This document shows, piece after piece, positions 1-64,000 of a stretch of DNA of 64,000 nt. The notes under the pieces were generated by a model, which was not told the DNA's origin, made no database searches, and was given only the letters and a program-made list of their open reading frames with translations. Numbering within the stretch: the stretch's first letter is position 1; each line of letters begins with the position of its first letter. Origin of the DNA: a bacterium (GTDB lineage: Bacteria; Pseudomonadota; Gammaproteobacteria; Burkholderiales; Thiobacillaceae). The DNA lies in NCBI GenBank assembly GCA_009772925.1, contig WOUQ01000006.1, forward strand, positions 62,001 through 126,000, read 5' to 3'. Both the position numbers and the translations under genes were made by a program.

Positions 1-527
1 GCCAGGATCACGGTCGGGTAGGTGCCATCCCCGCTTGCGCGCAATATGTAGTAACCATAGACCGGCGCCAGGCTGGCCGCCACCAGCGCCGACAGCGAGG
101 AGACACGGGTGACGGCGAACACCGCGAGCCAGGTCGCCAACACCAGGCCGCCCAGGCCGGCATCCAGGGCCAGCAGCACGCCCAGCGCGGTGGCCACGCC
201 CTTGCCGCCGCGGAAACCGTGGAACACCGGGAACAGATGGCCGATGAAGGCGGCGAGGGCGGCCAGATAGGGGGTCGGCGCTGGCAGGCCGTAGTGCGCG
301 GTGGCCCACTGCGCCAGCAGCACGGCGCAGTAACCTTTCAAGGCGTCGCCGAACAGGGTGAGGGCGGCGGCGGACTTCCTGCCGGTGCGCAGCATGTTGG
401 TGGCGCCCGGATTGCCGGAGCCATGGCTGCGCGGGTCGGGCAGACCGTAGATGCGGGCGACCAGGATGGCGAAGGAAATCGAGCCCAACAGGTAGGCGGC
501 GAGCAATGTCAGAGCGGTGGCGAGCAT
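1..527 (-). CDS. plsY: Glycerol-3-phosphate acyltransferase PlsY (3' end cut by window edge)
   Basis: Inner-membrane enzyme that moves an acyl group from acyl-phosphate to glycerol-3-phosphate, the first acylation step of phospholipid synthesis. Translating the minus strand from the ATG at 527 gives an N-terminal membrane helix (LLAAYLLGSISFAIL), then the family signatures HGSGNPGATNMLR and FRGGKGVATALG, with GDALKG between them. These are the three conserved loops of the PlsY family. About 175 residues are visible and the frame stays open to base 1, so the C-terminus lies outside the window. It is divergent from folB, with starts about 60 bases apart, a common arrangement in proteobacteria. 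Confidence 0.93.
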   Translation of the reverse strand, partial: MLATALTLLAAYLLGSISFAILVARIYGLPDPRSHGSGNPGATNMLRTGRKSAAALTLFGDALKGYCAVLLAQWATAHYGLPAPTPYLAALAAFIGHLFPVFHGFRGGKGVATALGVLLALDAGLGGLVLATWLAVFAVTRVSSLSALVAASLAPVYGYYILRASGDGTYPTVIL

Positions 528-545
528 GAGTGAGGAGTGTTTGCG

Positions 546-551
546 TACAAT
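546..551 (+). promoter_or_regulatory. Possible -10 element for folB
   Basis: TACAAT lies 36 bases upstream of the folB ATG and matches the sigma-70 -10 consensus at five of six positions. No convincing -35 is found at 16-18 bases, so this is a weak call. Confidence 0.3.
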
Positions 552-586
552 CGCGGCCTTTTCAGCGGTCGGTCGAACGGATTGCG

Positions 587-943
587 ATGGATATCTTGTT
601 TCTGCGGGACTTCCGCCTGGAGATGATTATCGGGCTGTACGAGTGGGAGCGCAAAGCGCCACAGCCGGTCATGATCGATCTGGAGATCGGCCTCTATGAC
701 CACAAGGCCGGGCATACCGACAACGTCGCCGATACCATCGACTACGGCCAGGTGGCGGCGCGCATCCGGGAGGTGGTGGGCGGACGCGAGATTCGGCTGG
801 TGGAAACCCTGGGCGAACTCATCGCCGATATCGTGCGCAACGAATTCGGCGCGCCCTGGGTGCGCGTGGCCGTGCGCAAGCTGGCCATCCTGCGCGGCGT
901 CAAGGAACTCGGCATCGTCGTCGAGCGCGGTTCGCGGCTTTGA
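587..943 (+). CDS. folB: Dihydroneopterin aldolase FolB
   Basis: Folate-pathway enzyme that converts 7,8-dihydroneopterin to 6-hydroxymethyl-dihydropterin and glycolaldehyde in the cytoplasm. The 118-residue product starts MDILFLRDFRLEMIIGLYEWE, typical of FolB (substrate-facing loop IGLYEWER), and continues through TIDYGQV and LVETLGELIADIV to a Lys-rich C-terminal strand. I use the ATG at 587; the upstream ATG at 530 in the same frame would add 19 unconserved residues. It ends one base before the end of the convergent methyltransferase gene. The next pathway enzyme, FolK, is encoded at 53831-54340. Confidence 0.93.
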   Translation: MDILFLRDFRLEMIIGLYEWERKAPQPVMIDLEIGLYDHKAGHTDNVADTIDYGQVAARIREVVGGREIRLVETLGELIADIVRNEFGAPWVRVAVRKLAILRGVKELGIVVERGSRL

Positions 944-1588
944 TCAGCCGGCGCGTCGCGCCAGCATCAGGAACACCGGGTAGGCCCTGGCGCCCTGTTC
1001 CGTTTCCTTGACGATTTCGAACACCGTTTCGAAGAGGGGCCGCGCAAAGCCTACCCGGGTGGTTTTATCCGCCAACAGCTCGCGCCCGAAGCCGTGATGC
1101 ACCTCCACCTCGATGCCGTGGAAGCTGCCGTCCTCCTTGTCCAGGTCGGCGATGCACAGCCAGCCACCGGGGTTGAGCAGGGTGTGGAAGGTCTTCAGGA
1201 TGGCCTCCGTATCTGGAATGTGGTGCAGCGTCATCGACGAGTAGATCAGGTCATAGCGCTCGTCCGGCAATGGGTCGGCGGTGAGATCGGCCTGCCGCGT
1301 GACCATGTTGGCGACACCCTGGGCCGCGATTTTCTCCTCCGCCACCGCCAGCATGCCGGCCGAGGTGTCCTTCAGGGTGATGTGGCCCAACTCGTCCTTG
1401 AGCGGGAAGCTCAGCAGGCCGGAGCCGCTGCCGTAGTCGAGGGCGGCCATGGACCTGGAAAGCGGCACGGCGGCGCGGATGCCCGCCGCGATTTTTTCGG
1501 CCCGTTCCCGGAATACCGGATTTTCGTCCCACTGACGCGCCTTGCTGTCGAAATGGGCGGCGTTGAGAACGACTTTGTCCACGCTCAC
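944..1588 (-). CDS. Class I SAM-dependent methyltransferase
   Basis: A 214-residue Rossmann-fold methyltransferase of unknown substrate. Motif I is [15 protein letters not shown] (about residues 48-62), followed by the acidic end of strand 2 (LKDTSAGML), motif II-like [13 protein letters not shown] and post-motif GGWLCIADL. This resembles the UbiE/COQ5-like Methyltransf_11/12 families. The start is GTG at 1588, overlapping the TGA of the ATPase gene upstream (GTGA), so the two are translationally coupled. It converges on folB. Nothing in the sequence or context fixes the substrate. Confidence 0.8.
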
Positions 1589-3093
1589 CGACGCCCACCC
1601 AGCAGCGAGCCGAGCACACCGCGGATGATGGCCCGGCCCACCTGGCTGCCGACCGAACGCGCCGCGCTCTTGGCCAGGGCTTCGACCACGCCTTCCCGGC
1701 GCCGGCCGCCGGCGCCGGCAGCGCCGCCCAGCAGGTCGCCGAGCACGCCGCCCAGTCCACCGCCACCGGCCGGAGCCTGGGCTTCCGCCTTGCGCGCGGC
1801 GGTTTCTGCCTGGGCCTGCTCGGCGCGGGCCTTGAGCACCTCGTAGGCCGACTCGCGATCGATGACTTTCTCGTAGACCCCGGCCACCAGCGAGGACTGC
1901 ATGATCTGCTGGCGCCGGTTGGCGTCGATGGGCCCGATCTGGCCACGCGGCGGCACCACGAAGGCGCGCTCGACGATGCCGGGGCGGCCTTTCTCGTCCA
2001 GGCAGGAGACCAGGGCTTCGCCGACGCCCAGTTCGGTGATGGCCGCCTCCTCGTCGAGGTTGGCGTTGTCGCGCATGGTTTGCGCGGCCGCGCGCACTGC
2101 CTTCTGATCGCGCGCCGAGAAGGCGCGCAGGGCATGCTGCACGCGGTTGCCGAGTTGGCCCAGCACCTTGTCCGGCACGTCGGCCGGGTTCTGCGTGACG
2201 AAGTAGACCCCCACGCCCTTGGAGCGGATCAGGCGCACCACCTGCTCGATCTTGTCCACCAGGGCGTCGGGCGCGTCGGCGAACAGCAGATGGGCCTCGT
2301 CGAAGAAGAACACCAGCTTGGGCTTGTCCAGGTCGCCCGCCTCCGGCAGGTTCTCGTAGAGTTCCGAGAGCAGCCAGAGCAGCAGGGTGGCGTACATCTT
2401 GGGGGACTGCATGAGCTTGTCGGCGGCCAGGATGTTGATGACGCCCTTGCCGCGGTCGGTCTGCATCAGGTCGGCGATGTCGAGCATGGGCTCGCCGAAG
2501 ATCCTCTCGCCACCCTGGCTTTCCAGGGCCAGCAGGCCGCGCTGGATGGCGCCGACGCTGGCGGCCGAGATGTTGCCGTACTCGGTGGTGAACTGCTTGG
2601 CGTTATCGCCGACGAACTGCAGCATCGCGCGCAGATCCTTCAGGTCCAGCAGCAGCAGGCCGGCGTCGTCGGCCACCTTGAACACCAGGTTGAGCACCCC
2701 CGCCTGGGTTTCGTTGAGTTCCAGCATGCGGGCGAGCAGCAGGGGCCCCATGTCGGACACGTTGGCGCGCACCGGGTGACCCAGTTCGCCGAAGGCATCC
2801 CAGAAGGTGACCGGGAAGCCCTGGTAGGCGTGGTCCGTCAGGCCGAGTTTCTCGACACGCTCGGCGACTTTGGCATTGCCGCCGCCGGCTTGGGAAATAC
2901 CGGAGAGATCGCCCTTCACGTCAGACATGAAGCAGGGCACGCCGATGGCGGAAAACTGTTCCGCCAGGGTTTGCAGGGTCACCGTCTTGCCGGTACCGGT
3001 GGCGCCGGTGATCAGCCCGTGCCGGTTGGCCATCTGTGGCAGCAGATGCAGTTCCATGGTGTCGTTCTTGCCGATGAGCAGGGGCGCGATCAT
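1585..3093 (-). CDS. HerA-like P-loop ATPase, DUF853 family
   Basis: Predicted cytoplasmic AAA-type ATPase of the HerA/FtsK clan. Members are often annotated as YjgR or 'helicase HerA-like'; the role is not well established. The product is 502 residues, with Walker A GATGTGKT at residues 30-37, Walker [14 protein letters not shown] around the middle and an arginine-rich, glycine-rich tail ([15 protein letters not shown]). I chose the ATG at 3093 because GAGGAG sits 6-9 bases upstream. The reading frame stays open much further upstream, but that part is Arg/Pro-rich and looks like GC-driven read-through. It is coupled to the downstream methyltransferase. Confidence 0.85.
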
Positions 3094-3287
3094 GATGTCT
3101 CCTCGAAAAATTCCGCTCATTCTAGGAGACCGCCGCGCACCGCGACAGTGCGGCGGGGCACAGCACGGGTCGGCCAATGCGGCCGAGTATTCGGTGCCGG
3201 CGGGGCGGGGGAGAGCCGCATGGCTTCTCGCGCCGGTCCGTCGTTTGGTGATAAAACCCGCTTCCACTGCCGCACCGAGGATATGCC

Positions 3288-3419
3288 ATGCGCCGCAACA
3301 TCCTGGTCTACGCCGGAAGCACCCGGCGCGATGCCCTCCGTCGCCGCCTTGCCCGTGCCGCCGCCGGGGCCATGTGGGCGGCGGGCGATAGGCGGGCCAG
3401 GGCGAAACGCCTGGCCTGA
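3288..3419 (+). CDS. Possible small basic protein (43 aa)
   Basis: A short ORF in the 340-base gap between the ATPase start and the hydrolase. It has a good ribosome-binding sequence (GAGG, 7 bases before the ATG). The translation begins [19 protein letters not shown] and is Arg/Ala-rich with no recognisable domain. It may be real or chance; only the start signal supports it. Confidence 0.25.
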
Positions 3420-3434
3420 ACGCATGCCGCAACG

Positions 3435-4307
3435 ATGCCCCCGCCGGACACCCGGCTCCCGCGAGCCGTGGGCCGCGCCCTGATGCAAGCCCTGCTGCTG
3501 CTGGGCGTCGGTTATGGCGCCCTGGTTCTGGCCGTATTTCTCGGACAGTCGTCGCTGCTCTACCTGCCTTCCCGCGAACTGCTGGCCTCACCCCGCGACA
3601 TCGGCTTCGATTACGAGGAGGTACGCCCGCAAACCGAGGATGGCGTCACCCTGCACGGCTGGTACGTGCCGGCGCCCGAGCCGCGCGGCACGCTGCTGTT
3701 TCTGCATGGCAACGCCGGCAACATTTCCCACCGCCTGGATTCCTTGCGCATCTTCAACCGCCTGGGCCTGTCGGTGCTGATCATCGATTACCGCGGCTAC
3801 GGCCTCAGCCAGGGCAGTCCGAGCGAGGCGGGCCTGCAACGGGATGCCGCGGCGGCCTGGCGGTATCTCGTGCGCACGCGCGGCGAGGCGCCGCACCGCA
3901 TCGTCCTCTTCGGCCGTTCTCTGGGCGCCTCGCTGGCCGCCTGGCTGGCGGCGCGCGAGCCGGCCGGGGCCTTGATCCTGGAATCCGCCTTCATCTCGGT
4001 GCCCGAGCTGGCCGCGGAGCTCTACGCCTGGCTGCCCGCGCGCCAGCTGGCGCGCCTGCGCCACGACACCCTCGCCGAACTTACGCGGGCACGGCTGCCC
4101 GTGCTGGTGATTCACAGCCCACAGGACGAGATCATTCCCTATAGGCACGGCCTCGCGCTCTACGAGGCGGCACATCCTCCCAAGGACTTTCTGCGATTGC
4201 GCGGCGATCACAACAGCGGTTTCCTGCTCAGTGGAGAGGACTATGTGCGCGGCCTGGAGCGATTTCTCGCCGCGCATCTTCCCGCCCGCGAGGTCGTCCG
4301 GCCCTGA
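3435..4307 (+). CDS. Alpha/beta hydrolase, BEM46/ABHD-like
   Basis: A membrane-anchored serine hydrolase of about 290 residues with unknown substrate. An N-terminal hydrophobic segment ([18 protein letters not shown], about residues 18-35) precedes the hydrolase core. The oxyanion-loop motif LFLHGNAGN, the nucleophile elbow GRSLGAS, a late acid (HSPQDEIIP) and a C-terminal histidine (GDHNSGF) make a complete Ser-Asp-His triad. The closest relatives by architecture are BEM46/Wis2-type hydrolases. The start could instead be the internal Met at 3483, just before the membrane segment. It is followed by yebC in the same direction. Confidence 0.8.
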
Positions 4308-4387
4308 CGCTCCGACGCAGGCCACATGTAGCCGGCGGCGGTCCCGCCCCGGTGTAAAATCCCAACATTTTTCAGCGGGTAACGAGC

Positions 4388-5116
4388 ATGGCAGGACATA
4401 GCAAATGGGCGAACATCCAGCACCGCAAGGGGCGTCAGGATGAAAAACGCGGCAAGATTTTTTCCCGCTACGCCAAGGAAATCACCGTGGCGGCGAAGAT
4501 GGGCGGCGGCGATCCTAGTTTCAACCCGCGCCTGCGCCTGGCCATCGACAAGGCCAAGGGCGAGAACATGCCGAACGACAACATCGATCGGGCCATCAAG
4601 AAGGGCACCGGCGAGCTGGAAGGCGTGAACTACGAGGAAATCCGTTACGAGGGTTACGGCCCCGGCGGTACCGCCGTGATCGTCGATTGCCTCACCGACA
4701 ACCGTGTGCGTACCGTCGCCGACGTGCGCCACGCCATGTCCAAGCACGGTGGCAACCTGGGCACCGATGGTTGCGTGGCCTTCCAGTTCAAGCACTGCGG
4801 CCAGATCGTCCTGGCGCCCGGCGCGTCCGAGGATCAGGTCATGGAAGTGGCCCTGGAGGCGGGGGCCGAGGACGTGATCGCCAACGACGACGGCTCCATC
4901 GAGGTACTCACCGCGCCCACCGGCGACCTCACCCTGGTCAAGGAGGCCCTGGAAAAGGCCGGTTTCAAGCCCGTGGTCGCGGAAATCACCATGAAGGCCC
5001 TGAACGAGACCGACGTCGGCGGTGACGACGCCGTGAAGTTCCAGAAGATGCTGGACATGCTGGACGACCTGGACGACGTGCAGGACGTCTACACCTCGGC
5101 GATCCTGCCCGAGTGA
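4388..5116 (+). CDS. yebC: YebC/PmpR family regulator
   Basis: A 242-residue member of the YebC/PmpR/TACO1 family, described as DNA-binding regulators and, more recently, as helpers of translation at difficult peptide stretches. The opening [20 protein letters not shown] is the family signature, followed by [16 protein letters not shown] and YEGYGPGG. The length is typical. It sits directly before ruvC, the standard location, with its TGA overlapping the ruvC GTG. Confidence 0.95.
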
Positions 5117-5631
5117 GACTCCTTGGCCTCGACCCCGGCCTGCGCGTTACCGGCTACGGTGTCATCGACAAGGATGGCCAGAAGCTGAGTTACGTGGCGA
5201 GCGGCGTGGTGCGCACGGAAACCGGGGAACTGCCGGCGCGCATCAAGATCATCTTCGACGGCGTGCTGGAGGTGCTGGAGCAGTTCAAGCCCGATGCCGC
5301 CGCCATCGAAAAGGTGTTCGTCAACGTGAATCCCCAATCCACCCTGCTGCTGGGCCAGGCCCGGGGCGCGGCCATCGCGGCGCTGACCGCCGCCGGCCAG
5401 CCGGTGTTCGAATATACGGCCCTGCAGGTCAAGCAGGCGGTGGTGGGCAATGGCCACGCCGACAAGCAGCAGGTCATGCACATGGTGAAGCGCCTGCTCA
5501 ACCTGCCCGCCGAGCCCCGGTCCGATTCCGCCGACGCCCTGGCCTGCGCCATCTGCCATGCGCACGGTGGCATGGGCCTGGGCGGGCTGACCACCGCCAC
5601 CCGCCGCCGGCGGGCCGGGAGAATGCTGTGA
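5113..5631 (+). CDS. ruvC: Holliday junction endonuclease RuvC
   Basis: Resolves Holliday junctions by paired symmetric cuts, acting with RuvAB. The 172-residue product has all four catalytic acids in the usual places: D7 (GLDPG), E66 (AAIEKVF), and D138 and D141 (SDSADALA). The start is GTG at 5113, overlapping the yebC stop (GTGA). Its own stop overlaps the GTG of the following prenyltransferase gene. This puts a membrane-enzyme gene between ruvC and ruvA. Confidence 0.96.
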
Positions 5632-6581
5632 GCAAGACCGCCGCCACCCCCCTCGAACCCACCCGGGACAGGCTGTCCAACCCGGTCCTGCGCTACCTGC
5701 TGGCGACCCGGCCGGCCTTTCTCAGCATCGCTCTGGCCGGCTGCCTGCTGGGCTTCGCCACCGCCCTGGATGCCGCCTTTTCCTGGCCCCTGGCCCTGCT
5801 CAGCGTGCTGCTGGCGGTGGCGACCCAGGCCGGCGTCAACGTCTTCAACGACTACTACGATCACCTCAACGGTACCGACGTGGTCAACGTGGATCGGCTG
5901 TTTCCCTTCACCGGCGGTTCCCGCTTCATCCAGAACGCGGTCATGTCGCCGCGCCAGATGCTGGCCTGGGCGCTGGCGCTGTTCGGCGGCGTCATCGCCG
6001 GCGGGCTGTGGCTCATCGAGACGCGGGGCGCCGGCTTGTTCTGGATCGGCCTGGCCGGCCTGCTCATCGGCTGGGCCTATTCGGCGCCACCGCTCAAGCT
6101 CAACAGCCGCGGCCTGGGGGAAGTCTGCGTGGCGGCGGGTTTCCTGCTCATCGTCGCCGGCGCCGATTTCGTCCAGCGCGGCGCCCCGTCCGCCAAGCCC
6201 TGGCTGCTGGGCCTGCCTTATGCCCTGCTGGTGACCAACATCCTCTATATCAACCAGTTCCCCGACCGGGCGGCGGACATCCAGGCCGGCAAGCGCCACT
6301 GGGTGGCGCGCCTGGAACCCGCCGTCGCGGCGCGCGGCTACTGGCTCATCCTGTTGCTAGCCGCCACGTCCCTGGCCGGCCTGGTGGCCACCGGCTGGCT
6401 GCCCACCCTGGCGTTGCTGTCCCTGCTGGCGGTCTTGCCCGCGCTGAAAGCGGGCCGCATCCTGTCCGCGCATGCCCACGAGCCGCCCAAACTGTTGCCC
6501 GCCCTGCAGCTGACCATCGGCGCCGCCCATCTGCAACCCGTGATCCTGGCCGCCGTGCTGGCCTGGGGAGCCTGGGCGTGA
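5628..6581 (+). CDS. UbiA-superfamily prenyltransferase (MenA-like)
   Basis: Integral membrane prenyltransferase, 317 residues, with about eight or nine hydrophobic segments. The first Asp-rich motif is [14 protein letters not shown] at residues 71-84, the second is [15 protein letters not shown], and [15 protein letters not shown] lies between them. The NDYYD form is typical of MenA-type (dihydroxynaphthoate) enzymes rather than UbiA, so a role in quinone synthesis is plausible but not proven. It starts with GTG overlapping the ruvC stop and ends overlapping the ruvA GTG, so it is co-translated within the ruv operon. Confidence 0.85.
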
Positions 6582-7162
6582 TCGGGCGGCTCACCGGCAT
6601 CCTGCTGGAAAAGCAGCCGCCCCAGGTGCTGCTGGACGTGGCCGGCGTCGGCTACGAAGTGGACGTGCCCATGAGCAGCTTTTACAACCTGCCCGCCAGC
6701 GGCGAGCGGGTCAGCCTGTTCACCCATTTCGTGGTGCGCGAGGATGCCCAGCAGTTGTTCGGCTTCCTCACCCACAAGGAGCGCGAGGCCTTCCGCGCCC
6801 TCATCCGCATTTCCGGGGTCGGCCCCAAGCTGGCCCTGGCGGTGCTCTCCGGCTTGTCCGTGGACGACCTGGCCCAGTGCGTGGTGATGCAGGACGCCGG
6901 CCGGCTGACCCGGGTGCCGGGCATCGGCAAGAAGACGGCGGAGCGGTTGCTGCTGGAACTCAAGGGCAAGCTGGCGGATGCCCTGCCGACCGGGCCGGGG
7001 GGGGCGCCCACCGCTGCCGGGGTCGCGGCCGACGCCCTCAACGCCTTGCTGGCCCTGGGCTACTCCGACAAGGAGGCCGTGCCCGCGATCAAGCAGTTGC
7101 CCGAGGATCTGAGCCTGGAGGAATCCATCCGCCAGGCCCTGAAACTGCTGGCGAAGAAATAG
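6578..7162 (+). CDS. ruvA: Holliday junction branch-migration protein RuvA
   Basis: DNA-binding subunit that tetramerises on Holliday junctions and loads RuvB. The 194-residue product has the OB-fold domain starting [15 protein letters not shown], two helix-hairpin-helix motifs ([13 protein letters not shown] near residue 75 and [13 protein letters not shown] near residue 110), and the C-terminal RuvB-contacting domain ([13 protein letters not shown]). I place the start at GTG 6578, which overlaps the upstream stop; the longer frame reaching back to 6008 is a shadow. Confidence 0.95.
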
Positions 7163-7178
7163 AGGGAGCTGAAGCGCC

Positions 7179-8207
<1,029 letters not shown>

Positions 8208-8271
8208 TTCGACCCAGGTGGGCCAACCCGGTTGGTCGTCGATAGCCTTCGCGCTGCCGACATTTGCGGAC

Positions 8272-8696
8272 ATGAGCGAGACTCCGACCCCCACCCCGAC
8301 CTTTGCCTGGCCGGTGCGCGTCTACTGGGAAGACACCGACGCCGGTGGCGTGGTGTATTACGCGAACTACCTGAAGTTCCTCGAACGCGCCCGCACCGAA
8401 TGGCTCTCCGCTCTGGGCCTCGAGCAGGACAGGCTGGCGGAGGAGGCGGGGGTGGTGTTCGTGGTGCGCCGGGTGGAGGCGGACTATCTGCGACCGGCCC
8501 GCTTCAACGACCGGCTGCAAGTGGAATGCCGCCTGACGGCGCTCAATCGCGCCAGTCTGGAAATGGCCCAGCGCGTCACGCGCGATGACGAAATCCTGCT
8601 GGAGGCGGTGGTGCGCGTGGCCTGCGTCGAGCGGGTGACATTCCGGCCGGCTAGAATCCCGGCATTCGTGACTCTCGCCTTCGGGAAACTCCGCTG

Positions 8697-8697
<1 letters not shown>
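8272..8697 (+). CDS. ybgC: Tol-Pal-associated acyl-CoA thioesterase YbgC
   Basis: Hot-dog fold thioesterase that opens the tol-pal operon. The core reads [21 protein letters not shown] with the catalytic Asp in the DTDAGG motif, and then [11 protein letters not shown] use the ATG at 8272 ([11 protein letters not shown]); upstream in-frame codons lack conservation. The TGA shares a base with the tolQ ATG (TGATG), so translation is coupled. Confidence 0.93.
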
Positions 8698-9373
<676 letters not shown>

Positions 9374-9377
<4 letters not shown>

Positions 9378-9793
9378 TCCCGCGTCGCTCGCGCCGGGCG
9401 GTCAGTCAGATCAACGTCGTGCCGTACATCGACGTGATGCTGGTGCTGCTGGTGATCTTCATGGTCACCGCGCCCTTCATCAGTCCGACCCAGGTCGAAT
9501 TGCCCAGCGTCGGCAAGAGCACCCCCGCCCCCGTCGCGCCCCTGGAGGTGGTAGTGCGCGCCGACGGCAGCCTGCTGCTGCGTGATCGTGGCGCCAACGA
9601 AGTCGGCGAAACGGTATCGGGCGCGGGCCTGGAGGCCGCCGTGCGCGCCCGCGCGCAAGCGCAACCGGGGCAGCCCGTGGTGATTTCCGCCGACCGCAAC
9701 GTGCAATATGAACGCGTCATGCAGGTGATGGATACCCTGCAAACCCTGGGTGTTGCGCGCGTCGGCCTTCTGGTGAAGCCTGCCCAGCCGTGA
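9374..9793 (+). CDS. tolR: Tol-Pal system protein TolR
   Basis: ExbD/TolR-family partner of TolQ, 139 residues. One membrane helix (residues about 17-37, [20 protein letters not shown]) carries the proton-path aspartate D20. A periplasmic domain follows, ending [14 protein letters not shown]. It overlaps tolQ and tolA by four bases on each side. Confidence 0.95.
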
Positions 9794-10668
9794 CCGACGC
9801 CGGCCGCTTCCAGCACGTTTCCTCGGGTGGTCTGTCGTTGCTGGTGCACGGGCTGTTCCTGCTGGGCCTGATCTTCAGCGTGTCCTGGAACAACCCACCG
9901 CTGATTCCGGTGCAGGCCGATCTGTGGGCGGAATTGCCGGAACCGCCGCCTGCCGCGCCCATCCTCGATCCGCCGCCAGCGCCCGAGCCCCTGCCTGCGC
10001 CGGAACCGCCGCCGCCGGTACAGGCTGCGCCTGAGCAGGTCGATATCGCCCTGGAGAAAGCCGAGCGGAAGAAGCGCGAGGAGGCACGCCGGCTGGAGGA
10101 AGCGCGTTTGCGCGAGGAACGCCAGGCCGAGCTGAAACGCCAGGAGGAACTGCGGCAGCAGGAAGAATTGAAGCGTCAGGAGGAAACCCGGAAACAGGAA
10201 GAGCTGCGTCGCCAGCAGGACAGGGAACGCCAGGAAAAGGAAAAACGGGAGCAGGCCCGCAGGCAGGTGGAACAGGACCTCGCCCGGCAGATGCGGGAGG
10301 ATCTGGAGGCCGAACGGGCCCAGTTGAACGCCCTGCAGGAGCGTTCCCGCGCCAGCCGGCATGCGCGTGTGGTCGACGATTTCAAGCTCCGCATCCAGAG
10401 CAAGATCCAGGCCTACGTGCGCCTGCCGCACAGGCTGACCGGCAATCCCGAGGCGGTGTTCGAGGTCAGCCTGCTGCCCAATGGCGAGGTGGTCCGCGCG
10501 GTCCTGGTGAAAAGCAGCGGCCAGCCGGCCTACGACACCGAGGTGGAACGCGCCATCCTGAAGGCCTCCCCCCTGCCGTTGCCGCCCGAGCGCGAGGCCG
10601 CACAGGTGTTCCGTGAGGGGCTGATCCTCAAATTCCGACCCTCCGCCGAGGCGGGCGGGGGCGCCTGA
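9790..10668 (+). CDS. tolA: Tol-Pal system protein TolA
   Basis: Periplasm-spanning link between the TolQR motor and Pal/TolB. The 292-residue product has an N-terminal membrane helix (GGLSLLVHGLFLLGLIFSV), a Pro-rich stretch (PEPPPAAPILDPPPAPEP), a long Glu/Arg/Gln helical region (about residues 85-190) and a compact C-terminal domain (YVRLPHRLTGNPEAVFEVSL). The start is GTG at 9790, overlapping tolR. The helical part is low-complexity and shorter than in Escherichia coli. Confidence 0.93.
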   Translation: MTDAGRFQHVSSGGLSLLVHGLFLLGLIFSVSWNNPPLIPVQADLWAELPEPPPAAPILDPPPAPEPLPAPEPPPPVQAAPEQVDIALEKAERKKREEARRLEEARLREERQAELKRQEELRQQEELKRQEETRKQEELRRQQDRERQEKEKREQARRQVEQDLARQMREDLEAERAQLNALQERSRASRHARVVDDFKLRIQSKIQAYVRLPHRLTGNPEAVFEVSLLPNGEVVRAVLVKSSGQPAYDTEVERAILKASPLPLPPEREAAQVFREGLILKFRPSAEAGGGA

Positions 10669-10709
10669 ACAAAGCTGATAAACTGTCCGCGAGCCGATTT
10701 GAACCGACC

Positions 10710-11966
10710 ATGATGCATCGACTGCTTCTCGTAGTGCTGCTGGCCCTGGCCAGCCCCCTGTGCATGGCCGCCATGACCATCGAGATCGTGGGCGGCGCCC
10801 TCAACCGTGTTCCGGTGGCGATCCTGCCTTTCTCCCTGAGCGCCCCGGGCGCGACGGACCCGGCCGTGGTGGTGTCCGGCGACCTCGGCCGCAGCGGATA
10901 TTTCCGGCTGGTGGACTCCCAGGGCGTGGTCTCCCCGGCCTCGCCGCAGGGGCTCTCCCTGCCGACCTGGAAGTCGCGCGGGGCCGACGCGGTCCTCATG
11001 GGCCAGGCCCTGCCAGCTGCCAACGGCCGCATCGAGGTGCGCTTCTGGTTGTTTGATGCGGTGCGGCAAAGCCAACTCGCCGCCCTGTCCTACACCACCA
11101 CTCCGGCCGGCCTGCGCGGCGTGGCGCATCGCATCGCCGACGTGGTGCACGAGAAGCTGCTGGGTGAACCGGGCAGCTATTCGGGCCGCATCGCCTACAT
11201 CCTCAAGCGGCCCGGCCGCTACGAACTGCAGGTCGCCGACGCCGACAGCGAGAACGCCATCACCGTGGCGTCCTCGCCCGAACCCCTCATCTCTCCCGCC
11301 TGGTCGCCGGATGGCAGCAAGCTGGCCTACGTGTCCTTCGAGGACAAGAAGCCGGTGGTCTACGTGCAACATCTGGCCGATGGCGGCCGTCGCGCGGTGG
11401 CCCGCTTTCGTGGGTCCAATTCGGCGCCGGCTTGGTTTCCGGACGGCAGGCGTCTGGCCGTCACCCTGTCCAAGGATGAAACTTCGCAGATCTATTTCAT
11501 GAATCCGGATACCGGCGAACTCACCCGTTTTTCCCGAGGCGGCGCCCTGGATACCGAACCGGTGTTCAGTCCGAACGGGCGCTGGATGTATTTCACTTCC
11601 GACCGCGGCGGTTCGCCGCAGATCTACCGGGCCGAGTTGCCCGGCGGGCAGGTGAGCCGCGTCACCTTCGAAGGCGGGTACAATGTTTCCCCGGCGCTGT
11701 CCCCGGATGGCAACAACCTGGCTTTCGTGCATCGCCGCAATGGCAAATTCCAGATCGCCGTGATGGACCTGAACACCCGCCAGATGCAGGTGTTGACCGA
11801 TACCGCCCTGGACGAGTCGCCCAGTTTCACCAGCAACGGACGCATGATCCTCTACGCCACGCTGGTCAACGGCCGCGGGGTACTGGCCACCGTCAGCGTC
11901 GACGGCGCCGTGAGGCAGCGTCTGTCGCAAAGCGGTGACCTGCGCGAGCCGGTCTGGGGGCCTTGA
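10710..11966 (+). CDS. tolB: Tol-Pal system periplasmic protein TolB
   Basis: Periplasmic beta-propeller protein that cycles between Pal and TolA. The product is 418 residues with a Sec signal peptide (LLLVVLLALASPLCMAA), an N-terminal domain (ILPFSLSAPG; SGDLGRSGYFRLVD) and repeated propeller blades with SPAWSPDGSKLAYVS, EPVFSPNGRWMYFTSDR and SPALSPDGNNLAFVH. It follows tolA after 41 bases. Confidence 0.96.
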   Translation: MMHRLLLVVLLALASPLCMAAMTIEIVGGALNRVPVAILPFSLSAPGATDPAVVVSGDLGRSGYFRLVDSQGVVSPASPQGLSLPTWKSRGADAVLMGQALPAANGRIEVRFWLFDAVRQSQLAALSYTTTPAGLRGVAHRIADVVHEKLLGEPGSYSGRIAYILKRPGRYELQVADADSENAITVASSPEPLISPAWSPDGSKLAYVSFEDKKPVVYVQHLADGGRRAVARFRGSNSAPAWFPDGRRLAVTLSKDETSQIYFMNPDTGELTRFSRGGALDTEPVFSPNGRWMYFTSDRGGSPQIYRAELPGGQVSRVTFEGGYNVSPALSPDGNNLAFVHRRNGKFQIAVMDLNTRQMQVLTDTALDESPSFTSNGRMILYATLVNGRGVLATVSVDGAVRQRLSQSGDLREPVWGP

Positions 11967-11993
11967 ATGGGATTTGAACGATAAGGAGCTGTC

Positions 11994-12707
11994 ATGAAAT
12001 CTTTGATCTCTGCGCTGGTACTCGCCGGCTTGTTGGCTGGTTGTGCGGATACCGCGACGGTGGCCAGCATCGAGGACCGGGCGGTGCCCAGCAAGGATGC
12101 GGCGAAGCCCTCCGCCACGTCGACCACTAGCGCGACCACCGCTCCGGGGGCCGCGACCACCGCCGCGGATGCCGCGAAACCAGCCGGCAAGCCCACGTCC
12201 ATCGTGGAAACTCGACCCATGGTGGAACCGGATACCAAGGTGGCCAGCCTGGGTGCTAGCCAGGGGGTGGCCATCGGCCCCGATGGCAAGCCGCTTGCAG
12301 CCGCCGGACAGGCCGGCACAGCCGGGCCGGGTGCCGCGCCCGTGCTGGACCCGAAAAATCCCGCCAGTCCGCTGGCGCAGCGTGTCCTCCGCTTCGAGTA
12401 CGACAGTGCCGCCATCCGCGATGAATATCGCGCTCTGCTGGAGGCGCATGCGCAGTACCTGAAACAGGAAAAGGCGACCAAGACCATCCTGCAGGGCCAT
12501 GCCGACGAACGCGGCAGCCGCGAGTACAACCTGGCCCTCGGCCAGCGCCGCGCCGAAAGCGTGTACAAGGCCCTCAGCCTGTTGGGCGTGGCGGATGCGC
12601 AGATGGAGGCGGTTTCATTCGGCGAGGAAAAACCGGTGGCGGAAGGACATGACGAGGAGGCCTGGCAGCAGAACCGCCGTGTCGAGATCGTCTACGAAGG
12701 CGAATGA
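11994..12707 (+). CDS. pal: Peptidoglycan-associated lipoprotein Pal
   Basis: Outer-membrane lipoprotein that holds the outer membrane to peptidoglycan. The lipobox LLAGC (C17) follows a hydrophobic leader, and the OmpA-like domain contains FEYDSAAIRDEY and LQGHADERGSREYNLALGQR, including the diaminopimelate-binding Asp/Arg positions. At 237 residues it is longer than usual because of an Ala/Thr/Pro linker of about 100 residues (18-120). A strong AAGGAG lies upstream of the ATG. It overlaps cpoB by four bases. Confidence 0.95.
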   Translation: MKSLISALVLAGLLAGCADTATVASIEDRAVPSKDAAKPSATSTTSATTAPGAATTAADAAKPAGKPTSIVETRPMVEPDTKVASLGASQGVAIGPDGKPLAAAGQAGTAGPGAAPVLDPKNPASPLAQRVLRFEYDSAAIRDEYRALLEAHAQYLKQEKATKTILQGHADERGSREYNLALGQRRAESVYKALSLLGVADAQMEAVSFGEEKPVAEGHDEEAWQQNRRVEIVYEGE

Positions 12708-13573
12708 TCCCCCGCGCCCTTTCATTCACCCGCCTGTGCGCGCTGGCCTGCGCCGCCTCGCTGCCGTGCGCGCCCGCCTGGGCGGGGCCGGCCGAGGATG
12801 CCCTGGCCCAGGCCACGGAACTGCGCAGGATGTTGATCAGCCAGGATGAGCGCCTCGCCCGCCTGGAAAAACAGCTGCACAGCCAGGGTCTCCTGAATCT
12901 GCTCAATCAGGTGGAAACCTTGAAGGCCGAGGTGGCCCGCCTGCGCGGCAGCCAGGAAGAACAGACCTATCGCCTGGATAACGCCGACAAGCGCGCGCGC
13001 GAGCTGTTCGCGGACTTCGACGGACGCATCAAGGAACTGGCCAGCCGTCCCGCGGCGGCGCCGGCCGACGCCATCCGCCTGCAGGTTTCCCAGTCCCTGG
13101 CGCCGACTGCCACGCCTCTTGCCGTCACTCCACCCGCTGCCACGGCGCCCGCTGCGGCGCTCACCCCGGTGACGGCGACACCCGCGACGCAGGATGGCGA
13201 GGCGGAGACGCGCGCCTACACCAGCGCCCATGCCCTGGTTAGATCAGGCAAGTACAAGGATGCGGTGGCCGCCTTCCAGACCTTCCTGAAACAGTATCCC
13301 GAGGGTTCGCTCGCGGCCAATGCCTTGTACTGGACCGGGGTCTCCTACGCCGCACTGTCGGATTTCGCTAGCGCCCTGACCAGTTATCAGCGTTTGCTGA
13401 AGGATTTCCCCTCGGATCCCAAGGTGCCCGACACCATGCTGTCCCTGGCGCGCGCGCAAGTGCAACTCAACCAGCCCGAACAGGCGCGTGCCACGCTGGA
13501 GCAGCTCATCGGCGCGCATCCCCAGAGCCGTGCGGCGGAAGGGGGCAAGAGGCTTCTGGCGACGCTGAAGTGA
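12704..13573 (+). CDS. cpoB: Cell division coordinator CpoB (YbgF)
   Basis: Periplasmic protein that links Tol-Pal to peptidoglycan synthase activity. It has a signal peptide (ALACAASLPCAPAWA), an N-terminal coiled coil (ELRRMLISQDERLARLEKQL, then LLNQVETLKAEVARL), a Pro/Ala/Thr linker and C-terminal TPR repeats (YTSAHALVRSGKYKDAVAAF; NALYWTGVSYAALSDFASAL). Length 289 residues. It sits in the standard place after pal and is coupled to queE. Confidence 0.93.
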   Translation: MIPRALSFTRLCALACAASLPCAPAWAGPAEDALAQATELRRMLISQDERLARLEKQLHSQGLLNLLNQVETLKAEVARLRGSQEEQTYRLDNADKRARELFADFDGRIKELASRPAAAPADAIRLQVSQSLAPTATPLAVTPPAATAPAAALTPVTATPATQDGEAETRAYTSAHALVRSGKYKDAVAAFQTFLKQYPEGSLAANALYWTGVSYAALSDFASALTSYQRLLKDFPSDPKVPDTMLSLARAQVQLNQPEQARATLEQLIGAHPQSRAAEGGKRLLATLK

Positions 13574-14226
13574 TGTCTCCGCCGGACACGCGGCTGCGCA
13601 TCACGGAAATCTTCCTGTCGCTGCAGGGTGAGGCCAGTCGGGTGGGATTGCCGACGGTGTTCATCCGCCTGACCGGCTGCCCCCTGCGTTGCGGGTATTG
13701 CGATACCGAGTACGCCTTCCAGGGCGGCGAATGGATGGATGTCACTGCCATCCTCGGGCGCGTGCGCGCGCATCGCACCCGCCATGTCACCGTTACCGGT
13801 GGCGAGCCCCTGGCGCAGAAGCCCTGTTGCGACCTGCTGCGCGTCCTCTGCGACGCGGGGCTGGAGGTCTCTCTGGAAACCAGCGGTGCCCTCGACATCT
13901 CCGGCGTCGATGCACGGGTCGCGCGCATCATCGATGTGAAGACGCCGGGCTCGGGGGAGGTGGCGCGTAATCACTGGGCCAATATCGAGTGGCTGACTCC
14001 ACGCGACGAGGTGAAATTCGTGCTGACGGACGAGGCGGACTATGCGTGGGCGCGCGAACGCCTGGCCGAACACGGCCTCGCGGCGCGCTGTCCGGTGCTG
14101 TTCTCCCCGGCCTGGGGCAGGCTGGATGCCGCGCGGCTCGCGGAATGGGTGCTGCGGGATGGTCTGGACGTGCGCGTGCAGGTGCAATTGCACAAGCTGT
14201 TGTGGGGGCAGGAGCCGGGGCGATGA
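13573..14226 (+). CDS. queE: 7-carboxy-7-deazaguanine synthase QueE
   Basis: Radical SAM enzyme that converts 6-carboxytetrahydropterin to 7-carboxy-7-deazaguanine in queuosine synthesis. The [4Fe-4S] motif is C-x3-C-x2-C (C36, C40, C43 in [16 protein letters not shown]), and the SAM-binding motif is [11 protein letters not shown]. The product is 217 residues. The start is either ATG 13573 or the adjacent GTG 13570, both overlapping the cpoB stop. Its TGA overlaps the queC ATG, making a queE-queC pair. Confidence 0.94.
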
Positions 14227-14897
14227 GGCCGCGCGCGGTGGTGCTGCTGTCGGGCGGCCTGGATTCGGCCACGACCCTCGCCATTGCCCGCCGCGACGAT
14301 TACGACTGCCATGCCCTCAGCCTGGATTATGGCCAGCGCCACCACGCCGAGCTGGACGCGGCCCGCACCGTCGCCGCCCAACTGGGGGCGGTGGAGCATC
14401 GCATCATGCGCCTGGACATGGGGCCTTACACGGGGTCCGCCCTGACCGATCCCGGTATCGCAGTGCCGGAGACGTCCGCGCCGGGCATTCCCGTCACCTA
14501 CGTGCCGGCGCGCAACACCATCATGCTGGCTCTGGCCCTGGGCTGGGCCGAGGTGCTGGACGCGGAGGCCATTCACATCGGTGTCAACGCGCTTGATTAC
14601 TCCGGCTATCCTGACTGCCGTCCGGCTTTCATCGACGCCTTCCAGAACCTGGCGGATGTTGCCACGCGGCGGGCCGTGGAGGGGCGCCGCATCGAAATCC
14701 GGGCGCCGCTGATCCACCTGTCGAAGGCGCAGATCATCCGCCTGGGCGCGGGGCTGGGGGTGGATTACGGCCTCACCGTGTCGTGCTACCAGGCCAGCGC
14801 CTCCGGCCTGGCCTGCGGACGCTGCGATTCCTGCCGCCTGCGCCGCCAGGGTTTCGAGCAGGCGGGCATCCCGGATCCCACCCGTTACCTCGTCTGA
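14223..14897 (+). CDS. queC: 7-cyano-7-deazaguanine (preQ0) synthase QueC
   Basis: ATP-dependent ligase that turns 7-carboxy-7-deazaguanine into preQ0. The 224-residue product shows the PP-loop SGGLDS at residues 10-15, [22 protein letters not shown], and the zinc-site cysteines in SCYQ ... [14 protein letters not shown] 14223 overlaps the queE stop; longer upstream frames belong to the wrong frame over queE. Confidence 0.96.
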
Positions 14898-14969
14898 GCG
14901 GCTCATGATGACCCTGAATTTGGCTCATAATCCCGCCCCAGGCATCGTCCCACCCACAGGAGACCAAGG

Positions 14970-16064
14970 ATGAATTACGTGGAAAACCCCGCAGTGCTCG
15001 TTGCCTGGCTGGGATTCTTTCTGGCCCTTGTATTCGGCTATGTGGCGAACAAGACCAGCTTCTGCACCATGGGCGCTGTTTCCGACGTGGTGAACATGGG
15101 GGACTGGGGCCGCATGCGGGCCTGGCTCTTGGGTATCGCGGTGGCTCTCCTGGGTGCCAATCTGCTGGCCTTCTTCGGTTACCTCGATCTCGGTCAAACC
15201 ATCTACACCCGCGGCACGGTGCACTGGATGGCGGCCTTGGTCGGCGGACTGACCTTCGGTGTGGGCATGACCCTGGCCGGCGGCTGCGGGCAGCGCACCC
15301 TGGTCCGACTGGGCGGGGGGAATCTGAAATCCGTGGTGGTGTTCATGTTCTTGGGTTACACCGCCCTGGTGACCATGAACGGTATCCTGCGCCATGTGGT
15401 GGACGGCACCCTGCGCGCTGAACCCTTCACTATCCATCTGGACGGGCTGCAGACGCTCCCCGCGGTACTGGGACTGGCGGACAAGGTCTCGCAGCTGTCC
15501 GTCGGGGTGATTCTTGCGCTGGCGATCCTGGCCTTCGTATTCGCCAGCCGCGAGTTCCGCGAGAACCGCGACAACATCCTCGCCGGCATCGTGGTCGGTC
15601 TGGTGGTCGCCGCCGGCTGGTATGTCACCGGCCATCTCGGATTCTCGGAAAACGAATTCATGGAGCGCGCCTACGTCGGCACGGATTCGAAGCTGGCCGA
15701 ATCGATGACTTTCGTCGGTCCCCTGGCCTATACCATGGACCTCTGGGCCTACTGGCGCGACAAGCACGTCACCTTCGCGGTGGCCTGCGTATTCGGCGTG
15801 GTGGTGGGGTCCTTCCTCTACTCCGTGTTCAATCACAGCTTCCGCTGGGAGTACTTCAATTCGCCCCAGGACATGTTCCGGCATCTGGTCGGCGCCGTGC
15901 TCATGGGCTTCGGTGGCATCACCGCCATGGGGTGCACCATCGGCCAGGCGGTCACCGGAGTGTCGACTTTATCCATCAGTTCGTTCATTGTTTTCTTCGG
16001 CATCGTCGCCGGCGCGGCTCTCACCATGAAAATTCAGTATTATTTGATGATGCGTGAAGCCTGA
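14970..16064 (+). CDS. YeeE/YedE family permease, TsuA-like (sulfur-compound transport)
   Basis: Polytopic membrane protein, 364 residues, about nine or ten hydrophobic segments. Three cysteine-bearing motifs match the YeeE/YedE (DUF395) family in which TsuA imports thiosulfate: KTSFCTMGAVSD (C32), LAGGCGQRTLVR (C106) and AMGCTIGQAVTG near residue 310. Inference: it moves thiosulfate, or another reduced sulfur species or sulfane donor. GGAG lies upstream of the ATG. The redoxin gene follows 82 bases later. Confidence 0.85.
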   Translation: MNYVENPAVLVAWLGFFLALVFGYVANKTSFCTMGAVSDVVNMGDWGRMRAWLLGIAVALLGANLLAFFGYLDLGQTIYTRGTVHWMAALVGGLTFGVGMTLAGGCGQRTLVRLGGGNLKSVVVFMFLGYTALVTMNGILRHVVDGTLRAEPFTIHLDGLQTLPAVLGLADKVSQLSVGVILALAILAFVFASREFRENRDNILAGIVVGLVVAAGWYVTGHLGFSENEFMERAYVGTDSKLAESMTFVGPLAYTMDLWAYWRDKHVTFAVACVFGVVVGSFLYSVFNHSFRWEYFNSPQDMFRHLVGAVLMGFGGITAMGCTIGQAVTGVSTLSISSFIVFFGIVAGAALTMKIQYYLMMREA

Positions 16065-16146
16065 TCCGAATGTCCTATTCAAGGGGTCTGGAGCACTGCC
16101 GATAATCAATACGGGTGTGCGCGCGGTGAGATGGAAAGGAACATGA

Positions 16147-16824
16147 ATGCATAAGTTGCTGGGTGTGTGGCTGATCGGCTTCGCATCGCTGCTGTCCGGT
16201 CCGGCGCTGGCCTCCGAGGAGCCGACCAAGGCCATCAATTTCGAGTTTACCGACGTCGAGGGCAACAGCTTCAAGCTTTCCGACTTCAAGGGAAAATGGG
16301 TCCTGGTGAATTTCTGGGCGCCCTGGTGCCCGTTGTGCTGGGTCGAAGTGCCGACCCTCAACGAGTTGAACAAGCGCAAGGACTTCGTGGTGATCGGCGT
16401 GGGCCTCGACTACGGTCCCGACGCCAACGTGGTCAAGGAAACCGCCAAACGCCACAACATCGATTTCCACGCCATCGTCGCCGGTGGCGCCCGCCGCAAT
16501 CCCGACAGCCCGTTCCGACAGGTGGGCCCGGTGGACTTCTACCCCACCTCCTACGTCTACGATCCAGACGGCGAAATCGTCATGTTCATTCCCGGCCAGG
16601 TGCGCATGAACAGGATTCTTGCCTTCATGGATGACTACAGGAACAAGCAAACCAAGCTTGCCGCCGGCAAGGCGGAACCGCGTCAGGGTCCGTCGCCCAT
16701 CCAGGAAGTCAGCCACAGCAAGCCGCAGCCCAAGACCACCGCGCCGCGTAGCGATAAACCCGCCGCGAAGCCGCAGGCGCCTGCGCCGGCGCCGGCAGGC
16801 AAGCCGAGAACCGTCACCTATTGA
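16147..16824 (+). CDS. TlpA/ResA-like periplasmic thiol-disulfide redoxin
   Basis: Secreted thioredoxin-fold protein, 225 residues. A signal peptide (VWLIGFASLLSGPALA, cut near residue 22) is followed by the redoxin domain with active site WAPWCPLCW (C61, C64) and the cis-Pro region near VDFYPTSYVYD. The last 50 residues are Lys/Pro/Ala-rich, with no domain. Position right after the TsuA-like permease suggests handling of a periplasmic sulfur compound or keeping a partner's cysteines reduced; that link is inference. Confidence 0.85.
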   Translation: MHKLLGVWLIGFASLLSGPALASEEPTKAINFEFTDVEGNSFKLSDFKGKWVLVNFWAPWCPLCWVEVPTLNELNKRKDFVVIGVGLDYGPDANVVKETAKRHNIDFHAIVAGGARRNPDSPFRQVGPVDFYPTSYVYDPDGEIVMFIPGQVRMNRILAFMDDYRNKQTKLAAGKAEPRQGPSPIQEVSHSKPQPKTTAPRSDKPAAKPQAPAPAPAGKPRTVTY

Positions 16825-16836
16825 TGCATTTTCGGT

Positions 16837-16866
16837 TTGACCGGATCGGCGCGGGTCTGGAATAAT
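16837..16866 (+). promoter_or_regulatory. Sigma-70 promoter of the tRNA-Lys pair
   Basis: TTGACC (16837-16842) and AATAAT (16861-16866) are separated by 18 bases and end 14 bases before the first tRNA. Position and spacing fit a strong stable-RNA promoter. Confidence 0.7.
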
Positions 16867-16880
16867 CGCGCTCCTTTTAT

Positions 16881-16956
16881 GGGTCGGTAGCTCAGTTGGT
16901 AGAGCAGCGGACTTTTAATCCGTTGGTCGCGAGTTCGAGTCTCGCCCGACCTACCA
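16881..16956 (+). tRNA. tRNA-Lys (anticodon TTT)
   Basis: 76 bases folding as a complete cloverleaf. The acceptor stem GGGTCGG pairs with CCGACCT (first pair G-U), and a TAGCTCAGTTGGTAGAGCA D-arm is present. The anticodon arm is GCGGA-CTTTTAA-TCCGT with anticodon TTT, followed by a T-arm with GTTCGAGTC. CCA is encoded. Decodes AAA and AAG. Confidence 0.97.
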
Positions 16957-16959
16957 TTC

Positions 16960-17035
16960 GGGTTGTTAGCTCAGTTGGTAGAGCAGCGGACTCTTAATCC
17001 GTAGGTCCACAGTTCGAATCTGTGACAACCCACCA
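16960..17035 (+). tRNA. tRNA-Lys (anticodon CTT)
   Basis: 76 bases, beginning three bases after the first tRNA. The acceptor stem GGGTTGT pairs with ACAACCC; the anticodon loop is CTCTTAA in a GCGGA/TCCGT stem, so the anticodon is CTT. T-loop TTCGAAT, with encoded CCA. The D-arm is identical to the first tRNA, indicating duplication followed by divergence of the stems and anticodon. Confidence 0.97.
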
Positions 17036-17041
17036 GCAACC

Positions 17042-17070
17042 AAGGGTTTGGCTCGCGCCAAACCCTTTTC
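17042..17070 (+). terminator. Intrinsic terminator after the tRNA-Lys pair
   Basis: A perfect 11-base-pair hairpin (AAGGGTTTGGC, loop TCGC, GCCAAACCCTT) runs directly into TTC. The T-run is short, but the stem and its position 6 bases after the second tRNA fit transcription termination. Confidence 0.75.
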
Positions 17071-17095
17071 ATTTCAGGGCCACAAGCTTCTCGGC

Positions 17096-17124
17096 TTGAC
17101 CCGGCGAGGCGCAATCGCTAGTGT
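17096..17124 (+). promoter_or_regulatory. Sigma-70 promoter for ilvB
   Basis: TTGACC (17096-17101) and TAGTGT (17119-17124) lie 17 bases apart. The predicted transcript starts near 17131, about 28 bases before the ilvB ATG, which leaves no room for a leader-peptide attenuator. Confidence 0.6.
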
Positions 17125-17158
17125 TTCAGCCTTTTCTGATAAACAAGAATTGCTCGCC

Positions 17159-18868
17159 ATGGCCGACATGGAATTGACCGGAGCGGAGATCGTGGTCCGC
17201 TGCTTGCGCGACGAAGGCGTCAGGCACATCTTTGGGTACCCGGGTGGCGCGGTACTCAATATCTACGACGAGATCTACAAGCAGAAGGACTTCCAGCACA
17301 TTCTCGTGCGCCATGAGCAGGCCGCCGTGCATGCCGCCGACGCCTATGCGCGCTGCACCGGCCAGGTCGGTGTGGCCCTGGTGACCTCCGGGCCGGGTGC
17401 GACGAATGCGGTGACCGGCATCGCCACCGCCTACATGGACTCCATTCCCATGGTGGTGATCACCGGCCAGGTACCCACCGCCGCCATCGGCCAGGATGCC
17501 TTCCAGGAAGTCGATACCGTCGGCATCACCCGGCCCTGCGTGAAGCACAACTTCCTGGTCAAGGACGTGAAGGAACTGGCTTCCACCATCAAGAAGGCTT
17601 TCTACATCGCCGCGACCGGCCGTCCCGGCCCGGTGGTGGTGGACGTCCCCAAGGACGTCACCCAGCACAAGTGCGCGTATGCCTATCCGAAGAGCGTGAC
17701 CATGCGCTCCTACAACCCCACCAGCAAGGGGCACGCGGGCCAGATCAAGAAGGCCGCGCAGATGCTGCTGGAAGCCAAGCGGCCCATCCTCTACACGGGC
17801 GGTGGTGTGGTGCTGGGCAACGCTGCGGAGCAGGTCACCGAACTGGCCCGCCTGCTGGGCTATCCGGTCACCAACACCCTGATGGGCCTGGGTGGCTATC
17901 CCTCGCCCGATCCCCTGTTCCTGGGCATGCTGGGCATGCATGGCACCATCGAGGCCAACATGGCCATGCAGCACTGCGACGTGCTGCTGGCGGTGGGCGC
18001 CCGCTTCGACGACCGCGTGGTGGGCAATCCCAAGCACTTCGCCAAGGAGGCCCACCGCATCATCCACATCGACGTGGATCCGTCCTCCATCTCCAAGCGC
18101 GTGCGGGTGGACGTGCCCATCGTCGGCGAGGTCGGCCAGGTGCTAGACGAGATCATCAAGCTCATCAAGGCCGGCAAGGAGAAGCCCGATCAGCAGGCGC
18201 TCAAGGCCTGGTGGGCGCAGATCGAGCTGTGGCGTTCCCAGGACTGCCTCAAGTACGACCGCTCCGCTCCCGTCATCAAGCCCCAGTTCGTGGTGGAGAA
18301 GCTCTACGAGGTGACGGGCGGCGACGCCTACGTCACCTCCGACGTCGGCCAGCACCAGATGTGGGCGGCGCAGTACTACAAGTTCGCCAAGCCGCGCCGC
18401 TGGATCAACTCCGGCGGCCTCGGCACCATGGGCTTCGGCCTGCCCGCCGCCATGGGTGTGCAGAAGGCCCATCCCGACGCGGTGGTGGCCTGCATCACCG
18501 GCGAAGGCAGCATCCAGATGAACATCCAGGAACTGTCCACCTGCAAGGAATTCAATCTGCCCCTCAAGATCATCCTGCTCAACAACGGTTACCTGGGTAT
18601 GGTGCGCCAGTGGCAGGAGTTCTTCTACGAGGAGCGTTACGCCGAGTCCTACATGACCTCCCTGCCAGACTTCGTCAAGCTGGCCGAGGCCTACGGCCAT
18701 GTTGGCATGACCATCGAGAAGCCCGAGGACGTGGAGCCCGCCCTGCGCGAAGCCTTCGGCAAATACAAGGACCGCCTGGTGTTCCTCAACTTCCTCACCG
18801 ACCCCCGCGAGAACGTGTTTCCCATGATTCCCGCCGGCAAGGGCCTGTCCGAGATGATCCTGGTGTAA
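17159..18868 (+). CDS. ilvB: Acetolactate synthase, large (catalytic) subunit
   Basis: Thiamine-diphosphate enzyme that condenses pyruvate with pyruvate or 2-oxobutyrate, the first shared step of valine/isoleucine/leucine synthesis. The 569-residue product has the catalytic Glu region HEQAAVHAADAYAR, LVTSGPGATN, FAD-domain ARFDDRVVGN and the ThDP motif ITGEGSIQMN ... LNNGYLGMVRQWQ. I chose ATG 17159 (MADMELTGAE); the frame is open further upstream, but that part overlaps the promoter. ilvN follows after 10 bases. Confidence 0.95.
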   Translation: MADMELTGAEIVVRCLRDEGVRHIFGYPGGAVLNIYDEIYKQKDFQHILVRHEQAAVHAADAYARCTGQVGVALVTSGPGATNAVTGIATAYMDSIPMVVITGQVPTAAIGQDAFQEVDTVGITRPCVKHNFLVKDVKELASTIKKAFYIAATGRPGPVVVDVPKDVTQHKCAYAYPKSVTMRSYNPTSKGHAGQIKKAAQMLLEAKRPILYTGGGVVLGNAAEQVTELARLLGYPVTNTLMGLGGYPSPDPLFLGMLGMHGTIEANMAMQHCDVLLAVGARFDDRVVGNPKHFAKEAHRIIHIDVDPSSISKRVRVDVPIVGEVGQVLDEIIKLIKAGKEKPDQQALKAWWAQIELWRSQDCLKYDRSAPVIKPQFVVEKLYEVTGGDAYVTSDVGQHQMWAAQYYKFAKPRRWINSGGLGTMGFGLPAAMGVQKAHPDAVVACITGEGSIQMNIQELSTCKEFNLPLKIILLNNGYLGMVRQWQEFFYEERYAESYMTSLPDFVKLAEAYGHVGMTIEKPEDVEPALREAFGKYKDRLVFLNFLTDPRENVFPMIPAGKGLSEMILV

Positions 18869-18878
18869 GGGAAGAATC

Positions 18879-19370
18879 ATGCGACATATCATTTCCCTGC
18901 TGATGGAAAACGAATCCGGCGCGCTTTCCCGGGTTTCCGGCCTGTTCTCGGCGCGCGGCTACAACATCGAGTCCCTCACCGTGGCGCCCACCGAGGACGC
19001 CACCCTGTCGCGCATGACCATCGTCACGCGGGGCTCCGACGATGTCATCGAGCAGATCACCAAACAGCTCAACAAGCTCATCGACATCGTCAAGGTGCAG
19101 GACCTGACCGATGGTAGCCACATTGAGCGCGAGCTCATGCTGGTGAAGGTGCGCGCCAGCGGCGAGATGCGCGAGGAATTGAAGCGCATGGCCGACATCT
19201 TCCGCGGCCATATCCTCGACGTGTCGGACAAGACCTACACCATCGAACTGACCGGCCCAGGGACCAAGCTGGACGCCTTCCTCGCCGCCATCGATCCCGC
19301 CGCCATCCTGGAAACCGTGCGCACTGGCGCCTCCGGCATCGGTCGCGGCGACCGCATCATGAAGATTTGA
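18879..19370 (+). CDS. ilvN: Acetolactate synthase, small (regulatory) subunit
   Basis: ACT-domain subunit that gives valine feedback control to IlvB. 163 residues: the N-terminal ACT domain starts MRHIISLLMENESGALSRVS with GYNIESLTVAPTED, and the C-terminal half contains ILDVSDKTYTIELTG. Length and opening are typical of the IlvH/IlvN family (often named ilvH). It is ten bases after ilvB. Confidence 0.95.
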   Translation: MRHIISLLMENESGALSRVSGLFSARGYNIESLTVAPTEDATLSRMTIVTRGSDDVIEQITKQLNKLIDIVKVQDLTDGSHIERELMLVKVRASGEMREELKRMADIFRGHILDVSDKTYTIELTGPGTKLDAFLAAIDPAAILETVRTGASGIGRGDRIMKI

Positions 19371-19374
19371 ATAG

Positions 19375-20496
<1,122 letters not shown>

Positions 20497-20503
20497 GCGG
20501 GTG

Positions 20504-20596
20504 GCTCGTGGCCTGTAGCTTGTAGCTGAATTTCAGCGCGCCGAAGGCGCGGAAGAATAAGCTACCCGCTACGAGCTACCGTCTACCAGCTACCTT
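20504..20596. repeat. GTAGCT-type palindromic repeat (ilvC-psd gap)
   Basis: The left arm GTGGCTCGTGGCCTGTAGC and its continuation TTGTAGCTG is mirrored by AAGCTACCCGCTACGAGC and TACCGTCTACCAGCTACC. At the centre is a small hairpin CGCGCC-GAA-GGCGCG. The GAA-loop centre resembles the GCCGC-GAA-GCGGC centre of the valS repeat, suggesting one class of element with different arm words. Confidence 0.65.
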
Positions 20597-20601
20597 TGAC
20601 C

Positions 20602-21255
20602 ATGCACCCCACCAAAGCCCCCTGGCCCCATCCCCTCATCGCCCGCGAGGGCTGGCCGTTCCTGGTCGGCGCCCTGCTCGCGGCCCTGGTTGTCACCTGG
20701 CTCGCCGGCTGGGCCTGGGCGGCGCCGTTGTGGATCATCGCGGTTTTCGTTCTCCAGTTCTTCCGCGATCCGGCTCGGGTAGTGCCCATTGGTGAAGATC
20801 TGGTGCTGTCCCCCGCCGACGGCCGCATCGTCGCGGTGGAGGAGACCGACGACCCCTGGCTGAAGCGCCGGGCCCTGAAGATCAGCGTGTTCATGAACGT
20901 GTTCAACGTGCATTCCAACCGGGCGCCGGTGGATGGCGAGGTCAAGGGACGCTGGTACAACCCGGGCAAGTTCGTCAATGCCGACCTGGCCAAGGCCTCC
21001 ACCGAGAACGAGCGCAACGCGGTGTGGTTCCGCACGCCGGCCGGCAAGGACGTCACCAGCGTCCAGGTCGCCGGCCTGATCGCCCGCCGCATTCTCTGCT
21101 ACGTGGAACCGGGCGCCCAGCTCAAGCGCGGCGAGCGCTACGGCTTCATCCGCTTCGGTTCGCGGGTCGACGTCTACCTGCCCACCGACGCGAAGCCCCG
21201 TGTGGCCCTGGGCGACAAGGTTCGGGCTGCCAGCGACGTGCTCGCCCAGTTCTGA
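20602..21255 (+). CDS. psd: Phosphatidylserine decarboxylase proenzyme (short form)
   Basis: Makes phosphatidylethanolamine from phosphatidylserine using a pyruvoyl group formed by self-cleavage. 217 residues: membrane segment [52 protein letters not shown], and the cleavage site RFGSRVD (between Gly and Ser near residue 190). I chose the ATG at 20602; a TTG at 20596 is also possible. It is followed after two bases by pssA, which makes its substrate. Confidence 0.94.
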
Positions 21256-21257
21256 GC

Positions 21258-22055
21258 ATGCACGACATGACGCCCGGTCCCGATCGGGAACCGGATCCCG
21301 GTGAAGAAGGCCTGAGCGCCAAACCGCGCCGTCGCGGCATCTTCCTGCTGCCTAACCTGTTCACCACCGGTGCCCTGTTCGCCGGCTTCTTCGCCATCGT
21401 GCAGGGCATGAACGGCCGCTTCGAAATGGCCGCCGTGGCGATCTTCATCGCCATGATCCTGGACGGCCTGGATGGCCGGGTGGCGCGCATGACCAACACC
21501 CAGTCCGCCTTCGGCGCCGAATACGACTCCCTGTCCGACATGGTCTCCTTCGGCGTCGCCCCGGCCCTGGTCATGTACAGCTTCGCCCTGCAGGACATGG
21601 GCAAGCTGGGCTGGATCGCCGCCTTTGTCTATTGCGTCGGCGCCGCCCTGCGCCTGGCCCGCTTCAACACCATGTTGGCGGTACAGGACAAGCGCTGGTT
21701 CATGGGCCTGCCCAGCCCGGCGGCGGCGACTCTGGTGGCCGGCTTCGTCTGGGTCATGGCGGACAACCGCGTGCAGGGTGACGAGGTAAGCTGGCTGGCC
21801 TGGGGGCTGACCCTGTTCGCCGGTCTCACCATGATCACCAGCCTGCGCTTCTACAGCGGCAAGGACATCAACCTGAAGAAGAGCGTGCCCTTCGTGATCA
21901 TCGTCCTGGTTGCGCTGGGTTTCGGTCTTGTCTCGGTGGACCCGCCCATCGTGCTGTTCCTGCTGCTGCTGGCTTATGGCCTGTCGGGCTATATCTACTG
22001 GCTGAAACGTCGTCTTACCCGGAAACGCCCGGATGCCTTGCCGAGCGAGAAATAG
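21258..22055 (+). CDS. pssA: CDP-diacylglycerol-serine O-phosphatidyltransferase
   Basis: Integral-membrane CDP-alcohol phosphotransferase that makes phosphatidylserine. The catalytic signature is DGLDGRVAR ... [14 protein letters not shown] (D-G-x2-A-R-x8-G-x3-D-x3-D pattern), here carried in the second membrane helix. About eight hydrophobic segments and a basic tail ([10 protein letters not shown]). The product is 265 residues. The ATG at 21258 lies just past the psd stop, so the two consecutive steps are encoded together. Confidence 0.94.
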
Positions 22056-22066
22056 CTGTTTATATT
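22038..22066 (+). promoter_or_regulatory. Sigma-70 promoter for leuA leader and leuA
   Basis: TTGCCG (22038-22043) and TATATT (22061-22066) are exactly 17 bases apart. The -35 lies inside the end of pssA. Expected transcription start is about 22073, right at the ATG of the leader ORF at 22074. Confidence 0.65.
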
Positions 22067-22073
22067 CGGCTCC

Positions 22074-22157
22074 ATGCGCGACGCCATCCCCAACGGCCAT
22101 TTCTTCTGTCTCGTGCGGCTTGCCACCCGGCTGCTGCTGCCCCCGCGCGGGCACTGA
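22074..22157 (+). CDS. Candidate leuA leader peptide (27 aa)
   Basis: A short ORF between the promoter and leuA. The translation ends [14 protein letters not shown], with three consecutive CTG leucine codons and two more leucines earlier, followed by a stop 80 bases before leuA. A leucine run in a short ORF ahead of leuA is the pattern of leucine-responsive attenuation. No Shine-Dalgarno is possible if transcription starts at about 22073, so translation may be leaderless. I do not see a classic T-tailed attenuator downstream, only the stem CCGCCC/GGGCGG at 22199-22217. Confidence 0.55.
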
Positions 22158-22237
22158 TCACACCTCCCCCCGGCAGTACCGCAACGGTTATTCCTGACCG
22201 CCCCAGGCATGGGCGGGCAAGCTATTTGGAGTTTGTC

Positions 22238-23773
<1,536 letters not shown>

Positions 23774-23791
23774 GAGGTACGCGCCCAGATA

Positions 23792-23817
23792 AAACGGCGG
23801 CCCGCGGGCCGCCGTTT
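23792..23817. terminator. Bidirectional intrinsic terminator (leuA / tetraheme cytochrome)
   Basis: A 26-base perfect palindrome with GGCGGCCCGCGGGCCGCC at the centre, flanked by AAAC and GTTT. It lies between two convergent genes and has T-rich tails on both strands. Confidence 0.8.
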
Positions 23818-23853
23818 GCATGCTGCATGCGCCAGTTCAGTGGCGCAGCCGGC

Positions 23854-24978
23854 TCAGCGCATGGGCTGGCTGGCGTAGTACTCAGCGATGGTCTGGATGT
23901 CGGCGTCGTTGAGCGGGGCCCCCATGGCGTGCATGGCGGACTGGGCGCGCTTGCCTTCGCGGTAATCCTTCAACGCCTTCACCAGATAGCCCACCGGCTG
24001 GCCTTCCAGGTGAGGTGCGGCCATGGTGTTGTCTTGTGCGGCCGGGCCATGGCACTTGTCGCAGCGTTCGGCCCATTGCGCGCCCGCGGTGGGCTTGCCG
24101 ATCACCGTCTTGGCGGGGCTCTGCACGCTGTAGAAGGCGGCGATGTGCTCCAGATCCTTGTCCTTGACTCCGGCGAGCATGGTCTTCATTTCGGGATGTC
24201 CGCGCATGCCGGCGAGATACTGCTTCATGGTCGTGAACAGGTAACGGGCATCCTGGCCCGCCAGGCTGGGCGTCTTGGCGTCGGCGCTTTGGCCTTGCTG
24301 GCCATGGCAGCCACCGCACTTGCCGGAGAGCGGCTCGCCCAGGGTGGCATCGCCGACCCCCGACTTCTCCCGCGTGGCGGCGGGTTGCGCGGCGAAATAC
24401 AGGGCGATGCCTTCCACCGCGACCATGTCCAGCTTGTCCACGTGAGCGGCCATCACGGCATCCTTGCGGTTGCCGCCATCCTTGTAGGCCAGGATGGCGG
24501 TCTTGAGGTAGCCGGGGTGCTGGCCCGCCAGGCTGGGCGTGCCCTTGATGCGGCTGTTGCCGTCCTCGCCGTGACAGGCGAAGCATGGGGCGGCGGCCAC
24601 CTTGCCGGCGGCCAGGGCGTCACCGCCTCCCATGGCGGCGGGCATGGCCGCTTTCTGGCTGGCGTAGTAGGCGCTGAGGTTGGCGACGTCGGCTTCACTC
24701 AGTTCCGTCGAAAGTTGCTGCAGGGCGACGTGCTGGCGGGCGCCGGTGCGGTAACCGTTGAGGGCGTTGAGCAGATACGCTTCCTTCTGGCCACCCAGGT
24801 TGGGGATGTCCGGGCCGGTGCCCTTGCCGTCGAGGCCATGGCAGCTGGCGCACTTGGCCTCGGCGACCGCCTTGCCGGCGGCCAGGTCGCTCTGCGGAGC
24901 GGGGGTTTCGGCGGGTTGTTCGCGCGAGCAGGCGGCGAGCAACAGGGAAGCAAGAAGCAGCGAGGGAAGATGTTTCAT
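23854..24978 (-). CDS. Tetraheme c-type cytochrome lipoprotein (tandem c4-like)
   Basis: Exported electron carrier of 374 residues. The leader LLLASLLLAACS has a lipobox (C17), so it is probably membrane-anchored on the periplasmic side. Four haem sites are present: CASCH 43-47, CFACH 132-136, CGGCH 221-225 and CDKCH 306-310, evenly spaced by about 85-90 residues. Each is followed by a class I cytochrome domain with a TPSLAGQ- or IPNLGGQ-like motif and a distal Met. This looks like two dihaem cytochrome c4 units fused. It lies 48 bases behind the monohaem membrane cytochrome gene, and both probably share the FNR-type promoter. Confidence 0.88.
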   Translation of the reverse strand: MKHLPSLLLASLLLAACSREQPAETPAPQSDLAAGKAVAEAKCASCHGLDGKGTGPDIPNLGGQKEAYLLNALNGYRTGARQHVALQQLSTELSEADVANLSAYYASQKAAMPAAMGGGDALAAGKVAAAPCFACHGEDGNSRIKGTPSLAGQHPGYLKTAILAYKDGGNRKDAVMAAHVDKLDMVAVEGIALYFAAQPAATREKSGVGDATLGEPLSGKCGGCHGQQGQSADAKTPSLAGQDARYLFTTMKQYLAGMRGHPEMKTMLAGVKDKDLEHIAAFYSVQSPAKTVIGKPTAGAQWAERCDKCHGPAAQDNTMAAPHLEGQPVGYLVKALKDYREGKRAQSAMHAMGAPLNDADIQTIAEYYASQPMR

Positions 24979-25026
24979 GATGGCCTCGGTCGTAGTCGTA
25001 GGTCGAAGGATCGGTAACTGGGTGGT

Positions 25027-25800
25027 TCAGCGCTGGATGCAGGGAACCCTGCCATCTTCTTCGGTGATCGCCAGAGGCGGCTTGAAGAACCACATTTGCC
25101 ACATCGAGATCAGCCACATGGCGGCGAAGGACAGGCCCATGAAGGCGCCGGAGATGATCACCACCCAGGCGAAGCCGGTCCACACCTTGGTCAGATACCA
25201 GGAGGCCACGTCGGTGATCAGCACCAGGAAGGGGGTGGCGATGAGCACGCATTTCAGCCAGGTCGGGCGCACGTAGGCGTGCGAGAAGATGTAGCCGACG
25301 ATGAAGAAGATGAAGGTGATGGAGAACAGGTGGATGTGGGACACGCGGACCAGGGTATGCAGGTTCATGCCCTCATCCTTGGCGGTGACCTTGGACACCC
25401 CCTCGAAGTTGGTGAAATTGGGCAGATGCGGGTTGGCCTCGGGTGTGTGGCACATCACGCAGTGTTCCTGCAGGATGGGATTGATCTTGCCCTCGAATTC
25501 CTCCTGCTTCGCGCCCGCGTGCAGCCAGTCGAAGATGACCTGGCGCTTTTCCGCCGGCAGCATGTCCGCCATGGAGGCGCGCAGGGCGGATTCCATCTTG
25601 GTGCCTTCCGGGTTGCCGCTGTAGGAGATCATCAGATCCTTCGCGGTGAGCATCGGCTTACCGTCCTTGCCCGCGTGGTTTTCCCACACCTGGATCATCG
25701 CCATCAGATAACCGATGCCGAAGACGATCAGCACCATGCTGAACAGCACGCGCATCGAAAGGGGCAGAAACTGGAAGTGGATGGATTTCACGGTGGTCAT
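25027..25800 (-). CDS. Membrane-bound monohaem c-type cytochrome, unknown complex
   Basis: 257 residues with one haem motif, CVMCH at 114-118. The first membrane helix is at residues about 17-37 (RVLFSMVLIVFGIGYLMAMI). A periplasmic segment carries the haem, then three further helices follow (HLFSITFIFFIVGYIFSH, CVLIATPFLVLITDVASWYL, AWVVIISGAFMGLSFAAMWL). Histidines in VRVSHIHLFS could be additional ligands. I do not recognise a characterised family. It begins the operon with the tetraheme cytochrome, under a predicted FNR-class promoter, so a role in low-oxygen or nitrogen-oxide respiration is inferred. Confidence 0.75.
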   Translation of the reverse strand: MTTVKSIHFQFLPLSMRVLFSMVLIVFGIGYLMAMIQVWENHAGKDGKPMLTAKDLMISYSGNPEGTKMESALRASMADMLPAEKRQVIFDWLHAGAKQEEFEGKINPILQEHCVMCHTPEANPHLPNFTNFEGVSKVTAKDEGMNLHTLVRVSHIHLFSITFIFFIVGYIFSHAYVRPTWLKCVLIATPFLVLITDVASWYLTKVWTGFAWVVIISGAFMGLSFAAMWLISMWQMWFFKPPLAITEEDGRVPCIQR

Positions 25801-25851
25801 GACGATACCCTTGAGGCTGAAGTGGAATATCAGAAATTGCTAATGCGTGGA

Positions 25852-25892
25852 ATGATATCCGGACCTCGAACTCGCGCATTGATATGGATCAA
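25852..25892 (-). promoter_or_regulatory. FNR/ANR/DNR-type site and class II promoter for the cytochrome operon
   Basis: TTGATATGGATCAA (25879-25892) matches the FNR consensus TTGAT-N4-ATCAA perfectly. On the minus strand, a TATCAT -10 element occupies 25857-25852. The expected start, near 25845, puts the box centre at about -40.5, the class II activation position. The cytochrome ATG is 45 bases further on. Confidence 0.7.
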
Positions 25893-25903
25893 CGGCGGTC
25901 GGG

Positions 25904-26263
25904 TTAGAGCCGTTCAGGGTTGCGGGTGTACAACGCGGCGGCGGCGAAAAACACGAGGGCGAGGAGGACTTCGAGCATGCCCAGGGTGGCCGCGAGACCC
26001 ATGTCGGACCAGGCCCGCACCACGCCCTCGGTGAAGTAGAGCCAGATCAGCAGGGTGGACCAGCGGTAGGTGTAGACACGGCCGTGCAGGATGCCGAACA
26101 GGGGCAGCAGCAGGGGCAGCACCTTCAGCACCAGCCAGGAACCGCCCGGGCGCAGCGGCGCCAGCCAGAGCTCCCAGGCCACGCCGAGAAAGATCAGGGC
26201 GATCAGGCTGGCCGAGGCGGCGTAACGGTAGTACGCGGGATTGATGCCCTTCAGGGTATGCAT
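25904..26263 (-). CDS. DUF2069 family membrane protein
   Basis: 119-residue integral membrane protein with four hydrophobic segments (SLIALIFLGVAWELWLAPL; VLKVLPLLLPLFGILHGRVY; LLIWLYFTEGVVRAWSD; LGMLEVLLALVFFAAAALY). The central LFGILHGRVYTYRW ... YFTEG is the DUF2069 signature. The function is unknown. The start is ATG 26263, five bases after the HugZ-like stop, so it is in an operon with hugZ-like and wrbA. DUF2069 next to wrbA is a recurrent proteobacterial pairing. Confidence 0.85.
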   Translation of the reverse strand: MHTLKGINPAYYRYAASASLIALIFLGVAWELWLAPLRPGGSWLVLKVLPLLLPLFGILHGRVYTYRWSTLLIWLYFTEGVVRAWSDMGLAATLGMLEVLLALVFFAAAALYTRNPERL

Positions 26264-26268
26264 GCCCG

Positions 26269-29751
<3,483 letters not shown>

Positions 29752-29833
29752 ATGCGGATACGCCGGCCATGGCTGGCGTGCCGGACGTAATGGCACTAAC
29801 CTTGGCGCCAACGTGTGACATGCCGCACCGCCG

Positions 29834-30259
29834 ATGACCCGCATCGATTTCTACTTCAACGCTCCGGCCAAGGCCGAGGTTGCCCGCCGGCTCGCCGCGA
29901 AAACCTTCCAGGCCGGCCAGCGGGCGCTGGTGTACAGCCGGCAGCCGGCGCGCTGCGAGGAGCTGGACGGCCTGTTCTGGACCGCCCAGCAACTCTCCTT
30001 CCTGCCGCACGTGCGTTGCGGCCATGCCCTGGCCGCTGAGACGCCCATCCTCATCGGCGACGATCCGGACCAGTTGGCCAGCGCCGACGTGCTCATCAAC
30101 CTGGAGGACGAGACGCCGGCTTTCTTCGGCCGCTTCGAGCGGGTGATGGAGATCGTCACCACCGACCCCGCCGACCGCGAACGCGCGCGCGCCCGGCTGC
30201 GCTTCTTCCGCGAGCGCGGCTACGCGGTGGATACCCACGATCTGGCGGCGGCGAAATGA
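29834..30259 (+). CDS. holC: DNA polymerase III chi subunit HolC
   Basis: Clamp-loader accessory subunit that binds single-strand-binding protein. 141 residues, opening MTRIDFYFNAPAKAEVARRL and containing LDGLFWTAQQLSFLPH and PILIGDD, typical for HolC. It ends overlapping the next gene by four bases and lies upstream of valS, the classic proteobacterial holC-valS neighbourhood. Confidence 0.92.
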   Translation: MTRIDFYFNAPAKAEVARRLAAKTFQAGQRALVYSRQPARCEELDGLFWTAQQLSFLPHVRCGHALAAETPILIGDDPDQLASADVLINLEDETPAFFGRFERVMEIVTTDPADRERARARLRFFRERGYAVDTHDLAAAK

Positions 30260-30669
30260 GCGAACAGAAGGGCGACCTGTTTGGCAAGATCGATGCCCTG
30301 CTCGACCGGCGTGCCCCCGATGCGCTGCTGGACAAGAGCCTCGAATTCGAGGATTTCCCCCTGCTCACCGAGGTGGTCGACGCGGCCGTGGTGGACGATG
30401 CGGAACAGAATGAGCGCCGTCACGGCGATCGGCGCGCCCTCGACCGGCGGCTGGGTGACCGCCGCCAGTCCGGACGCCGCGCCGGCGACCGCCAGGCCAC
30501 TCCGCCGCCACCCCTGCCGGCGGACATGAGCGCGGAGATGGAGCGTCTGGTGGTGGCCATGGAGCAACGGCTGACCGACATGTTCATCCGCCAGCAACTG
30601 CGCATGGAGGAATCGGTGCGCAAGGCCATCCGCGACGAAATGCAGCGGCCACGCGACGAGGAAAGCTGA
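30256..30669 (+). CDS. Unrecognised small protein with Arg/Asp-rich centre
   Basis: 137 residues between holC and valS, ATGA-coupled to holC. Three parts can be seen. The acidic N-terminus (KIDALLDRRAPDALLDKSL ... EFEDFPLLTEVVDAA) comes first. The centre is a strongly basic stretch of repeated DRR/GRR words (RRHGDRRALDRRLGDRR). The helical C-terminus (AEMERLVVAMEQRLTDMFIRQ) could form a coiled coil. I do not recognise a characterised family. The location suggests a replication-linked or nucleic-acid-associated role, but nothing more can be said. Confidence 0.7.
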   Translation: MSEQKGDLFGKIDALLDRRAPDALLDKSLEFEDFPLLTEVVDAAVVDDAEQNERRHGDRRALDRRLGDRRQSGRRAGDRQATPPPPLPADMSAEMERLVVAMEQRLTDMFIRQQLRMEESVRKAIRDEMQRPRDEES

Positions 30670-30696
30670 TCTCCGCGAGCGGGCCGGGGCTGCCCG

Positions 30697-30702
30697 TATA
30701 AT
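30697..30702 (+). promoter_or_regulatory. -10 element of the valS promoter
   Basis: A perfect TATAAT 64 bases before the valS ATG. The matching -35 is poor (CGCGAG at 17 bases), so the promoter is either weak or activator-dependent. The predicted start, near 30709, is just before the leader hairpin. Confidence 0.5.
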
Positions 30703-30720
30703 TTCGACCCTTCATTCATC

Positions 30721-30754
30721 CGAGGCGCGGCCCATTCCGCGCCTCGCGCTTTTC
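30721..30754 (+). terminator. Terminator-like hairpin in the valS leader
   Basis: CGAGGCGCGG (30721-30730) pairs perfectly with CCGCGCCTCG (30737-30746) around a 6-base loop, and CGCTTTTC follows. It lies between the TATAAT and the valS ATG at 30766. It may end holC transcription, attenuate valS, or both. Confidence 0.55.
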
Positions 30755-30765
30755 AGGACCGCAGC

Positions 30766-33582
30766 ATGGAACTCGCCAAATCCTTCGAACCCCACGACAT
30801 CGAAAAGCGCTGGTACGCCCACTGGGAAGGCGCCGGCTACTACGGCATGGGCCGGGAGGAGAACAGGCCCTTCTACTGCATCCTGCTGCCGCCGCCCAAC
30901 GTCACCGGCACCCTGCACATGGGCCACGCCTTCCAGCATGGCCTCATGGACGCGCTGACCCGTTACCACCGCATGCGTGGCGACAACACCCTGTGGCAGC
31001 CGGGCACCGACCACGCCGGCATCGCCACCCAGATCGTGGTGGAACGGCAGTTGGACGCGCATAAGGTGAGCCGCCACGACCTGGGTCGCGAGAAATTCCT
31101 GGAGAAGGTGTGGGAGTGGAAGGAGCACTCCGGCTCCACCATCACCCGGCAGATGCGCCGGCTGGGCACCTCACCCGATTGGTCCCGCGAGCGCTTCACC
31201 ATGGATGAGGGCCTGTCCCGCGCCGTCACCGAGGTCTTCGTGCGCCTCTACAACGAGGGCCTGATCTATCGTGGCAAGCGCCTGGTGAACTGGGACCCGG
31301 TGCTGCAGACCGCGGTGTCCGACCTGGAAGTGGTGAGCGAGGAGGAAGACGGCTTCATCTGGGAGATCCGCTACCCGCTGGAAGACGGCTCGGGTCATCT
31401 CACCGTCGCCACCACCCGCCCGGAAACCCTGCTGGGCGACACCGCCGTGGCCGTGAATCCGGCCGACGAGCGCTACACCCACCTCATCGGCAAGGCCGTG
31501 CGCCTGCCGGTGGCGGAACGGACCATCCCCATCATCGCCGACGACTACGTGGACCGGGAGTTCGGCACCGGCGTGGTGAAGATCACCCCCGCCCACGATT
31601 TCAACGACTGGCAGGTGGGCCAGCGCCACAAGCTTGCCGCCATCAACGTGCTGACCCTGGACGCGAAGATGAACGACCTCGCGCCCGCCGAATACCAGGG
31701 CCTGGACCGCTACGTCGCGCGCCAGAAGATCCTGGACGAACTGCAGGCCAAGGGCCTGCTGGTTTCCGCCAAGCCCCACAAGCTCCAGATTCCGCGCGGC
31801 GACCGTACCCACGCGGTCATCGAGCCCATGCTTACCGACCAGTGGTTCATGAGCATGGAAGGCCTGGCCAAGCAGGCACTGGGCGTGGTGGATTCCGGCG
31901 AACTGCGTTTCGTGCCGGAGAACTGGACCACCACCTACCGCCAGTGGCTGGAGAACATCCAGGACTGGTGCGTCTCCCGCCAGCTCTGGTGGGGTCACCG
32001 CATTCCCGCCTGGTACGACGAGGACGGCAACGTGTACGTCGGGCGCAATGAAGCGGAGATACGCGCCAACCCGGCCTACGCCTCACGCCTCAGCCCTCAC
32101 TCCTCACTGAAGCAGGACGAGGACGTGCTCGACACCTGGTTCTCCTCCGCCCTGTGGCCCTTCTCCACCCTGGGCTGGCCCGACGACACCTGGGAGCTGA
32201 AGCACTGCCTGCCCACCAGCGTGCTGGTCACCGGCTTCGACATCATTTTCTTCTGGGTGGCGCGCATGGTCATGCTGACCCTGCACTTCACCGGCAAGGT
32301 GCCCTTCCGCGACGTCTACGTCACCGGCCTGGTGCGGGATTCCCACGGCAACAAGATGTCCAAGTCCAAGGGCAACGTGCTGGACCCCATCGACCTGATC
32401 GACGGCATCAGCCTCGACGAGCTGGTGCAGAAGCGTACCTCGGGCCTCATGAACCCCAAGCAGGCGGCCGGCATCGAGAAGGCCACGCGCAAGGAATTCG
32501 CCGACGGCATTCCCAGCTTCGGCACCGACGCCCTGCGCTTCACCTTCGCCTCACTCGCCACGCATGGCCGCGACATCAAGTTCGACATGGCCCGCTGCGA
32601 GGGCTACCGCAACTTCTGCAACAAGCTGTGGAACGCCAGCCGCTTCGTGCTGATGAATGTGGGGAACGGGGAAACGGGAAACGGGAAACGGGAAATGCAA
32701 GTGCCCGCTCACGTTTCCCCTGAGCCGCGAAGCGGCGAGTCCCGTTTCCCTTTTCCCGCGAATCTCTCCTTCGTCGACCGCTGGATCCTGGCCCGCCTGG
32801 ATCAGGCCGTGGCCGAGGTACGGGCCGGCTTCGACCAGTATCGTTTCGACATGGCGGCCCGGGCGGTCTACGAGTTCGTCTGGGACGAGTACTGCGACTG
32901 GTACCTGGAACTGGCCAAGGTGCAGATCGCCCGCGGCGGCGCCGAGGCGGCCAGCACGCGGCACACCTTGCTTACCGTGCTGGAAACCCTGTTGCGGCTG
33001 GCCCATCCCATCATCCCCTTCGTCACCGAGGAACTCTGGCAGGCGGTGGCGCCCCTGGCGGGAAAACAGGGCGAAAGCATCATGCTGGCCCCCTATCCAG
33101 ACACCGAGCGGTTCCGCGCCGATCCCGCCGACCAGGCGGAGATGGCCGAACTCAAGGAACTGGTCAACGCCGTGCGCAACCTGCGTGGCGAGATGAGCCT
33201 GTCCCCGGCCCAGAAAGTGCCGCTCTACCTGGAAGGCGACGCCGGCCGGGCCGCCGCCTACGCGCCCTACATCGCCGCCCTGGGGCGCCTGTCCGGGGTG
33301 GAGGCGGTGGCCGCCCTGCCCGAGGGCGATGCTCCCGTTTCCGTGCTGGGCGACTGGCGTGTCATGCTGCACGTGGAAGTCGACCGCGAAGCGGAAAAGG
33401 CCCGCCTGGACAAGGAGATCGCCCGCCTGCAAGGGGAGATCACCAAGGCCGAGGGCAAGCTTGCCAACGCCAGCTTCGTCGACAAGGCACCCGCCGCGGT
33501 GGTGGAGCAGGAGCGCAAGCGCCTCGCCGATTTCGGCGCCACCCTCGACAAGTTGCGGACGCAGCGGCTGCGGATGGACTGA
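30766..33582 (+). CDS. valS: Valyl-tRNA synthetase with translated repeat insertions
   Basis: Class I aminoacyl-tRNA synthetase charging tRNA-Val, 938 residues. Present are the HIGH motif ([18 protein letters not shown]), the editing domain ([17 protein letters not shown]), the KMSKS motif ([14 protein letters not shown]), the anticodon-binding domain ([10 protein letters not shown] ... [12 protein letters not shown]) and the C-terminal coiled coil ([19 protein letters not shown]). Two stretches do not match the family: [10 protein letters not shown] near residue 443, encoded by a CCTCAC-type repeat, and about 35 residues after RFVLMN, encoded by the GGGAAAC-type palindrome. Both are in frame, so the gene should still be functional. 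Confidence 0.95.
32082..32110 (+). repeat. CCTCAC-type short repeat inside valS
   Basis: The stretch contains the words CCTCACGCCTCAGCCCTCAC and TCCTCAC, a low-complexity direct repeat. It replaces the variable loop between GRNEAEIR and [12 protein letters not shown] of ValS and is translated as SRLSPHSSL. Confidence 0.5.
32657..32757 (+). repeat. GGGAAAC-type palindromic repeat inside valS
   Basis: The left arm is four to five copies of GGGAAAC. The centre is a GCCGC-GAA-GCGGC hairpin, and the right arm is CCCGTTTCCCTTTTCCCG. The same arrangement is found at 19377-19465. Within valS it adds the peptide [15 protein letters not shown] and following residues without shifting the frame. Confidence 0.7.
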
Positions 33583-33782
33583 AAGCAGCGGGGACGTGTA
33601 TCGGGCAAGACCCCGGCTTGTTCTCGGATTTACCCAGTCTATTCGTTCATAAGAACATTCGATTACACCTGTCTCGCGGGGGGTGGGTCTTTGCGGGTAA
33701 CATTCGCGCCTATTTGGCCGGGCCGTTTCAGCCTGTCCGGTCTCGCGAAATTCCTGCAGTCTTCACCCATCGGAGGCGAACC

Positions 33783-35066
33783 ATGACGTCCATCGTTGCG
33801 ACCAACCAGACCATCCTGGTCGTGGGCGGCGGCATCTCCGGCATGACGGCGGCGCTCGAAGCGGCCGAAACCGGAAAGCAAGTCGTGCTGGTGGAGAAGA
33901 ACCCGTACCTGGGCGGCCGCACCGTCCAGCTCTACCGGTACTTCCCCAAGATGTGCCACCCCACCTGCGGCCTGGAAATCAACCTGCGCCGCCTCAAGGC
34001 CAATCCCCGCATCCAGGTGCTGACCCTGGCGGAAGTGACTGGCATCACCGGCAGCAAGGGCGCCTACAGCGTCTCCGTCAAGCTGAAGCCGCGCTACGTG
34101 AATACCAACTGCACTGCTTGCGGCGAGTGCGGCAAGGCGGTGCAGACCGAGATCGCCGACGCGTTCAACTACAACCTGGGCAAGATCAAGGCGGCTTATC
34201 TGCCGTCCAGCATGGCCTATCCCCAGCGTTACGTGATCGACCCGTCGATCATCGGCACGCCCGACGCCGAGCGCGCCAAGGCCGCCTGCAAGTACGACGC
34301 GGTGAACCTGGACGACCAGGAAGAAGTCATCAGCCTGAACGCCGGCGCCATCGTCTGGGCCACCGGCTGGCAGCCCTACGACGCTTCCAAGATCGTCTAC
34401 TACGGCTACGACCGCTTCGCCAACGTCATCAGCAACGTCGAATTCGAGCGCCTGGCCGATCCGCATGGCCCCACCGGCGGCAGGATCCTGCGTCCCTCAG
34501 ACGGCAAGGAAGCGAAGAACATCGCCTTCATCCAGTGTGCCGGCTCCCGCGACGAGAACCACCTGCGTCACTGTTCCCGCTTCTGCTGCATGGGCTCGCT
34601 GAAGCAGACCCACTACGTGCAGGAGAAGTACGGCGACGCGGGCAAATCGACCATCTACTACATCGACATCCGCGCCATCGACCGCTTCGAGGACTTCTAC
34701 CAGAAGGTGAAGGCCAACCCCAACGTCAGCTTCGTCAAGTCGAAGGTGGCGCGCATCACCGAGGACAAGGACGGCAACCCCGTCTGCAACGGCGTCGACA
34801 CCGAGGGCTACGTGCGCTACGCCAACGCCCATGACCTGGTGGTGCTGGCCCTGGGCATGGAGCCGTCGGTGAAGGGTGTGGAAATCCCCGCCGAGGTGAT
34901 GTCGGACTCCTCCGGCTTCATCATGGCTGATCCGGCCAACGCCGGCATCTTCGGCGCCGGCTGCGCCACCAACGCGCTGGATGTGAACCGCGCCGTGCAA
35001 AGCGCCACCGCGGCCGCGCTGCGGGCCATCCAGGTCGTCAACAAAGTCGCCCGCGCGGAGGCTTGA
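33783..35066 (+). CDS. qmoA: Quinone-interacting membrane-bound oxidoreductase subunit QmoA (HdrA-like)
   Basis: FAD-binding HdrA-type flavoprotein that passes electrons to or from APS reductase in dissimilatory sulfur metabolism. 427 residues: dinucleotide motif ILVVGGGISGMTAALEA, EKNPYLGGRTVQLYRYFPKM, CHPTCGLEINLRR, NCTACGECGKAV, and the HdrA signature HCSRFCCMGSLKQTHYVQ. I use ATG 33783, which has CGGAGGCGAACC just upstream; the frame is open to 33618 without conserved residues. The adjacent qmoB starts six bases past the stop. The aprBA genes are not in this window. Confidence 0.92.
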   Translation: MTSIVATNQTILVVGGGISGMTAALEAAETGKQVVLVEKNPYLGGRTVQLYRYFPKMCHPTCGLEINLRRLKANPRIQVLTLAEVTGITGSKGAYSVSVKLKPRYVNTNCTACGECGKAVQTEIADAFNYNLGKIKAAYLPSSMAYPQRYVIDPSIIGTPDAERAKAACKYDAVNLDDQEEVISLNAGAIVWATGWQPYDASKIVYYGYDRFANVISNVEFERLADPHGPTGGRILRPSDGKEAKNIAFIQCAGSRDENHLRHCSRFCCMGSLKQTHYVQEKYGDAGKSTIYYIDIRAIDRFEDFYQKVKANPNVSFVKSKVARITEDKDGNPVCNGVDTEGYVRYANAHDLVVLALGMEPSVKGVEIPAEVMSDSSGFIMADPANAGIFGAGCATNALDVNRAVQSATAAALRAIQVVNKVARAEA

Positions 35067-35071
35067 GAAAA

Positions 35072-37327
35072 ATGGCTGATACGAAAACTGCTGCTTATAT
35101 CTGCAAGGGCTGCGAGATCGACAAACGCGTCGATGTCTCCGCCCTCGTCAAGACCGCCACCAAGTCCGGCAAGATGAACCTCGTGCGCGAGCACGACTTC
35201 CTCTGCTCCGCCGAAGGCGTGGCGATGATCCAGAACGACATCGACAACGAAGGCGTGACCCACGCCGCCATCTGCGCCTGCTCCCGCCGGGCGAAGACCG
35301 AGGCGTTCAACTTCCCGACCATCGCCATGAGCCGGGGCAACCTGCGCGAAGGCGTGATCTGGATTCGTCCCGACACCGAGGACGCCCGCGAGACCACCCA
35401 GGAGATGGCCGAGGACTACGTGCGCATGGCCTGCGCCGAGGTGAAGGCCATGCAGGTGCCGCCCGGCAACCAGAAGACCGGCACCGTCAAGACCCTGCTG
35501 GTGGTCGGTGGCGGCATGTCCGGCATGACCTCCGCCCTGGAAGCCTCCAAGGCCGGCTACAAGGTGGTCCTGGTCGAGAAGACCGGCGCCCTGGGCGGCT
35601 GGGCCGGCAAGCTCTACCGCCGCGTGCCCACCCGCGAACCGTTCAAGGCCCCCGAGGACAACGGCGTCGCCGACATGGTCGCGCGCATCGAGGCCGATTC
35701 GAACATCAAGGTGTATCTCAACGCCACCATCGCCAAGACCGACGGCGCCCCCGGCCGCTTCAAGGTGGAGATCGCCATCGAATCCGGCGGCATCGCCCAG
35801 GAAGACATCGGCGCCATCGTCCAGGCCACCGGCTTCAGCCTCTACGACGCCAACAAGCTGCCCGAATTCGGCTACGGCAAGACCCCCAACGTGGTCGATC
35901 AGGCCGGCCTGGAGGCTTTGGCCCGCGAAGCCGCCGCCGCCGGCAAGCCGATCTGCCGGCCCTTCGACGGCCAGCCGGTGAAATCCGTGGTGTTCGTGCA
36001 ATGCGCCGGCCAGCGCGACGCTTCCGGTACCCACTTGCAGTACTGCTCCGGCTTCTGCTGCAACACCAGCATCAAGCAGGCCATGTACTTCAAGGACGCC
36101 AACCCGGACATCGACACCGTGGTGCTGTTCACCGACCTGCGCACTCCCGGCAACGGCGAGGACTTCTACCGCGCCGCCCAGAACAAGGGCGTGATCTTCT
36201 CCAAGGGCGTCGTTTCCAGCGTCACCCCCAGCGGCAATGCCTGCGCGGTGAAGTTCAAGGACCTGATCCTGAATGAGGACACCGAGGCGCAGGCCGACCT
36301 GGTCGTGCTGGCCACCGGCATGGTGCCCAACAGCGGTCCCGACCTCGACCAGTTGTCCGAGGCCAACCGCCAAGCCGAGGGTGGCGACGAGGCCGCCAAG
36401 GAGCAGGTGGTGCAACTGATGTCCAAGTCCGTGCTCAACCTGACCTACCGTCAGGGCCCGGACATGCCCCAGTTCAAGCACGGCTTCAACGACAGCCACT
36501 TCATCTGCTTCCCCTACGAAACCCGCCGTACCGCCATCTACACGGCCGGCCCGGTGCGCCGCCCGATGGACATCCTGCAGGCCCAGGAAGACGCCACCGG
36601 CGCCGCCATGAAGGCGATCCAGGCCTTGGAAAACGCCGGTCTGGGCAAGGCCGCCCACCCGCGCGCCGGCGACCTGTCCTTCCCCACCGTGCGTCTGGAA
36701 GGCTGCACCCAGTGCAAGCGCTGCACGGTGGAATGCCCGTTCGGCGCCATCGACGAAGACGAGAAGCGCTTCCCGCTGTTCAACGAGTCGCGCTGCCGCC
36801 GCTGCGGCACCTGCATGGGCGCCTGCCCGGTGCGGGTGATCTCCTTCGAGAATTACTCGGTGAACACCGTGGGCAGCCAGATCAAGGCCGTGGACGTGCC
36901 GGACGAGTTCTCCGAGAAGCCGCGCATCCTCATCCTGGCCTGCGAGAACGACGCCTACCCGGCGCTCGACATGGCCGGCATGAACCGCCACGAGTACGAC
37001 CCCTACGTGCGCGTCATCCCGATCCGCTGCCTGGGTTCGGTGAACACCATCTGGATCACCGATGCGCTCAACGGGGGCTACGACGGCGTCATGCTGATGG
37101 GCTGCAAGCACGGCGAGGAATACCAGTGCCACTTCGTCAAGGGTTCCGAACTGGGCCGCTACCGCCTGTCCAAGGTGGGCGACACCCTCAAGGGCATGAA
37201 CCTGGAAACCGAGCGGGTCATGGACCTGGAAGTGGCGATCACCGACATCGCCACCCTGCCCCAGAAGATCAACGACTACGCGGCGCTGATCAAGTCCTTC
37301 CCGCCGTCCCCGTTCAAGGGCTTCTAA
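35072..37327 (+). CDS. qmoB: Quinone-interacting oxidoreductase subunit QmoB (HdrA-MvhD fusion)
   Basis: 751-residue iron-sulfur flavoprotein. N-terminal region ICKGCEIDKRVD; FAD motif TLLVVGGGMSGMTSALEA near residue 145; HdrA cysteine motif QYCSGFCCNTSIKQAMYF; two ferredoxin-type clusters (CTQCKRCTVECP and CRRCGTCMGACPVRVI) near residues 545-590; then an MvhD-like C-terminal domain (ILACENDAYPALDMAG ... GCKHGEEYQCHF). This HdrA + MvhD layout defines QmoB and suggests flavin-based electron handling. ATG 35072 is preferred over the upstream TTG at 35063. Confidence 0.92.
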   Translation: MADTKTAAYICKGCEIDKRVDVSALVKTATKSGKMNLVREHDFLCSAEGVAMIQNDIDNEGVTHAAICACSRRAKTEAFNFPTIAMSRGNLREGVIWIRPDTEDARETTQEMAEDYVRMACAEVKAMQVPPGNQKTGTVKTLLVVGGGMSGMTSALEASKAGYKVVLVEKTGALGGWAGKLYRRVPTREPFKAPEDNGVADMVARIEADSNIKVYLNATIAKTDGAPGRFKVEIAIESGGIAQEDIGAIVQATGFSLYDANKLPEFGYGKTPNVVDQAGLEALAREAAAAGKPICRPFDGQPVKSVVFVQCAGQRDASGTHLQYCSGFCCNTSIKQAMYFKDANPDIDTVVLFTDLRTPGNGEDFYRAAQNKGVIFSKGVVSSVTPSGNACAVKFKDLILNEDTEAQADLVVLATGMVPNSGPDLDQLSEANRQAEGGDEAAKEQVVQLMSKSVLNLTYRQGPDMPQFKHGFNDSHFICFPYETRRTAIYTAGPVRRPMDILQAQEDATGAAMKAIQALENAGLGKAAHPRAGDLSFPTVRLEGCTQCKRCTVECPFGAIDEDEKRFPLFNESRCRRCGTCMGACPVRVISFENYSVNTVGSQIKAVDVPDEFSEKPRILILACENDAYPALDMAGMNRHEYDPYVRVIPIRCLGSVNTIWITDALNGGYDGVMLMGCKHGEEYQCHFVKGSELGRYRLSKVGDTLKGMNLETERVMDLEVAITDIATLPQKINDYAALIKSFPPSPFKGF

Positions 37328-37337
37328 GGAGATTGTG

Positions 37338-37976
37338 ATGAGCGACCTGAATCAAGAGATGGCCGAGCGCTACAAGAACAATTTCCTCAAGGAGATTGAA
37401 GAGCAGGCCGAGATGGGCGAGTGGGTGAAGATGTGCATGCAGTGCGGCCTGTGCTCCGGCTCCTGCCCCACCAACTTCCATTCCGGCTGGGATCATCCGC
37501 CGCAGGAGATCTTCATGCTGATTCGCGCCGGCAAGCGCGAAGAGGTGCTGAACTCCGAAGGCATGTACATGTGCACGTCCTGCTACAACTGCTACGTGCG
37601 CTGCCCGCGCAAGGTGCCGGTGACCCACGTCATGCACGGCATCGCCGAATACGCCTACCGCATCGGCCGCGCGCCCAAGGCGCAGCCCACCCTGCACCTG
37701 TCGAAGACCTTCTGGAGCAACGCCACCAAGTACGGCCGCGTCAACGAGGTGCAGCTCACCCAGAGCCTGTACTTCAAGGACGGCGTTGGCGCCGGCATCA
37801 AGAAGGGCCTGGAGATGAAGGACGTCGCCCTGGGCCTGGTCAAGGCTGGCCGCCTCAACCCGCTGGAAGCGCTGGGCATGGGCCACAAGTGCAAGGACAT
37901 CAAGGGCATCCACGCCATGCTGGCCAAGGCTGAAGAGCTGGAAGCCAGGAACAAGGCCGCGAAGGGTAAGGAGTAA
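37338..37976 (+). CDS. HdrC-like iron-sulfur subunit (replaces part of QmoC)
   Basis: 213-residue or slightly shorter soluble protein with two ferredoxin-type [4Fe-4S] motifs: CMQCGLCSGSCPTNFH (near residue 34) and CTSCYNCYVRCPRKVP (near residue 77). It resembles HdrC of heterodisulfide reductase and the N-terminal part of QmoC, but lacks QmoC's cytochrome b membrane domain. It begins 10 bases after qmoB, with AAGGAG upstream, and is followed by hdrB after six bases. Confidence 0.88.
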   Translation: MSDLNQEMAERYKNNFLKEIEEQAEMGEWVKMCMQCGLCSGSCPTNFHSGWDHPPQEIFMLIRAGKREEVLNSEGMYMCTSCYNCYVRCPRKVPVTHVMHGIAEYAYRIGRAPKAQPTLHLSKTFWSNATKYGRVNEVQLTQSLYFKDGVGAGIKKGLEMKDVALGLVKAGRLNPLEALGMGHKCKDIKGIHAMLAKAEELEARNKAAKGKE

Positions 37977-37982
37977 TCAGAC

Positions 37983-38879
37983 ATGGCACGCAAGGAATAC
38001 GCTTTCTACCCCGGCTGCTCGTCCCAGAAGGGCGCCTCGGCCTCCAACTACCTGGTTTCCGTCGAGTCCATGTGCAAGACCCTGGACATCAAGATGACCG
38101 AGATCCCCGACTGGAACTGCTGCGGCGCCTCCATCAGCTACGCCGAAGCCGGCGAACTGCCGCGGCACGTGATGAACGCCCGCAACTTCGCGCTGGCCGA
38201 AACCAACCTGCCCGGCCAGGACATCGTCGCCACCTGTGCCGCCTGCTGGCTGGGCGCGCGGGAATCGAAGGAGCGCCTGGAACACAGTTCCGGCCTCATG
38301 GCCGACACCCAGACCGCGCTGAAGGAAGCTGGCCTCGCCATCAAGGTCATCCCCGAAGTGCGTCACATGGTCGAGGTGCTGATCGAGGACCTGGGCTACG
38401 ACGAACTGAAGAAGCCGGTGAAGAAGCCCCTGCAGGGCATGAAGTTCGCCGGCTACGTCGGCTGCCAGACCAACCGCCCCTTCGGTATCGCCGGCGAATC
38501 CTTCGAGAACCCCATGTATCTCGACAAGCTGATCGAGACCGTGGGCGGCGAAGCGGTCAAGTACGACCAGAAGGTGACCTGCTGCGGCGGGGCGCTAGCC
38601 TTCTCCGAGCCGGAAAAGGCGCAGGGCCAGATCAAGGACATCATCGAGGCCGCCTATGACGGTGGCGCCGAGATGATCGTCACCCCCTGCCCGCTGTGCC
38701 AGGCCAACGTCGAGGTCTACCAGGGCCAGATCAACAAGCGCTACGGCACCAAGTTCGACATTCCGGTGCTCTACTACTCCCAGTTGATGACCCTGGCCTA
38801 CGGCGGCTCCGCCAAGGACGCCGGCCTCAACGGCAACGTGGTGCGGGCGAGGAAGCTGGAAGAGTTCGCGGGCAAGTGA
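37983..38879 (+). CDS. HdrB-like CCG-domain subunit
   Basis: 298-residue protein with two cysteine-rich CCG domains. The first has PGCSSQ, NCCGAS and CAACW; the second has GCQTNRP, TCCGGALAF and CPLCQANVEVYQ. In HdrB these bind unusual [4Fe-4S] clusters that act on thiol/disulfide substrates or pass electrons. With hdrC it takes the place of qmoC at the end of the operon, the organisation described for some Gram-positive sulfate reducers and reported in some sulfur oxidisers. A terminator follows. Confidence 0.88.
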   Translation: MARKEYAFYPGCSSQKGASASNYLVSVESMCKTLDIKMTEIPDWNCCGASISYAEAGELPRHVMNARNFALAETNLPGQDIVATCAACWLGARESKERLEHSSGLMADTQTALKEAGLAIKVIPEVRHMVEVLIEDLGYDELKKPVKKPLQGMKFAGYVGCQTNRPFGIAGESFENPMYLDKLIETVGGEAVKYDQKVTCCGGALAFSEPEKAQGQIKDIIEAAYDGGAEMIVTPCPLCQANVEVYQGQINKRYGTKFDIPVLYYSQLMTLAYGGSAKDAGLNGNVVRARKLEEFAGK

Positions 38880-38882
38880 CAT

Positions 38883-38940
38883 AGGAGCGGCCTTGGCCGC
38901 GATCCAAAGCGAAACGGGCGCCGCGGCGCTCGTTTCGCTT
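38883..38940 (+). terminator. Intrinsic terminator after hdrB, with a GCGGCC REP-like word
   Basis: AAGCGAAACG (38907-38916) pairs with CGTTTCGCTT (38931-38940) around a GC-rich core, and a T-rich end follows. Just before it, GGAGCGGCCTTGGCCGCGAT (38884-38903) contains the palindrome GCGGCCTTGGCCGC, which resembles REP words seen in other proteobacteria. The terminator also faces the convergent toxin gene. Confidence 0.75.
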
Positions 38941-38942
38941 GC

Positions 38943-39359
38943 TTAAGTTGGCACAACCACTCTGGGAGACAGATTCAGCCGCTGGGCGCGGCGCGCGAAG
39001 CGCTTGTCGTCGAACGAAGCCATCTCGGCGCAGTCACGATAGGCCGCTAGATGCAACGCATCGGCGAAATCCAACCCTGCCGACATATGGGACAGCGCCT
39101 GTGCGACGCCGGCCCGGTCTTCCATGTGGACTTGCTCAAGGCACAGCAGGTGGCTGAAAGCACCGGCTATTTCCTCCGCATCGAAGCCGTAGTAACCGCG
39201 CATGACCCATTCCAGTTCCAGCAGCACGGTCTTGCAGACCATCAAGGGCGCGCCGGATTCGATCAGGCTCCGCGCCGCCTCATGTTGGCGCCGCGCCTCG
39301 GCATCGGCGTCATCCTGGATGTAGTAGCGCGCCAGGATGTTGGTATCCAGGCCGATCAT
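38943..39359 (-). CDS. PIN-domain toxin, VapC type
   Basis: 138-residue predicted ribonuclease toxin. PIN acids are visible: MIGLDTNILARYYIQDD (D5), ELEWVMRGYYGF (Glu near residue 48), and DFADALHLAAYRDC (Asp near residues 96-100), with ASFDDKRFAR near the end. The start is ATG 39359, overlapping the antitoxin stop (ATGA), the classic toxin-antitoxin order with antitoxin first. Confidence 0.88.
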   Translation of the reverse strand: MIGLDTNILARYYIQDDADAEARRQHEAARSLIESGAPLMVCKTVLLELEWVMRGYYGFDAEEIAGAFSHLLCLEQVHMEDRAGVAQALSHMSAGLDFADALHLAAYRDCAEMASFDDKRFARRAQRLNLSPRVVVPT

Positions 39360-39589
39360 GGCTTCAGCAGGCTGGCGGGATCGAAGTCCGCGGGAACCGC
39401 CGCGCGACGGCTCTTGAGCAGGCCGAACCCGCTGCCCGAAGGCGCGGTGGGCGTATGCAACACGCGCATTTCCAGGTGATCGTCGACCAGTACGAACTCG
39501 ATTCGGCTGCCCTGGCGAATGCCCAACTCCCGCCGCAGCGCTTGCGGGATGGTGACCTGACCCTTGCTGGTGACGGTGGTCGCTTCCAT
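39356..39589 (-). CDS. AbrB/SpoVT-type antitoxin, VapB type
   Basis: 77 residues. The N-terminal swapped-hairpin DNA-binding domain reads TVTSKGQVTIPQALRRELGI, GSRIEFVLVDDHLEMRVL. The C-terminal tail (LLKSRRAAVPADFDPASLL) would bind and block the toxin. It is overlapped by the toxin gene. Antitoxins of this type usually repress their own promoter. Confidence 0.88.
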   Translation of the reverse strand: MEATTVTSKGQVTIPQALRRELGIRQGSRIEFVLVDDHLEMRVLHTPTAPSGSGFGLLKSRRAAVPADFDPASLLKP

Positions 39590-39620
39590 GTGGCTTTCTC
39601 GCTGGTATTACTTGGTAAGA

Positions 39621-39649
39621 ATCGTAATGCTCGCCAAGCATACAGGCAA
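39621..39649 (-). promoter_or_regulatory. Promoter of the toxin-antitoxin pair
   Basis: On the minus strand, TTGCCT (39649-39644) and TACGAT (39626-39621) are 17 bases apart, about 30 bases before the antitoxin ATG. Repeated CTTGACTTGACTTG just upstream may form part of an operator. Confidence 0.4.
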
Positions 39650-39777
39650 GTCAAGTCAAGCCTTGGGCCTCGGGTCGGCAGAGTGCCTGCGCGCAGCTCC
39701 CAGTGAGCTTGTCACCCGCCACTTCGTTTACAGCGCAACACGCCGTGGATGAAAGAGGTTCAGGGCGCGCGTCGACG

Positions 39778-40194
39778 TCAGCCGTTGCCAGCCAGCGGCA
39801 ACACCCCATTCGCCCGCGCCAGGGCGATGATGACCTCGCGCGCCACCTTGCGTTGCGGCACGGGCAGTTTGAGGAACAGTTCGAAAATTTCCCGTTCCTG
39901 GTAACCGATACCCTCGTCCCAGCGTTTGCGCCGTTCGCGCACCGCTTCGGGTATTTCGTCTCCGTAGCGCAGGGTTGCCGGCTCCACGCCCAGCCATTCG
40001 GCCAGGCAGAGCAGACGATCATGGGTAGGCATCGTCTCCCCACGCAACCACAGTCGCGCCGCATGCAGGGTAATCGGCTTGCCCCAGTAGCGCTGATTGA
40101 ACTCGCGCTCGATCACGGTGGGTTTGGCCGGCACGCCCGCGCGATCGAGCGCGGCGAGCAGGCGCTGCGAAAACTCGACTTTGGCTTTGTTCAT
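39778..40194 (-). CDS. XRE-type helix-turn-helix transcriptional regulator
   Basis: 138-residue predicted DNA-binding protein. The N-terminal part has a lambda-repressor-like fold with the recognition region WGKPITLHAARLWLRGETMP and HDRLLCLAEWLGVEPATLRYG. The C-terminal half is helical (FELFLKLPVPQRKVAREVIIALARA). No sensor or peptidase domain is present. It is divergent from the speD operon with a 168-base AT-rich gap containing inverted repeats, so it may control that operon, itself, or both. Confidence 0.8.
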   Translation of the reverse strand: MNKAKVEFSQRLLAALDRAGVPAKPTVIEREFNQRYWGKPITLHAARLWLRGETMPTHDRLLCLAEWLGVEPATLRYGDEIPEAVRERRKRWDEGIGYQEREIFELFLKLPVPQRKVAREVIIALARANGVLPLAGNG

Positions 40195-40362
40195 GCCAAA
40201 TACTCACGTTCGCAGCGTAATTACCACTCGTGTAATGATGCTAATCGAATTATTATTCGAGTTACGCTCGATATCGGACCGCGCGGCCGTCGAGGCGATG
40301 GTAACGATCAATAACGGGGTATTCCCGCCGTTCTGGCGGGCGGGGAAGGATGGCACAACCGG
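40195..40362. promoter_or_regulatory. Divergent control region of the XRE regulator and speD operon
   Basis: This gap is much richer in A and T than its surroundings. It contains the palindrome GTAATTAC (40217-40224) and the inverted repeat TCGAATTATTATTCGA (40245-40260), which look like regulator half-sites. A TATTAT -10-like word overlaps the latter. Near speD, CCCGCC-GTTCT-GGCGGG (40324-40340) forms a hairpin about 20 bases before the start codon and could limit ribosome access. Confidence 0.5.
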
Positions 40363-40764
40363 ATGTCACATTTTGGCGAACACGTTACCTATGATGGCTA
40401 TGGCGGCGCCTACGCCGCACTCGATGACTGCGTGACCGTTACCCAGGCGCTGACGGATCTCGTCGCCGAATTGGGCATGACCGTACTGGGCGGTCCCGAG
40501 GTGTATCGCGCGATGGCCAACGACAAGAAAGACCCCGGCGGCTGGACCGGCATGGTCGTCCTGCAGGAAAGCCACATCAGCATCCACACCTTCCCGGCGC
40601 GCGGTTTCCTGTCCGCCGATGTTTATACCTGCCAGAACGGCCTCGACGTGGCGGTCATCCAGAGGTTTCTCCGGATCCGCTTCGGCATCGCCGACGAGGA
40701 AGTGCACTTCCTCAAGCGCGGCACGCGCTATCCATCCCACGACATCCATCCACAGTCGCCATGA
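40363..40764 (+). CDS. speD: S-adenosylmethionine decarboxylase proenzyme (SpeD/SpeH type)
   Basis: Pyruvoyl enzyme that decarboxylates AdoMet to the aminopropyl donor used for spermidine and related amines. 133 residues, the short prokaryotic class 1b form. The self-cleavage site is QESHISIHTFP (between E69 and S70), the catalytic histidine is in the same motif, and the catalytic cysteine is C90 in DVYTC. It opens the five-gene operon and overlaps the next start (ATGA). No aminopropyltransferase (SpeE) is encoded in the window, so the destination of the product is open. Confidence 0.92.
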   Translation: MSHFGEHVTYDGYGGAYAALDDCVTVTQALTDLVAELGMTVLGGPEVYRAMANDKKDPGGWTGMVVLQESHISIHTFPARGFLSADVYTCQNGLDVAVIQRFLRIRFGIADEEVHFLKRGTRYPSHDIHPQSP

Positions 40765-41792
40765 CTTCATCCGCCAGCCAGTTGCCGATCCTGGAATTCA
40801 TCCTCAGGTCCTACCACCACTTCAACGCGGCGGCGCTGAAGAACGCCTTGCGCGACTACCACGCCCACCTGCAAAACGGCGGCAAGATGTTCTGGACCCT
40901 GGCCGGGGCGATGTCGAGCGCGCGCCTGGGCATCCATCTCGCCCCGGCCATCCGAAAAGGGTTGATCCACGGGTTGTCCGTGACCGGCGCCAACCTAGAA
41001 GAGTCGCTATTCCGCCTCGTCGCCCACCACCACTTCGCGAATTTCTACGATTACCGCTATCTGCGTAAGGAGGATGACGCGGCCATCCTCGCCAGGCAGC
41101 AGCGCCGTGTCACTGACACCAGCATTCCCGAGGACGAGGCCTTCCGCAAGGTCGAGCAATTGATCGTGCCCATGTGGCAGCGCGCCCATGCCCAAGGCGA
41201 GCGGCGTTTCTGGCATGAGTATTTCTACGAGTTGATCACCGATCCGGCGCTTGAGGCAGCCTACGAAGGCAGGCCGGAGGAATGCTGGCTGCTCGCCGCC
41301 GCCGAGATGAAGCTGCCGCTGATCGTCGGCGGCTATGCCGATTCCACCTTCGGCAACATCTTCGCCAGCTACTGCCATACCGGAGAGGTCTCCGTCGGCA
41401 TCGCCAAGTCCGACATCGAATACATGAGCGCCTTCTACGACATTTACCAGAAGGTGCTGTCACCCGGCGCGGGTGTCGGCTTCTTCCAGATCGGCGGCGG
41501 CATCGCCGGCGACTTCCCGATCTGCGTCGTGCCCAGCATCAAGTACGACCTGCGGGAAAGCGTCAAGCCCTGGGCCTACTTCTGCCAGATCAGCGATTCC
41601 GTCACCTCCTATGGTTCCTATTCTGGTGCCACGCCGAACGAGAAGATCACCTGGGACAAGCTGACCCAGGACACGCCCATGCACGTAATCGAGAGCGATG
41701 CCACCATCGTCGCGCCGTTGATCCTGCAAGCCCTGCTTGAAGCGCGACGCCATCCGGAGGCGGCGGCTCGCTTGATGGCGGAAGCGTATTGA
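40761..41792 (+). CDS. Deoxyhypusine-synthase-like protein lacking the canonical active-site lysine
   Basis: 343-residue NAD-binding protein of the deoxyhypusine synthase fold. Matches include NGGKMFWTLAGAMSSARLG near the N-terminus, GLIHGLSVTGANLEESLF, FQIGGGIAGDFPICVVP (242-258) and the C-terminal SYSGATPNEKITWDKL. In human deoxyhypusine synthase the nucleophilic lysine follows GGG as GGGVVK; here the sequence is GGGIAGDF, so that lysine is absent. Bacteria have no eIF5A, so the activity must differ: homospermidine-synthase-like, another amine transfer, or none. It is sandwiched between speD and a SET-domain gene and coupled to speD. Confidence 0.85.
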   Translation: MTSSASQLPILEFILRSYHHFNAAALKNALRDYHAHLQNGGKMFWTLAGAMSSARLGIHLAPAIRKGLIHGLSVTGANLEESLFRLVAHHHFANFYDYRYLRKEDDAAILARQQRRVTDTSIPEDEAFRKVEQLIVPMWQRAHAQGERRFWHEYFYELITDPALEAAYEGRPEECWLLAAAEMKLPLIVGGYADSTFGNIFASYCHTGEVSVGIAKSDIEYMSAFYDIYQKVLSPGAGVGFFQIGGGIAGDFPICVVPSIKYDLRESVKPWAYFCQISDSVTSYGSYSGATPNEKITWDKLTQDTPMHVIESDATIVAPLILQALLEARRHPEAAARLMAEAY

Positions 41793-41807
41793 TCCCCGGG
41801 CGGGCGC

Positions 41808-42323
41808 ATGGCCGGTTTTCACCTGAGCTGGACCCATCCAAAGTTGGCCAAACACCGCTTCGGCGGCGCCCGGGGAACGGGCGTGATCGCGCTGGCGCCG
41901 ATCCGGCGTGGGGAGCTGCTCTCCCGCTTCGGTGGCTATGTCATGACCTTCGAGGAATTTCTGCGGCTGCCGCCGGCCTTGCAAGAGATCCCTTACCAGA
42001 TTGCCGATGACCTGCTGTTTGGGCCGATATCGCGGCAAGGCCTGACGGTGAGCGAGTATTACAACCACAGTTGCGATCCCAATGCCGGCTTCAGGGATTC
42101 CATGACGCTGGTCGCCATGCGTACTATCCGGCCCGGCGAGGAAGTGGCTTTCGACTACTGCATGTGTGTATCCACCTGTTTGTTCGACTTCAATTGCAGC
42201 TGCGGAACACCAGCCTGCCGCAAGCGTGTTCGCGGCGATGACTGGAAGAATCAGGCCTTGCAGGCATCCTACCAGGGCTATTTCGTGCCCTACCTGCAAG
42301 ACAAGATCGCACGGCTGAAATGA
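41808..42323 (+). CDS. SET-domain protein lysine methyltransferase with post-SET cysteines
   Basis: 171 residues, essentially one SET domain. AdoMet-binding motif GTGVIALAPIRRGELLSRFGG (residue 23 on), catalytic YYNHSCDPNAGF (84-95), the pseudoknot GEEVAFDYCMC (110-120), and a post-SET cluster CSCGTPACRKRV (C130, C132, C137, with C118 or C120 as possible fourth ligand) that would bind zinc. SET proteins are mainly eukaryotic, and bacterial examples are scattered and usually horizontally acquired. The substrate is unknown. It begins 15 bases after the deoxyhypusine-synthase-like gene. Confidence 0.88.
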   Translation: MAGFHLSWTHPKLAKHRFGGARGTGVIALAPIRRGELLSRFGGYVMTFEEFLRLPPALQEIPYQIADDLLFGPISRQGLTVSEYYNHSCDPNAGFRDSMTLVAMRTIRPGEEVAFDYCMCVSTCLFDFNCSCGTPACRKRVRGDDWKNQALQASYQGYFVPYLQDKIARLK

Positions 42324-42862
42324 TGGACGGAATGCGGGTGGCCGGCCTGGGCGATAAGCTCGCCCCCTACGGGACACGCCTGCGGATCATGGCCGTGGGC
42401 CACACCGGCAATGCCTGCATCGGGATCGGCTTCGATTACGTCATCTACGGGCTGGCCATTGCCACTCTGGGACCGCTCAAGGGAGGCTTGTTGATGATTG
42501 CCGTCTCCTTCCTGATCGACTTGGCGTTGATCCGCTTCTACGACTGGTCCAGAACCGACTGGTTGGGCATCGAAATGCTCAAGGACGTCCGCGACAACCC
42601 CGTCCGTTCGCGGCCGCAGAGGCTGCTGCAATGGCTGCTGCGCAAGGGGGACGCGGTCGCCCTGGTGGCGCTGTCGTTCAAGCTCAACCCCTTCAATGTG
42701 ATGCTTTACCTGCGCCGGGGCGCCTATCTCTACAACGGCATGGCGCGGCGGGACTGGCTGGTGCTCATCGCCTCCACCCTGATCGGCAACCTCTACTGGA
42801 TCCTGGTGATGTGGGGGGCGACATCCGGGCTGATGCACCTGTGGGAGACCTGGATTGGGTGA
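42320..42862 (+). CDS. Unrecognised integral membrane protein
   Basis: 180 residues with three or four hydrophobic segments (FDYVIYGLAIATLGPLKGG; LLMIAVSFLIDLALIRFY; FNVMLYLRRGAYLY; DWLVLIASTLIGNLYWILVM). The N-terminus has RLRIMAVGHTGNACIGIG and the middle a basic cytoplasmic loop (RDNPVRSRPQRLLQWLLRKG). I do not recognise a family. It overlaps the SET gene by four bases and the following methyltransferase frame, so it is an integral member of the operon, perhaps an anchor or exporter for its product. Confidence 0.75.
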   Translation: MMDGMRVAGLGDKLAPYGTRLRIMAVGHTGNACIGIGFDYVIYGLAIATLGPLKGGLLMIAVSFLIDLALIRFYDWSRTDWLGIEMLKDVRDNPVRSRPQRLLQWLLRKGDAVALVALSFKLNPFNVMLYLRRGAYLYNGMARRDWLVLIASTLIGNLYWILVMWGATSGLMHLWETWIG

Positions 42863-42908
42863 GACCGCACCGACCACGCTGTTGCCAACAGCCATGCAGG
42901 ACGCACAC

Positions 42909-43742
42909 ATGACGACCATCGTCCAGCCCTATTTCGCCATGACTGATGGTGTCTTCGACTGCATGATCGACATCGAGCGCACCGAGGCCTTCGCGCGGGC
43001 GATCGCGGCGACGGTGCGGCGCGGCGACGTGGTGGTCGACATGGGTACAGGTTCGGGAGTCCTCGCTTTGCTCGCGGCGCGGGTGGGCGCCGGAAAGGTC
43101 TATGCGGTGGAACTCGATGCGAACAACATCGCCACGCTGGAGGTCGTCTTCCGCGCCAACGGCTTGTCGAAGCACATCGTGCTGGTGCAGGGAGACGTGC
43201 GCACGGTGGAACTGCCGGAAAAAGTCGACGTCATCATCGGCGAAATGATCGCCACGGCGCTGATCGATGAATTGCAGGTGCCGGCCATGAACCACATGCT
43301 GCGCTACGCCAAACCAGATGCACGCGTGCTGCTGAGCCGCTACCGGACCTTTGCCGACCTGGTCGACAACCCGGCGAACTATTACGGTTTCGAATTTCCG
43401 CTGGTGCGCTACGAATACCCGGACCTGCGGCGCCTGCGTTCCAGGGCACTTACCGACAAACAGTTGATCCTGGACGCAGACTTCACGCGGCCGGTGACCG
43501 CCACACGGGTGGACAGTCGTCTGAGTCTGACCGCGCAACGGCGCGGCCGCGTCAACGGCCTGCGCCTGTCGAGCGAAACGACCTTCTGGGATGGCTCGAC
43601 GCTGGGCGCGACCTACGCCTACAGCTATCCCATCATCCTGCCCGTTGACCCCATCGAGATCGCCAAGGGCGAAGTGATCGAGGCGCGGGTCGGCTACACG
43701 ATCTGCGGTGGGATGGGGACGTTGAAGTGGGCGGTGGGGTAA
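42909..43742 (+). CDS. PRMT-like class I SAM methyltransferase
   Basis: 277-residue Rossmann methyltransferase with motif I VVDMGTGSGVLALLAARVGAGK, acidic strand-2 end YAVELDANN, and VDVIIGEMIATALIDE. The last resembles the 'double-E' loop of protein arginine methyltransferases, with only one of the two glutamates in the usual spacing. The C-terminal half is rich in beta strands (RVDSRLSLTAQRRGRVNGLR), also PRMT-like. I use ATG 42909 (CAGGA 8 bases upstream); TTG 42855 or ATG 42894 are alternatives. It could use AdoMet or, given speD, decarboxylated AdoMet; this is untested. Confidence 0.8.
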   Translation: MTTIVQPYFAMTDGVFDCMIDIERTEAFARAIAATVRRGDVVVDMGTGSGVLALLAARVGAGKVYAVELDANNIATLEVVFRANGLSKHIVLVQGDVRTVELPEKVDVIIGEMIATALIDELQVPAMNHMLRYAKPDARVLLSRYRTFADLVDNPANYYGFEFPLVRYEYPDLRRLRSRALTDKQLILDADFTRPVTATRVDSRLSLTAQRRGRVNGLRLSSETTFWDGSTLGATYAYSYPIILPVDPIEIAKGEVIEARVGYTICGGMGTLKWAVG

Positions 43743-43850
43743 TGGTGATTGAAACAGCGTCAGGCTGAGTCTGTCGCTTTCTTGCCGCTGAGTGGGACCG
43801 CCATGCCGATTCAGGCGGGCGACTTGCGGGGGGCAATGATTCATGGAATG

Positions 43851-43876
43851 AAAACAGGGGCCGCGGCCCCTGTTTT
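43851..43876. terminator. Bidirectional intrinsic terminator closing the speD operon
   Basis: A 26-base perfect palindrome with CAGGGGCCGCGGCCCCTG at its centre and AAAA/TTTT ends. It lies between the convergent methyltransferase and four-helix-protein genes. Confidence 0.82.
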
Positions 43877-43894
43877 CGTTGGCGCGGTCCCGGT

Positions 43895-44305
43895 CTACTT
43901 GCAGCCCATCGCGGCGCGCATTTTACCCATGCGCTGGGCCTGGATGCCGGTGCCGATGGCCTTGGCGTCGGCGTTCTTGCCGGCGTAGATCAGGGGCACG
44001 ATCTCGCCGTCACGGGTGGCCTTGAATTCTTCCCAGGTCGGTTTGAAGGCGGCGGCCTTCGCCGCGTCGTCGGCGTTGTAGCTCTTCGCCATGGCGGCCA
44101 GGGTGGCGTCGACCTTGGCGGTGGCTGCGGCGATGTTGGCCTTGAGGCCATCGTTGGTGGCCTTGTCGGTGGAGTCGAGCATCTTGACCAGGTTGCCACG
44201 CGCGTCCATCAAGGCGGCGCAGGCGTCGTCGGCCGGGGCGGCCAGGGCGGCGCCGCTGGAGAAGACGGCCAGGGAAGCGATCATGAGCAGAGATTTCTTG
44301 TACAT
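43895..44305 (-). CDS. Periplasmic four-helix-bundle protein, standalone
   Basis: 136 residues. A Sec signal peptide (KKSLLMIASLAVFSSGAALA, cut near residue 22) precedes an all-helical domain (DACAALMDARGNLVKMLDS, KATNDGLKANIAAATAKVD, TWEEFKATRDGEIVPLIYAG, AKAIGTGIQAQRMGKM). It resembles the periplasmic 4HB sensor module of chemoreceptors or cytochrome c-prime, but there is no CxxCH haem motif. Two cysteines (near residue 28 and at MGCK) could form a disulfide. The function is unknown. The upstream FNR-type site suggests oxygen-responsive expression. Confidence 0.72.
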   Translation of the reverse strand: MYKKSLLMIASLAVFSSGAALAAPADDACAALMDARGNLVKMLDSTDKATNDGLKANIAAATAKVDATLAAMAKSYNADDAAKAAAFKPTWEEFKATRDGEIVPLIYAGKNADAKAIGTGIQAQRMGKMRAAMGCK

Positions 44306-44427
44306 GGCGGGGTCCTTTGCGAAACATTGCGGGAACGGCGACGAATGCCCGCCGCGCCAACCTGCGGAGATGAGGGATTGCGGAGGCACGGGGGCTGACA
44401 TCTTGCTGAAAGACCCCGCTTGGTTCA

Positions 44428-44441
44428 TTGATACCAATCAA
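44428..44441 (-). promoter_or_regulatory. FNR/ANR/DNR-type binding site
   Basis: TTGATACCAATCAA is a perfect match to TTGAT-N4-ATCAA. Reading toward the four-helix-protein gene, a CAAGAT -10-like word at 44405-44400 predicts a start near 44393, which places the box centre at about -41.5. Regulation of the plus-strand gene at 44538 is also possible but shows no -10. Confidence 0.6.
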
Positions 44442-44537
44442 CTCCTGTGCACGCCATGCCTCCTCGCGCACAGGCGCGGGCAGGGGACGGCTCGTGTATC
44501 GTTACGGCTGGTCACAACCCAAGGCGACTGAACGAGC

Positions 44538-44846
44538 ATGAAAGGCCCGAAAACCTACGACGAATACGTGGATCTGGTGCACCAGGCGGTGTACGAAATC
44601 GACGAGATGCGCGCCGGCATCGACTACGATCCGGAGAACGCGGAGCGCTGGTCCAACATGCTGGACCATCTGGATGGCGTGCTGCGCAAGCTCTACGACG
44701 ACATGATCGCGGACAATTACCAGTTTCCCACCGGCAAGGATCTGCCCTACATGCAGTTCCTCAACCGCTGGGGCCGGGAAATTCCCTTCAAGCAACTGCT
44801 GGTGGTGATCAACCAGGCGCACAAGGACGGGCTGTCGCGTGGGTAA
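44538..44846 (+). CDS. Hypothetical acidic helical protein (102 aa)
   Basis: 102 residues, mostly helical and acidic at the start (YDEYVDLVHQAVYEIDEMRA, NAERWSNMLDHLDGVLRKLY, LNRWGREIPFKQLLVVINQ). There is no signal peptide or membrane segment and no family I recognise. It overlaps the next gene by eight bases, tying it to the PP0621-pilS-pilR run. Confidence 0.7.
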   Translation: MKGPKTYDEYVDLVHQAVYEIDEMRAGIDYDPENAERWSNMLDHLDGVLRKLYDDMIADNYQFPTGKDLPYMQFLNRWGREIPFKQLLVVINQAHKDGLSRG

Positions 44847-45066
44847 GCTCATCACCCTCATCCTGCTGGTTCTGCTCGGCGTCTATCTCTACCGTCGCAT
44901 GACGCGGAAGCGCGATGCCGCCGCCGCCGCCGATGCCCGCGAAGTCCCGGCGGCGGAAGACATGGTGCGCTGCAAGACCTGCGGGGTGAACCTGCCCCGC
45001 TCGGAGGCCATCCTCAGCGCGGGGCGTTTCTACTGTTGCGATGAACATCGCCGCGCCGATTCCTGA
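44839..45066 (+). CDS. PP0621-family small membrane protein
   Basis: 75 residues. A single N-terminal membrane helix (LITLILLVLLGVYLYRRM), a short Ala-rich linker, and a cysteine motif VRCKTCGVNLPRSEAI ... YCCDEHRR that could bind zinc. This architecture, next to pilS, matches the PP0621 family of unknown function. The start is GTG 44839, and the end overlaps pilS by 26 bases. Confidence 0.82.
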   Translation: MGKLITLILLVLLGVYLYRRMTRKRDAAAAADAREVPAAEDMVRCKTCGVNLPRSEAILSAGRFYCCDEHRRADS

Positions 45067-46630
45067 TGTTCCCGCCGCCGGTTATCCGGACGGTTTCTGG
45101 CGGTCCCTGGTCCATCTCAATCATTTCCGGCTGTTCCTGGCCTGCGCGCTGGGGCTGACGGGGCTGCTGTCCGGCCAGCCTTTTACCCGGCTGGACCATC
45201 CCGTTCTCTTCACCCTGACCTGCGCCGCCTATTTCCTCAGCGCCCTGCTGTTCCGCAGGCCGCTGCTCAGGCGCGAAGAAGCCTTCGAACGCCAGGTGGT
45301 GCGCCAGGTCATCGCCGACCTCGCCTGCCTGGGCCTGCTCATGTATCTATCCGGCGGCAACGCCAGCGGCATGGGTCTGCTGCTCATCGTCACCGTGGCG
45401 GCGGTGGGCATGCTGCCGGAGACCCGCGCCGTGTTGTTCTGGGCGGCGGTGGCCTCCCTGGTGGTGCTTGGCGAGCAGACCCTGCAGCTGATCCGCTTCG
45501 AATCCGGCGTGGGCGGCTTCGTCCGCGCCGGGCTGCTGTCCCTCGGGTTTTTCGGCGTGGCCCTGCTATCCCACGCCCTGGCCCGCGGCGCCCTGGCCGC
45601 CGCCGCCCTGGCGCGGGAAAAGTCGCGCCAGGCGGAGAGCCTCGCGCGCATCAATGAACGCGTCATCCAGGAGTTGCCCTATGCGGTACTGGCGGTCAAC
45701 GGCGAGGGCGAGGTGCTGCAGTACAATGCGCGCGCCGAGAGCCTGCTGGCGACGCGCTTCCATGCCGGCTGTGGCCTCGCCCGCTGCGCGCCCCCGCTCG
45801 CCGGCCTGTGGGCGGCCTGGCGGCAGAACCGGGCGCTGCCGGAGCATCCCTTCCAGGTGGACGAGGACGGCCACCGCCTGCGCGCCCGCTTCATCGAGCT
45901 GGAGCCGACGCGCCGCGAGGGCGCGGTGGTGGTGCTGGAGGACATGACCGAACTGGAAGCGCAGGCGCAGAAGATGAAGCTGGCCTCCCTGGGCATGCTG
46001 ACCGCCAATCTGGCGCACGAAATCCGCAATCCCCTGTCCGCCATCAGCCACGCCGCCGGACTGCTCAAGGAGGACGCGCGCGACGGCATCGCGCCCAAGC
46101 TGACGCGCATCATCGAGGACCACGTGCGCCGCCTCAACGGCCTGGTGGAGGACGTGCTGTCGCTCAACCGCCGCGACCGGCTGCGGCGAGAGCCTGTGGA
46201 CCTGGAGGAATTCCTGCCGGCCTTCGTGCAGCATTTCTCGCAGCGCGAGTCGGTGGGGTCGGGCGTCGTCCACGTGCACATGTCGAGGCAGAGCGCGGTC
46301 TGCATGGATCGCGGCCATCTCGAACAGATCCTGTGGAACCTGATGCGTAACGCCTGGCGCTATTGCAGCCGCCGGCCCGGCAGCATCCGCATCCGCGTCG
46401 CCGCCGCCGAGGGTCGCACCGAGATCGAGGTGGGCAACGACGGGCCGCCGATCACCCCGGAGGTACGCACCCATCTGTTCGAGCCGTTCTACACCACGGA
46501 CAAGCAGGGCACCGGACTGGGGCTGTACATCGCGAGGGAACTGGCCGAGGCCAACCGGGCGGTACTCCGCTATGTCGAAGGCCAGGAAGGCGCCGTGTTC
46601 CGGTTGACCTGCCAGGCGCCACCCTGTTGA
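45041..46630 (+). CDS. pilS: Sensor histidine kinase PilS
   Basis: 529-residue membrane kinase of the two-component system that controls type IV pilin expression. Six hydrophobic segments (about residues 25-190), then a PAS-like region (VIQELPYAVLAVNGEGEVL), a dimerisation/phosphoacceptor helix with LTANLAHEIRNPLSAISHAA (His near residue 329), and an ATPase domain with N box ILWNLMRNAW and G box GTGLGLYIARELA. The response regulator follows after ten bases. Confidence 0.9.
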   Translation: MNIAAPIPDVPAAGYPDGFWRSLVHLNHFRLFLACALGLTGLLSGQPFTRLDHPVLFTLTCAAYFLSALLFRRPLLRREEAFERQVVRQVIADLACLGLLMYLSGGNASGMGLLLIVTVAAVGMLPETRAVLFWAAVASLVVLGEQTLQLIRFESGVGGFVRAGLLSLGFFGVALLSHALARGALAAAALAREKSRQAESLARINERVIQELPYAVLAVNGEGEVLQYNARAESLLATRFHAGCGLARCAPPLAGLWAAWRQNRALPEHPFQVDEDGHRLRARFIELEPTRREGAVVVLEDMTELEAQAQKMKLASLGMLTANLAHEIRNPLSAISHAAGLLKEDARDGIAPKLTRIIEDHVRRLNGLVEDVLSLNRRDRLRREPVDLEEFLPAFVQHFSQRESVGSGVVHVHMSRQSAVCMDRGHLEQILWNLMRNAWRYCSRRPGSIRIRVAAAEGRTEIEVGNDGPPITPEVRTHLFEPFYTTDKQGTGLGLYIARELAEANRAVLRYVEGQEGAVFRLTCQAPPC

Positions 46631-46640
46631 GGAATCAAGG

Positions 46641-47975
<1,335 letters not shown>

Positions 47976-47986
47976 CCGGCGCGGCC

Positions 47987-49435
47987 TCAGTCGCCGTGCT
48001 TCTCGCGCACCATCCGGTCGATGACGGCCATGACTTCCTTGCTGGCTTCCTCGGTTTCCCGCATTTTTTCGTACATTTCTTGCTGCATGCCCAGGTTCTT
48101 CTCCCAGCCCCGGTCGAGGTAAGGCAGCATGGCATGCACGCTGGCGTGTACGCGGGCATGCGGCTGCACCAGGGCCTGGTAGGCGGGGAGGTTGCCGAAC
48201 AGTTCCCGACCCTGTCCCTCGTACCATTTGCCCAGCCGGCAGTTATGGTGATCGACGCGTACCGCGTCGGCGTAGCCGCGATCCTGGGAGTTCAGGGACA
48301 TGTAGGCGCGCTGCTTGAAGATGACGTGGTCCACCTTCACCAGCGAGGCAAAGCTCATGTCCTGGACGCGTACCGCGTGGCCCTGGGTGTCGCGCGCGGA
48401 GCCCGCGAACTGCGCGAAACGCCCCTCCATTTCACCGATGACCTGGCGTGAACCGGACGCCAGATCGCGCATCGCGTGGGAATCGTCGAGCATCTGCGCG
48501 GCCTCGCCGTTGAGGGTGTCCATGACGCGGCCGATCGACTCGGAGGCATTCTTGGTGTTCTCCGCCAGCTTGCGTACCTCGTCCGCCACCACCGCGAAGC
48601 CGCGCCCGGCCTCGCCGGCGCGCGCCGCCTCGATGGCGGCGTTGAGGGCGAGCAGATTGGTCTGGTTGGCAATGGCGGTGATGAGCTTCACCGCGTCGGT
48701 GATTTCGTGGCTGTGGTTGTTGAGTTCGACGATGGCATCGGCCATGTGGTCGATGCGCGCGCTGATGTCGTTGAGCCGCTCCACCACCAGATTCACCGCG
48801 CCGCGGCTTTCCTCAGCGTCGGCGCTGGTGCGCGTGGCGAGATCCACCAACTGCTTCATGGTGGCGGTGATGCTCATCAGGTCGGTCTGGTTCGACGCCA
48901 GGTTATCCAGCAGATTGCCGGTGTTGAGCTCCTGCACCATGCCCAGCAAATGGTTGCGCATCTGCCCCTGGGTCTGTTCGGCCATGGCGTCGAGCAGCAC
49001 GTTGTGGCTTTCCAGGCCACGCCGGAATCCGCCATGCAAACCCACCGGCAGGGACTTGCGGAAAAAGTGGCCGTCCAGGTGCGAACGGAAGGTGGTGCTC
49101 TCCTCGCGGAAATAGGTTTCAAGCTGGTCCAGCATGTCGTTGATGTGCCAGCACAGGCGACCGACTTCCGCGGACTCGGTGACGCCGGTGATGCGTCCGC
49201 TGAAGCGCCCCTGACTGATTTCGCCGACCAGCGCGTCGAGCTTGGTGATGGGTGCCAGCCAGGCACGGATCATTGCCTGCCCCCAGGTCGCCAGGGCGAT
49301 GCCGGCGAGCAGGAAGATCAGCATCGGCCATTGCGGGCCGTGCGCCGCCCAGGCCGCCAGGATGCCGAGCAGGATGAGTGCCAGGAACGCCCAGAGCAGG
49401 GCGCGCAGCCTAGATTGCAAGGACCAGTTCGTCAT
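47987..49435 (-). CDS. Methyl-accepting chemotaxis protein with C-terminal CZB domain
   Basis: 482 residues. Two close N-terminal membrane helices ([37 protein letters not shown]) with almost no periplasmic loop, a HAMP-like region ([17 protein letters not shown]), then the signalling hairpin with [20 protein letters not shown] and [18 protein letters not shown]. The C-terminus is a chemoreceptor zinc-binding domain ([40 protein letters not shown]). Its start lies inside the end of the PAS gene (26-base overlap), so the two are co-translated. It probably senses from the cytoplasm. Confidence 0.9.
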
Positions 49436-49928
49436 AGCTCATGCCCTTCTCGGCCAGCAGGTCGGTGAGAATCTTGGTGGAGGCGGCGATGGCATCGCGA
49501 GCGCCGGCTTGCTGTTCTGCCTCCAGCATCGCGCGGTAAAGGTCGCCGGCGGTTTTCACGCCGGATGCGCGTGGCTTGCGGCGCACCGAAAAGTAGCCGA
49601 TGACATGGCCGTCGCGGTCGAAGCTGGGGGTGACGTTGGCGAACACCCAGTAGAAGCTGCCATCCTTCGCCAGGTTCTTCACGTAGGCGTTGCATTCCCG
49701 CTTGTTCTGGATGCTGTCCCAGAGCAGCTTGAACACCGCCCTGGGCATGTCCGGGTGGCGAATGATGTTGTGCTGGGCGCCAACCAGCTCGCGTTCCTCG
49801 TAGCCGGAAAACTCGATGAAGATGCGGTTACCGTAGGTGATGCGGCCCTTCAGGTCGGTTTTCGAGACGATGAAATCGTCCTCGCGCATCACCTTTTCCA
49901 CCTTGGTGGGTGTGACGGGATTCTTCAT
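49410..49928 (-). CDS. PAS-domain protein, Aer-like sensor module
   Basis: 172 residues with a single PAS fold: [40 protein letters not shown], and [19 protein letters not shown]. The last two are the FAD-type Aer/PAS_3 signatures. There is no kinase, HAMP or membrane part. ATG 49928 is preceded by GAGAGAG. Because the MCP starts inside this gene, the pair looks like an aerotaxis receptor split into sensor and signalling proteins. Confidence 0.85.
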
Positions 49929-50078
49929 GCGGGCTCTCTCCAAATGGCGGCGGGTACCGCTCTCTAGTGGTTGCGCATGGATTATCGGAGGATGCGGGGA
50001 AAAATTGAGGCACGGGCGGCCGCGGCGCATCGCCGGCGGAGCGTTCCAGGCCGCCGTCGAATCGCGCAGAATGCCGGC

Positions 50079-50423
50079 ATGCACGAAGCCGCCCTGCCCG
50101 CGCTCGACGAGGCCAGCTACCACCCCCGCCTGGCGGCGACGCCCGGCGTCGCCCTGGTGCTGTTCGGCTCGCCCGAATGCGGCGGTTGCCGCGTCGCGGA
50201 ACGTCGCCTGCCGAGCGCGGTGCCGCCCGGCACCTCGCTGTTCAAGGTGGATGTGCGGCAGGCCACGGGCCTGGCGCGGGCCCTCGACATCTTCCATCTG
50301 CCCGAGTTGCTGCTCTACCGCGATGGCCACTTCCACGCCCGCCTGCGTTGCGAGATCAGCGCCGCCGCGCTGGCGTCCGCCCTGCATGCGGCCTTGTCGC
50401 GCCCGGCCGAGGAGGAGCCATGA
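50079..50423 (+). CDS. Thioredoxin-like protein with CGGC motif
   Basis: 114-residue thioredoxin-fold protein. Strand and active site read GVALVLFGSPECGGCRVAERR; the cis-Pro is in IFHLPELLLYRDGHF. There is no signal peptide, so it is cytoplasmic. The CGGC dithiol is unlike the standard CGPC, so the redox partner is uncertain. I use ATG 50079 (MHEAALPALDEAS); the open frame upstream is Arg-rich. Its TGA overlaps the ampD ATG by four bases. Confidence 0.8.
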   Translation: MHEAALPALDEASYHPRLAATPGVALVLFGSPECGGCRVAERRLPSAVPPGTSLFKVDVRQATGLARALDIFHLPELLLYRDGHFHARLRCEISAAALASALHAALSRPAEEEP

Positions 50424-50995
50424 GTCGGACCGGGGTGCCGGGCGGCCTGCCGCGCCTGGATCGGGAAGGCTGGCTTGAGGGCGCGCGGCGGGTGCCTTCC
50501 GCCAATTGCGACGCGCGCCCGGAGGGCGAGGACATCCGCCTGGTGGTGATCCACAACATCAGTCTGCCGCCCGGTGAGTTCGGCGGTTCCGGCGTCGAAG
50601 AGCTGTTCACCAACCGTCTCGATGCCGACGCACACCCCTATTATGCGGCGATCCACGACCTGCGCGTGTCGGCCCACTTCTTCATCCGCCGCGACGGCGA
50701 ACTGGTGCAGTTCGTGCCCTGCGCCCTGCGCGCCTGGCATGCCGGCGCATCCAGTTGGCGGGGGCGTCAGCGCTGCAACGACTTCTCCATCGGCGTCGAG
50801 CTGGAAGGCACCGACGAGCAGCCGTTCACCGATGCCCAGTATGCTGTCCTGAACCGTTTGCTGGCGGTTCTCGCCGGGCACTATGCCATCGAGGGACTGG
50901 CCGGCCACGCGGACATCGCGCCCGGACGCAAGACCGATCCCGGGCCGCATTTCGACTGGAAACGGGTAGCTTCGCCGCCCGGGCGGTCGTCCTGA
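50420..50995 (+). CDS. ampD: 1,6-anhydro-N-acetylmuramyl-L-alanine amidase AmpD
   Basis: Cytoplasmic zinc amidase of peptidoglycan recycling. 191 residues with zinc-ligand regions VVIHNISLPPGEFGG (His) and GHADIAPGRKTDPGPHFDW (His and Asp), plus SAHFFIRRDGELVQFVP and NDFSIGVELEGTD. A strong GAGGAGCC precedes the ATG. Confidence 0.95.
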   Translation: MSRTGVPGGLPRLDREGWLEGARRVPSANCDARPEGEDIRLVVIHNISLPPGEFGGSGVEELFTNRLDADAHPYYAAIHDLRVSAHFFIRRDGELVQFVPCALRAWHAGASSWRGRQRCNDFSIGVELEGTDEQPFTDAQYAVLNRLLAVLAGHYAIEGLAGHADIAPGRKTDPGPHFDWKRVASPPGRSS

Positions 50996-51043
50996 GTCCC
51001 GCCGCCGGGTGGCCGGCTGCGGTAGAAGCCGACGTGGGGTGGT

Positions 51044-51424
51044 TCAGGCCGCTTGCGCGGGAATCTGGGCGCCGACGCGCTTGACGCGGTTCTTCTCGTC
51101 CACGTACACCAGGGTAGGCTCGAACTGGGCCAACTCGATCTCGTTGTAGGTGGCGTAGCTGGCGATGATGAGGATGTCGCCGACCGCCGCCTTGCGCGCG
51201 GCGGCGCCGTTCACCGAGATCATGCCGGAGCCGCGCTGGCCGCGGATCGCATAGGTGGCGAAGCGCTCGCCGTTGTTGACGTTGTAGATCTCGATGCGCT
51301 CGTATTCCCGGATGTCCGCGGCGTCGAGCAGGTTCTCGTCGATGGCGCAGGAGCCCTCGTATTCCAGCTCGGAAGCGGTGACACGAACGCGGTGCAGCTT
51401 GGACTTGAGCAGAGTGCGTTGCAT
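51044..51424 (-). CDS. panD: Aspartate 1-decarboxylase proenzyme PanD
   Basis: Pyruvoyl enzyme that makes beta-alanine from aspartate for pantothenate. 126 residues; the self-cleavage site is [12 protein letters not shown] between G24 and S25. [20 protein letters not shown] and [10 protein letters not shown] are conserved. It has its own promoter and lies just downstream of, and in line with, panC and panB. Confidence 0.97.
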
Positions 51425-51456
51425 GGCGATGACGGCATACGGACGAACGGGTGGCG

Positions 51457-51480
51457 ATTATAGCTCGATTTTGCAGTGCA
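51457..51480 (-). promoter_or_regulatory. Promoter of panD
   Basis: A perfect TATAAT reads on the minus strand at 51462-51457, about 33 bases before the panD ATG. Upstream, TTGTGC gives a 15-base spacing and TCTTGT a 17-base spacing, so the -35 is uncertain. Confidence 0.5.
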
Positions 51481-51548
51481 CAAGAAAATGCGGGCGGGGT
51501 ATGAATGACCTAGTCGGACGCCGGTCTGGCGGGCTGCCGAGCAGTGAC

Positions 51549-52370
51549 TCAACACTCGATGTTGTCGATGAGCCGGGTTGTGCCCAGGCGGGCGGCGGCG
51601 AGGATGACCAGGCCGCGTTCGTCCGGCCGCGGCGGCAGCAGGCTGGCGCGGCTGCGCACGGCGACGTAATCCACCACCCAGCCGTGACGGGTCAGTGCCT
51701 GCGCGGTCTCCGCCTCGATCCCGGCGAAGTCGCGCGCGCCGGCGCCGACGCCTTCGGCGGCGGCGCGCAACAGGCGGTAGAGGCGCGGCGCCTCGGCGCG
51801 CTCCGCCGCCGACAGATAGCCGTTGCGGGAGGACAAGGCGAGGCCGTCGGCGGCCCGTTCGGTTTCCGCTTCCAGCATGACGATGGGCAGATTGAACTGG
51901 CGCACCATGCCCTTGAGGATGAAGAGCTGCTGGTAATCCTTCTTGCCGAACACCGCGTAGCGGGGCTGGACCATGTTGAACAGCTTCAGCACCACGGTGG
52001 CCACGCCCTCGAAATGGCCGGGCCGGTGGGCGCCGCAGAGTTGGTCGGCGAGCGGCGGACGCACCGTGAAGGTCTGGGGTTCCGCGTACATTTCAGCGAG
52101 GTCCGGCGCGAAGACGATGTCGGTGCCCACGGTCTCCAGTTGTTCGCAGTCGGCCTGCAAAGTGCGGGGATAGCGCGCGAAGTCCTCGCCGGCGCCGAAT
52201 TGCAGCGGATTGACGAAGACGCTGGCCACCAGCGGACGGCCATGGCGCGCGGCGATCTCGGCCAGGGCCACGTGGCCCGCGTGCAGGTTGCCCATGGTTG
52301 GCACGAAGGCGGTTTCGCGCTCGCCGGCGAGGGCCTCGCGCAGTTCGGCGACGCTATGGATCAGGCGCAT
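51549..52370 (-). CDS. panC: Pantothenate synthetase PanC
   Basis: Joins pantoate and beta-alanine with ATP. 273 residues: AdoMet-unrelated nucleotidyl-transferase fold with PTMGNLHAGHVAL (HIGH-like), VFVNPLQFGAGEDFARYPRT, FGKKDYQQLFILK and LALSSRNGYLSAAER (KMSKS-like region). The start shares a base with the end of panB. Confidence 0.96.
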   Translation of the reverse strand: MRLIHSVAELREALAGERETAFVPTMGNLHAGHVALAEIAARHGRPLVASVFVNPLQFGAGEDFARYPRTLQADCEQLETVGTDIVFAPDLAEMYAEPQTFTVRPPLADQLCGAHRPGHFEGVATVVLKLFNMVQPRYAVFGKKDYQQLFILKGMVRQFNLPIVMLEAETERAADGLALSSRNGYLSAAERAEAPRLYRLLRAAAEGVGAGARDFAGIEAETAQALTRHGWVVDYVAVRSRASLLPPRPDERGLVILAAARLGTTRLIDNIEC

Positions 52371-53152
52371 CAGAAGGCGTGTTCCGGACCCGGAAATTCA
52401 CCGGTTCTTACCGCCGCCACGTAGGCGCGGATGGCGGCGGCGATGTCGCCGGCGCCGCGCATGAAGTCGCGGGCGAAGCGCGGCGGCTTCGCGGTCAGGC
52501 CGAGCAGGTCCTGCAACACCAGCACCTGGCCGTCGCAGCCGGGACCGGCGCCGATGCCGATGGTGGGCATCGCGAGTTGCCGGCTGACCGCCTCGGCCAG
52601 GGCGGAGGGGATCGATTCCAGCACCAGCATGCCGGCGCCGGCGGCTTCCAGGTCGGCGGCGTCGCGCGACAGTTGCGCGGCGGCGCCGGCCTCCCGCGCC
52701 TGGGCGCGGTAGCCGGTGGCGTTGACGGACTGCGGCAGCAGGCCGAGATGACCGCACACCGGGATGCCGCGCTGGGTCAGGAAGCGCACCGTTTCCAGCA
52801 TGACCGCGCCTCCTTCCAGCTTGACCATGTTGGCACCGGCGGCCATCAGCCGGGCGGCCGCGTCGAAGGCCTGGGCGGGGCTTTTCTGGTAGGCGCCGAA
52901 GGGCAGGTCGGCCACCACGAAGGCCTTGCCGGCGACGCCGCGCGCCACCGCCTCGGTGTGGTAGGCCATCTGCTCCAGGGTGACGGGCAGGGTCGTGGCA
53001 TGGCCCTGCACGGTCATGCCCAGCGAATCGCCCACCAGCAGCACGTCGATGCCGTTGTCGACGAGGACGCGGGCAAAGCTGGCGTCGTAACAGGTCAGCA
53101 CACAGAGCTTTTCGCCCTGTTCGGCGCGGGCCAGGAGTTGGGGAAGGAACAT
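52370..53152 (-). CDS. panB: 3-methyl-2-oxobutanoate hydroxymethyltransferase PanB
   Basis: First pantothenate step, adding a hydroxymethyl group from methylene-tetrahydrofolate to oxoisovalerate. 260 residues: TCYDASFARVLVDNGIDVLL, VGDSLGMTVQGHATTLPVT, LPFGAYQ, MVKLEGGAVM, and VCGHLGLLPQSVNATGYR. GAGGAGG precedes the ATG. Encoded directly before panC; its substrate comes from the ilv pathway present earlier in the window. Confidence 0.96.
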   Translation of the reverse strand: MFLPQLLARAEQGEKLCVLTCYDASFARVLVDNGIDVLLVGDSLGMTVQGHATTLPVTLEQMAYHTEAVARGVAGKAFVVADLPFGAYQKSPAQAFDAAARLMAAGANMVKLEGGAVMLETVRFLTQRGIPVCGHLGLLPQSVNATGYRAQAREAGAAAQLSRDAADLEAAGAGMLVLESIPSALAEAVSRQLAMPTIGIGAGPGCDGQVLVLQDLLGLTAKPPRFARDFMRGAGDIAAAIRAYVAAVRTGEFPGPEHAF

Positions 53153-53167
53153 GCGGGCCTCCTCGTT

Positions 53168-53806
53168 TCAGCTACCCATGTTGAAGAATTCCCGCGCGCC
53201 GCGCATGTCCTGGATGCGTTGCGCGAGCAGTGCGAAATCCGCGTCCCGCTCGGCGAAGTTCAGGTGCTCGCTGTTGACGGTGAGCAGCGGCGCGCCCTCG
53301 TAATGATAGAAGAAGTCGCTGTAGGCCCTGGCCAGATCGGCGAGATAGGCCTCGCCCAGCTGGCGCTCGTAGGCGCGGCCGCGTTTCTTCACGCGCTCCA
53401 TGAGGACGGCGGGAGCGGCCTGCAGATAGACCACCAGATCGGGCGACGCGGCCTGGGGACTGAGGCCTTCGTAAAGCTGGCGGTAGAGACGGTATTCGGC
53501 GTCGTCGAGGTTGAGACGGGCGAACAGGGGATCCTTCTCCAGCATGAAATCCGCCACCGTCGATGGCGAGAACAGCTCGCCCTGGCTGAGGCGCCGCGCC
53601 TGCTCGACGCGCGAGACCAGAAAGAACAGTTGCGCGGGCAGGGCGTGGCGTCGACGGTCCTCGTAGAAGCGGGCCAGGAAGGGGTTCTCATCGGGATTCT
53701 CCAGCACCAGTTCCGCCCCCATGTGGGCCGCCAGCCGGCGCGCCAGGCTGGTCTTGCCGGCGCCGATGGGGCCCTCCACGACGATGTGGCGGAAGCGGCC
53801 GAGCAT
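53168..53806 (-). CDS. Deoxynucleoside kinase family protein
   Basis: 212-residue P-loop kinase of the dNK/dGK family. Walker A is EGPIGAGKTSLARRL (residues 11-25), followed by ENPDENPFLARFYEDRRRHA, FLVSRVEQARRL and YLQAAPAVLMERVKKRGRAYE (lid). The exact nucleoside is unclear. A kinase of this type between folK and panB is a recurring arrangement in betaproteobacteria. Confidence 0.88.
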   Translation of the reverse strand: MLGRFRHIVVEGPIGAGKTSLARRLAAHMGAELVLENPDENPFLARFYEDRRRHALPAQLFFLVSRVEQARRLSQGELFSPSTVADFMLEKDPLFARLNLDDAEYRLYRQLYEGLSPQAASPDLVVYLQAAPAVLMERVKKRGRAYERQLGEAYLADLARAYSDFFYHYEGAPLLTVNSEHLNFAERDADFALLAQRIQDMRGAREFFNMGS

Positions 53807-53830
53807 CCTGTCTCCTACTGGAATAGGCGG

Positions 53831-54340
53831 TCAGCGCGCGGCCCGCAGGCCTTCGGCGGGCAGGCGTTCGACGCCGTCCAGGGACAGGCCGGCGAGGCAG
53901 TCGGCGGCACGGCCGCAGCCGGGCACGAGGACATCCGGCGCGATTTCGGCCAGCGGGGCGATGACGAAGGCGCGTGCGGCCATGCGTGGATGCGGCAGGG
54001 TGAGGCCGGGTTCGTGCATGACGAGGCCGTCATACAGCAGCAGGTCGAGATCCAGGGTGCGCGGCGCGTTCTTGAACACGCGGTCGCGGCCGTGGCGGGT
54101 CTCGATTTCCAGCAGGGCAGACATCAGCGCGCGCGGCGAGAGGCGGGTGCGCAGGCCGGCGACGGCGTTGATGAAGTCGGGTTGTTCGACGTAGCCCACC
54201 GGCGTCGAACGGTACAGCGCGGAACGTGTGAACAGGCGGCTGTCCGGCAGGCGGCCCAGTTCGGCCATGGCCAGTTCCACCTGCTCGACGGGGTTGTCCA
54301 GATTGGCGCCCAGCGCCACGTAGGCTGCGATGTCAGGCAA
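53831..54340 (-). CDS. folK: 2-amino-4-hydroxy-6-hydroxymethyldihydropteridine pyrophosphokinase FolK
   Basis: Folate enzyme that pyrophosphorylates the product of FolB. 169 residues: AAYVALGANLDNPVEQVELA, STPVGYVEQPDFINAVAGL, and the signature RTLDLDLLLYDG followed by LPHPRMAARAFVIAPLAEI. There is no ATG at the right place; I use TTG 54340 (MPDIAAYVALG), eight bases before the pcnB stop, so translation is coupled to pcnB. Confidence 0.93.
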   Translation of the reverse strand: MPDIAAYVALGANLDNPVEQVELAMAELGRLPDSRLFTRSALYRSTPVGYVEQPDFINAVAGLRTRLSPRALMSALLEIETRHGRDRVFKNAPRTLDLDLLLYDGLVMHEPGLTLPHPRMAARAFVIAPLAEIAPDVLVPGCGRAADCLAGLSLDGVERLPAEGLRAAR

Positions 54341-55688
54341 GCTTGACCTCGACCGCGTCGTCCTTCTTGGCGCCCGGGCGACGTCGGCGCCGGCGCTTGC
54401 CCTCGCCGGCGGTGGCCGGCAGCAGCATGCCGGCCTGGGTGTCCTTGTCGGCGTCCTGGAAACGCGTCCACCAGTCCGCCAGTTCAGGCTCGGCGTCGCC
54501 GCCGCGCGCGCGGATGAGGAGGAAGTCGAAGCCGGCGCGGAAGCGGGGATGATCGAGCAGGCGGTAGGGGCGCGCGCCGCTGCGCTGCTCGAAGCGCGCT
54601 TGCAGCGCCCAGATCTCCTTGATCGTGCCGTCGAAACGGCGCGGAAAGGCGAGCGCGTCGCGCTGCCGCTCCAGTACCGCGTCCATGGCGTCATACAGGG
54701 CAGGTTGCGCGCTCTGGCCGGTTTCCTTGTTGCGGCGCCATTCCGCGCGCATGTCGAACCAGAGCAGGCAGGCCAGCATGAAGGCGGGCGAGGCCGACTG
54801 GCCGTGGCGCACGCGTTCGTCGGTGTCGTGCAGGGCGGCGTGCAGGAAGGCCTGCCGCTCGGCATCGTCGAGGATGGTGTCGAGCATGGGCAGGATGCCG
54901 TGATGCAGGCCCTCGGCGCGCAGTTGCCGCACGCCGCGCTCGGCATGGCCGGAGAGCAGCAGCTTCATCATCTCGTCGAACAGGCGCGAGGCGGGAATGC
55001 GTTCCAGCATCGGCGCCAGTTCGGCGATGGGCGCGCGCGTCGCGGGGTCGATGCGGAAATCCAGCCTGGCGGCGAAGCGGGCGGCGCGCAACATGCGCAC
55101 CGGGTCCTCGCGGAACCTGCGGGCGGGGTCGCCGATCATGCGCAGCACCTTGCGGCGGGCGTCCTCGACGCCGCCGTGCCAATCCCAGACCTCCTGCCGC
55201 TCCGGGTCGTAATACAGGGCGTTGATGGTGAAGTCGCGGCGGGCGGCGTCCTCCTCCTGGCTGCCGAAGACGTTGTCGCGCAGCAGCATGCCATCCTCGG
55301 CGGTGACGCGGGACTCGTCCTCCTCGTCCTCGACCTGGGGACTGGCGGCGCGGAAGGTGGTGACTTCGATGAGGTCGGCACCGCAATAGACGTGCACGAT
55401 CTGGAAGCGGCGGCCGATCAGGCGGGCGCGGCGGAACACCCGCTTGACCTCCTCCGGCCTGGCGTCGGTGGCAACGTCGAAATCCTTGGGCTCGCGTCCC
55501 AGCAGCAGGTCGCGCACCGCGCCACCGACCACGAAGGCGGTGTAGCCGGCCTCGCGCAACGCGCGGGTGGTGCGCAGGGCGCAGGAGGGCACCTGCTCGC
55601 GCCGGATGCCGTGGTCCTCAAGGGGAAGGATGCGCGGACCCGGCGCCGTTTTCCTGCCGAGTACCTTGTCGATGAGCCGGCGGATCAT
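54333..55688 (-). CDS. pcnB: Poly(A) polymerase I PcnB
   Basis: Adds poly(A) tails that mark RNA for decay. 451 residues: nucleotidyltransferase core FVVGGAVRDLLLGREPKDFDVATDA, RRDFTINALYYDP, FREDPVRMLRAARFAARLDF, and a very basic tail (GKRRRRRRPGAKKDD) typical of PcnB as opposed to CCA-adding enzymes. I chose ATG 55688 because a TATAAT sits between it and the upstream ATG at 55754. Confidence 0.93.
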   Translation of the reverse strand: MIRRLIDKVLGRKTAPGPRILPLEDHGIRREQVPSCALRTTRALREAGYTAFVVGGAVRDLLLGREPKDFDVATDARPEEVKRVFRRARLIGRRFQIVHVYCGADLIEVTTFRAASPQVEDEEDESRVTAEDGMLLRDNVFGSQEEDAARRDFTINALYYDPERQEVWDWHGGVEDARRKVLRMIGDPARRFREDPVRMLRAARFAARLDFRIDPATRAPIAELAPMLERIPASRLFDEMMKLLLSGHAERGVRQLRAEGLHHGILPMLDTILDDAERQAFLHAALHDTDERVRHGQSASPAFMLACLLWFDMRAEWRRNKETGQSAQPALYDAMDAVLERQRDALAFPRRFDGTIKEIWALQARFEQRSGARPYRLLDHPRFRAGFDFLLIRARGGDAEPELADWWTRFQDADKDTQAGMLLPATAGEGKRRRRRRPGAKKDDAVEVKLA

Positions 55689-55745
55689 GGCTGCCGGCGC
55701 GGGGGAGCGGTCATGGGGGTGGGAAGGTTCTCCGAAGCGGCGGGC

Positions 55746-55751
55746 ATTATA
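55746..55751 (-). promoter_or_regulatory. -10 element of the pcnB-folK-panBC operon
   Basis: A perfect TATAAT on the minus strand, 58 bases before the pcnB ATG at 55688. The -35 is not clear at 17 bases. Its position excludes the longer pcnB start at 55754. Confidence 0.5.
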
Positions 55752-55837
55752 CACGCAGGGGCATGGTCTTTCGGCTTGCCCGCGGGGACCGCAGGGGCTA
55801 CAGTACCGCGAGTTTTCAGCGCAAGGGGATATAGGGA

Positions 55838-56443
55838 GTGTTAGCCCTCATCGAAGCAGCGGGATGGCCCATCTGGCCCTTGATCATTGCGTCAATCCTG
55901 GCCCTGGCCATCATCTTCGAGCGTCTCTATACCCTGCGCCGCACCCAGGTGATCCCCGAAGGCTTGCTCGAACAGGCCCTGAACAACCTGCGCCAGCATG
56001 GACCCAACCCCGACCTGTTGCGCGGCCTCGCCGAGGGCTCGCCGCTTGGGCGCATCCTCGCCGTGGGCATCCGCAACCTGCACAACTCGCGCGAGGTGAT
56101 GAAGGAATCGCTGGAGGAGGCCGGCCGCGCCGTGGCCCACGATCTCGAGCGCTTCCTGCTGTCCCTCGGCACCATCGCCACCGTCGCGCCATTGCTCGGC
56201 CTGCTGGGCACGGTGGTGGGCATGATCGAGATATTCGGCGCGCAGTCGCCCACCGGCGGCAACCCCGCAGCCCTCGCGCACGGCATCTCGGTGGCCCTGT
56301 ACAACACCGCCTTCGGCATCATCGTGGCCATTCCCAGCATGATCTTTTACCGCTTCTTCCGCGGGCGGGTCGACGCCTACCTGGTGGAGATGGAGCAGCA
56401 CGCCGTGCGTCTGGTGGAGATCCTGCACGGCGAGCGCAAGTAA
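55838..56443 (+). CDS. exbB: ExbB-like MotA/TolQ/ExbB proton channel protein
   Basis: 201-residue inner-membrane protein that forms the motor with ExbD. Three membrane helices: PIWPLIIASILALAIIFERL, then TIATVAPLLGLLGTVVGMIE and HGISVALYNTAFGIIVAIPS, the last two being the family signature. The start is GTG 55838 with a GGGAG upstream. It is shorter than TolQ at 8697 and pairs with exbD and lpxK, so it may energise an uptake or lipid-related system rather than Tol. Confidence 0.9.
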   Translation: MLALIEAAGWPIWPLIIASILALAIIFERLYTLRRTQVIPEGLLEQALNNLRQHGPNPDLLRGLAEGSPLGRILAVGIRNLHNSREVMKESLEEAGRAVAHDLERFLLSLGTIATVAPLLGLLGTVVGMIEIFGAQSPTGGNPAALAHGISVALYNTAFGIIVAIPSMIFYRFFRGRVDAYLVEMEQHAVRLVEILHGERK

Positions 56444-56868
56444 TGCATTTTCGCCACCTGCGCCGTGACGAGCCGGAGATCAACCTCATTCCGTTGATCG
56501 ACGTGCTGCTGGTGATCCTGATCTTTCTGGCGGTCACCACCACCTACGCGCGCTTCGCCGAGTTGCAGATCAACCTGCCCGAGGCCGAGGGCGAAAGCCC
56601 CAAGGAAGTGCCCACCCAGATCAACGTCGGCGTCGACCAGCAGGGTGGTTACAACATAGCCGGCGCGCCGGTGCCGGCCGGCGGCGTGGAAGCCCTGGTC
56701 GACGCGCTGAAAGCGGCGGCCGGCGGGCAGGCGGACCCGGTCATCGTCATCGCCGCCGATGCCCACGCCACGCACCAGGCGGTGATACGGGTGATGGATG
56801 CCGCGCGCCGCGCCGGTTACCCGCGGGTGACCTTCGTCACCCATATCTCTCCCGCCGAACAGCCTTGA
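56443..56868 (+). CDS. exbD: ExbD/TolR family protein
   Basis: 141 residues: one membrane helix with the proton-path Asp (INLIPLIDVLLVILIFLAV, D20 or so) and a periplasmic domain (DPVIVIAADAHATHQAVIRV). The ATG overlaps the exbB stop by one base; the end overlaps the lpxK TTG start by four bases. Confidence 0.93.
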   Translation: MHFRHLRRDEPEINLIPLIDVLLVILIFLAVTTTYARFAELQINLPEAEGESPKEVPTQINVGVDQQGGYNIAGAPVPAGGVEALVDALKAAAGGQADPVIVIAADAHATHQAVIRVMDAARRAGYPRVTFVTHISPAEQP

Positions 56869-57878
56869 GCCAGGCGCTCACGCGCGCGTGGCACGGCCAG
56901 GGCTCGAGGTGGGTGCGTACGCTGCTACTCGGCCTGTATCCCCTGAGTCTGCTTTTCGGGGCGCTGGTGGCGCTGCGGCGCCGGTTCTACCACCTCGGCC
57001 TGCTCAAGGTCACGCGCCTGCCGGTACCCGTCATCGTCGTCGGCAACCTCACCGTCGGCGGCGCCGGCAAGACCCCCCTGGTGCTGGCCCTGGTGGACTG
57101 GCTGCGGCGGGCCGGATACCGGCCCGGCCTGATCAGCCGGGGGTATGGCGGCGCCGCGCGTGAACCCATGCCGGTATCCGCCGACAGCGATCCCGCCCTG
57201 GTGGGGGATGAGCCCGTGCTGCTGGCGCGCCGCGCCGCCTGTCCGGTCTGGGTGGGGCGCGCCCGGGGCGAGGCCGGGCGGCGATTGCTGGCCCGGCATC
57301 CAGAAGTGGATGTGCTGCTGGCCGATGACGGCCTGCAGCATCTGGCCCTGGCGCGCGACATGGAAATCGTCGTCGTCGATGGTCGACGTGCCTTCGGCAA
57401 CGCTCGTCTGTTGCCCGCCGGTCCCCTGCGCGAACCGCTTGCCCGCCTGGCCGAAGTGGATGCGGTGGTGGTCAACGGCGGCGGCATGAGCGGCTTGCCC
57501 GTACCCACTTTCGCCATGGCGCTGCACGGCACCGATTTCGTCAATCTCGCCGATCCCGCGCGGGTGGTCGACGCCGCCCATTTCGGCGGGCGCAAGCTGC
57601 ACGCGCTGGCCGGCATCGGCGATCCCGCGCGTTTCTTCGAGCGCCTTCGCGAACTCGGCCTGCACATCGAGGCGCATGCCTTTCCCGATCATCATTCCTA
57701 TTCCGCCGCCGATTTGCCCGCCGGCACGCTGCTGATGACGGAAAAGGACGCGGTGAAATGCGCCGCCTTTGCCCGGCCGGATGACTGGTTTCTTTCGGTT
57801 GACGCCGAGGTGGAGGCGGGACTAAATACCCTGCTGTCGAATGTCATGAAAGTCCGCCATGGATCCCAAGCTGCTTGA
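56865..57878 (+). CDS. lpxK: Tetraacyldisaccharide 4'-kinase LpxK
   Basis: Lipid A kinase that phosphorylates the 4' position. 337 residues: N-terminal membrane-associated helix ([18 protein letters not shown]), Walker [25 protein letters not shown], and [20 protein letters not shown]. The start is TTG 56865. exbB-exbD-lpxK-trm112 is the common betaproteobacterial order, but kdsB does not follow here; flagellar genes do. Confidence 0.94.
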
Positions 57879-58041
57879 AATCCTCGTCTGCCCCGTCTGC
57901 AAGGGGCCACTGGTGTATCACAAGGAGGCGCGGGAACTGATCTGCAAGGCGGATCGTCTGGCTTTCCCCATCCGTGACGGCATCCCGGTCATGCTGGAGG
58001 AAGATGCCCGGCGTCTGCAGGAAACCGAGGAAGTCGCCTGA
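57859..58041 (+). CDS. Trm112-family small zinc-ribbon protein
   Basis: 60 residues beginning [20 protein letters not shown], with an incomplete zinc ribbon (CPVCK, then [21 protein letters not shown]). The family is named for the eukaryotic methyltransferase activator; the bacterial role is unknown. It overlaps the end of lpxK by 20 bases. Confidence 0.88.
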
Positions 58042-58075
58042 TCGGCGGCGCCACCAGCCCGACGGCGGTCGCCGC

Positions 58076-58531
58076 ATGGCCCAGCCTTTCCCGCTGCAAT
58101 CCCTGCTTGATCACGCCCGCCATCGCATGGATGCGGGCGAACGCCTGCTGCGCATCCTGAAGCGCCGGGTGGAGGTCGCGCAGCAGCGTTTGCTTGAGTT
58201 GCGCGAATACAAACTGGACTATCAGCAGCGCCTCACCGGCGGCGGCGCGCGGGGCATGGACATCCATCTGCTGCGGGATTTTCACGTCTTTCTCGGCAAA
58301 CTGGACACCGCCATCGCGCATCAGGCCGGCGAGGTGGAGAAAGCCGAGGGCAATTGGCGCGCCGCCCACGACAACTGGCTCGCCCTGCGACGCAAGGTGA
58401 AAGCTTACGAAACCCTGGCCAATCGCCATCAGCAGCGGGAAAACGCGCGCCAGGAAAAACGCGAGCAGCGCCTGACCGACGAAACCGCCCTGCGCCGGCA
58501 CCTGCATCGGGACGGCGGTTCCATGATCTGA
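58076..58531 (+). CDS. fliJ: Flagellar export chaperone FliJ
   Basis: 151-residue helical, coiled-coil protein of the flagellar export apparatus (escort of chaperones and ATPase partner). Opening MAQPFPLQSLLDHARHRMD, then long charged helices (ERLLRILKRRVEVAQQRLLE; RRKVKAYETLANRHQQRENA) and a KREQRLTDE end, typical of FliJ. fliI, which usually precedes it, is absent here, so the flagellar cluster begins with fliJ. Confidence 0.88.
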   Translation: MAQPFPLQSLLDHARHRMDAGERLLRILKRRVEVAQQRLLELREYKLDYQQRLTGGGARGMDIHLLRDFHVFLGKLDTAIAHQAGEVEKAEGNWRAAHDNWLALRRKVKAYETLANRHQQRENARQEKREQRLTDETALRRHLHRDGGSMI

Positions 58532-58580
58532 GGCGGCACGATGCTTGCTTAAGCTTCCTCAAAGTGGCACGGAGGAAGAC

Positions 58581-59828
58581 ATGGTCGATGTTTCGACGGT
58601 ATTGGATGCGGCCGCCGGTGTGGCGGCCGGCAAGGTCGATCCCGGTGTGGCGGGGCAGGGCGGCAAGGCCGCCGCTTCGTTCTTTGCCGTGCTTGCGGCG
58701 CGCATGGCGCCTGCGGGTGATGCGAACGGGGTGGAGGCCGCGCTGCCGCTGGGCGTCGGCGTGGAGCCCGTGGCCGGAGGGAATGCGTTGTCCGCGAAGG
58801 AGACCGCCAACGGCCTGCCGGCCCAGGAAGTGGCCAGCGAGGTGGCCGCCGATGGCGTCCTCGATCCCGCCGCCTATCCCGCCTTGGCGGCGGCCATGAA
58901 CGGTCAGCCGGTGGCGGCGGCGTCCGGGCAAGCGCCGGCCGCATCGTCCACCGGTCCGGTTTCCGCTACTCCCGGGGCGGCCGTGCCGCAGTCCGCAAGC
59001 CTGCAGGGTACTTCGGCGCGCGCATCCGCGCAGATGGCCGCAGAGGACACGCCACCGCAGTCCGCGCCAGCGCCGGCCACTGGTCTGCCAGAAACCGCGA
59101 AGACCCGGGCTGATCTGTCACGCTACCCCGCCGATGGCCTGGCCAGGGCGGCAAACCCTGCCGCCGATGCGGCCATGAAAGGGCAAGCCTTGCCGCAATC
59201 GCTGGCCGCCAATGTGGCGTCCCAGTCCGCGGCGGGGGCTGCGCTCGCGCGCGAGGGTATCGTCGATGCCTTGGCCGCCGTTTCGGCAAGCACCACCACC
59301 GGCCCGGGCGGAACCGCTGCCCTCGTCCCGACGACGGGGAGCGTGCTGACAGATCCCGCCATGTCGAGGTTGTTCGATGTCCTTCCCCGGCAGATCGAAG
59401 GTCGCCTGAATGTCGCCATCGAGGCGCCATTCCGCTCCCCGGCCTTCGCGAGTGAACTGGGTGAGAAGATCGTCTGGCTGGCCGGACGTCATGCGCAATT
59501 CGCCGAACTCAGCCTCAACCCGCCTCATCTAGGGGCCTTGGAGGTGCGCCTCAGCGTGTCCGGCGGCGAGGCTGTGGCCCAGTTCTTCTCCGCCAATGCC
59601 GGGGTGCGCGATGCCCTGGAAACCGCCATGCCGCGCCTGCGCGAACTCATGGCCCAGGCTGGCATCAATCTCGGCGAGGCTCAGGTGCGCGACGAGGCCT
59701 TCGCGCGTGACGAAGCCGCGCGAGGTGAACTTCGCACTTCCGCGGGCGCCTCCACGCAAGCTTCCGAGGAGATGGCTGCGCGCGCGCTGCCGATGCGTGG
59801 CATGGGGCTGGTGGATCTCTACGTCTGA
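58581..59828 (+). CDS. fliK: Flagellar hook-length control protein FliK
   Basis: 415 residues. A long Ala/Pro/Thr-rich ruler region (about 1-270) of low complexity is followed by the conserved C-terminal domain that switches export specificity (ELSLNPPHLGALEVRLSVSG, QFFSANAGVRDALETAMPRL, LMAQAGINLGEAQVRDE). ATG 58581 has GGAGGAAG directly upstream. Confidence 0.88.
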   Translation: MVDVSTVLDAAAGVAAGKVDPGVAGQGGKAAASFFAVLAARMAPAGDANGVEAALPLGVGVEPVAGGNALSAKETANGLPAQEVASEVAADGVLDPAAYPALAAAMNGQPVAAASGQAPAASSTGPVSATPGAAVPQSASLQGTSARASAQMAAEDTPPQSAPAPATGLPETAKTRADLSRYPADGLARAANPAADAAMKGQALPQSLAANVASQSAAGAALAREGIVDALAAVSASTTTGPGGTAALVPTTGSVLTDPAMSRLFDVLPRQIEGRLNVAIEAPFRSPAFASELGEKIVWLAGRHAQFAELSLNPPHLGALEVRLSVSGGEAVAQFFSANAGVRDALETAMPRLRELMAQAGINLGEAQVRDEAFARDEAARGELRTSAGASTQASEEMAARALPMRGMGLVDLYV

Positions 59829-59974
59829 GTCGCGCGGGCCTGGCATGCGCAGCCCGCATGCGCCGGGGCTTGCCTATTGTCTTGTTATGACGTAATAAAG
59901 AACATAAGCTTCGTGAAGAAACATTCTGTTTTTGCGCGATATTTTCTGGCAAGGGTTTTTCCATAGGGGGCGAT
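59829..59974. other. AT-rich fliK-fliL gap
   Basis: 146 bases with an AT-rich block at 59880-59945 (TTGTTATGACGTAATAAAG and beyond), unlike the GC-rich surroundings. It probably holds the promoter of fliLMNOPQR. I do not find a clear sigma-54, sigma-28 or sigma-70 match. Confidence 0.4.
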
Positions 59975-60475
59975 GTGGCGAAAGAGGAAGCGCCGGCTGC
60001 GGAAGCGGAAGCGCAAGTACCCAAGAAAAAGGGCAAGCTGATCCTCATCCTGGCGGTGGTGGCGGTGCTCGTGCTGGGCGGCGGTGTCGCCGCCTTCCTG
60101 CTGCTGTCGCAGCCGGATGCGGAACAGACCGAGGTGGCCGAGGCGGAAGTGGAAGACAAGACTCCGCCGGTGTACGAGCGCCTGGAAACCTTCACCGTCA
60201 ACCTGTCGGATCAGCAAAGCTACCTGCAGACCGACATCCAGCTTCTGCTTGGGAATGCCGAGGTCCAGGCGAAGATCAAGCAACGCATGCCCGAGGTGCG
60301 CGATGCCCTGATCCGCCTGTTGTCGGGCAAGACGACCGACGAGTTGACCCAGCAGGAAGGCAAGGATGCGCTGGCCACCGAGATCGCCCAGTCGGTGAAT
60401 GCCGTGCTGAAGGTCGAGGACGAGGCGGAGGGAGTCAAGAAAGTGTTGTTCGCTTCCTTCATCATCCAGGGCTGA
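59975..60475 (+). CDS. fliL: Flagellar basal-body protein FliL
   Basis: 166 residues with one membrane helix (LILILAVVAVLVLGGGVAAF) near the N-terminus and a periplasmic domain (ERLETFTVNLSDQQSYLQTD, MPEVRDALIRLLSGKT) that rings the stator units. The start is GTG 59975 after TAGGGGGCGAT. It leads a coupled run into fliM. Confidence 0.93.
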   Translation: MAKEEAPAAEAEAQVPKKKGKLILILAVVAVLVLGGGVAAFLLLSQPDAEQTEVAEAEVEDKTPPVYERLETFTVNLSDQQSYLQTDIQLLLGNAEVQAKIKQRMPEVRDALIRLLSGKTTDELTQQEGKDALATEIAQSVNAVLKVEDEAEGVKKVLFASFIIQG

Positions 60476-60485
60476 CTGGAACAAC

Positions 60486-61481
60486 GTGGCCGACGACATC
60501 CTTTCCCAGGAAGAGGTCGATGCCCTGCTCAGGGGGGTGACCGGGGAATCGGAGGAATCCGGAGCCGAGGAGGCTGGGGGGAGTGTCCGCGTCTATGACA
60601 TTGGCCGCCAGGAACGCATCGTGCGCGGGCGCATGCCCACGCTGGAAATCATCAACGAACGCTTCGCGCGCAATTTCCGCATCGGCCTGTTCAACCTGAT
60701 CCGCCGCACTGCGGAAATCTCGGTGGGTCCGGTGACAGTCATCAAATACAGCGAATTCGTGCGCAACCTGGTGGTGCCCACCAACCTGAACATGGTGCAC
60801 ATGAACCCGCTGCGCGGCACCGCGCTGTTCGTGTTCGATCCGAACCTGGTGTTCCTGGTCATCGACAACCTGTTCGGCGGCGACGGCCGCTACCACATGC
60901 GCGTCGAGGGGCGTGACTTCACGCCCACCGAACAGCGCATCATCAAGAAGATGCTGGAAGTGGTGTTCGAGGAAATGCGCAAGGCCTGGGAAGCGATCTT
61001 TCCCATCCGTTTCGAATACGTGCGCTCGGAAATGAACACCCAGTTCGCCAACATTGCCACGCCCACGGAAGTGGTGGTGGTGAACACCTTCAACATCGAG
61101 TTGGGCTCGGGCGGTGGCGATTTCCATGTCTGCATGCCCTACAGCATGATCGAGCCGATCCGCGACCAGCTCACCAGCTCCATGCAGGCCGACCGCGCCG
61201 AAGCCGACGAGCGCTGGATTTCGCAGATGCGCCTGCAGGTGCAGGACGCGGAGGTGGAACTGGTGGCGAACCTGGGACATACTTCGGTCACCCTGCGGCA
61301 GATCGTCGATCTCAAGGTGGGCGACGTGATTTCCTTGGAAGTGCCGGATGCCGTGGTCGCCCACGTCGACGGCGTGCCCCTGTTCCGCTGCCAATATGGC
61401 CAGCGCAGCGGGCAACTGGCCCTCAAGGTCGAGCAGGTCCTGCAGGGCCAGGATCAACTGTCCTGTGCCGGGAGCCTATGA
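60486..61481 (+). CDS. fliM: Flagellar motor switch protein FliM
   Basis: 331-residue C-ring protein that binds phosphorylated CheY through its N-terminal peptide (ILSQEEVDALLRGVTG). The middle domain shows RIVRGRMPTLEIINERFARN and NLFGGDGRYHMRVEGRDF. The C-terminal SpoA-like domain reads TSVTLRQIVDLKVGDVISLE. GTG start; its end overlaps fliN. Confidence 0.96.
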   Translation: MADDILSQEEVDALLRGVTGESEESGAEEAGGSVRVYDIGRQERIVRGRMPTLEIINERFARNFRIGLFNLIRRTAEISVGPVTVIKYSEFVRNLVVPTNLNMVHMNPLRGTALFVFDPNLVFLVIDNLFGGDGRYHMRVEGRDFTPTEQRIIKKMLEVVFEEMRKAWEAIFPIRFEYVRSEMNTQFANIATPTEVVVVNTFNIELGSGGGDFHVCMPYSMIEPIRDQLTSSMQADRAEADERWISQMRLQVQDAEVELVANLGHTSVTLRQIVDLKVGDVISLEVPDAVVAHVDGVPLFRCQYGQRSGQLALKVEQVLQGQDQLSCAGSL

Positions 61482-61963
61482 TGAGCGAAGACGCGCAACA
61501 GCAGGACGACATTTCCGCCGACGACTGGGCAGCCGCCCTGGCCGAGCAGGAAAGCGCCGCCCCCGCCGCCGGGGGTGGAGGGGACGACTGGGCCGCCGCC
61601 CTGGCCGAACAGGAACAGGCGGATAAGGCCGCGGCCGAAGTGCAGCCGCAGAAGGCGCAGATCTTTCAGAATCTCTCCCCGGAGGCCTTGCAGCCGGCGG
61701 CCAACAACCTCGACCTGATCCTCGACATCCCGGTTCAACTGAACGTCGAGCTGGGCCGCACCAAGATCGCCATCCGCAACCTGCTGCAACTGGCGCAGGG
61801 CTCGGTGGTGGAACTGGACGGCCTCGCCGGCCAGCCCATGGACGTGCTGGTGAACGGCTGCCTGATCGCTCAGGGCGAGGTGGTGGTGGTCAACGACAAG
61901 TTCGGCATCCGCCTGACCGACATCATCAGTCCCGCCGAGCGGCTGCGCCGCATCAATCGATGA
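61478..61963 (+). CDS. fliN: Flagellar motor switch protein FliN
   Basis: 161 residues. The SpoA domain near the C-terminus reads LDIPVQLNVELGRTKIAIRN, LAGQPMDVLVNGCLIAQGE, and VVNDKFGIRLTDIISPAERL. The N-terminal half carries two copies of DDWAAALAEQE separated by a Gly-rich stretch, a small internal repeat. ATG 61478 or 61481, overlapping the fliM stop. Confidence 0.95.
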   Translation: MMSEDAQQQDDISADDWAAALAEQESAAPAAGGGGDDWAAALAEQEQADKAAAEVQPQKAQIFQNLSPEALQPAANNLDLILDIPVQLNVELGRTKIAIRNLLQLAQGSVVELDGLAGQPMDVLVNGCLIAQGEVVVVNDKFGIRLTDIISPAERLRRINR

Positions 61964-62376
61964 GGCTTCCCGGGCTATCCGGTTTCCTCGCAGGTCTTGC
62001 CCTGGCTTTCCCGGCCTGGGGTGCGGAGCCGACTCCGCCAGTCTCGACGGGCGGCGCCCTGTTCCAGGGACTGGTCGGCCTGCTCATCGTGCTCGCCACG
62101 CTGGCGGTTTTTTTCTGGTTTCTGCGCCGCTTTTCTCCCGGACAGACCGGCGCCCAGGGCGCGGTGAAGGTGGTCGGTGGCGTCATGCTGGGCCCGCGCG
62201 AGCGCCTGGTCGTGGTGGAGGTGGGCGAAACCTGGCTGTTGCTCGGTGTTGGCGGTGGTCAGGTCAATATCCTGCATACCCTGCCGAGACCGGCCGGCTT
62301 CGTGCCTTCCCCGCACAATCCGATGCCCGGCTTTGCCGACAAGCTGAAGGAACTGATTTCCAAGCGTCAGCCCTGA
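61960..62376 (+). CDS. fliO: Flagellar biosynthesis protein FliO
   Basis: 138 residues with a signal-like start (GFLAGLALAFPAWG), a membrane helix (LVGLLIVLATLAVFFWFLRR) and a cytoplasmic domain (VVGGVMLGPRERLVVVEVGE) typical of FliO, which helps assemble the FliP ring. Overlaps fliN by four bases. Confidence 0.9.
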   Translation: MRLPGLSGFLAGLALAFPAWGAEPTPPVSTGGALFQGLVGLLIVLATLAVFFWFLRRFSPGQTGAQGAVKVVGGVMLGPRERLVVVEVGETWLLLGVGGGQVNILHTLPRPAGFVPSPHNPMPGFADKLKELISKRQP

Positions 62377-62432
62377 CGAAGTCGGCTTGACCCGGCATGG
62401 GTCGGCACTAAGTCCGTTAGAATCCGCGCATC

Positions 62433-63167
62433 ATGGCGCGCGCCCTCGCACTCCTCTTCCTGTTCTTCCCGGTTCTCGCCTGGGCGGCGCCGGGTATTCC
62501 CGCCTTCTCCAGTTCGCCGGGGGCGGGGGGCGCCACCAATTACACGCTCAGCATCGAAACCCTGCTGCTGCTCACGGCGCTGACCTTCCTGCCGGCGCTT
62601 TTGCTGATGATGACCGCCTTCACGCGCATCGTCATCGTCCTCGCACTGCTGCGCCAGGCCATGGGCACCATGAACTCGCCGCCCAACCAGGTGATCGTCG
62701 GCCTGTCGCTGTTCCTGACCTTTTTCATCATGGCCCCGGTCTTCGACAAGATTCACGAGACGGCGTGGAAGCCCTTTTCGGAAGACAAGATCAGCCTGGT
62801 CCAGGCGGCCGACCTGGGCTCCCGTCCGCTCAAGGATTTCATGCTGAAGCAGACACGCCAGGAGGATCTGGCCCTGTTCGTGCGCCTGGCCAAGGTGCCG
62901 CCGCTGAACACGCCGGAGGAAACCCCCCTGCGCGTGCTGGTGCCCGCCTTCGTCATCAGTGAGTTGAAGACCGCCTTCCAGATCGGCTTCATCGTCTTCA
63001 TCCCCTTCCTCATCATCGACATGGTGGTGGCCAGCGTGCTCATGTCCATGGGCATGATGATGCTTTCGCCCATGCTGGTCTCGCTGCCCTTCAAGATCAT
63101 GCTGTTCGTCATGGCGGACGGCTGGAACCTGCTCATCGCCTCCCTTGTGCAGACTTTCCACATATGA
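62433..63167 (+). CDS. fliP: Flagellar export gate protein FliP
   Basis: 244 residues with a cleavable signal peptide (ALLFLFFPVLAWA) and four membrane helices. Signatures LLLMMTAFTRIVIVLALLRQ, PPNQVIVGLSLFLTFFIM, PAFVISELKTAFQIGF and DMVVASVLMSMGMMMLSP. It starts 56 bases after fliO and overlaps fliQ. Confidence 0.97.
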   Translation: MARALALLFLFFPVLAWAAPGIPAFSSSPGAGGATNYTLSIETLLLLTALTFLPALLLMMTAFTRIVIVLALLRQAMGTMNSPPNQVIVGLSLFLTFFIMAPVFDKIHETAWKPFSEDKISLVQAADLGSRPLKDFMLKQTRQEDLALFVRLAKVPPLNTPEETPLRVLVPAFVISELKTAFQIGFIVFIPFLIIDMVVASVLMSMGMMMLSPMLVSLPFKIMLFVMADGWNLLIASLVQTFHI

Positions 63168-63433
63168 CGCCCGACACCGTCATCGCCCTCATGCGCCAGG
63201 CCGTGGAGATCGCCTTACTGGTGGCCGGGCCGACCCTGCTGGCCTCCCTCGGCATGGGCCTGCTGGTGTCCATCTTCCAGGCGGCGACGCAGATCAACGA
63301 GATGACGCTGACCTTCATCCCCAAGCTCATCCTCATGTTCATCGTGCTGGTCATCACCGGTCCCTGGGCCCTGCAACTGCTTGTGGACTACGTGGTCAGG
63401 CTGCTAGGTAGCATTCCCACTCTGGTGGGCTGA
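63164..63433 (+). CDS. fliQ: Flagellar export gate protein FliQ
   Basis: 89 residues with two membrane helices (EIALLVAGPTLLASLGMGLL; LTFIPKLILMFIVLVITGPW) and the conserved SIFQAATQINEMTL between them. ATGA overlap with fliP. Confidence 0.96.
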   Translation: MTPDTVIALMRQAVEIALLVAGPTLLASLGMGLLVSIFQAATQINEMTLTFIPKLILMFIVLVITGPWALQLLVDYVVRLLGSIPTLVG

Positions 63434-63437
63434 GCCC

Positions 63438-64000
63438 ATGCTCACCCTGTCGTCCGTCGACCTGGAGGGCATGCTGGCGCTGTTTCTGTTTCCGCTGGTG
63501 CGCATTCTTGCCTGGCTGTCCTTCGATCCCCTGCTCGGCAACCGCTCCGCGCCGGCGCGGGTGCGCCTGACCCTGGGCGTTGCCCTGGCCGTCGCCATCG
63601 TTCCGGTGCTGCCGCCCGTCGAGCCGGTGCCGCTGATGTCCGCCGACGGCATCCTGGTCCTGTTGCAGCAGATCGCCATCGGCGCCGCCCTCGGCTTCAC
63701 CCTGCGCATCGTCTTCGCCGCCGTCGAACTGGCGGGTCAGTTCATCGGCCTGCAGATGGGCCTGTCCTTCGCCACCCTGTTCGATCCGATCAACGGCGCG
63801 CAGACCCCGGTGATCGCCCAGTTCCTGGTGCTTACCAGTGCCCTGGTACTGTTCGCCTTCAACGGCCATCACCTGGTCATCGGCGCCCTGGTGCAGAGCT
63901 TTTACGACATTCCCGTGTCGGCCAGCCTGAGCGGCGCTGGTTTCGCCATGGTGGCGAACTGGGCGGCAGCCCTGTTCAGCACCGCCCTGCATATCGCGCT
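63438..64000 (+). CDS. fliR: Flagellar export gate protein FliR (3' end cut by window edge)
   Basis: About 187 residues of FliR are visible, starting MLTLSSVDLEGMLALFLFPL at ATG 63438, four bases after fliQ. Several membrane helices, with the family stretch FAAVELAGQFIGLQMGLSFA and NGHHLVIGALVQSFYDIP. The frame is open to the last base. Confidence 0.94.
   Translation, partial: MLTLSSVDLEGMLALFLFPLVRILAWLSFDPLLGNRSAPARVRLTLGVALAVAIVPVLPPVEPVPLMSADGILVLLQQIAIGAALGFTLRIVFAAVELAGQFIGLQMGLSFATLFDPINGAQTPVIAQFLVLTSALVLFAFNGHHLVIGALVQSFYDIPVSASLSGAGFAMVANWAAALFSTALHIA

Follow-up and report, generated by a model that had tools for sequence, protein, structure and literature searches.

The operon analysed here joins a SpeD homolog and a deoxyhypusine-synthase (DHS) homolog to a SET-domain methyltransferase, a small membrane protein and a PRMT-fold methyltransferase, and may constitute a committed pathway whose product is a small molecule of methylated homospermidine type and not a modified protein; we hold this reading tentatively, with a little less than even confidence. 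In the window, by which we mean the whole 64,000-nucleotide stretch of DNA analysed, the five open reading frames lie on the + strand as initially annotated, and recomputation gave gaps of −4, +15, −4 and +46 bases between them. SpeD homologs are commonly named AdoMet decarboxylases and DHS homologs protein-modifying enzymes, and both names probably mislead here.

A Candidatus Nitrotoga MAG was the single further genome in which the gene set recurred; it carries all five genes at 46–81% identity (52% for the membrane protein) in a different order, together with a second SET gene. Because it recurs there in reordered form, the set exceeds chance, and such reordering points to a functional link between the genes; the earlier proposal of a dedicated multi-gene modification pathway was thus supported by conservation of the set in this one genome. 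The relatives gave a divided answer as to whether the genes stay together: the complete set was found in 1 of the best 80 DHS relatives, the closest one, while 78 of the 80 had no SpeD homolog beside DHS (at most 7 kb on each side, several flanks reaching contig ends). A Paceibacterota genome encodes SpeD and DHS 134 bases apart without the other three operon genes; neither SpeE nor the arginase/agmatinase family nor either of two PLP decarboxylase families was matched in it, so that its SpeD probably supplies the amine. In another genome (G121), which has a DHS relative at 71% identity, a SpeD with Trp-Pro-Glu lies on a separate contig, and co-occurrence without linkage therefore also exists. 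The best relatives of the SET protein (L073, 39%) and of the PRMT-like protein (L072) in the 249-genome samples lay at loci without the other operon genes. A mobile or viral origin was considered and set aside: the plasmid collection held no DHS match, the 35 viral SpeD loci found held no DHS, SET, PRMT, membrane-protein or GAMT homolog at E 1e-4, a viral scan for membrane-protein homologs returned none, and the GC content of the operon, 0.622 where the whole window has 0.659, is no more than suggestive.

The SpeD homolog (40,363–40,764, + strand; Pfam AdoMet_dc, 81.8 bits), a pyruvoyl decarboxylase, is, judging from its sequence, probably not an AdoMet decarboxylase. It carries Ala79 where solved and SpeE-linked SpeDs carry a Glu (E72 of Thermotoga maritima SpeD, after a W-P pair), a residue with a role in ribose binding. 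This column held Glu in 9 of 9 SpeE-linked SpeDs vs. Ala, Gly, Ala and Lys in the SpeDs of the window, Nitrotoga, Paceibacterota and a further genome, G650 (sampled from the phylum of L081; L212/L236); among 67 aligned rows it was Glu in 55 and another residue in 12. The SpeD of phage phiYS40, a validated AdoMet type, has Asp in this column, indicating that Glu itself is not indispensable to an AdoMet-type SpeD. Glu is retained in the SpeD of pelagiphage HTVC048P, and its loss is therefore not an ADC signature; the validated ADC comes from pelagiphage HTVC201P instead. In the tree, built from only 122 columns and containing long branches, the same four SpeDs formed one clade (98/82), and all nine SpeE-linked SpeDs fell with three validated-type phage SpeDs in another (99/85), the window SpeD lying outside the 72-row AdoMet decarboxylase clade (99/85). 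Against TIGR03330 (NCBIfam; cut-off 75.65 bits), the window and Nitrotoga SpeDs scored below the cut-off (71.4 and 73.4 bits) and the Paceibacterota SpeD above it (82.7 bits), the latter counting against the non-AdoMet reading. The catalytic residues Ser70, His75 and Cys90 were present in the window SpeD and invariant in all 16 aligned rows; those of T. maritima SpeD are S63, H68 and C83 (Li et al., 2023; PMC10407285).

According to the same study (PMC10407285), arginine or ornithine can take the place of AdoMet as substrate for SpeD homologs whose genes cluster with a DHS homolog (SpeY), and most arginine-specific SpeDs adjoin speY. The claim that the SpeD product is decarboxylated AdoMet was consequently not borne out: clade placement and the missing Glu speak against it, as do these published SpeY-linked enzymes (PMC10407285). 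The main mark of an ADC is given as non-conservation, not invariable absence, of a proline conserved in AdoMet decarboxylases (PMC10407285); the window SpeD keeps Pro78, on the assumption that this aligned Pro is the published one, whose position appears only in a figure. For the ornithine-specific type (SpeDC), four residues, Gln, Thr, Phe and Tyr, are named (PMC10407285, Figure 8), and Q68, T76, F77 and Y88 of the window SpeD follow this order, order alone being comparable as the text gives no positions. The Q68 column read Q, A, E and A in the window SpeD and its three relatives.

The DHS homolog (40,761–41,792, + strand; Pfam DS, 113.2 bits) was assigned to the SpeY (homospermidine) type. 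Its best NCBIfam model was NF001980, homospermidine biosynthesis, at 93.3 bits, far below the cut-off of 450; the deoxyhypusine-synthase models scored at most 85 bits, also far below their cut-offs. Alignment to 8put located the motif PNEKITWDK, with an active-site lysine (K300) that was invariant in 10 of 10 rows and that we take to be K329 in DHS numbering. Since the protein is nearer to the homospermidine than to the deoxyhypusine models, its product is more likely to be a small molecule than a modified lysine in a protein, and the protein-modification reading was lowered.

The fifth gene (42,909–43,742, + strand) encodes a PRMT-fold methyltransferase with a guanidino-methyltransferase-type active site, and matched class-I methyltransferase families in Pfam. 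Its AlphaFold model (pLDDT 85) aligned with PRMT1 (1or8) over 258 of 277 residues (Z 25.4, rmsd 2.6) and has the PRMT fold, with the C-terminal barrel included in the prediction. Besides the full-length fold (Z 25), it shares with PRMT1, PRMT3 and CARM1 the double-E spacing and the AdoMet-site motif: E112 and E121 of the E-x8-E loop were invariant in 4 of 4 rows and nearly invariant in a 12-row alignment, and E-R-T, aligned with V-R-T of CARM1, contains the Arg that binds the AdoMet carboxylate. In contrast to these enzymes it is genetically linked to amine enzymes, and it is shorter (277 residues vs. 298–313 for the PRMT1 and PRMT3 chains, at approximately 22% identity). The PRMT motif THW appears to be absent from the aligned C-terminal region, where the place judged by eye to be equivalent reads TFW (window) and IFC (Nitrotoga). 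Because the E-R-T motif is kept, a role as an aminopropyltransferase using decarboxylated AdoMet was given less weight. A defence system was also rejected, as PADLOC matched gene 5 alone, with methyltransferase models (best MADS mad2, E 3e-22, residues 36–149).

A guanidino substrate is suggested by the G650 locus, where a homolog of guanidinoacetate N-methyltransferase (GAMT; E 4.5e-32) begins 29 bases downstream of SpeD; the 18-kb SpeD region contained no DHS, SET, PRMT or membrane-protein homolog. In the window and Nitrotoga, the SpeDs of this clade are instead accompanied by a PRMT-type enzyme with E-x8-E, and the GAMT homolog belongs to a family unrelated to it. Two unrelated guanidino-methyltransferase types therefore accompany this SpeD clade, an argument built on a single GAMT case and a single PRMT type.

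The SET-domain methyltransferase (41,808–42,323, + strand; Pfam SET, 43.4 bits) ends in a post-SET cysteine cluster, and all five aligned rows share NHSC, the catalytic Tyr and CxCxxxxC. Its best solved relative was BurB (9l4t), a methionine S-methyltransferase, and histone lysine methyltransferases scored nearly as high. According to PMC12542666, BurB is a SET protein able to act on a free amino acid, methionine; like the operon protein, it is a small SET protein with post-SET cysteines. Between the two methyltransferase genes lies the small membrane protein (42,320–42,862, + strand), with approximately four transmembrane segments by hydropathy. It belongs to no known family, having no match in Pfam, NCBIfam, PHROGs or PADLOC, and its predicted structure (pLDDT 46) was excluded from structure comparison.

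The gene set and its recurrence, the SpeD clade with its lost Glu, and the PRMT fold with its active-site spacing are observations; from them we infer the substrates, the order of steps and the export of the following pathway. SpeD would cleave itself at its serine and then convert arginine to agmatine (or ornithine to putrescine) rather than decarboxylate AdoMet. The DHS/SpeY homolog, using NAD+, would transfer the aminobutyl group of putrescine to a second amine, either agmatine or putrescine; the resulting triamine would be of homospermidine type and might carry a guanidino group. The PRMT-fold enzyme would methylate its guanidino end and the SET enzyme, by analogy with BurB acting on free methionine, an amine, while the membrane protein may export or anchor the product. 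The ornithine version is weakened by an OKR_DC_1 decarboxylase in the genome carrying the window, through which diamine may be available without SpeD; no arginase/agmatinase match was found in that genome. It is rather doubtful, though conceivable, that PRMT-fold and SET-fold enzymes were co-recruited as methyltransferases for both ends, guanidino and amino, of a new agmatine/homospermidine-type polyamine made by a neofunctionalised SpeD and DHS homolog.

PRMT and SET enzymes usually methylate proteins, which counts against a small-molecule product. Their being classic protein methyltransferase folds agrees with an ornithine-decarboxylating SpeD and SpeY making homospermidine while the linked SET and PRMT enzymes methylate a protein, perhaps homospermidine's partner, the membrane protein being linked too. 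The Paceibacterota SpeD-DHS pair without the other three genes, the ODC-like residue order and the published arginine- or ornithine-specific SpeDs beside SpeY (PMC10407285) fit this explanation as well, yet we regard it as unlikely: Q68 varies in the three relatives, the published residue positions appear in a figure only, and the linkage of two methyltransferase folds to amine enzymes in both genomes suggests one shared substrate.

The initial annotation had SpeD supply decarboxylated AdoMet and the DHS-like enzyme modify a protein lysine later methylated by SET or PRMT. Retention of the catalytic Ser, His and Cys would allow this, and a phosphorylase and an IF-2B-type gene downstream of the Nitrotoga cluster, which read as MTA salvage (mtnP, mtnA), would suit decarboxylated AdoMet use. 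The annotation's remark that no aminopropyltransferase is present holds within the clusters, none being recognised in the window or the Nitrotoga cluster. The genome carrying the window encodes two SpeE-like proteins whose nearest model is NF003380, for polyamine aminopropyltransferases, at 284 and 288 bits against a cut-off of 304; a Nitrotoga SpeE-like protein reached 219 bits with this model. Although these proteins favour the protein-lysine scheme, we consider it quite improbable in view of the SpeD clade and missing Glu, the homospermidine-like DHS homolog and the lack of a recognised in-cluster aminopropyltransferase gene. Fairly improbable, too, is an order that begins with methylation of free arginine by the PRMT-like enzyme, after which SpeD converts N-methylarginine to N-methylagmatine for the DHS homolog. 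The changed SpeD pocket and the guanidino-methyltransferase association of its clade accord with this, but the step order is conjectural. SznE, a PRMT-like enzyme, reportedly acts on free arginine in streptozotocin synthesis; the portion of the literature searched held no paper on SznE by name.

The methylated homospermidine-type product that we favour would extend a known theme, since published SpeD-SpeY clusters already include ones in which the specificity of SpeD has shifted. The operon shares with those homospermidine clusters (Li et al., 2023; PMC10407285) a DHS homolog next to a small SpeD homolog of the pyruvoyl type, SpeE being absent; the SET, membrane and PRMT genes are the addition. 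In the main text of that paper 'SET domain' does not occur, and 'methyltransferase' occurs a single time. The statement that no system with this gene set has been described held for the literature searched, partial as it was, which yielded no combination of SpeD-SpeY with a PRMT fold, SET and an orphan membrane protein, and nothing on methylated agmatine or polyamines clearly tied to the operon. If correct, the proposal would bring a methylated (guanidino) polyamine into bacterial metabolism and extend the PRMT and SET folds to roles in small-molecule chemistry.

Upstream, a candidate regulator of helix-turn-helix type (39,778–40,194, − strand; 138 aa) is transcribed divergently; it matched a DicA-type repressor model weakly (NCBIfam, E 3e-4) and had no Pfam match. 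A divergent HTH gene (HTH_3) accompanies the Nitrotoga cluster too, the two proteins giving no significant alignment (best E 0.48). The intervening control region (40,195–40,362; 168 bases) had been described as AT-rich, and its GC content was indeed lower (54.2% vs. 65.9% for the window), but no sigma-70-type promoter appeared in a scan of 40,100–44,000. A simple terminator scanner over the same interval did not list the hairpin at 43,847–43,880, whose near-perfect stem has one G-U pair and folds at −25.6 kcal/mol (z −4.9; 0 of 200 shuffles equally stable), in line with the strong terminator noted earlier at the operon end. It lies 104 bases 3′ of gene 5, just ahead of a convergent gene, and may serve both as a bidirectional terminator.

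The five genes that the initial annotation had described, encoding a SpeD, a deoxyhypusine synthase (DHS) homolog, a SET-domain protein, a membrane protein and a PRMT-like protein (gene 5), were present and tightly spaced on the + strand at positions 40363–43742, and the intergenic gaps computed from the gene coordinates (−4, +15, −4, and +46) matched those it had given. The best start of gene 5 was the ATG at 42909, and a near-perfect hairpin with one G-U pair (43847–43880) precedes a convergent gene. A small regulator candidate (39778–40194) is divergent from the operon; beyond it lie a MazE-type antitoxin and a PIN-domain protein on the − strand (38943–39589), likely a toxin-antitoxin pair and near the operon. 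On the same upstream side, HdrA/FlpD-like, iron-sulfur, and CCG-domain (HdrB-like) proteins are encoded in a row on the + strand (35063–38879). Pfam searches of the operon returned AdoMet_dc, DS (deoxyhypusine synthase), SET, and methyltransferase families, and no match for the membrane protein.

Among 100 genomes sampled from the window's family, the only DHS match was the window genome itself; in the phylum sample, 37 of 398 genomes matched, own genome included; ten of the others shared 48–71% identity and the remainder ≤29%. None of the other four operon proteins was found around those ten relatives by tblastn with all five proteins. A scan of GTDB species genomes found 347 DHS relatives; among the best 80 of these 347, inspected with flanks of up to 7 kb (several shortened by contig ends), a SpeD homolog was nearby in two loci, all five genes in one, and a weak SET or PRMT-type match in two further loci. 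As to the conservation of the neighborhood, the five-gene set is real and linked, recurring whole in one locus, but rare (1 of the best 80 of 347). An order-wide search that used four related SpeDs, aligned, as its query matched 140 of 399 sampled genomes, the window's own SpeD scoring 235 bits vs. 63 for the next best.

In Candidatus Nitrotoga sp. CP45 (locus L080), a divergent HTH gene is followed by SpeD, PRMT, and a second SET gene and, after a 603-base gap containing one ORF with no Pfam match, by DHS, SET, and the membrane protein. Identities to the window were 50% for SpeD, 50% for PRMT, 81% for DHS, 46% for SET, and 52% for the membrane protein. That all five parts are retained despite their shuffled order is the strongest argument for a joint function. 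Directly downstream on the same strand (L080:9745–12889) are genes for a PNP/MTAP-type phosphorylase, an aldolase, apt, and an IF-2B-type protein (mtnA), which, with the names mtnP, mtnA, apt, and aldolase assigned by eye, are read as MTA salvage. The Paceibacterota locus L081 holds only SpeD (65%) and DHS (71%) of the five, and an EamA-type transporter gene 12 bases after them.

The initial annotation's view of SpeD as a source of decarboxylated AdoMet was not borne out: the Glu position, clade placement, and model score taken together make AdoMet an unlikely substrate judging from sequence comparison, and do not tell arginine and ornithine apart. The Glu of solved AdoMet decarboxylases (HTWPE) is replaced by A in the window, G in Nitrotoga, A in Paceibacterota, and K in genome G650, and is present in 9/9 SpeE-linked SpeDs (linkage was called where some ORF of the locus carried the motif GGG[DE]G). 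Across all aligned SpeD rows, in which L209 repeats L081, 55 of 67 have E and 12 do not; one of these 12, phage phiYS40, has Asp yet is of the validated AdoMet type. In a 106-row tree built on 122 columns and with several long branches, including P2559S and phiYS40, the four SpeDs formed one clade (support 98/82) outside a 72-row clade (99/85) containing all nine SpeE-linked rows together with S-PM2, P2559S, and phiYS40, phage SpeDs named as validated AdoMet decarboxylases in PMC9992855. This tree left out L185–L194 (class 1a), L209, L215, L216, L222, viral or order hits of <85 residues, and L227–L235 as fusions, L228 being dropped along with them though no fusion. Against the AdoMet decarboxylase model (cut-off 75.65), the window (71.4) and Nitrotoga (73.4) SpeDs scored just below, and the Paceibacterota SpeD (82.7) above.

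Li et al. (2023; PMC10407285) showed that a SpeD homolog whose genome has no SpeE, or which lies beside a second SpeD, can accept arginine or ornithine for decarboxylation; in most of the arginine-type cases examined there, its gene is clustered with speY, which encodes a DHS homolog. The genomes with such SpeDs described there are without canonical SpeA and SpeC, unlike the window genome, which has one OKR_DC_1 decarboxylase. Counting against arginine, the pelagiphage SpeD HTVC048P retains the Glu (the validated arginine decarboxylase being that of HTVC201P), and the window SpeD retains a proline, possibly the residue that SpeD-type arginine decarboxylases fail to conserve. The window genome further encodes one SpeD, one Orn_Arg_deC_N protein with lysA as best fit (partial sequence, 294.9 vs. 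a cut-off of 297.9), and two SpeE-like proteins (284 and 288 bits vs. 304 for the aminopropyltransferase model NF003380); it gave no arginase/agmatinase match. The Nitrotoga genome has an OKR_DC_1 protein and a SpeE-like protein (219 bits), and no arginase-family match. Because SpeE, the arginase family, Orn_Arg_deC_N, and OKR_DC_1 were all missing from the Paceibacterota genome, a 0.6-Mb assembly that may be incomplete, SpeD is likely its amine source.

Under the heading METHYLTRANSFERASES fall gene 5, the SET protein, and a methyltransferase homolog of G650. The AlphaFold model of gene 5 (pLDDT 85) matched PRMT1 with Z 25.4 and rmsd 2.6, 258 of the model's 277 residues being aligned, and on this modeled match gene 5 is more than a Rossmann methyltransferase; the spacing of both double-E loop glutamates of PRMTs is correct, and the THW motif was not evident. 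Among solved structures, the closest relative of the SET protein was BurB (E 2.8e-7), and histone methyltransferases followed closely (2.6e-6); since BurB methylates free methionine (PMC12542666), the SET fold is not necessarily a sign of a protein substrate. In G650, a genome sampled in the same phylum as L081, the SpeD that falls in the clade of the window SpeD (56–57% identity) is followed after 29 bases by a guanidinoacetate N-methyltransferase homolog (E 4.5e-32), the pair lying at L212:764–1863 and L236:8137–9236 (the same place), with a peptidase C26 and a GCS2-family protein upstream. Among 304 loci this homolog was restricted to L212 and L236; two more matched weakly, via SpeE-like proteins. 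Mainly because two unrelated guanidino-methyltransferase types adjoin one SpeD clade, we favor a guanidino compound as the product, on a small sample.

Beyond what is shown here, namely the operon, its recurrence, the SpeD clade with its lost Glu, and the PRMT fold, SpeD would yield agmatine or putrescine, from which the DHS homolog, nearest the homospermidine model at 93 bits with every model far below its cut-off, would assemble a triamine. PRMT and SET would methylate this triamine, and the membrane protein, with about four segments and no known family matched in family searches, could serve as exporter or anchor; EamA transporters close to SpeD in L081 and the collected locus L211 agree weakly with export. 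SpeD–SpeY clusters are already known; no description of the set with added PRMT and SET was found in searches of open-access papers.

Phage SpeD homologs with a non-Glu residue after HTFP (L199, L247, L249, L251, L252, and L256) are, by this residue, candidates for changed substrate specificity. In L222, L227, and L229–L235, the SpeD domain forms the C-terminal part of proteins of 435–458 residues, which we take to resemble branched-chain polyamine synthases. Fusions of SpeD with SpeE, 399 and 447 residues long (L177 and L179), occurred in genomes of the window's order.
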